Part shown: piece by piece, positions 1-23,169 of the stretch
How positions within the stretch are numbered: the stretch's first letter is position 1
How the letters are laid out: each line of letters begins with the position of its first letter
Virus record (IMG/VR): IMGVR_UViG_3300032249_000049
Span: 1-23,169 of that record
Strand: one strand, 5' to 3'
DNA length: 23,169 nt
Source of the DNA: a virus
The notes under the pieces: generated by a model
Database searches by the model: none
Seen by the model: the letters and a program-made list of their open reading frames with translations, nothing else
What the model was told of the DNA's origin: nothing
Made by a program: the position numbers and the translations under genes

Positions 1-14
1 GCTTTTGGCTTGTT

Positions 15-31
15 ATTGGTCATATTGTCAT
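15..31 (-). repeat. Inverted copy of the ATGACAATATGACCAAT element
   Basis: The reverse complement of 15-31 is exactly ATGACAATATGACCAAT, the 17-bp core that occurs in direct orientation at 121-137, 192-208 and 244-260. It is the only full-length inverted copy and lies at the left edge of the window, so further copies may exist beyond it. Confidence 0.8.
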
Positions 32-106
32 TTTAATTAGAAGATATAAAGAGAATATATGTATAAATGTAAAGAATAGCTTTGCAGTGACCAGCATACG
101 AATAAA

Positions 107-137
107 ATTGCCATGACAATATGACAATATGACCAAT
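107..137 (+). repeat. Cluster of four 8/9-bp half-sites
   Basis: An inverted half-site ATTGCCAT (107-114) runs into three direct units: ATGACAAT (113-120), ATGACAAT (121-128) and ATGACCAAT (129-137). The units abut, giving an 8-bp period and an extended version of the 17-bp element seen elsewhere in the region. Confidence 0.75.
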
Positions 138-187
138 TTTTCACGCCCCGTGTATTTTGCAGAAAGCACAAAAACATGGAATTAAAA

Positions 188-265
188 CTAAATGACAATA
201 TGACCAATAAAATCTAAATGACAATATTGCCAATAAATTCTAAATGACAATATGACCAATAACTG
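188..265 (+). repeat. Three tandem 26-bp repeats (iteron-like)
   Basis: Three units of exactly 26 bp follow each other at 188-213, 214-239 and 240-265. Each begins CTAAATGACAATAT. Units 1 and 3 share their first 23 bases, while unit 2 differs mainly at ATTGCC in place of ATGACC. A 26-bp period is near 2.5 helical turns. Contiguous near-identical direct repeats of about 20 bp in non-coding AT-rich DNA are typical of iterons (replication initiator sites) or of regulator or partition sites. The assignment to one of these is inference. Confidence 0.85.
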
Positions 266-284
266 CTGCCTGGCTAAAAACTGA

Positions 285-332
285 ATGGCAATATGGCAAT
301 GTGACAATGTGATCATTCGATCAATTGATCGT
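285..332 (+). repeat. 8-bp-period array grading into evenly spaced GATC sites
   Basis: Consecutive 8-mers read ATGGCAAT (285), ATGGCAAT (293), GTGACAAT (301) and GTGATCAT (309), followed by TCGATCAA (317) and TTGATCGT (325). The last three carry GATC at 311, 319 and 327, exactly 8 bp apart. Positions 318-331 form a perfect 14-bp palindrome, CGATCAATTGATCG. The array looks like a drifted continuation of the upstream half-sites. Confidence 0.65.
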
Positions 333-354
333 ACGCTGCCAGCACAATTCTAAA

Positions 355-369
355 TGCGAATCGCTCTCA
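355..369. promoter_or_regulatory. Weak second Fur-like site
   Basis: TGCGAATCGCTCTCA matches the 7-1-7 Fur pattern TGAGAATNATTCTCA at 11 of 14 defined positions, with mismatches at positions 3, 9 and 10. It lies 19 bp upstream of the better site at 389-403 (start to start 34 bp). Paired Fur sites are common, but this one alone would not be called. Confidence 0.35.
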
Positions 370-404
370 TTCTCATTCTAAATCTAAATGATAATCATTC
401 TCAT
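365..404 (+). repeat. 6-bp microrepeat tract
   Basis: Hexamers TCTCAT (365), TCTCAT (371), TCTAAA (377) and TCTAAA (383) are contiguous, and TCTCAT recurs at 399-404. The tract overlaps the Fur-like site. CTAAATG within it also matches the start of the 26-bp repeat unit. Confidence 0.6.
389..403. promoter_or_regulatory. Fur-box-like palindrome
   Basis: TGATAATCATTCTCA matches the 7-1-7 Fur consensus TGATAATNATTATCA at 13 of 14 defined positions, and the single difference (ATTCTCA for ATTATCA) is common in natural Fur boxes. Against the classic 19-bp consensus, 384-402 agrees at 15 positions. Fur is the bacterial iron-responsive repressor. No clear promoter overlaps the site, and it lies about 185 bp upstream of the pqqA start, so the controlled transcript is uncertain. 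A repeat-derived coincidence is possible because TCTCAT is repeated nearby. Confidence 0.55.
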
Positions 405-449
405 GCAGAAAGCTGTTTGCATTTTGCTGGGGGGGGGTAGGGCCTTGGG

Positions 450-461
450 GTGACAGGTCAC
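450..461. promoter_or_regulatory. GTGAC-AG-GTCAC palindrome
   Basis: The inverted repeat GTGAC (450-454) and GTCAC (457-461) is separated by two bases, followed by another GTGAC at 463-467 and TGTCA at 474-478. This cluster of TGAC half-sites is a possible operator upstream of pqqA. No known regulator was matched. Confidence 0.35.
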
Positions 462-587
462 GGTGACGATGGTGTCAGAAGAAATTTTTTATTTTTAATG
501 AAAATCCGTATATACAATCTATATACAAAAGCAGACTATTTATACATATACACAATGACGTGTATAAATCTAACCAGGAGATACATC

Positions 588-659
588 ATGTGGACAAAAC
601 CAGCAGCAACTGAAATGCGTTTCGGCTTCGAAGTGACAATGTACGTAATGAACAAGTAA
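588..659 (+). CDS. pqqA: Coenzyme PQQ precursor peptide PqqA
   Basis: This 23-residue peptide (MWTKPAATEMRFGFEVTMYV plus MNK) is the ribosomal substrate for pyrroloquinoline quinone synthesis. The family signature is visible: an N-terminal W-x-K-P, then R-x-G-F-E-V-T-M-Y. Glu15 and Tyr19 form the E-x3-Y pair that PqqE (a radical SAM enzyme, with PqqD as peptide chaperone) cross-links and from which PQQ is built in the cytoplasm. The start at 588 is chosen because AGGAG lies at 576-580 with normal spacing; an in-frame ATG at 450 would add 46 residues of unrelated sequence. No pqqB-F genes follow: the next gene is a terminase subunit. A hairpin lies 8 bases after the stop. The gene therefore stands alone as an apparent phage moron that would depend on host PQQ enzymes. 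PQQ serves methanol and other alcohol or sugar dehydrogenases in the periplasm. The alternative is a host pqqA flanking a prophage. Confidence 0.9.
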   Translation: MWTKPAATEMRFGFEVTMYVMNK

Positions 660-666
660 TACTCAC

Positions 667-682
667 GGGGGCGAAAGCCCCC
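667..682 (+). terminator. Terminator-like hairpin after pqqA
   Basis: The perfect stem GGGGGC (667-672) and GCCCCC (677-682) is closed by a GAAA tetraloop 8 bases after the pqqA stop. It lacks a clean U-tract (ACCCCTCTT follows), so it may act as a 3' mRNA-stabilising stem or a weak terminator. It separates pqqA from the terminase genes. Confidence 0.65.
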
Positions 683-689
683 ACCCCTC

Positions 690-718
690 TTGACAATCCG
701 CAAAATTCAAACTACCAT
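690..718 (+). promoter_or_regulatory. Candidate sigma-70 promoter for the late/packaging genes
   Basis: A perfect -35 box TTGACA (690-695) is followed by a 17-bp spacer and TACCAT (713-718, four of six matches to TATAAT). Transcription would start near 724-726, essentially at the ATG (725) of the terminase small subunit. No Shine-Dalgarno sequence precedes that ATG, so a leaderless transcript is possible. TGACAAT within the -35 region also resembles the upstream half-sites. Confidence 0.5.
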
Positions 719-724
719 GCGAGC

Positions 725-1129
725 ATGACATTCCTCTCGATACCTTTTTCGCCACGCGAGTTGAAGGCAACTGAGTCTCGCTTACAGGCTATTTACGATG
801 CAGCAAAGCTTGGGTTGAAGAACGACTCTCTGGCGTTAGCTGCAGGGATGATGCCGTCCGAGTATCGGCAACTCTGCCAGGTAGACCCTGTTGCAGAGAT
901 GGCAGCACAAAAAGGTAAGGCTGATGGCGAGAAAGAGATGGCGCAACATCTAGTGGCGGCAGCCCGTGAAGGCGACGCTAAGTCAGCTCTCGCTGTGCTA
1001 CAGCATGTACACGGCTGGACAGCCAAGACTGAGATCACCGTGGATGTGTACCAGAAAATTAGTATTACTCAAGCTTTGCAAGAAGCTCAATCGCGTGTTA
1101 TTGAAGGCACCGTCGTAGACAACGAATAA
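725..1129 (+). CDS. Terminase small subunit (probable)
   Basis: This 134-residue protein lies directly before the large terminase with a one-base TAATG overlap, the usual place for the DNA-recognition subunit of the packaging motor. Residues about 25-55 contain a helix-turn-helix-like stretch (DSLALAAGMMPSEYRQLCQV). A middle helix rich in Ala, Lys and Glu ends in AVLQHVHGW at about 90-99, a segment typical of phage small terminase proteins of this size. The acidic tail (VIEGTVVDNE) may contact the large subunit. The start at 725 has no visible ribosome binding site; an ATG at 718 is followed at once by a stop. The family call rests on position, length and the helix-turn-helix impression, not on a diagnostic motif. 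Confidence 0.75.
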   Translation: MTFLSIPFSPRELKATESRLQAIYDAAKLGLKNDSLALAAGMMPSEYRQLCQVDPVAEMAAQKGKADGEKEMAQHLVAAAREGDAKSALAVLQHVHGWTAKTEITVDVYQKISITQALQEAQSRVIEGTVVDNE

Positions 1130-2655
1130 TGCAATTACCTATATATAGCTCGGATGAAGAACAGTTATTAATGTCACGTCTGTGGGACCCGCGTGTTGCG
1201 GACGACCCTGAAGCGTTCGTGCTGTTCGCGTTTCCGTGGGGGCAAGCCAACACGCCGTTAGCAAAGTTCAGGGGGCCAAGACAATGGCAACGCGACGTGC
1301 TAAGAACAATCGGCAAGCACATCAAGGATAACCGCGGTCAAGTCGACATGACAACGCTACGTGAGGCAGTCAGCTCAGGGCGGGGGATCGGTAAGTCGGC
1401 GTTAGTCAGTTGGCTAATCTTGTGGATGTTAACGACACGCATTGGTTCTAGTGTAGTGGTGTCGGCTAACAGCGAGTCGCAGTTAAGGTCCGTCACATGG
1501 GGCGAGCTGACTAAGTGGCAGGCCATGATCATCAACGCGCATTGGTGGGAGATCAGCGCAACTAAGCTCGTGCCAGCCAAGTGGGTGTGTGAGCTAGTCG
1601 AGCGCGACCTCAAGAAGGGGACGCGGTACTGGGCGGCTGAAGGTAAGCTGTGGAGTGAAGAGAACCCAGACAGCTACGCGGGTGTGCATAACCACGACGG
1701 CATGATGTTAATATTTGATGAAGCGAGTGGCATACCTGACGGCATTTGGTCCGTGGGGGCAGGCTTCTTTACGGAGAACATATTAGATCGGTACTGGTTC
1801 GCGTTCAGCAACCCGCGCCGTAACCAAGGCTACTTCTTTGAGTGTTTCAACTCTAAGCGTGACTTTTGGCATGGGAGACAAATAGATGCACGACAGGTCG
1901 AGGATACAGATAAAGCGGTTTACGAACAGATTATTGCCGAGTATGGTGAAGAGTCGTCACAGGCGCGGGTCGAGGTTTATGGTGAGTTTCCATCAGCAGG
2001 TGAAGATCAGTTTATCAGCCCGACACTCGTCGAGGACGCATTTAAACGTGAGAGATATAAGGATACGTCTGCACCTATCGTTATCGGCGTTGATCCAGCA
2101 CGCGGGGGCGCGGATAGCACGGTCATCCTTGTGCGTCAAGGGCGTGACATCATTAGCATCAAGCGGTACCAAGGCGAGGACACGATGTCTATCGTAGGGC
2201 GTGTCATCGAGGCAATAGAAGAGTTCAAGCCTGTGATGACAGTCATTGACGAAGGTGGCCTGGGGTATGGCATATTAGATCGGCTAACCGAGCAACGCTA
2301 CAAGGTCAGAGGCGTGAACTTTGGGTCACGCGCTAAGAACAGCATCATGTGGGGCAACAAGCGAGCAGAGATGTGGGGCGCCATGCGCGAGTGGCTCAAG
2401 ACAGCGAGCATACCAGAGGATAGAAAACTAAAGTCAGACCTGACAGGCCCGATGAAGAAGCCAAACAGTAGTGGTACGATCTTCTTAGAAGGTAAGAAAG
2501 AGATGAAGGCAAGAGGCATGGCAAGTCCTGATGCAGCGGATGCGCTATGCGTAACTTTTGCATTTCCCGTAGCGCATCGTGAGTATGTTGACAAAGGCAT
2601 AAAAAAGTCGTATGCTAACGGTGGCGGTATATCTAGTTCATGGATGGGAAGCTAA
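1129..2655 (+). CDS. Terminase large subunit (packaging ATPase-nuclease)
   Basis: This 508-residue protein is the motor that pumps DNA into the prohead through the portal and cuts concatemers. The ATPase half has a Walker A motif SGRGIGKS at residues 83-90 and a Walker B strand with catalytic Glu, LIFDEA, at 194-199. The RNase H-like nuclease half starts near IVIGVDPARGGADST (317-331, with Asp322). A second acidic site, VIDEGG, follows at 372-377, and PDAADAL at 467-473 supplies the final Asp residues. Length is close to P22 gp2 (499 residues). The gene is visibly more GC-rich than the downstream head genes (one 60-base line at 1201 is 62% GC), suggesting a separate origin or different codon pressure for the packaging module. 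The start overlaps the small subunit stop by one base. Confidence 0.95.
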   Translation: MQLPIYSSDEEQLLMSRLWDPRVADDPEAFVLFAFPWGQANTPLAKFRGPRQWQRDVLRTIGKHIKDNRGQVDMTTLREAVSSGRGIGKSALVSWLILWMLTTRIGSSVVVSANSESQLRSVTWGELTKWQAMIINAHWWEISATKLVPAKWVCELVERDLKKGTRYWAAEGKLWSEENPDSYAGVHNHDGMMLIFDEASGIPDGIWSVGAGFFTENILDRYWFAFSNPRRNQGYFFECFNSKRDFWHGRQIDARQVEDTDKAVYEQIIAEYGEESSQARVEVYGEFPSAGEDQFISPTLVEDAFKRERYKDTSAPIVIGVDPARGGADSTVILVRQGRDIISIKRYQGEDTMSIVGRVIEAIEEFKPVMTVIDEGGLGYGILDRLTEQRYKVRGVNFGSRAKNSIMWGNKRAEMWGAMREWLKTASIPEDRKLKSDLTGPMKKPNSSGTIFLEGKKEMKARGMASPDAADALCVTFAFPVAHREYVDKGIKKSYANGGGISSSWMGS

Positions 2656-2656
2656 A

Positions 2657-2938
2657 ATGGCAACAAAAAAAGCACATGACAAACCTATTGCGCGTACTAC
2701 TAAAGGTAAAGACGCAAACTACAAGCCTACAGAGCAAGGCGCAGGCATGACAGCTAAAGGTCGTGCAGAGTATAACGCCAAGAACAATAGTAACTTAAAA
2801 GCACCAGCACCAAACCCAAAGACAAAAGCAGACGAAGACCGTAAAGCATCGTTCTGTGCTAGAATGGGTGGCGTAGTAAAAAATGCTAAAGGTGAAGCAC
2901 CTAGAGCAAAAGCAGCACTTAAAAAATGGAAATGTTAA
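2657..2938 (+). CDS. Small basic phage protein (DUF6321-like)
   Basis: This 93-residue, lysine-rich protein starts one base after the terminase stop; GGGAAG upstream can serve as its ribosome binding site. An in-frame ATG at 2612 would lie inside the terminase gene and is less likely. The pattern KGRAEYNAKNNSNLKAPAP near residues 33-51, then KASFCARMGGVVKNAKGEA and a C-terminal AALKKWKC, is a recurring arrangement in small phage proteins between terminase and portal; I recall it as DUF6321, from memory only. The function is unknown. Its strong positive charge would suit nucleic-acid contact or a minor virion role, but this is inference. Confidence 0.7.
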   Translation: MATKKAHDKPIARTTKGKDANYKPTEQGAGMTAKGRAEYNAKNNSNLKAPAPNPKTKADEDRKASFCARMGGVVKNAKGEAPRAKAALKKWKC

Positions 2939-2948
2939 GGACATTATT

Positions 2949-3104
2949 ATGGCAGCTAAACCAGGTCTATACGCAAATATTCACGCAAAGCAAGAACGCA
3001 TTAAAGCAGGTTCAGGTGAAAAGATGAGAAAGCCTGGTGCTAAAGGCGCACCAACAGCTAAAGACTTTAAAGAGTCAGCTAAGACAGCTAAGAAAGGTAA
3101 GTAA
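2949..3104 (+). CDS. Small lysine-rich phage protein, unknown function
   Basis: This 51-residue protein begins MAAKPGLYANIHAKQERIK and contains the phrase KAGSGEKMRKPGAKGAPTAK, followed by a Lys/Ala tail. This phrase is widespread in tiny proteins beside phage portal genes, so the gene is real despite its size. The start is supported by AAGGA 8 bases upstream (2937-2941); a longer in-frame form from 2883 would overlap the previous gene. No enzymatic motif is visible. Together with its two neighbours it forms a run of three very basic small proteins before the co-chaperonin. Function is unknown. Confidence 0.7.
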   Translation: MAAKPGLYANIHAKQERIKAGSGEKMRKPGAKGAPTAKDFKESAKTAKKGK

Positions 3105-3105
3105 A

Positions 3106-3246
3106 ATGCCGTTAAAAAAATCACCAAGCAAAAGTGCGTTTCGTGAAAACGTCAAAGCAGAAATTAAAGCAGGCAAACCTATTAAGCAAAGCGTTGCTAT
3201 TGCGTACTCAGCAAAAAGAGAAGCTACTAAAAAAGGTAACAAATGA
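3106..3246 (+). CDS. Small lysine-rich phage protein, unknown function
   Basis: This 46-residue protein reads MPLKKSPSKSAFRENVKAEI, then KAGKPIKQSVAIAYSAKREA and a lysine tail. The pattern KSxxAFxxNVKxE...GKPxKQxVAIAYS is common in tiny phage proteins near portal genes. It starts one base after the previous stop; the tail of the upstream gene (AAAGG at 3093-3097) provides a ribosome binding site. It overlaps the co-chaperonin start by four bases (ATGA). No function can be assigned. The predicted pI is very high. Confidence 0.7.
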   Translation: MPLKKSPSKSAFRENVKAEIKAGKPIKQSVAIAYSAKREATKKGNK

Positions 3247-3521
3247 GACTTAAACCATTAAGCGACTGCATCGTAGTAGAGCAAGACGAAGAAGTAGTAA
3301 GCAGTATTATTTTTGTACCAGGTGCTAAGAAGTTGTTTAGCGGATACGTACGCGCAATCGGCCCAGGGAAGAAACTAGAGAATGGAAACTTATCAAATAT
3401 GGATGTTCAAGTTGGGGATCATATTATGTTTGGTGAGTACACAGGTCAAACGACGACTATCGACGGTAAAGATTACCTAATGATGCGTAACACGGAAGTG
3501 ATTGGACTGATAAATGAGTGA
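3243..3521 (+). CDS. GroES-like co-chaperonin (Cpn10)
   Basis: This 92-residue protein matches the single-domain Cpn10 fold. Opening strand MRLKPLSDCIVVEQ is followed by a mobile-loop equivalent with IIFVPG at 22-27 (the GIVLTG position of GroES), the conserved turn GYVRAIGPGKKLENG (34-48), VQVGDHIMFGEYTGQ (56-70) and the closing DYLMMRNTEVIGLI. GroES caps the GroEL folding chamber and releases folded substrate. Phages such as T4 (gp31) and several marine podoviruses carry their own version for coat protein folding. The hydrophobic IIF in the loop suggests it still engages host GroEL. It sits directly before the portal gene (8-base overlap), so it is expressed with the head proteins. Host origin is possible but not shown. 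Confidence 0.9.
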   Translation: MRLKPLSDCIVVEQDEEVVSSIIFVPGAKKLFSGYVRAIGPGKKLENGNLSNMDVQVGDHIMFGEYTGQTTTIDGKDYLMMRNTEVIGLINE

Positions 3522-5712
3522 TGAAATGGTAACCGTCGGTGTTGTCGCTAATGGCGGCAACAAGAAAAGCGATCCAAGGGATATGTTGGCTACAATGCGT
3601 AGCCGTTTTTCTATGGCGGTTTCTGCTTACTCAGAGTCAAGAGAAGATGAGCTTGACGATTTACGTTTTGAAGCGGGTTCGCCTGACAACCAATGGCAAT
3701 GGCCTGCGGATGTGTTGGCAACACGCGGTTCAGTACAAGGCCAAACGATTAATGCTAGACCTTGCTTAACAATCAACAAGTTACCGCAACACGTTCATCA
3801 AGTTACTAATGAACAACGCCAAAACCGACCTTCGGTGAAGGTAATTCCTGTGGATGATAATGCTGACGTAGAGGTCGCAGAGATATTCGAGGGCGTGATT
3901 AGGCATATTGAATATATCTCAGATGCAGATGTCGCATACGACACCGCATGTGAGAATCAGGTCACCTATGGTGAAGGTTACATCCGTGTACTAACTAAAT
4001 ATTGCGACGACAATACATTTGATCAAGACATCTACATTGGTCGCATCCGCAATTCCTTTAGCGTGTACATGGACCCTACAATCCAAGACCCAACTGGCGC
4101 TGATGCTGAATGGTGTTTTATTACAGAGGATATGACAAAAGCTGAATACGAGCGTCAATTCCCTGATGCTGCGCCAATATCATCCATTATGCAACAAGGT
4201 GTAGGCGATTCTTCACTAAGCCAATGGTTAACAGAAGATACAGTTCGTATTGCAGAGTATTTTTACATAGATCACACACCTTCTAAGCTAAATCTATACC
4301 GTGGCAACATCTCAGTAGTAGAAAATAGCCCTGAAGATAAGCAAATGAAAGAGATGGGTCAAAAACCTATCAAGTCACGTACTGCTGACGTTAAAAAAGT
4401 CAAGTGGTTAAAGACAAACGGCTTTGAAATCTTACAAGAACAAGAGTGGGCAGGTTGCTATATCCCTGTCGTGCGTGTAGTAGGTAACGAGTATGAAGTA
4501 GATGGACGATTGTACGTGTCTGGCCTTATACGTAATGCAAAAGATGCACAACGTATGTACAACTACTGGGTTTCACAAGAAGCTGAGATGTTGGCATTGG
4601 CGCCAAAAGCACCATTTATCGGTTACGGCGGTCAATTTGAAGGCTACGAGACTCAATGGAAAACTGCAAACACGACAAATTGGCCTTATTTAGAGGTTAA
4701 CCCTGACGCAACAGATGGCGCAGGTAGCGTTTTACCTTTACCGCAACGCGCGCAACCACCAATGGCATCTAGCGGTCTGTTACAAGCAAAAGCAGGTGCT
4801 TCAGACGATATTAAGTCATCTACAGGTCAATATGACTCTAGTTTAGGTGCAACGAGTAACGAACGCTCAGGAAAAGCAATTTTAGCAAGAGAAAAACAAG
4901 GCGATACGGGTACTTACCACTATATTGACAATTTAGCACGTGCTATTCGCCATATTGGGCGTCAATTAGTGGATTTAATCCCAAAAATCTACGATACAGA
5001 GCGTGTAGCACGTATTATTGGCATTGATGGCGAAGTAAAATCAGCAAAAATTAACCCTGATCAGCCTGAACCAATCAAGAAAATAGTGAACGAATCAGGC
5101 ATTGTAGTTGAAAAAATCTACAATCCTAGCGTCGGTAAGTACGACATTGCGGTGTCTACAGGCCCAAGTTACATGACAAAACGTCAAGAATCACTAGATG
5201 CGATGAGCCAACTATTGCAAGGCAACCCACAATTGTGGCAAGTGGCTGGCGATTTGTTTGTTAAGAACATGGATTGGCCTGGCGCACAAGAGATGGCTAA
5301 ACGTTTTGCTAAAACGATTGATCCTAAGTTATTAAATGACGCAGATGAGGACCCAGCATTAGCGGCAGCAAATCAACAGTTAGAAGCGATGGGTCAAGAG
5401 CTAGATCAACTACATGGCATGTTGCAAAACGTTAGCAAGTCTATGGAAGCGCAAGATTTGGCAATTAAAGAGCAAGAAGCTAACATTAAAGCTTACGATG
5501 CTGAAACTAAACGTATTAGCGCAGTCCAAGCGTCTATGTCAGCAGAACAAATACAAGACATTGTAATGGGTACCGTAAATGGCATGTTAGATAGCGGTGA
5601 TTTAGTAGGCGAAATGTCAGGCAGAGGGATGCCAAACGAAATGCCACAAGGCGAGATGCCAATGGCACCGCAAGAACAACCAATGATGCCACCTGAAGGG
5701 ATGCAACAATGA
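3514..5712 (+). CDS. Portal protein (P22-like)
   Basis: This 732-residue protein forms the dodecameric portal vertex that nucleates head assembly, docks terminase and joins the tail. It is close in length to P22 gp1 (725). The N-terminal segment with SRFSMAVSAYSESREDELDD, then GSPDNQWQWP and ARPCLTINKLPQHVHQVTNE within the first 110 residues is typical of the P22 portal family. The stem/wing region continues through VTYGEGYIRV and SSTGQYDSSLGATSNERSGK near residue 440. The C-terminus (about 620-690) is a coiled-coil, glutamine-rich helix like the P22 portal barrel, and ends in a methionine/proline-rich tail (GEMPMAPQEQPMMPPEGMQQ). The gene overlaps the co-chaperonin and the next gene, indicating translational coupling. 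Confidence 0.95.
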   Translation: MSDEMVTVGVVANGGNKKSDPRDMLATMRSRFSMAVSAYSESREDELDDLRFEAGSPDNQWQWPADVLATRGSVQGQTINARPCLTINKLPQHVHQVTNEQRQNRPSVKVIPVDDNADVEVAEIFEGVIRHIEYISDADVAYDTACENQVTYGEGYIRVLTKYCDDNTFDQDIYIGRIRNSFSVYMDPTIQDPTGADAEWCFITEDMTKAEYERQFPDAAPISSIMQQGVGDSSLSQWLTEDTVRIAEYFYIDHTPSKLNLYRGNISVVENSPEDKQMKEMGQKPIKSRTADVKKVKWLKTNGFEILQEQEWAGCYIPVVRVVGNEYEVDGRLYVSGLIRNAKDAQRMYNYWVSQEAEMLALAPKAPFIGYGGQFEGYETQWKTANTTNWPYLEVNPDATDGAGSVLPLPQRAQPPMASSGLLQAKAGASDDIKSSTGQYDSSLGATSNERSGKAILAREKQGDTGTYHYIDNLARAIRHIGRQLVDLIPKIYDTERVARIIGIDGEVKSAKINPDQPEPIKKIVNESGIVVEKIYNPSVGKYDIAVSTGPSYMTKRQESLDAMSQLLQGNPQLWQVAGDLFVKNMDWPGAQEMAKRFAKTIDPKLLNDADEDPALAAANQQLEAMGQELDQLHGMLQNVSKSMEAQDLAIKEQEANIKAYDAETKRISAVQASMSAEQIQDIVMGTVNGMLDSGDLVGEMSGRGMPNEMPQGEMPMAPQEQPMMPPEGMQQ

Positions 5713-6071
5713 AAGCCTGTGATTTTGTAGGGATACTATTCTTAGCACGAGATGTAACGCACTCTGTACATCTTAATACACGTAGCTATTCAAAGCATAA
5801 AGCACTACAAAGGTTTTACGAGAACATTATTGAGTTAGCAGATAACTTTGCTGAAGCCTATCAAGGCCGTCATGGTTTGATGGGACCAATTTCTTTGCAG
5901 TCAGCTAAAAAAACAACTAACATTATTGAATTTTTAGAAAATCAATTAGAAGAAATTGAAACAGACAGATATAAAGTGTGCGATGAAACAGATACTGCGA
6001 TACAGAATCTGATTGACGAAATTGTAGCGCTTTACTTAGCAACGCTATATAAATTAAGGTTCTTAGCATGA
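5709..6071 (+). CDS. Conserved phage protein, all-helical (DUF5856-like)
   Basis: This 120-residue protein begins at an ATGA overlap with the portal gene. It looks all-alpha: ARDVTHSVHLNTRSYSKHKA, FYENIIELADNFAEAYQGRH, LENQLEEIETDRYKV and LIDEIVALYLATLYKLRFL form four likely helices with His and acidic residues that resemble a Dps or ferritin-like bundle. I recall this pattern as the phage family DUF5856, from memory. No metal site can be proven. Placement among head genes suggests a minor head or assembly role, but an early-infection role is also possible. Confidence 0.7.
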   Translation: MKACDFVGILFLARDVTHSVHLNTRSYSKHKALQRFYENIIELADNFAEAYQGRHGLMGPISLQSAKKTTNIIEFLENQLEEIETDRYKVCDETDTAIQNLIDEIVALYLATLYKLRFLA

Positions 6072-6268
6072 CCGTTTCAGTTACCCACTCTACTCCTGCA
6101 GACGGCACTTTTAGTGCTGCAGGCGCTACAGCGTGGAACGCTACCCACACCTTGTCAGGTGTAGGTACAATGGCGGAACAAAATGCTAATGCAGTTGCAA
6201 TTACTGGCGGTACGATTACAGTCACTACTTTAACTGCAACAACAGGCATCAGCGGCGGGGTATTCTAA
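6068..6268 (+). CDS. Small fibre-repeat-like structural protein
   Basis: This 66-residue, Thr/Ala-rich beta protein overlaps its upstream neighbour by ATGA. Residues about 34-50 contain TMAEQNANAVAITGGTIT, the repeat motif seen in many phage tail-fibre and head-fibre proteins. The C-terminus GISGGVF is identical to that of the protein ending at 14046. The N-terminal part (STPADGTFSAAGATAWNATH) resembles an anchor or start motif of fibre proteins. A role as a short head or connector fibre is inference. Confidence 0.6.
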   Translation: MTVSVTHSTPADGTFSAAGATAWNATHTLSGVGTMAEQNANAVAITGGTITVTTLTATTGISGGVF

Positions 6269-6384
6269 TGAATAGCTTTTTTGGCGGTGCATTTTTTGCA
6301 GGTGGGTTTTTTCAGAGTATTATTACTGCAGGTCAACAACTATTGATCGAAATTAGATCATTTACACAAAGTAGGAGAATTTAA
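6268..6384 (+). CDS. 38-residue Phe/Gly-rich small protein
   Basis: The ATG at 6268 shares its A with the preceding TAA (TAATG), and the stop at 6382-6384 abuts the next ATG at 6385. The peptide begins MNSFFGGAFFAGGFFQSIIT and ends QSRRI. The FF-GG-x-FF-x-GG-FF pattern recurs in tiny phage proteins in structural operons. Perfect fit between neighbours and the ribosome binding site for the next gene (AGGAGA) inside its last codons support translation. The aromatic repeats could pack into a particle or insert into membrane; function is unknown. Confidence 0.55.
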   Translation: MNSFFGGAFFAGGFFQSIITAGQQLLIEIRSFTQSRRI

Positions 6385-6690
6385 ATGTCAGTTAACTTAA
6401 AAGCTATTACCACACGTCTAGGGTATCAGCAAATTACAGCACTTAGTACAGCTACAGGACTGACAGTTCCTTACGTTGACCTAAACGGGCTTAATTGCAG
6501 ACCTTCTATTGCATTGATTACACCAGAAGGACAAGCTGTCCGTTGGCGCGATGATGATGTCAACCCTACAGCATCTGTAGGCATGCCACTAGCAGTAGGC
6601 GTTACATTACAGTACGATGGTGATTTGACTAAGATCAAATTTATTGAGCAAACAGCTAGTGCTAAAATTAATATCAGCTACTACGCATAG
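6385..6690 (+). CDS. Conserved small phage structural protein
   Basis: This 101-residue protein has an excellent ribosome binding site (AGGAGA, 6 bases before the ATG). The conserved centre reads IALITPEGQAVRWRDDDVNP then TASVGMPLAVGVTLQYDGDL and TKIKFIEQTASAKINISYYA, a pattern met in structural operons of many podoviruses and siphoviruses. It appears all-beta and has no enzymatic motif. Position between portal and scaffold suggests a head-associated or decoration protein. Function is not established. Confidence 0.65.
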   Translation: MSVNLKAITTRLGYQQITALSTATGLTVPYVDLNGLNCRPSIALITPEGQAVRWRDDDVNPTASVGMPLAVGVTLQYDGDLTKIKFIEQTASAKINISYYA

Positions 6691-6700
6691 GGGTTAAAAA

Positions 6701-7198
6701 ATGGATATTTCAAACGGTAATGGCGGTATTGATTCAGGAAAATTAGTAGATTATTTTACTAAACAATTCCTTAAAGACTTAGGCGAGATGGCAGTTTTAA
6801 AAGCTGAACTTGAAGCCCGTCAAGGTGCTTTGTCAGCAGTAGAAGATGCTAACAAGTTACGTGCAGATGCAGATGCTTATGCCGCAGCTAAGAAAGCTGA
6901 AGCTGACGACAATCTACTTGCAGCTAAACTTAAAAACGCTGAGTCAGACATTAGAAAGATTAATTTAGATAAAACTGTAGCTTCTTTTGAAGTAACAGCA
7001 AAAACAGTTAATGAAGATTTAGATGCTCGTGAAAAATCACTTTCTGGTAAACTAAAAAGCTTGACAGAATCAGAAGCAGCCGTAGCTAAAGCTAACGAAA
7101 AAGCAGAAGCACTACTAGCAACGCTTGAAGCTGATCGTGCTACATTAGATGCACGTATTAAAGCGTTCCAAGCAAAAGTAGCAGCTATAAACGTATAA
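6701..7198 (+). CDS. Alanine-rich coiled-coil protein, head region
   Basis: This 165-residue protein is almost wholly helical: from residue 22 on it is a long run of Ala, Lys, Glu, Leu heptads (AEADDNLLAAKLKNAESDIR and similar) with no cysteine. A short non-helical start (MDISNGNGGIDSGKLVDYFT) precedes it. AGGGG 6 bases upstream serves translation. Lying directly before the scaffold gene, it may be an assembly helper or minor internal protein. No family name is recognised. Confidence 0.6.
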   Translation: MDISNGNGGIDSGKLVDYFTKQFLKDLGEMAVLKAELEARQGALSAVEDANKLRADADAYAAAKKAEADDNLLAAKLKNAESDIRKINLDKTVASFEVTAKTVNEDLDAREKSLSGKLKSLTESEAAVAKANEKAEALLATLEADRATLDARIKAFQAKVAAINV

Positions 7199-7201
7199 TA
7201 A

Positions 7202-7225
7202 AACTGTACTAGTGCAGTTCACTAG
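7202..7225 (+). promoter_or_regulatory. Two mutually exclusive hairpins before the scaffold gene
   Basis: AACTG (7202-7206) can pair with CAGTT (7215-7219), or CTAGTG (7209-7214) with CACTAG (7220-7225). The two stems overlap, so only one forms at a time. They lie between the coiled-coil gene and the scaffold ribosome binding site (AAGGAAA near 7233). They may tune translation or mRNA stability. This is a visible pairing only, with no known family. Confidence 0.4.
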
Positions 7226-7243
7226 GGTTTCTAAGGAAACAAA

Positions 7244-8029
7244 ATGAGTGAAAACCAAGAAGTAGAAGTAATAGCGGAAGTACCCGCGCCAGAGACAGAA
7301 GTTACGACAGCTCCTGAAACTGATGCACCAGCAGTAGAAGTGTCGGAAGAAAAGCCAGCAGAAGCCTCTAAAGTATTCTCACAAGAAGAACTAGATGCAG
7401 CCATTGGCAAACGCTTGGCAAGAGAACAACGTAAATGGGAAAGAGATCGTGCTGCTCAGGCTTCAACACCTGTAGCGCCTAAAGATGTCCCTGCGCCTGA
7501 TCAGTTTGAATCAGTAGAAGCGTATGCCGAAGCATTGGCAGTACAAAAAGCTGAACAATTGATTGAGCAACGAGAACAACAAAGGCAACAGCATGAAATT
7601 TTAGAGTCCTACCACGATAAGGAAGAAGAAGCACGAGCAAAGTATGACGACTTCGAGCAAGTTGCATACAACCCTAGTGTTCCTATTACTCAAGTGATGG
7701 CTCAATCTATTCAAGCTTCAGATGTAGGTCCTGACCTGGCTTATTACCTAGGGACAAACATTAAAGAAGCTGAACGTATTGCTCGTTTAGCGCCAATCTT
7801 ACAAGCAAAAGAAATTGGCAGACTTGAAGCAAAAATTGCTAACGAGCCTGTTACTAAGAAAACAACAAGCGCACCTGCGCCTATATCGCCTGTGACGGCT
7901 AAAGGTAGTGGTTCACCAGCGTATGACACGACAGACCCTAGGTCTGTAAAAACGATGTCTACATCTGATTGGATTGCGGCTGAAAGAGCTAGACAAGCAA
8001 AGGCATGGGAAGCGAAAAAAAACCGCTAA
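7244..8029 (+). CDS. Head scaffolding protein
   Basis: This 261-residue acidic protein lies directly before the coat gene, where scaffolding proteins of P22-like phages occur (P22 gp8 is 303 residues). The N-terminus is a low-complexity Glu/Pro/Val stretch, then FSQEELDAAIGKRLAREQRK at 45-64, a motif common in phage scaffold proteins. A central coiled coil (QKAEQLIEQREQQRQQHEIL, 101-120) and a basic C-terminal helix (SDWIAAERARQAKAWEAKKN, 241-260) follow, the latter fitting the coat-binding end of P22 scaffold. AAGGAAA precedes the ATG by 5-6 bases. It would direct coat assembly around the portal and then exit. Confidence 0.85.
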   Translation: MSENQEVEVIAEVPAPETEVTTAPETDAPAVEVSEEKPAEASKVFSQEELDAAIGKRLAREQRKWERDRAAQASTPVAPKDVPAPDQFESVEAYAEALAVQKAEQLIEQREQQRQQHEILESYHDKEEEARAKYDDFEQVAYNPSVPITQVMAQSIQASDVGPDLAYYLGTNIKEAERIARLAPILQAKEIGRLEAKIANEPVTKKTTSAPAPISPVTAKGSGSPAYDTTDPRSVKTMSTSDWIAAERARQAKAWEAKKNR

Positions 8030-8049
8030 CTTTTATATAAGGAAATATC

Positions 8050-9252
8050 ATGTCAAATTCAATTTTAACCATTGATATGATCACTCGTAAAGCTTTAGAA
8101 ATCCTAGAGAACAACCTTGTGATCACACGTAACGTGAATCGTCAGTACGATGATTCTTTTGCCGTAGAAGGCGCTAAAATTGGTTCTACTTTGCGTATCC
8201 GTTTACCAGATCGCGCTTTAGTAACTGACGGTGCAGCTCTACAAGTTCAAGATGACAACGAACAGTTCACAACATTGACTGTTGCGCAACAAAAACACAT
8301 TGGCGTTAACTTCACGTCTGCTGAATTGACTATGCAATTAGATGACTTTGCAGAACGTGTATTAAAACCACGTATTTCACAATTGGCTTCTAGCGTTGAT
8401 GCTGACGTTGCAAACGCATACAAAGCAATCTACAACTCAGTAGGTACACCAGGTACTACACCATCAACTTCATTGGTATTGTTGCAAGCTCAACAAAAAC
8501 TAAACGAAGGTGCTGCTGTAATGTCACCACGTTACGCTACTGTTAACCCTGCTGCTAACGCTGGCTTGGTTGAAGGTATGAAAGGTTTGTTTAACCCAAC
8601 TGACACAGTTTCACGTCAATTCAAAAACGGTATGATGGGTATGGGCGTATTAGGCTTTGAAGAAGTTAACATGTCTCAATCAATCAAACAACACACTACT
8701 GGTGCATGGGGTACAGCAATCACAGTTACTTCAACAATTACTGCTGAAGGTACAAGCTCTATCGGTTTGAGCTTCACAGGTTCAAGCAAAACATGGAACG
8801 TAGGCGACATTTTTACAATCGCTAACGTTTATGCAGTTAACCCACAAACACGTGAAACAACTGGTTCATTGCAACAATTCACAGTAACTGCTGCTGCAAC
8901 AGGTTCTTCAACAACAACAGTTTCTGTTTCACCAGCAATCTATACTCCTAACAACGCATTGGCAACTGTAGACAGTTTCCCAGTAGCAGGCGCTGTAGTA
9001 ACTATGTTCGGTGCAGCTTCAACACAATACGCACAAAACTTGGTTTACCATAAAGATGCAATCACTTTTGCAACTGCTGACTTGTTGTTACCACAAGGCG
9101 TAGACATGGCTTCACGTCAAGTACACAATGGCATCTCACTACGTGTTGTTCGTCAATATGACATCAACAATGATCGTTTGCCTTGCCGTATTGACGTTCT
9201 ATATGGCTTTGCTACAATTCGTCCACAAATGGCTACCCGTATTTGGGGATAG
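8050..9252 (+). CDS. Major coat protein (P22 gp5-like)
   Basis: This 400-residue protein is the main capsid subunit. The N-terminal part (MSNSILTIDMITRKALEILE, then NVNRQYDDSFAVEGAKIG, LRIRLPDRALV and FTSAELTMQLDDFAERVLKP) is typical of the P22 coat family, with the HK97 fold. Residues about 210-310 are a Thr/Ser-rich beta insertion like the P22 I-domain. The C-terminus ends VLYGFATIRPQMATRIWG, a usual family ending. P22 gp5 is 430 residues. The leader TAAGGAAATATC before the ATG is nearly shared with the next two genes, and a strong hairpin follows, as expected for the most abundant product. Confidence 0.95.
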   Translation: MSNSILTIDMITRKALEILENNLVITRNVNRQYDDSFAVEGAKIGSTLRIRLPDRALVTDGAALQVQDDNEQFTTLTVAQQKHIGVNFTSAELTMQLDDFAERVLKPRISQLASSVDADVANAYKAIYNSVGTPGTTPSTSLVLLQAQQKLNEGAAVMSPRYATVNPAANAGLVEGMKGLFNPTDTVSRQFKNGMMGMGVLGFEEVNMSQSIKQHTTGAWGTAITVTSTITAEGTSSIGLSFTGSSKTWNVGDIFTIANVYAVNPQTRETTGSLQQFTVTAAATGSSTTTVSVSPAIYTPNNALATVDSFPVAGAVVTMFGAASTQYAQNLVYHKDAITFATADLLLPQGVDMASRQVHNGISLRVVRQYDINNDRLPCRIDVLYGFATIRPQMATRIWG

Positions 9253-9262
9253 TCTAGGTAAG

Positions 9263-9278
9263 CCCCACTTCGGTGGGG
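9263..9278 (+). terminator. TTCG-loop hairpin after coat gene
   Basis: CCCCAC (9263-9268) pairs with GTGGGG (9273-9278) around a stable TTCG tetraloop, then TTTC. The short U-tract suggests partial termination or RNA 3' end protection downstream of the coat gene. Confidence 0.75.
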
Positions 9279-9309
9279 TTTCAACATTATATTAGTAAAG
9301 GAAATTATC

Positions 9310-9726
9310 ATGGCTCTTCCAAATGGTGCAGGTGGTTATCAATTAGGTGACGGTAACTTAGGCGAACTTGTTTTAGGTTATCAAGCAGCTCCGTTATCTG
9401 TAGCAGCAACAGCTACATTAACAGCAGCTCAAGTTACAGCAGGTATTTTGTTAGTTGGTTCTGGCGCTACTGCTGCTCAAACATACACATTGCCTTCAGC
9501 AGCTTTAATTGAAGCAGTTGTTAGCTCAGCTAAAGTTGGTTCAACTTTTGATTTAAGCATTGTTAACTTAGGTACATCTTCAGGTACTGGCGCGTTAGCA
9601 TTAGGTTCAGGTACAGGCTTTTCTGATGGCGGTAACGCTACAGTAGCTTTGGCAATTACATCAAGCGGTCTATTCCGTTTCCGTAAAACTGCTGAAAACG
9701 CTTACTCTGTATACCGCGTAGGTTAA
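9310..9726 (+). CDS. Probable head decoration/minor capsid protein
   Basis: This 138-residue all-beta protein is rich in Ala, Thr, Ser and Gly and lies between two hairpins just after the coat gene. It starts MALPNGAGGYQLGDGNLGEL and contains SVAATATLTAAQVTAGILLV and TYTLPSAALIEAVV, then a GTSSGTGALALGSGTGFSDG stretch and the closing FRFRKTAENAYSVYRVG. Similar proteins occur beside coat genes in many phages. Its own leader (AAAGGAAATTATC) resembles that of the coat gene, suggesting comparable expression. A capsid-surface or fibre role is inferred from position; no named family is certain. Confidence 0.65.
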   Translation: MALPNGAGGYQLGDGNLGELVLGYQAAPLSVAATATLTAAQVTAGILLVGSGATAAQTYTLPSAALIEAVVSSAKVGSTFDLSIVNLGTSSGTGALALGSGTGFSDGGNATVALAITSSGLFRFRKTAENAYSVYRVG

Positions 9727-9735
9727 TGTAATAAC

Positions 9736-9758
9736 TCCACCCTTCGGGGTGGATTTTT
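9736..9758 (+). terminator. Intrinsic terminator with TTCG loop
   Basis: TCCACCC (9736-9742) and GGGTGGA (9747-9753) form a 7-bp stem around TTCG, followed by TTTTT. This is the best-formed intrinsic terminator in the window and lies just after the stop at 9726. Confidence 0.85.
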
Positions 9759-9773
9759 AATAAAGGAAATATT

Positions 9774-10247
9774 ATGCCAAATACCAAACCAGTAGGCGTA
9801 GCCTATTCAGACCCTGAGCTATCAGGCGCTACAATTAATAATTCGCCAATTGGCGCAACAACACCTAGCACTATCATAGGTACGACTGTGTATTCTGCAC
9901 TAGAAATTGGTTATTCAGCAGACGCACAAGGTTCAGCTACGCAAGCCGCCACTTCTGGCAAATCAACAGCAGTAACGTTAAATAAATCTGCAGGTCAAAT
10001 TACAATGAACAATGCAGCATTGAACGCCAATACTAGCGTTTCATTTACATTAAACAACAGTATACTTAGCGCAAAAGACACTATTATTCTTAACATTGGT
10101 GGCGGTCAAACAACAGCAAACACCTACAATGCTTGGATTGATAGCTTAACTGCAGGTTCTGCGGTAGTAACATTACGTAACGTTAGCGGTGGTTCTTTAT
10201 CAGAAGCTATCGTACTTAACTTTGCAATTATTCACAATGCACCATAA
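9774..10247 (+). CDS. Structural beta protein, head or head-fibre
   Basis: This 157-residue protein carries the fibre-like module SGATINNSPIGATTPSTIIG at 17-36, then a domain reading TAVTLNKSAGQITMNNAALN, SVSFTLNNSIL, DTIILNIGGG and a C-terminal VVTLRNVSGGSLSEAIVLNF. This latter domain is frequent in small phage proteins after coat genes. The ribosome binding site AAAGGAAAT is like that of the two preceding genes, and hairpins flank it on both sides. The N-terminal module may attach it to the particle and the beta domain may be exposed; both are inference. Confidence 0.65.
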   Translation: MPNTKPVGVAYSDPELSGATINNSPIGATTPSTIIGTTVYSALEIGYSADAQGSATQAATSGKSTAVTLNKSAGQITMNNAALNANTSVSFTLNNSILSAKDTIILNIGGGQTTANTYNAWIDSLTAGSAVVTLRNVSGGSLSEAIVLNFAIIHNAP

Positions 10248-10271
10248 AAATAGGGGCTTCGGCCCTTATTT
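10248..10271 (+). terminator. Hairpin with TTCG loop
   Basis: AAATAGGGGC (10248-10257) pairs with GCCCTTATTT (10262-10271), one G-U included, around TTCG. It lies right after the stop at 10247, and the AT-rich lower stem could act as the U-tract in this direction. Confidence 0.75.
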
Positions 10272-10283
10272 ACAGGATAAAAA

Positions 10284-10463
10284 ATGGCTATTACTTATTT
10301 AAAACATGAAATACACGGCACTAAAATTGCCTATATGGAAGCAGAAGTAGAAGCAGATGCACAAAACGGCTGGATAGAGTATAATCCTGATACGCCTGCT
10401 GAACCGACAGTAGTTGCGGCTCCCGTCAATGAACTGGAAGTTAAACGACGTAGAAAAGAATAA
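10284..10463 (+). CDS. Small conserved phage protein, unknown function
   Basis: This 59-residue protein begins MAITYLKHEIHGTKIAYMEA and continues EVEADAQNGWIEYNPD, then a Pro/Ala linker and a basic tail, VNELEVKRRRKE. The pattern H-G-T-K-x-A...E-A-x-x-D...N-G-W is common in tiny phage proteins in head and tail operons. AGGATAAAA precedes the ATG at 10284. The central part looks like a short alpha/beta unit; the basic tail could contact DNA or protein. Function is unknown. Confidence 0.65.
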   Translation: MAITYLKHEIHGTKIAYMEAEVEADAQNGWIEYNPDTPAEPTVVAAPVNELEVKRRRKE

Positions 10464-10474
10464 GGAGCCTTAAT

Positions 10475-11185
10475 ATGGCAACGGCTGGCGATCAAATTAA
10501 TGGAGCGTTACGATTACTTGGCATTTTAGCCGAAGGCGAAACTCCATCTGCAGAAACATCACAAGATGCGTTAACTGCATTAAACCAAATGATAGATAGC
10601 TGGAATACAGAACGTCTAGCCGTATTCAGTACGCAAGACCAAGTGTTTTCATGGCCACCTAACGTATTATCAAGAACATTAGGCCCTACAGGTGATTTTG
10701 TAGGCAATCGTCCAATATTGCTAGAAGATTCAACTTACTTTAAAGACCCGTCAAACGGCATCTCTTTTGGTATCAAGTTTCTTAACCAACAACAATACAA
10801 CGGTATTGCGGTTAAGACAGTAACATCTACTTACCCACAAGTTATTTGGGTAAACATGACATACCCCAACGTTGAAATGTACGTCTATCCAAAACCTACT
10901 AAGGTATTGGAATGGCATTTTGTATCTGTTGAAGAAATAACGCAACCAGCTACATTAGCGACAGAGTTGTTTTTCCCACCAGGCTACTTACGTGCGTTTA
11001 AATATAACTTAGCTTGCGAGATAGCACCTGAGTTTGGTGTAGAGCCTAGCGCACAAGTTTCACGCATTGCAATGGCATCTAAGCGTAACTTAAAACGTAT
11101 CAACAATCCTGACGATATTATGAGCTTGCCTTACAGCATTGTTGGCACTCGTCAACGCTACAACATCTTTGCAGGTAACTATTAA
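10475..11185 (+). CDS. Tail accessory factor, P22 gp4-like
   Basis: This 236-residue protein is preceded by AAGGAG. Its N-terminal part, AGDQINGALRLLGILAEGET and DALTALNQMIDSWNTERLAV (31-50), is characteristic of the gp4 family, which adds to the portal after packaging and starts tail assembly. The middle is beta-rich (VIWVNMTYPNVEMYVYPKPT) and the C-terminal half is helical (LFFPPGYLRAFKYNLACEIA). P22 gp4 is 166 residues, so this is the longer version found in many phages. Its place before the gp10-like gene fits the P22 order. Confidence 0.85.
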   Translation: MATAGDQINGALRLLGILAEGETPSAETSQDALTALNQMIDSWNTERLAVFSTQDQVFSWPPNVLSRTLGPTGDFVGNRPILLEDSTYFKDPSNGISFGIKFLNQQQYNGIAVKTVTSTYPQVIWVNMTYPNVEMYVYPKPTKVLEWHFVSVEEITQPATLATELFFPPGYLRAFKYNLACEIAPEFGVEPSAQVSRIAMASKRNLKRINNPDDIMSLPYSIVGTRQRYNIFAGNY

Positions 11186-11193
11186 GGATTAAT

Positions 11194-12087
11194 ATGACTT
11201 CAGTAACCATACTACAATTACCTGCAGCTACTTCTGCTACAGGCGCGGATAAAGTGCCTTTTGTGCAAAGTAGCGTAACTAAACAAATTTCCGTTGATGA
11301 CTTATGTAAAAACAGGACTTTTGTTGCTCCCGCATTAGGTACTCCAGCTTCAGGTACTCTAACTAATTGTACAGGGCTACCCGTATCTACTGGCGTTTCA
11401 GGTTTAGGATCGGGTGTTGCAACATTCTTAGCAACGCCATCTAGCACCAATTTAGCCGCCGCTGTGACAGGTGAGACAGGTTCAGGCGCATTAGTGTTTG
11501 CTACTAGCCCTACGTTAGTTACGCCAATATTAGGTACTCCAGCTTCAGGTACGCTAACTAATTGTACGGGATTACCCGTATCTACGGGTGTTAGTGGATT
11601 AGGCACTAACGTTGCAACTTTTTTAGCAACGCCAACTTCAGCTAATTTAATTGCAGTTGTATCAGATGAGACAGGTTCAGGCGCATTAGTATTTGGAACT
11701 GCACCTACTTTAGCTAATCCAGACGTTACTGGTGGGTCTATTAACAACACTCCTATAGGCTCAACTACAGCAAATACAGGTAAATTTACTACGTTATCAA
11801 TTAGCATTGTAACTAACACAGCCGCTACATATTCGGTATTAGCGACTGATCATACGATTATACAAACTACATCCGCATCAACATATACGCTTCCTACGCC
11901 ATCTAGTTTTACAGGTAGACAACTTCATGTTGTCACTCAATTTGCAGGCGCTGTAATTTCAGCATCTTCAAATGTAGTACCTATTGCTGGCGGTTCAGCA
12001 GGTACAGCTATTTTAGCTGCTACAGCAGGTAAATGGGCTACATTAGTAAGTAATGGTACAAACTGGATTATTGTAGCGAGCAACTAA
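11194..12087 (+). CDS. Repetitive tail-fibre-like protein
   Basis: This 297-residue protein starts MTSVTILQLPAATSATGADK, a usual opening of phage fibre proteins. Two 65-residue repeats follow (about 45-109 and 110-174), each with LGTPASGTLTNCTGLPVSTG and ETGSGALVF. A GGSINNTPIGSTTANTGKFT segment (180-199) leads to a C-terminal beta domain ending ATLVSNGTNWIIVASN. Such repeats are typical of shaft regions. AAGGA precedes the start and the stop overlaps the gp10-like gene by one base. A role as a particle-attached fibre is inferred; the receptor is unknown. Confidence 0.75.
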   Translation: MTSVTILQLPAATSATGADKVPFVQSSVTKQISVDDLCKNRTFVAPALGTPASGTLTNCTGLPVSTGVSGLGSGVATFLATPSSTNLAAAVTGETGSGALVFATSPTLVTPILGTPASGTLTNCTGLPVSTGVSGLGTNVATFLATPTSANLIAVVSDETGSGALVFGTAPTLANPDVTGGSINNTPIGSTTANTGKFTTLSISIVTNTAATYSVLATDHTIIQTTSASTYTLPTPSSFTGRQLHVVTQFAGAVISASSNVVPIAGGSAGTAILAATAGKWATLVSNGTNWIIVASN

Positions 12088-13625
12088 TGAAATCACCAAT
12101 CTTAGGTCAGTCTTATGTAGCACGAAGCGTTAATGCTGCGGATAACCGCATGATTAACCTATTCCCTGAAGCTACGCCTGAGAACGGCTTAGAGATAGGC
12201 TATCTTAATCGTGCGCCTGGGCTAACAACATTATGCACCGTAGGTACAGGCCCTATTAGAGGCTTGTGGGCGCATCAATCAAATGGTACAGATGCGTACT
12301 GCGTATCGGGTACAGGATTTTATCGCATTAATACAGACTACACATCACAATATATTGGTGAAGTGTTAGGCTCAGGCCCAGTCACATTTGCTGACAACGG
12401 TACACAGATATTTATTGCCGCTAATCCATTAGGTTACATTTACAACGAAGTAACAGATGTGTTTGCTAAGATTACCGATCCTGACTTCACAGGCGCAGGG
12501 ACAGTATGCTATTTAGATGGTTACTTTGTCTACAACGAGCCTGACAGTCAAAAAATTTGGATTACTCAGCTTCTTGACGGCACGTCAGTAGACCCATTAG
12601 ACTTTGCTAGTGCTGAAGGCTCACCTGACGGTGTAGTAGCCGTTAACACTATCCATCGTGAACTATGGGTGTTTGGTACAGATACAACTGAAGTGTGGTA
12701 CGACTCAGGCGCAACAGACTTTCCGTTAATCCCTATTCAAGGCGCGTTTAACGAGACTGGCTGTATTGCCCCTTATTCTGTAGCCAAACTAGATAACTCT
12801 CTCTTTTGGTTAGGTAACGACCCTCGTGGGTTTGGCGTAGTGTTTAGGTCTAATGGTTACGCAGCGCAACGCGTATCAACACATGCAGTAGAGTATGCAA
12901 TACAGAACTACGGCACTATATCAGACGCTGTAGCATACACATACCAACAAGAAGGGCATGCCTTCTATGTGATTAGTTTTCCTACCGCTAACGCCACATG
13001 GGTGTATGATGTAGCAACAGGATCATGGCATGAACGTGCTAGTTTAGTTAATGGCGAGTTTGCACGTCATCGTTCAAACTGTCAATGTAACTTCCAATCA
13101 ACAACATTAGTTGGTGATTATGTAAATGGTAACATCTATAAATTTGATTTAGATGTGTATGCAGACAATGGCGAACCACAAAAATGGCTACGTTCTTGGA
13201 GAGCGTTACCTAGCGGTCAAAACAATTTAAAACGAACTGCACAACATAGCCTTCAATTAGAAGCTGAAACAGGGGTAGGTCTTAATGGCATAGACCCATT
13301 AGACCCACTAGAAGGATTATTAACTACTGAATCAGGAAGTTTTATTACTACTGAGTCAGGCGAAGATTTACTAGTAACTGTAGCTACAGTAGAAGGTGCA
13401 AACCCTCGCGTAATGTTACGATGGGCTGATGATGGCGGTCATACTTGGTCTAATGAACATTGGACTAGCATGGGGCGTATAGGCCAATATGGATATCGTA
13501 CTATTTGGCGTCGTCTAGGAATGACACAAAAGCTACGTGATCGCGTGTATGAAGTGTCTGGAACTGATCCAGTTAAAATAGCTATTATGGGTGCGGAGTT
13601 AATCCTAAATGGCACAAACGCCTAA
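12087..13625 (+). CDS. Tail accessory / DNA stabilisation protein, P22 gp10-like
   Basis: This 512-residue protein begins MKSPILGQSYVARSVNAADN and RMINLFPEATPENG, the distinctive opening of the P22 gp10 family (P22 gp10 has 472 residues). In P22, gp10 binds gp4 and closes the packaged head before the tail needle and spikes join. The body is beta-rich with repeated blade-like segments (GPVTFADNGTQIFIAA, IHRELWVFGTDTTEVWYDSG). Near the C-terminus DDGGHTWSN resembles an Asp-box. A short acidic insert LLTTESGSFITTESGEDLL lies near 410-430. It overlaps the following gene by 17 bases. Confidence 0.9.
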   Translation: MKSPILGQSYVARSVNAADNRMINLFPEATPENGLEIGYLNRAPGLTTLCTVGTGPIRGLWAHQSNGTDAYCVSGTGFYRINTDYTSQYIGEVLGSGPVTFADNGTQIFIAANPLGYIYNEVTDVFAKITDPDFTGAGTVCYLDGYFVYNEPDSQKIWITQLLDGTSVDPLDFASAEGSPDGVVAVNTIHRELWVFGTDTTEVWYDSGATDFPLIPIQGAFNETGCIAPYSVAKLDNSLFWLGNDPRGFGVVFRSNGYAAQRVSTHAVEYAIQNYGTISDAVAYTYQQEGHAFYVISFPTANATWVYDVATGSWHERASLVNGEFARHRSNCQCNFQSTTLVGDYVNGNIYKFDLDVYADNGEPQKWLRSWRALPSGQNNLKRTAQHSLQLEAETGVGLNGIDPLDPLEGLLTTESGSFITTESGEDLLVTVATVEGANPRVMLRWADDGGHTWSNEHWTSMGRIGQYGYRTIWRRLGMTQKLRDRVYEVSGTDPVKIAIMGAELILNGTNA

Positions 13626-14046
13626 CTACACCCGCATACCTGCGCCTAGAGTTTCGCTTGTAGACCCACAAACAGGTATTGTATCAAACGAATGGTTTAG
13701 ATTTTTTAATAATATTTACGCAATTACGTACTCAGGAGCTAACACAACTACGCCAGGCACGTATGGTTCGGCAACAAATGTAGCACAAGTAACAATAGAT
13801 TCATTTGGCGGTATTACAAGTATAAGTAATGTACCGATAGCCATTAATGCTAGTCAAGTAGTAACAGGTACGCTTAATGGATTAGGTTTTACTAATGGTA
13901 CAATTAGCAGTTCTGCAATTAGCAGTTCTGCAATTAGTAGTTCTGCAATTAACAGTTCTACAATAGGTAGTGTAACACCTTCAACAGGAACGTTCACTAC
14001 AGCTACTGCATCAAATTATGTAGGCATATCAGGGGGAGTGTTTTAA
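13609..14046 (+). CDS. Tail-fibre-like protein with ISSSA repeats
   Basis: This 145-residue protein opens with IPAPRVSLVDPQTGIVSNEW then FRFFNN, a conserved anchor motif of phage fibres. Residues about 99-118 hold ISSSA, ISSSA, ISSSA and INSST in tandem, encoded by four 15-base DNA repeats at 13903-13962. It ends TGTFTTATAS then NYVGISGGVF, the same last seven residues as the protein ending at 6268. The start lies inside the gp10-like gene, and the stop shares one base with the next ATG. It is probably a short fibre or adaptor between the tail hub and the following fibre; this is inference. Confidence 0.7.
   Translation: MAQTPNYTRIPAPRVSLVDPQTGIVSNEWFRFFNNIYAITYSGANTTTPGTYGSATNVAQVTIDSFGGITSISNVPIAINASQVVTGTLNGLGFTNGTISSSAISSSAISSSAINSSTIGSVTPSTGTFTTATASNYVGISGGVF
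13903..13962 (+). repeat. Four 15-bp tandem repeats inside fibre gene
   Basis: ATTAGCAGTTCTGCA occurs exactly at 13903 and 13918, then with one change at 13933 and more changes at 13948. Each encodes one ISSSA-type pentapeptide in frame. Length change in whole units would leave the frame intact. Confidence 0.85.
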
Positions 14047-15011
14047 TGGCTCAAACAGGTTTTACACCAATACAAATATATCGTAGCTCGACGGCTAGTG
14101 CTGCACCTACATCGGGCAACCTTGTCGCTGGTGAACTAGCTATTAATACGGCTGACGGCAAACTGTTCTACTTAGATAATCTTAACGCTGTTCAAGTGAT
14201 TGGCTGGAAGCTAGTTCCTGTATCTGCAGGCGGCACAGGCACAACTACATCTACAGGCACAGGTAGTGTTGTATTAAGTGACAGCCCTACATTTACGACT
14301 GCAATTACATCTACTGGCGCATTGCAACTAACAGGTTCAGACACAGTTAATCAAAACATTGCTACAGCTCAAACCACAGGCTCACTAACAATTGGTGGTA
14401 CAAGTGCTACAGGTGCAATTACAATTGGTCAATCTACAGGAACACAGACAGTCAATATTGCTACAGGAAACAATACGACAACTGCCAAATCGGTCAACAT
14501 AGGCACGGGCGGTTCAGGTTCGTCAGCTACTACTATTGAAATTGGCACAGCTACAGGTGGCGCAACAACTGTTAGAGGTGGATTTACAACAGTTATAACA
14601 ACACAAAGCAATGAAATAGGTTTAAGTCAAACTACAGGAACAATTAATATTGGTGGCTCGGCAGGAACAGGGGCAATTGCACTTGGTAGAAGCACAGGGG
14701 CGCAATCAGTATCTATTTCAGGCGGTGCAACCACTTCAGGCACTACAAAAACTGTAAGTATTGGAACAGGTGGGTTAGCAGGCTCAACAACCAATATTAA
14801 TATGGGTGCTACGGCATCCGCAGTTACAGTAACGGTAAGAGGTCTTATTAACGTAAGAGTTTATACAGTAGCAACATTGCCAACAGGTATTGCAGGTTCA
14901 AGGGCTTTTGTATCAGATGCTTTAGCACCTGTATTTGGCTCAATCGTTGCTGGCGGTGGTGCAGTAAATGTTCCTGTATATTACGATGGCACTAATTGGA
15001 GAGTAGGATAA
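14046..15011 (+). CDS. Tail fibre protein with duplicated beta repeat
   Basis: This 321-residue protein has an N-terminal anchor-like segment with GNLVAGELAINTADGKLFYL (24-43), often seen at the head of fibre proteins. A shaft follows with two related repeats, about 110-178 (TTGSLTIGGTSATGAITIGQ...) and 196-266 (TTGTINIGGSAGTGAIALGR...). The C-terminal 50 residues contain YTVATLPTGIAGSRAFVSDA and end PVYYDGTNWRVG, a conserved closing domain of many fibres. The protein is nearly all Thr, Ser, Gly, Ala and Ile, as for trimeric beta-helical shafts. The start and stop each share one base with neighbours (TAATG). Confidence 0.8.
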   Translation: MAQTGFTPIQIYRSSTASAAPTSGNLVAGELAINTADGKLFYLDNLNAVQVIGWKLVPVSAGGTGTTTSTGTGSVVLSDSPTFTTAITSTGALQLTGSDTVNQNIATAQTTGSLTIGGTSATGAITIGQSTGTQTVNIATGNNTTTAKSVNIGTGGSGSSATTIEIGTATGGATTVRGGFTTVITTQSNEIGLSQTTGTINIGGSAGTGAIALGRSTGAQSVSISGGATTSGTTKTVSIGTGGLAGSTTNINMGATASAVTVTVRGLINVRVYTVATLPTGIAGSRAFVSDALAPVFGSIVAGGGAVNVPVYYDGTNWRVG

Positions 15012-15277
15012 TGGCATTATTAAAATCAGTAAACACAGTATTTGGCATTGATGCAACTTATTGGAACATCTTTTCTATTGCAGAAGATTTCAAAAACAAA
15101 TCACTTGAAGTAGTTATTAACGGCTATGTAAGCAAAGAAGTGCGTGATGAGAATCACAATCCTGTTGCATGGCAAAACCTAGCATTCACAGGCGATGACT
15201 ACATCAAAGATGCTACTCGTGAAGCCGTTTACTTAGCATTAAAGGCTAAAGACTTTTCTGACGCAAAGGACGCATAA
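15011..15277 (+). CDS. Small protein between fibre and spike genes
   Basis: This 88-residue protein starts at the TAATG junction (15011); a longer in-frame form from 14996 is less likely because it would reach into the previous gene. It reads MALLKSVNTVFGIDATYWNI, then FKNKSLEVVINGYVSKEVRD and YIKDATREAVYLALKAKDFS. A beta-strand half is followed by a helical half. Similar small proteins occur beside fibre genes in many phages; they might be fibre assembly or attachment factors. No motif gives a function. Confidence 0.6.
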   Translation: MALLKSVNTVFGIDATYWNIFSIAEDFKNKSLEVVINGYVSKEVRDENHNPVAWQNLAFTGDDYIKDATREAVYLALKAKDFSDAKDA

Positions 15278-16716
15278 TGGCAACTTTAATCCCTAAATAT
15301 GAATACACAGGTCAAACTACGGTTAACCGACCCATTAACGTCAAACTAGCTGAATCAGTTAGCGTAGAAGATTTTGATGGCGCAACAGATACTTTAAAAG
15401 TACAAGCTGCTTTTGATAGCGGTCTTTCTATTGTCTTTACTAAGAACTACAGCGTAGATACAGTAACAATATCTTCTATAGGTCAAACAATTGACTTTAA
15501 TGGGTATAGTTTAATTGGAACTCGTGATACAGGTAGCGCTACAGCACAATTCGTTCTTGCCATTACAGGCAGAGAATTAACCTTATATAACGTAAACGTA
15601 AACGTAAACTTTAAAAACTATACTAGTGGCGTTAGATGGTATAGCGTAAGTTCTGGTGCGCCAGCACAATATAATAAAGTCTATGGCATGCGTATATCTA
15701 ACGCTGTCAATGGATTAATTTACGGACAAGAAGTAGGATCAACGCCAGTAGACGCAGCTCAATCAGAAAATACTATTTACAGCTTAACCTTTAGGGCTGT
15801 TCAAATCTGTTTTACTGGAAATCAATCAAACGGGTTCTTAACTTTAGTGTCCCCTTCATTAGATTGCAATCCTTATGAATGGACTTCACAACCAGGCTAT
15901 AACGCAACAACGTGGCAAACAGCAGCTTTATGTATTCAAAACCCAGCTAATGCTTTAACAATAATTGGGGGTGAAATACTAAAGACAAGCACCCAATTAG
16001 GTTACGGCGTATCAGGAAATAGTTTTTTATTGTCGGGCGTAGCAATAGAAATTGCTTGCGCTAACTTTTATCTTGATGGCGGTGGCGTTACAATTAGAGA
16101 TACGTTTAACTTCTACATGGCTTCTGATTCAGCGAACATAATTACATTGGCTACTACAATAGACGGAACTAACGCTAGACCAATTGTATTAGATAACTGC
16201 AACATTGAACGAGGTAATAACGTAGGTTCTTACTCAGGTAACACATTGGTAAAAGGTACAACTACAACACCTATAGTCATTTATTTTAACAACTGTAAAA
16301 TTAATAACTGGAGTGCGATTAAACTTATAAACAGTAGTGCAGCTCAAGTTGGCGCACTACAAGTATCAAATGCTATTGGACGATTCACTAACACATACAC
16401 TATAAACTATGATAATTCTGGTGTTTTAACTAGCACAGAGGTTTTAGCAAATTCAAACGCTATAAGTTTTACTACTGTTGCTTCTGCTTCAACAATAGAA
16501 ACTTGGAACGCAGGGAACGTAATGTATATTTCAGGTACGACTGCGATTAATACAATTAACCCGCCATATCAATCTTTTAGAGGAAGTCTAACGTTTATCC
16601 CAACAGGTATTTTTACTACGACAACCGCAGGTAACGTTAAAATAGCTTCAACAGCCGTTGTAGGAAAAGCACTTACAATGATATATGATGGCACTTTTTG
16701 GTATCCGAGCTACTAA
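15277..16716 (+). CDS. Tailspike-like protein (beta-helix)
   Basis: This 479-residue protein has the opening PINVKLAESVSVEDFDGATD, then TLKVQAAFDSG (39-49), a degenerate form of the SVxDFGAxGDGxxDDxxAxQAA motif that begins the right-handed beta-helix of many tailspikes and pectate-lyase-like proteins. The body is strand-rich with Asn ladders (YNVNVNVNFKNY; VLDNCNIERGNNVGSYSGNT). The C-terminus FTTTTAGNVKIASTAVVGKA then LTMIYDGTFWYPSY is a typical closing domain. The spike probably binds, and may cleave, host surface glycans. Catalytic residues cannot be assigned from sequence. Confidence 0.75.
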   Translation: MATLIPKYEYTGQTTVNRPINVKLAESVSVEDFDGATDTLKVQAAFDSGLSIVFTKNYSVDTVTISSIGQTIDFNGYSLIGTRDTGSATAQFVLAITGRELTLYNVNVNVNFKNYTSGVRWYSVSSGAPAQYNKVYGMRISNAVNGLIYGQEVGSTPVDAAQSENTIYSLTFRAVQICFTGNQSNGFLTLVSPSLDCNPYEWTSQPGYNATTWQTAALCIQNPANALTIIGGEILKTSTQLGYGVSGNSFLLSGVAIEIACANFYLDGGGVTIRDTFNFYMASDSANIITLATTIDGTNARPIVLDNCNIERGNNVGSYSGNTLVKGTTTTPIVIYFNNCKINNWSAIKLINSSAAQVGALQVSNAIGRFTNTYTINYDNSGVLTSTEVLANSNAISFTTVASASTIETWNAGNVMYISGTTAINTINPPYQSFRGSLTFIPTGIFTTTTAGNVKIASTAVVGKALTMIYDGTFWYPSY

Positions 16717-16718
16717 CT

Positions 16719-16982
16719 ATGAAAAAACTAATAGCATTATTGTCAAACCCACGCATCCCTGTACCGCTTGATAAGCAAGCGCACTTTAATTCAGGCGGTA
16801 TCTTGGCGCTTATATCATACTTTTTTATTGGATACTACGCTTTATTGCTAGTAACGGTAGTAGCTTTTGCAAAAGAGTGGTATGATTATCAGCATCCAAC
16901 AATCCATACTTGCGATTTTTATGATTGGTTAGCCACGGTACTAGGCGCTGTTGTTACGTTAGGAGTTATATATGTCTGTTAG
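16719..16982 (+). CDS. Small membrane protein with YfiM/DUF2279-like motifs
   Basis: This 87-residue protein has hydrophobic segments at about 27-51 and 70-86. Between and around them are conserved polar motifs: LDKQAHFNSGG (17-27), AKEWYD (51-56) and CDFYDWLATVLGA (65-77). The DKxxHF...KExYD...D..D pattern recalls YfiM/DUF2279 and VanZ-like membrane proteins. I chose the ATG at 16719, three bases after the spike stop; an in-frame ATG at 16698 lies inside the spike gene. The gene overlaps the next by 11 bases. A membrane gene inside a tail operon is unexpected; roles in lysis, superinfection exclusion or glycan modification cannot be told apart. Confidence 0.65.
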   Translation: MKKLIALLSNPRIPVPLDKQAHFNSGGILALISYFFIGYYALLLVTVVAFAKEWYDYQHPTIHTCDFYDWLATVLGAVVTLGVIYVC

Positions 16983-17472
16983 TTTATCACCGTTAGGCGG
17001 CGCTGGGTGGCAGTTTTTTAATGACAATGGTGTCCCATTAGCAGGTGGGTTATTGTACACCTATCTAGCAGGGACAACAACGCCTGCGCCAACGTATACT
17101 TCATCAACAGGTTTAACCGCAAACGCAAATCCTATCGTGCTAAACGCAGCAGGTAGACCGCCATACGAGATATGGCTAGATGGTATTAATTCATACAAGC
17201 TAGTATTAAAGACATCGACAGGCACTCAAATTTGGGTGATGGATAACATCACAGGTTTACCTGCCGCTAGATCACAAAACTATATTACAGCAACAGCAGG
17301 TCAGACCGCGTTTACAGTAGGCTTTACTTACACGCCAGGCAATAACAGTCTAAACGTGTTGGTTAACGGTAGCAAACAAGTTGTATCGTTAAACTACACA
17401 GAGACTAATACAACGACGGTTACGTTCTTATTTGGCCTTAACGTAGGCGACATAGTGGAATTTATCCAGTAA
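16972..17472 (+). CDS. Tail fibre / receptor-binding-like protein
   Basis: This 166-residue protein starts MSVSLSPLGGAGWQFFNDNG and VPLAGGLLYTYLAGTTTPAP, then TYTSSTGLTANANPIVLNAA, GRPPYEIWLDG and SYKLVLKTSTGTQIWVMDNI. This is a widespread phage tail-fibre domain. A second beta domain from about 103 reads TATAGQTAFTVGFTYTPGNN, SLNVLVNGSKQVVSLNYTET and ends VGDIVEFIQ. TTAGGAG upstream (16958-16964) gives translation. It likely forms a particle-attached fibre or host-range factor; partner and receptor are unknown. Confidence 0.8.
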   Translation: MSVSLSPLGGAGWQFFNDNGVPLAGGLLYTYLAGTTTPAPTYTSSTGLTANANPIVLNAAGRPPYEIWLDGINSYKLVLKTSTGTQIWVMDNITGLPAARSQNYITATAGQTAFTVGFTYTPGNNSLNVLVNGSKQVVSLNYTETNTTTVTFLFGLNVGDIVEFIQ

Positions 17473-17870
17473 TGACACAGCAATTAGTTACATCGATGCA
17501 GGAAAAAGCGGTAGATTTATTGTATGAGTCAGTTAAAGATAGATTAAGTATAGATAGGCAACAGTTTAAAGATGTGCTAAAAGATTGGGATCTTGTAGAG
17601 TTAATGCAAGGTGACGACTTAATTGGCGTTGTAATGATTAAAGGTAACGAGCTTCATGTTAGTTTTAAGGGCGTACCAAAAAGTTCTATACGCAGACATA
17701 TTAAAGCAACAATGGGCGAAGTGATGAAGAAGTACGGCTATGTAGTGACTTTAGTATCAAAGGGTAATGATAAAGGGTTAGATTTTTGTAAACGCTTTGG
17801 ATATTACATTACAGGCGAAGATTCAGATAAAATATACATGCGATGCGACAGGAGTAATTATGTTCGGTAA
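17472..17870 (+). CDS. GNAT-like virion or ejection-associated protein
   Basis: This 132-residue protein begins in the previous stop (TAATG). The core resembles a small GNAT-fold: LIGVVMIKGNELHVSFKGVP (50-69), a helix, then VVTLVSKGNDKGLDFCKRFG YY (91-112), where the FCKRFGY phrase is like the end of many acetyltransferases. The acetyl-CoA pyrophosphate loop (Q/RxxGxG/A) is not clear; RRHIKATM at 74-81 lies at its position. GNAT-like proteins also occur as T7-type internal virion protein A. Its place directly before the ejection proteins favours a virion or assembly role, but acetyltransferase activity is not excluded. Confidence 0.6.
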   Translation: MTQQLVTSMQEKAVDLLYESVKDRLSIDRQQFKDVLKDWDLVELMQGDDLIGVVMIKGNELHVSFKGVPKSSIRRHIKATMGEVMKKYGYVVTLVSKGNDKGLDFCKRFGYYITGEDSDKIYMRCDRSNYVR

Positions 17871-18687
17871 TCAATTTAAATTTAGTAGTTTAATGCGTCA
17901 TCCAGGGTACAACGACCCAGTTACCGCTACAATTGCTACTGTAGGTGGAAGCTTACTTGGCGGGGCAATGAGTTCAGGTGCCGCAGAAGATGCTGCAGAT
18001 ACGCAAGCCGCGGCAGCCAATCGTGCAGCGGACCTTGAATATAAAATGTTTAAAGAGAATCAGGCTGCACAAAAGCCGTTTCTTGAAGCTGGATATAAAG
18101 GTCAAAACAGACTACTAGACTTGTTAGGTCTTAGCGCTAACACAGGTGCGGCAGGATATGGCTCAATGGCTAGGAACTTTAGCTTGTCAGATTTTGAACA
18201 AGACCCTGGCTATGCGTTCCGTTTGTCAGAAGGAACTAAAGCGCTTGATCGTACTGCAGCGTCACGCGGTGGCTTGTTGTCTGGCGCTGCGTTAAAAGGC
18301 ATCACACGTTACGGTCAAGACTTGGCCTCACAAGAATATACAAACGCGTACAATCGCTATCAGACTAATCGTTCAAACATCTTAAACCCGCTACAAAGTC
18401 TTTCTGGTCAAGGCCAGACGACAGCTAATACGCTAGGTACAGCAGGTCAAAACTATGCAACTAACGCAGGTAACGCGTACATGAACGCAGGTAATGCTGC
18501 TGCGTCAGGTTACGTGGGTAGCGCTAATGCGTGGAACCAAGCACTTGGCGGTGCAACTAATATTTATCAGCAAAATCAATTGATGAACCGAATATTCCCT
18601 AGTGCAAGTGCATCACCTTATACAAGCGCTTCTAATTTTGAGTCGCGAATGGGACTTCCACAAACAGGGTATAATAGACCTTATTAA
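17860..18687 (+). CDS. Internal virion / DNA ejection protein
   Basis: This 275-residue protein starts at 17860 after a good ribosome binding site (GGAG at 17851). An upstream in-frame ATG at 17797 lies in the neighbour gene. It has a short hydrophobic Gly-rich segment near 22-42 (VTATIATVGGSLLGGAMSSG) and then a helix rich in Ala and Glu. The signature DPGYAFRLSEG near 116-126, RGGLLSGAALKGITRYGQDL (136-155) and the Asn/Tyr-rich YTNAYNRYQTNRSNILNPLQ are found in DNA-transfer proteins of many podoviruses. It would be packaged with DNA and leave at infection to form part of the trans-envelope channel. Confidence 0.8.
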   Translation: MFGNQFKFSSLMRHPGYNDPVTATIATVGGSLLGGAMSSGAAEDAADTQAAAANRAADLEYKMFKENQAAQKPFLEAGYKGQNRLLDLLGLSANTGAAGYGSMARNFSLSDFEQDPGYAFRLSEGTKALDRTAASRGGLLSGAALKGITRYGQDLASQEYTNAYNRYQTNRSNILNPLQSLSGQGQTTANTLGTAGQNYATNAGNAYMNAGNAAASGYVGSANAWNQALGGATNIYQQNQLMNRIFPSASASPYTSASNFESRMGLPQTGYNRPY

Positions 18688-18697
18688 GGATTAAATC

Positions 18698-19957
18698 ATG
18701 CCTATAGATTCAAGTATCGCTTTAGGAGTTAAACCAGTTCAGATTGAGTCTCCACTCAATCAGATGGCTAACGTATACGCTTTGCAAAATGCACAGCAAT
18801 CTAATCAGCTTAATCAATTAAATTTGGGAGAAGCCCAGCGTAAGATTGAAGATCGCAATCGTTTACGTTCAACACTAGGTGGATTTGCGTCAGATATGTC
18901 TGTAGACCAACAAGTAAACGCATTAGCTAGAGGTGGGTTCTTAGATGAAGCTAAAGCTTTGGCTGAATCATCAGCTAAAGTTAGTAAAGATAAACGAGAA
19001 GCTGAAAAAGCGGCATCAGACCTTAAAGCTAACAGCATTAAGTTCCACCGCGATTTATTGCCTACGGTTAGAGATCAAGCCTCTTATGAACAATGGGGTA
19101 TGAACGCAATTAAAGACATCCCTGAACTAGGTAAAATGTTACCTGCGCAGTATGATCCTGCGCTTATTCCGCAACTAGCTATGTCTGCGGATAAATATAT
19201 TGAAGCTAACAAGCCTCAAATATTGCAACAAAACTTAGGCGGTAAAGCTAATATTGTAAGCGTAAATCCATATACAGGAAAACAAGAAATAGTAAGCTCT
19301 TCTGCAATGTCTTTAGCGCCAGGTGAACAGCAAAGACTTGCAAATGAAAATAAACGCATAGACCTTGAACGTCAACGTATTGCTAACGATCAAAACCCAA
19401 ACATTGTGGCATCTACGCTAACTGATGAAGCAGGTAATGTAACGCAATATAATAAATTTGGCACGTTAATAGGAACTAAACCAAACGTAGGTAAGCCTAG
19501 CGCACAGTTTACTAAGACTAAAGCCGCTAAACAACAACTATCTCAAGATTTAGATTTAGCAATTAAAGAACTAGAAAATGCAACGAAAAAAGGTGGCCTA
19601 ATTGAAACGGCTACTGGAAGTGGCGCAGGCGCACTTCGAGATATAGGCGCAGGATTTTTTGGTACTACTACAGAAGGTGCTGAAGCCCTTGGTGCATTAC
19701 GCCCAATCTACGATAAAGTGCTTAAAATGGTACCTAGATTTGAAGGTCCTCAATCTGATAAAGATACTGCGTCATATAACCTTGCAGCAGGTGATTTAGG
19801 TAACGCAGCAGCGCCTACAGGTAAAAAACTTGCGGCAGCTAAAACAATACTTCGTTTAATGAAAGACCGTAAAGCGCAATTTTTAACCCGCGATATGGCT
19901 GAAGGTGGCACACCATCTGGTGATGGCGTAGATTCATCTAACCCGTTATTAAAGTAA
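18698..19957 (+). CDS. Internal virion / ejection protein, helical
   Basis: This 419-residue protein is mostly helical and rich in Gln, Ala and Lys. It begins MPIDSSIALGVKPVQIESPL, followed by NQMANVYALQNAQQSNQLNQ, a coiled-coil-like opening typical of ejection proteins. The centre contains SLAPGEQQRLANENKRIDLE and the C-terminal part AEGGTPSGDGVDSSNPLLK. AAGGA precedes the start. Position second in a block of three long proteins after the tail genes corresponds to the P22 gp7/gp20/gp16 block. The exact counterpart is uncertain. Confidence 0.75.
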   Translation: MPIDSSIALGVKPVQIESPLNQMANVYALQNAQQSNQLNQLNLGEAQRKIEDRNRLRSTLGGFASDMSVDQQVNALARGGFLDEAKALAESSAKVSKDKREAEKAASDLKANSIKFHRDLLPTVRDQASYEQWGMNAIKDIPELGKMLPAQYDPALIPQLAMSADKYIEANKPQILQQNLGGKANIVSVNPYTGKQEIVSSSAMSLAPGEQQRLANENKRIDLERQRIANDQNPNIVASTLTDEAGNVTQYNKFGTLIGTKPNVGKPSAQFTKTKAAKQQLSQDLDLAIKELENATKKGGLIETATGSGAGALRDIGAGFFGTTTEGAEALGALRPIYDKVLKMVPRFEGPQSDKDTASYNLAAGDLGNAAAPTGKKLAAAKTILRLMKDRKAQFLTRDMAEGGTPSGDGVDSSNPLLK

Positions 19958-19968
19958 TAGGATAAATT

Positions 19969-22050
19969 ATGGCCGCTACACTTGCTGACGTATTAAAAGA
20001 CCCTAACTATGTCAACGCTAACGCGGCGACTAAAGCAGCTATCTTTGATAAATTTTCTGCTAACGATTCAAACTATACTAACGCAAATGATGCAACTAAA
20101 CTAGCTATCCGCACTAAATTTGGGGTACAAGCACCAACACTAACTCCTGTGGCACCTGTAGCGCCTGTTGCGCCCGCCGCAGATGCAATCCCTAAGCGTG
20201 ATTTAATTAAAGAGTATGGCTATCCTGCATTAGAAGCAACTTTAGGTACTGTAGGTAGTATCGTAGGTGGCGCAGGCGGGACTGTATTAGGTGGGCCAAT
20301 TGTAGGTACTGCGGCAGGTGGATTAGCTGGCGGTGGATTAGGCTACGCAGCCGCTAAAGAAATTGAAAAGCTATATGAAGAACAAAAGGGAACACGTAAG
20401 CCTGTTGGTTTAACTGAAGGTTTATCCGATGCGGCTAAAAATGTATTAACTGGCGCAGCATACGAGGCGGGGGGCAGAATAATTTTACCGCCAGTTGCTA
20501 AAGCAGCGGGCTGGGTATGGGATAGAGCGTCAGGTAAACTTATTCAAATTAAAGCAGGTAAGATTGTACAAGAACTTGCTGGACCTAACTTAGAGGCAAT
20601 TAAAGCCGCCGCATCTTCAGCACCTAAAAACTTAACAGCAGGGCAAGCTATTGCAGGCGTAGACGCTGCACCATTACAAGCGCTTGGTGCAAAAGCCGTA
20701 GAACTTAAACCTTACGTTTATGGCCCTGTTGAAAAAGCCCAACAAGAAGAAGCAAAAAATATGCTTCGCGGATTAGCTAAAGGTGGTACAGCTACAGAAG
20801 CTAAAATTGCACAATCCGAAGCTAAAAACGCGCTTAACGCTAATTTGATTCCTACGCTTACTACTGAACTTAACGCCGCTAACATTGCAGGTCAAGAGTT
20901 ACCAAGACTGCAAGGTGAAGCTAATAGGTTTGGTCAAGCTGCAACTAATAAAGTTGAAGATGTACGCCGTTTTACAGCGGCAAGCGAACGTGCAGGCGAA
21001 CGCGCTGCTAATACAGTACCTGTGTTAGGCCAACCTCGTGTACCAGGCAGATATACGTACATGGGCGATTTAGAAAAGCAAGCTGAAAAAGTAGCTGCTA
21101 ATGCCGCTGAAGGATCATTAGCGTTTGGCGAAGCGTCACGCTTTGCACAACAAGCCGCAGATAGTCTCGCATCGCATGGTTTAAAACCACTCAAGTCAGA
21201 CGCAATAGTTTCAGCAATTGCTAGAAAATCATCAGACCCTGAATTTGCAGGTAACGATATTATTGAAGGCGCGTTAAAAAATGTTGCGGATGACATTGCT
21301 AAATGGACTAGTAAAGGCGGCGTCATTGACGCATGGGCTTTAGATAGCATCCGTAAAAATTCAGTTAACGCCGCAGTCCGAAAATTAAACCCAAGCATGG
21401 ATCAAACGCAGCAAAAGAATTTAGCTGCCGAAGTGATTACGCAAATTAAGCCTGTTATCATTAACGCTATTGAAAGTGCTGGCGGTACAGGCTATGGTAA
21501 ATATTTATCTGATTACGCTGTAGGTCGACAAGCAATTGCACAAACTAAACTTGGCGCTAAAGCAATGCAGTTATTTAAAGATTCGCCAGATAAGTTTATT
21601 AACTTAGTTGAAGGTAACTCACCTGAAGTTGTAGAAAAAGTTTTTGGTAAAGGTAGCTACAATATTGCTAAAGAAATGAGCGCACAAGCGTATGATACAC
21701 TTCGTAATGTAGCAACAGGTGTGTCTAGGTCAAAAGAAATGGCTGAACAAGCTAGTAGAGGTGCGGGCATGTTTAGAGAAGTTTTAGGTGAAAATTTAAG
21801 AGGGTATGATATTCCTAATATTCTTGACCCTAAAGTAGCTGTAGCTAATAAATCTATCAATATATTACGCAGTAAAGTGAATAAAAAAACCGCGGATATG
21901 CTGTATGAAGGCATGCGTTCAGGCCAATCATTAAATACTTTGCTTAATACGCTTCCTACTGCGCAACGTAATGCGATATATCAAGCTATGCAAAAAGACC
22001 CAGCATTACAATCCCTTGTATCACAATCAGTAAACGCATTAGCACAATAG
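19969..22050 (+). CDS. Large ejection protein with N-terminal duplicated motif
   Basis: This 693-residue protein is the longest of the ejection block. Residues 11-32 (DPNYVNANAATKAAIFDKFS..) and 33-54 (DSNYTNANDATKLAIRTKFG..) are two copies of a 22-residue motif. A Pro linker VAPVAPVAPA (61-70) and a Gly/Ala-rich hydrophobic stretch at about 90-128 follow, suited to membrane insertion. The remainder is alpha-helical and rich in Ala and Lys. This plan of small N-terminal motif, glycine-rich membrane segment and long helical body matches ejection proteins delivered into the envelope with the phage genome. No lysozyme catalytic motif is apparent. AGGATAAATT precedes the start. Confidence 0.75.
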   Translation: MAATLADVLKDPNYVNANAATKAAIFDKFSANDSNYTNANDATKLAIRTKFGVQAPTLTPVAPVAPVAPAADAIPKRDLIKEYGYPALEATLGTVGSIVGGAGGTVLGGPIVGTAAGGLAGGGLGYAAAKEIEKLYEEQKGTRKPVGLTEGLSDAAKNVLTGAAYEAGGRIILPPVAKAAGWVWDRASGKLIQIKAGKIVQELAGPNLEAIKAAASSAPKNLTAGQAIAGVDAAPLQALGAKAVELKPYVYGPVEKAQQEEAKNMLRGLAKGGTATEAKIAQSEAKNALNANLIPTLTTELNAANIAGQELPRLQGEANRFGQAATNKVEDVRRFTAASERAGERAANTVPVLGQPRVPGRYTYMGDLEKQAEKVAANAAEGSLAFGEASRFAQQAADSLASHGLKPLKSDAIVSAIARKSSDPEFAGNDIIEGALKNVADDIAKWTSKGGVIDAWALDSIRKNSVNAAVRKLNPSMDQTQQKNLAAEVITQIKPVIINAIESAGGTGYGKYLSDYAVGRQAIAQTKLGAKAMQLFKDSPDKFINLVEGNSPEVVEKVFGKGSYNIAKEMSAQAYDTLRNVATGVSRSKEMAEQASRGAGMFREVLGENLRGYDIPNILDPKVAVANKSINILRSKVNKKTADMLYEGMRSGQSLNTLLNTLPTAQRNAIYQAMQKDPALQSLVSQSVNALAQ

Positions 22051-22059
22051 GACTTTATC

Positions 22060-22320
22060 ATGGACGATCAAACAACGCGACTGAATAGAATTGAAGAGAA
22101 GCTAGATAAGGTAGGCGAGGCAATCATCTCTTTAGCACGTATGGAAGAACGCATGATTACCTTATTCAGACGCATGGATAACTATGATCAGAACCAAAAC
22201 GCAATCGAAGGTAGAGTAAATAAGATTGAAGTTGCACACGCAGGTAGCGCATGGGTTGAGCGTATCGTATGGTTGATCGTGGGTGGCCTTGTGATGGGGA
22301 CTATCTATTTTGGTAAATAG
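22060..22320 (+). CDS. Coiled-coil protein with C-terminal membrane helix (holin-like)
   Basis: This 86-residue protein has an amphipathic coiled coil (TRLNRIEEKLDKVGEAIISL, 6-25, and ERMITLFRRMDNYDQNQN, 30-47) and one transmembrane helix at about 66-84 (VERIVWLIVGGLVMGTIYFG). This plan recalls XhlA-type lysis proteins, which sit at the inner membrane and work with a holin and endolysin. AGGACTTTATC precedes the ATG. It overlaps the endolysin start by 11 bases, placing it in the lysis cassette. A structural or regulatory role is also possible. Confidence 0.65.
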   Translation: MDDQTTRLNRIEEKLDKVGEAIISLARMEERMITLFRRMDNYDQNQNAIEGRVNKIEVAHAGSAWVERIVWLIVGGLVMGTIYFGK

Positions 22321-22726
22321 CCGTAATCTGTCAGACTTGCATCCTAGAGTTAAAACGCTATGTGAGCGATTCATATTTTCATGTGCAAAGCAAAATATTG
22401 ACGTTATCATCACGTCAACCTATCGTGACGCTGAAAGCCAAACAGCACTCTACAATCAAGGGCGCACAACCCCAGGTAAGATAGTCACTAACGCTAAGGC
22501 AGGTCAGTCGTTTCATAATTGGCGCGTAGCGTTTGACTTCTGTCCGATTGTCAACGGTAAATGTCAATGGGATAACAAAGCTTTATTTACTGCTTGCGGG
22601 ATCATCGCAGAAGAGCTAGGCTTGGAATGGGCTGGCAGATGGACTGGCAAGTTTAAAGAATTAGCGCATTGTCAATACACAGGCGGATTAACTTTACAAG
22701 ACTTCCAATCAGGTAAAACACTATGA
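22310..22726 (+). CDS. Endolysin, M15-type zinc L,D/D,D-peptidase
   Basis: This 138-residue enzyme cleaves peptide stems of peptidoglycan to release progeny. The M15 (VanY/L-Ala-D-Glu peptidase) pattern is visible: VIITSTYRDAESQTALYNQG (32-51), SFHNWRVAFDF (67-77) with zinc ligands His69 and Asp76, and ELAHCQ near the end with His120 as third ligand and Glu117 as candidate catalytic base. The usual SxHxxGxAxD motif has Arg in place of the Gly (HNWRVAFD), a small deviation. The only start in reach of the conserved N-terminus is TTG at 22310, with GGGGA 9 bases upstream. No signal peptide is present, so a holin is needed. Confidence 0.9.
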   Translation: MVNSRNLSDLHPRVKTLCERFIFSCAKQNIDVIITSTYRDAESQTALYNQGRTTPGKIVTNAKAGQSFHNWRVAFDFCPIVNGKCQWDNKALFTACGIIAEELGLEWAGRWTGKFKELAHCQYTGGLTLQDFQSGKTL

Positions 22727-22911
22727 AGCGTTGGTATAAATCTAAGGTCCTGTGGTTTAACTTTATTATTGGTGTAGGAGCAGCATGTGAAGCGTCTCTT
22801 AATATTGTGCAAGGCTATTTTGATCCTCGTGTATATTTCGCTATTGTTGCCCTTGTGTCTGGCGTTAATATGGCTCTACGTGTTATATCTACAACTAAGC
22901 TCACCAAATGA
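22723..22911 (+). CDS. Putative holin, two membrane helices
   Basis: This 62-residue protein reads MKRWYKSKVLWFNFIIGVGA then ACEASLNIVQGYF, and YFAIVALVSGVNMALRVIST. Two hydrophobic segments (about 10-29 and 37-55), a basic N-terminus and a short Lys-rich tail fit a small class II-like holin or holin-associated protein. It starts within the endolysin stop (ATGA) and its own stop overlaps the spanin start in the same way. It would open the inner membrane to let the endolysin reach the cell wall. No experimental family link is visible. Confidence 0.7.
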   Translation: MKRWYKSKVLWFNFIIGVGAACEASLNIVQGYFDPRVYFAIVALVSGVNMALRVISTTKLTK

Positions 22912-23169
22912 ATCTATTGATACTATATTGGAAACAGATCGCCGTGGCCTGCGCTATCTTAGGCGCTGGTTTACTGGGTTACTATCAAGGCTATGCAGGC
23001 GAAAAGGCAAAGTTTGATGCGTTCAAGCTAGAATTAAGCGTACGTACTGAAGCCTTGCAACAAAAGAATAATGCAATTGTCACCGAACAGAAACAAATTA
23101 CTTCTAATGTAACGAAGGAATATGCAAATGCTGTCAAGAAACTTAATGCTTACTACGCTGCTCACCCTA
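22908..23169 (+). CDS. Rz-like inner-membrane spanin (3' end beyond window)
   Basis: The ATG at 22908 overlaps the previous stop, and the frame stays open to the window edge (87 codons). A membrane anchor (about residues 9-26, QIAVACAILGAGLLGYYQ) is followed by a periplasmic coiled coil rich in Lys, Glu and Gln (GEKAKFDAFKLELSVRTEAL; EQKQITSNVTKEYANAVKKL). This is the i-spanin (Rz) plan: with an outer-membrane lipoprotein it disrupts the outer membrane in the last step of lysis, implying a Gram-negative host. The stop and any embedded Rz1 gene lie beyond the window. Confidence 0.75.
   Translation, partial: MNLLILYWKQIAVACAILGAGLLGYYQGYAGEKAKFDAFKLELSVRTEALQQKNNAIVTEQKQITSNVTKEYANAVKKLNAYYAAHP

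Follow-up and report, generated by a model that had tools for sequence, protein, structure and literature searches.

The closest described case of a phage carrying pqqA, the gene for the PQQ precursor peptide, is VP_266, a methylotroph phage population of Lake Baikal reported in 2020 to encode both PqqA and a methanol dehydrogenase (MDH), whose authors proposed that the phage PqqA aids methanol oxidation as an auxiliary metabolic gene (PMC7678222). pqqA is also among the viral genes listed for reservoir sediments (PMC13188868), and in view of these two reports the idea of a phage pqqA as an auxiliary gene is not new. However, VP_266 is one metagenomic phage with a methanol dehydrogenase, whereas in the loci examined here pqqA is found without MDH, in many phage groups, in all cultured methylophages found, and with a host-type control site.

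The chromosomal counterpart is the stand-alone pqqA of the Methylophilaceae (TIGR02107/PF08042), many copies of which lie apart from pqqBCDE, and which shares with the phage gene an identical peptide, the leader, the strong ribosome site and the 3′ hairpin, and has an upstream element of the type often seen, though weak in the window, before phage pqqA. The phage copy differs in adjoining the terminase, in the nearer position of the putative operator and in having a degenerate half-site. A further parallel is offered by the psbA and hli auxiliary genes of cyanophages, with which the phage supplies the host component that is used fastest. Here too the part supplied would be the one most quickly consumed, but it is a cofactor precursor peptide, i.e. 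a substrate, rather than an enzyme or photosystem protein. What appears to be new is the presence of pqqA in all cultured methylophages found, its lone-substrate form and the common upstream element.

We analysed a window of 23,169 bases, a linear IMG/VR phage fragment with a P22-like portal, and propose that its pqqA, a genuine phage gene, is probably a self-contained cassette that feeds the host PqqD/PqqE and so sustains PQQ for the methanol dehydrogenases.

The pqqA cassette and its surroundings

To the right of pqqA, beyond a 134-residue ORF, the window encodes the large terminase subunit, a portal, a scaffold and the major head protein; all four have matches in PHROGs, which identifies the window as a viral fragment. 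Its sole PqqA (Table 1) matches the NCBIfam model TIGR02107 (E = 1.8e-10, 40.4 bits, cut-off 20) and the Pfam model PF08042 (E = 6.4e-11, 42.4 bits, cut-off 21.1), in both cases over the full model length, and contains the PQQ-forming pair, E15 and Y19 with three residues between them. Its sequence recurs without a single change in 16 PqqA copies on Methylophilaceae chromosomes, in a host sample made up mostly of Methylophilaceae and Methylophaga, and the closest host pqqA genes differ from that of the window in 4 of 69 bases. A chance ORF is ruled out by the scores of the two models and by this identity, and, because the peptide is the same as that of the hosts, its crosslinking by PqqE with PqqD is likely.

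Table 1. Features at and around the pqqA gene of the window.
Feature	Position	Strand	Remarks
Repeats of TAAATGACAATATGACCAATAA, 26-base spacing	180–262		Perfect inverted copy at 12–33
Operator-like site TTAATGAAAATCCGTAT, weakly related to the palindrome of host pqqA/pqqB	495–511	−	Host-only matrix score 4.7
Hairpin of TACACAATGACGTGTA type, presumed 5′ untranslated region	547–566	+	7 pairs
Shine-Dalgarno AGGAG	576–580	+	7 nt before ATG
pqqA, 23-residue PQQ precursor peptide MWTKPAATEMRFGFEVTMYVMNK	588–659	+	ATG start; Glu15 and Tyr19 present; TIGR02107 and PF08042
Downstream hairpin GGGGGC-GAAA-GCCCCC	667–682	+	−14.8 kcal/mol, z = −3.1
Promoter-like TTGACA-17-TACCAT, before the terminase genes	690–718	+	Consensus match only
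134-residue ORF at the small-terminase place	725–1129	+	Position only
Terminase large subunit	1129–2655	+	PHROG 2; anchor for the search for relatives

Among the matches listed, AGGAG is present in 77 of 121 phage pqqA upstream regions (0.8 expected), TATAAT was observed upstream of the gene 30 times (11.5 expected), and for 62% of the 3′ regions the folding z is below −1.5. Hairpins like that of the presumed leader lie upstream of many phage pqqA genes, and in the window the 56-nt stretch concerned gives a z of only −1.1. The TATACA...TGTATA palindrome of this hairpin was also considered as an operator; since just 5 of the 133 regions upstream of phage pqqA contain it, this was rejected in favour of a leader hairpin. 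The downstream hairpin, possibly a terminator or a protector of the 3′ end, was missed by a simple terminator scan because it is without a good U-run; the scan of the window called no canonical terminator, nor was a sigma-70-like site called directly 5′ of pqqA, and no Rfam family was found at the locus.

The first-pass annotation, made from the sequence, had described a PqqA signature with the Glu15/Tyr19 pair, a good ribosome binding site and a hairpin after the gene. All three stand: the family scores are far above the curated cut-offs, the AGGAG is well placed, and the hairpin is real, while the comparison with Methylophilaceae PqqA that it had proposed yielded the identical chromosomal copies mentioned above. 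As for its reading of the gene as a moron, pqqA comes with hairpins of its own on the 5′ and 3′ sides, an operator-like site and a ribosome site, and looks like a moron with a putative promoter and terminator.

To the left of the cassette, and outside it, the TAAATGACAATATGACCAATAA repeats are possibly a control or replication-origin region, or repressor sites. Further left, a close relative (L255) encodes a DUF5906 protein and has a leftward gene with a sliding-clamp domain, so that pqqA has genes of replication type on one side and packaging genes on the other and sits at their border. The 134-residue ORF has no match in PHROGs, and the gene at this position in phage DSL-LC05 is annotated as terminase small subunit. 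Further into the window (3243–3521), an ORF recognised by eye resembles a GroES-like co-chaperonin, and in the related phage DSL-LC05 a GroES is annotated just ahead of the portal gene.

In order to follow the gene among relatives, 80 loci were collected by their terminase and PqqA was looked for upstream. It is found in the same place in eight of the nine loci having a terminase identity of at least 94% and enough upstream DNA, at 541–1059 bases from the terminase. In one near relative (L257, 4400–4700) the leader and the ATG are kept and a stop follows at once (ATG TAA), the ORF being cleanly deleted, and pqqA is therefore dispensable at least there. Among the loci of lower similarity (51, with terminase identity up to 84% and more than 1200 bases upstream), not one has pqqA nearby. 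Presence in near and absence from distant relatives would fit a gene that follows its host.

Occurrence among phages and in the Methylophilaceae

A tblastn search with the window peptide against a collection of 50,697 phage records matched 12 of them, of which ten are true phage. Nine of these are Methylophilales/Methylophilaceae isolates (Venkman, MEP301, MEP401, MEP402, P19250A and four Melnitz phages), and the tenth, ctXG6705, is an environmental genome from Manatee Spring with the identical peptide; "all cultured methylophages" thus refers to the records found, with MEP431-434 and Venkman EXVC038S outside the comparison. The other two matches, both named Acinetobacter phage MD-2021a (L009, CAKLQF020000010.1, and CAKLQH020000055.1), were discarded as phage: the one inspected carries ppk and pqqBCDE on a contig of chromosomal type and is evidently wrongly named. 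In none of the ten phage records is pqqA annotated, there being either no feature or a hypothetical protein instead, which in the inspected Melnitz and ctXG6705 records is on the opposite strand. The likely reason is its shortness, as 72 bases are below the usual length limits of gene finders. A phage pqq gene is likewise unmentioned in the published descriptions that we found for these OM43 phages.

The presence of pqqA in complete genomes of phage isolates indicates a genuine phage gene and not host contamination. Host DNA beside a prophage is excluded by these gene-bearing isolates, by the same arrangement in the relatives and by the phage replication genes on the left-hand side. Both the phage-borne nature of the gene, as claimed in the first-pass annotation, and the suggested search for it at the same locus of related phages are thereby settled by the shared position in eight of nine near relatives and the phage-type replication genes of L255. 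The gene is also a lone one, as had been noted: no pqqB-F ORF was recognised by eye in the ORF list of the window, the pqqA-phage loci examined (mostly fragments of up to 15 kb) revealed neither pqqBCDE nor a methanol dehydrogenase, no pqqB-E was found near pqqA in any of the viral contigs examined, and no close PqqE relative was found in IMG/VR.

IMG/VR was searched with degenerate DNA patterns for pqqA. The pattern for GFEVTMY retrieved at least 120 loci, with PqqA in all of the 120 listed, and a second pattern, with GTC/GTG for valine, at least 110 new ones, with a full-length PqqA and start codon in 109 of the 110 listed (in the remaining one the start codon was not found). Full-length PqqA is therefore encoded in 229 of 230 distinct loci among the matches listed. 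The GTC/GTG codons make up about 7.5% of the first set (among the matches listed), and an extrapolation by simple proportion gives well over a thousand pqqA copies in IMG/VR.

Grouping by shared proteins of 120 IMG/VR contigs among the matches listed, the window and six named phages gave 17 components that do not have two proteins in common, some of this splitting being due to fragmentation. In community detection distinct groups were formed by Venkman with MEP301, by each of ctXG6705, P19250A, MEP401 and Melnitz, and by the window's own group. The placement of the cultured phages in different gene-sharing groups points to repeated gain or to a mobile cassette. A PqqA of another type (IRLGFEVTMYFKN-, LRLGFEVTMYFKQV) is present in five viral contigs (L012, L021, L026, L032 and L036), which suggests phages of other PQQ-making bacteria. 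Another pqqA-bearing contig (L109, 1997–2400) has a betaproteobacterial tmRNA (RF01850, 134.9 bits), which is either phage-borne or a sign that the contig is host DNA.

On the host side, pqqA was found in all 80 family genomes examined, in 1 to 12 copies (median 4; at least two copies in 78 genomes), and PqqE over the cut-off is present as a single copy in each of six host genomes. Multiple pqqA copies had been noted earlier in cultured Methylophilaceae strains (PMC4109929), and in Methylosinus the RNA of pqqA reaches about 12,000–14,000 units against about 160 for pqqE, i.e. about 70–85 times as much (PMC3615186). With many pqqA copies, a single pqqE and high pqqA RNA, the hosts already invest in precursor dosage, and the phage copy is an extension of this logic. 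A methylotroph host had been predicted for the window, and the true phage records with pqqA all come from Methylophilales/Methylophilaceae isolates, bar the one environmental genome; a Methylophilaceae host is strongly indicated for the window phage.

Proposed role of the phage gene

The Methylophilaceae (OM43, LD28/Methylopumilus) are important methanol consumers of coastal seas and lakes. In an infected cell, PqqA would be made from the phage cassette, with its host-type operator, short hairpin leader, strong ribosome site, 23-codon ORF and downstream hairpin; host PqqD/PqqE would crosslink the peptide at Glu15-Tyr19 and the remaining host enzymes would convert it to PQQ, keeping the XoxF/MxaF methanol dehydrogenases charged while host gene expression declines, and the working dehydrogenases would provide energy and C1 units for phage production. 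Since one PqqA is spent per PQQ and the enzymes are reused, the precursor would be the one component worth carrying, and it may matter when host transcription fails or when demand from methanol dehydrogenase rises. Expression during infection, processing by the host enzymes and benefit to the phage are putative steps. Counting against this reading, PQQ binds MDH tightly, and a limitation by new PQQ within a single infection is hypothetical. In one study PQQ was added to the OM43 culture medium (PMC9004378), which by itself is no argument for a shortage of PQQ.

Among the matches listed, the phage pqqA copies have a mean pS of 0.57, a pN of 0.10 and a pN/pS of 0.17, a ratio biased downward because the search pattern fixed residues 13–19, and 55 of 125 phage peptides are identical to a sampled host peptide. 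As a test free of this bias, IMG/VR was searched for MRFGF-x-VTMY in which the Glu codon was exchanged for one beginning with a letter other than G, and for MRFGFEVTM-x in which the Tyr codon was exchanged for one beginning with a letter other than T. For these codons, which cover most replacements, and in the MRFGF context only, there was no match, against 229 intact copies among the matches listed, and so degenerate decoy peptides seem to be absent or rare.

These results bear on two other readings of the gene. Being multi-copy, short and self-contained, the host cassettes are easily acquired, and pqqA could be a passenger, often taken up from the many scattered host copies and kept without benefit, as the clean loss in L257 might also suggest. 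We consider this improbable, since the copies listed have been retained with low pN/pS despite wide synonymous divergence, phages of one host family but of unrelated groups have the gene, with leader and ribosome site intact, and a neutral gene of 72 bases would decay. The first-pass annotation had raised competition for PqqD/PqqE, and more generally the phage could apply a brake, flooding these partners with PqqA or titrating the pqq regulator with operator copies, and thereby lower host PQQ and methanol oxidation. Surplus substrate or operator copies could in principle have this effect, and an operator-like element is often present, but every copy among the matches listed retains both residues of the crosslink, with no decoy variant, many of these peptides are those of the hosts, and the hosts themselves have up to 12 copies, which leaves such a role slightly less probable again than that of a passenger. 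Taken together, the intact residues, the host identity and the evidence for retention make both readings less likely than PQQ supply.

The lowest probability is assigned to an end other than MDH for the PQQ or the peptide, for instance control of a PqqU-type PQQ importer (a possible phage receptor) or redox protection. An operator match upstream of a TonB-dependent receptor gene in one host genome would agree with it, the importer and phage-receptor role being putative, but the occurrence of the gene tracks methylotrophy, and we regard this end as very unlikely.

Should the phages of the Methylophilaceae supply PQQ precursor as a matter of routine, infected cells would differ metabolically from other methanol oxidisers, and one of the commonest host-derived genes of methylophages would be one of 72 bases that standard annotation skips. 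Whether a consumed precursor peptide, rather than an enzyme, limits cofactor supply in infection then becomes a testable question.

An upstream palindrome of the hosts and its relative in phages

Over-represented words are strong upstream of pqqA in both the host and the phage sets. The hosts have a palindrome, e.g. CTCATGAAAATCATGAG, mostly 120–140 nt before the ATG of pqqA, and the phages a relative of it (TTAATGATTTTACTGAT, TCATGGTTTTCTGTAT etc.), mostly 70–120 nt before the ATG. In five host genomes there are 16 distinct perfect matches to TMATGRWWWTMMTKAG, 11 of them directly upstream of pqqA or pqqB, and sites with one mismatch are found close to other pqqA copies as well as between the gene of a solute-binding protein and an MDH-type ORF; the match ahead of the TonB-dependent receptor is a perfect one. 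Judging from these positions, the host sites are candidates for a PQQ/methanol regulon. In a limited literature search, no published description of the palindrome was found.

With an operator matrix built from host sequences only, the phage upstream regions among the matches listed have a median score of 7.5, against −4.2 for windows taken at random from the same contigs, and 34 of 122 exceed the 99th percentile of the random windows. For 85 new phage regions among the matches listed, which had no role in motif discovery or matrix building, the median is 5.1 against −3.8 (p = 2e-16, a value that takes related phages as independent, with random windows that include coding DNA and are a weaker control than matched intergenic DNA), and the sites above the 95th percentile cluster at −80 to −100. 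The site of the window itself is weak, its score lying between the 75th and 95th percentiles of random 300-nt windows (median −4.2, 95th percentile 5.7), and at the corresponding position the score is 10.8 in two close relatives, L047 and L253. Phage pqqA thus often has upstream a relative of the host pqqA/pqqB palindrome, a putative operator, and the common palindrome is a candidate operator for the Methylophilaceae pqq genes. It is an even call whether precursor supply is a general bottleneck for methylophages, such that unrelated phages captured the whole host pqqA unit with its operator, which would answer to the host regulator and be nearly universal in the phages of one family. Examples of the host palindrome at the various sites, which also include one ahead of a pentapeptide-repeat gene, are L345:1488, L348:1242 and L342:1503 in the host genomes G001-G006.
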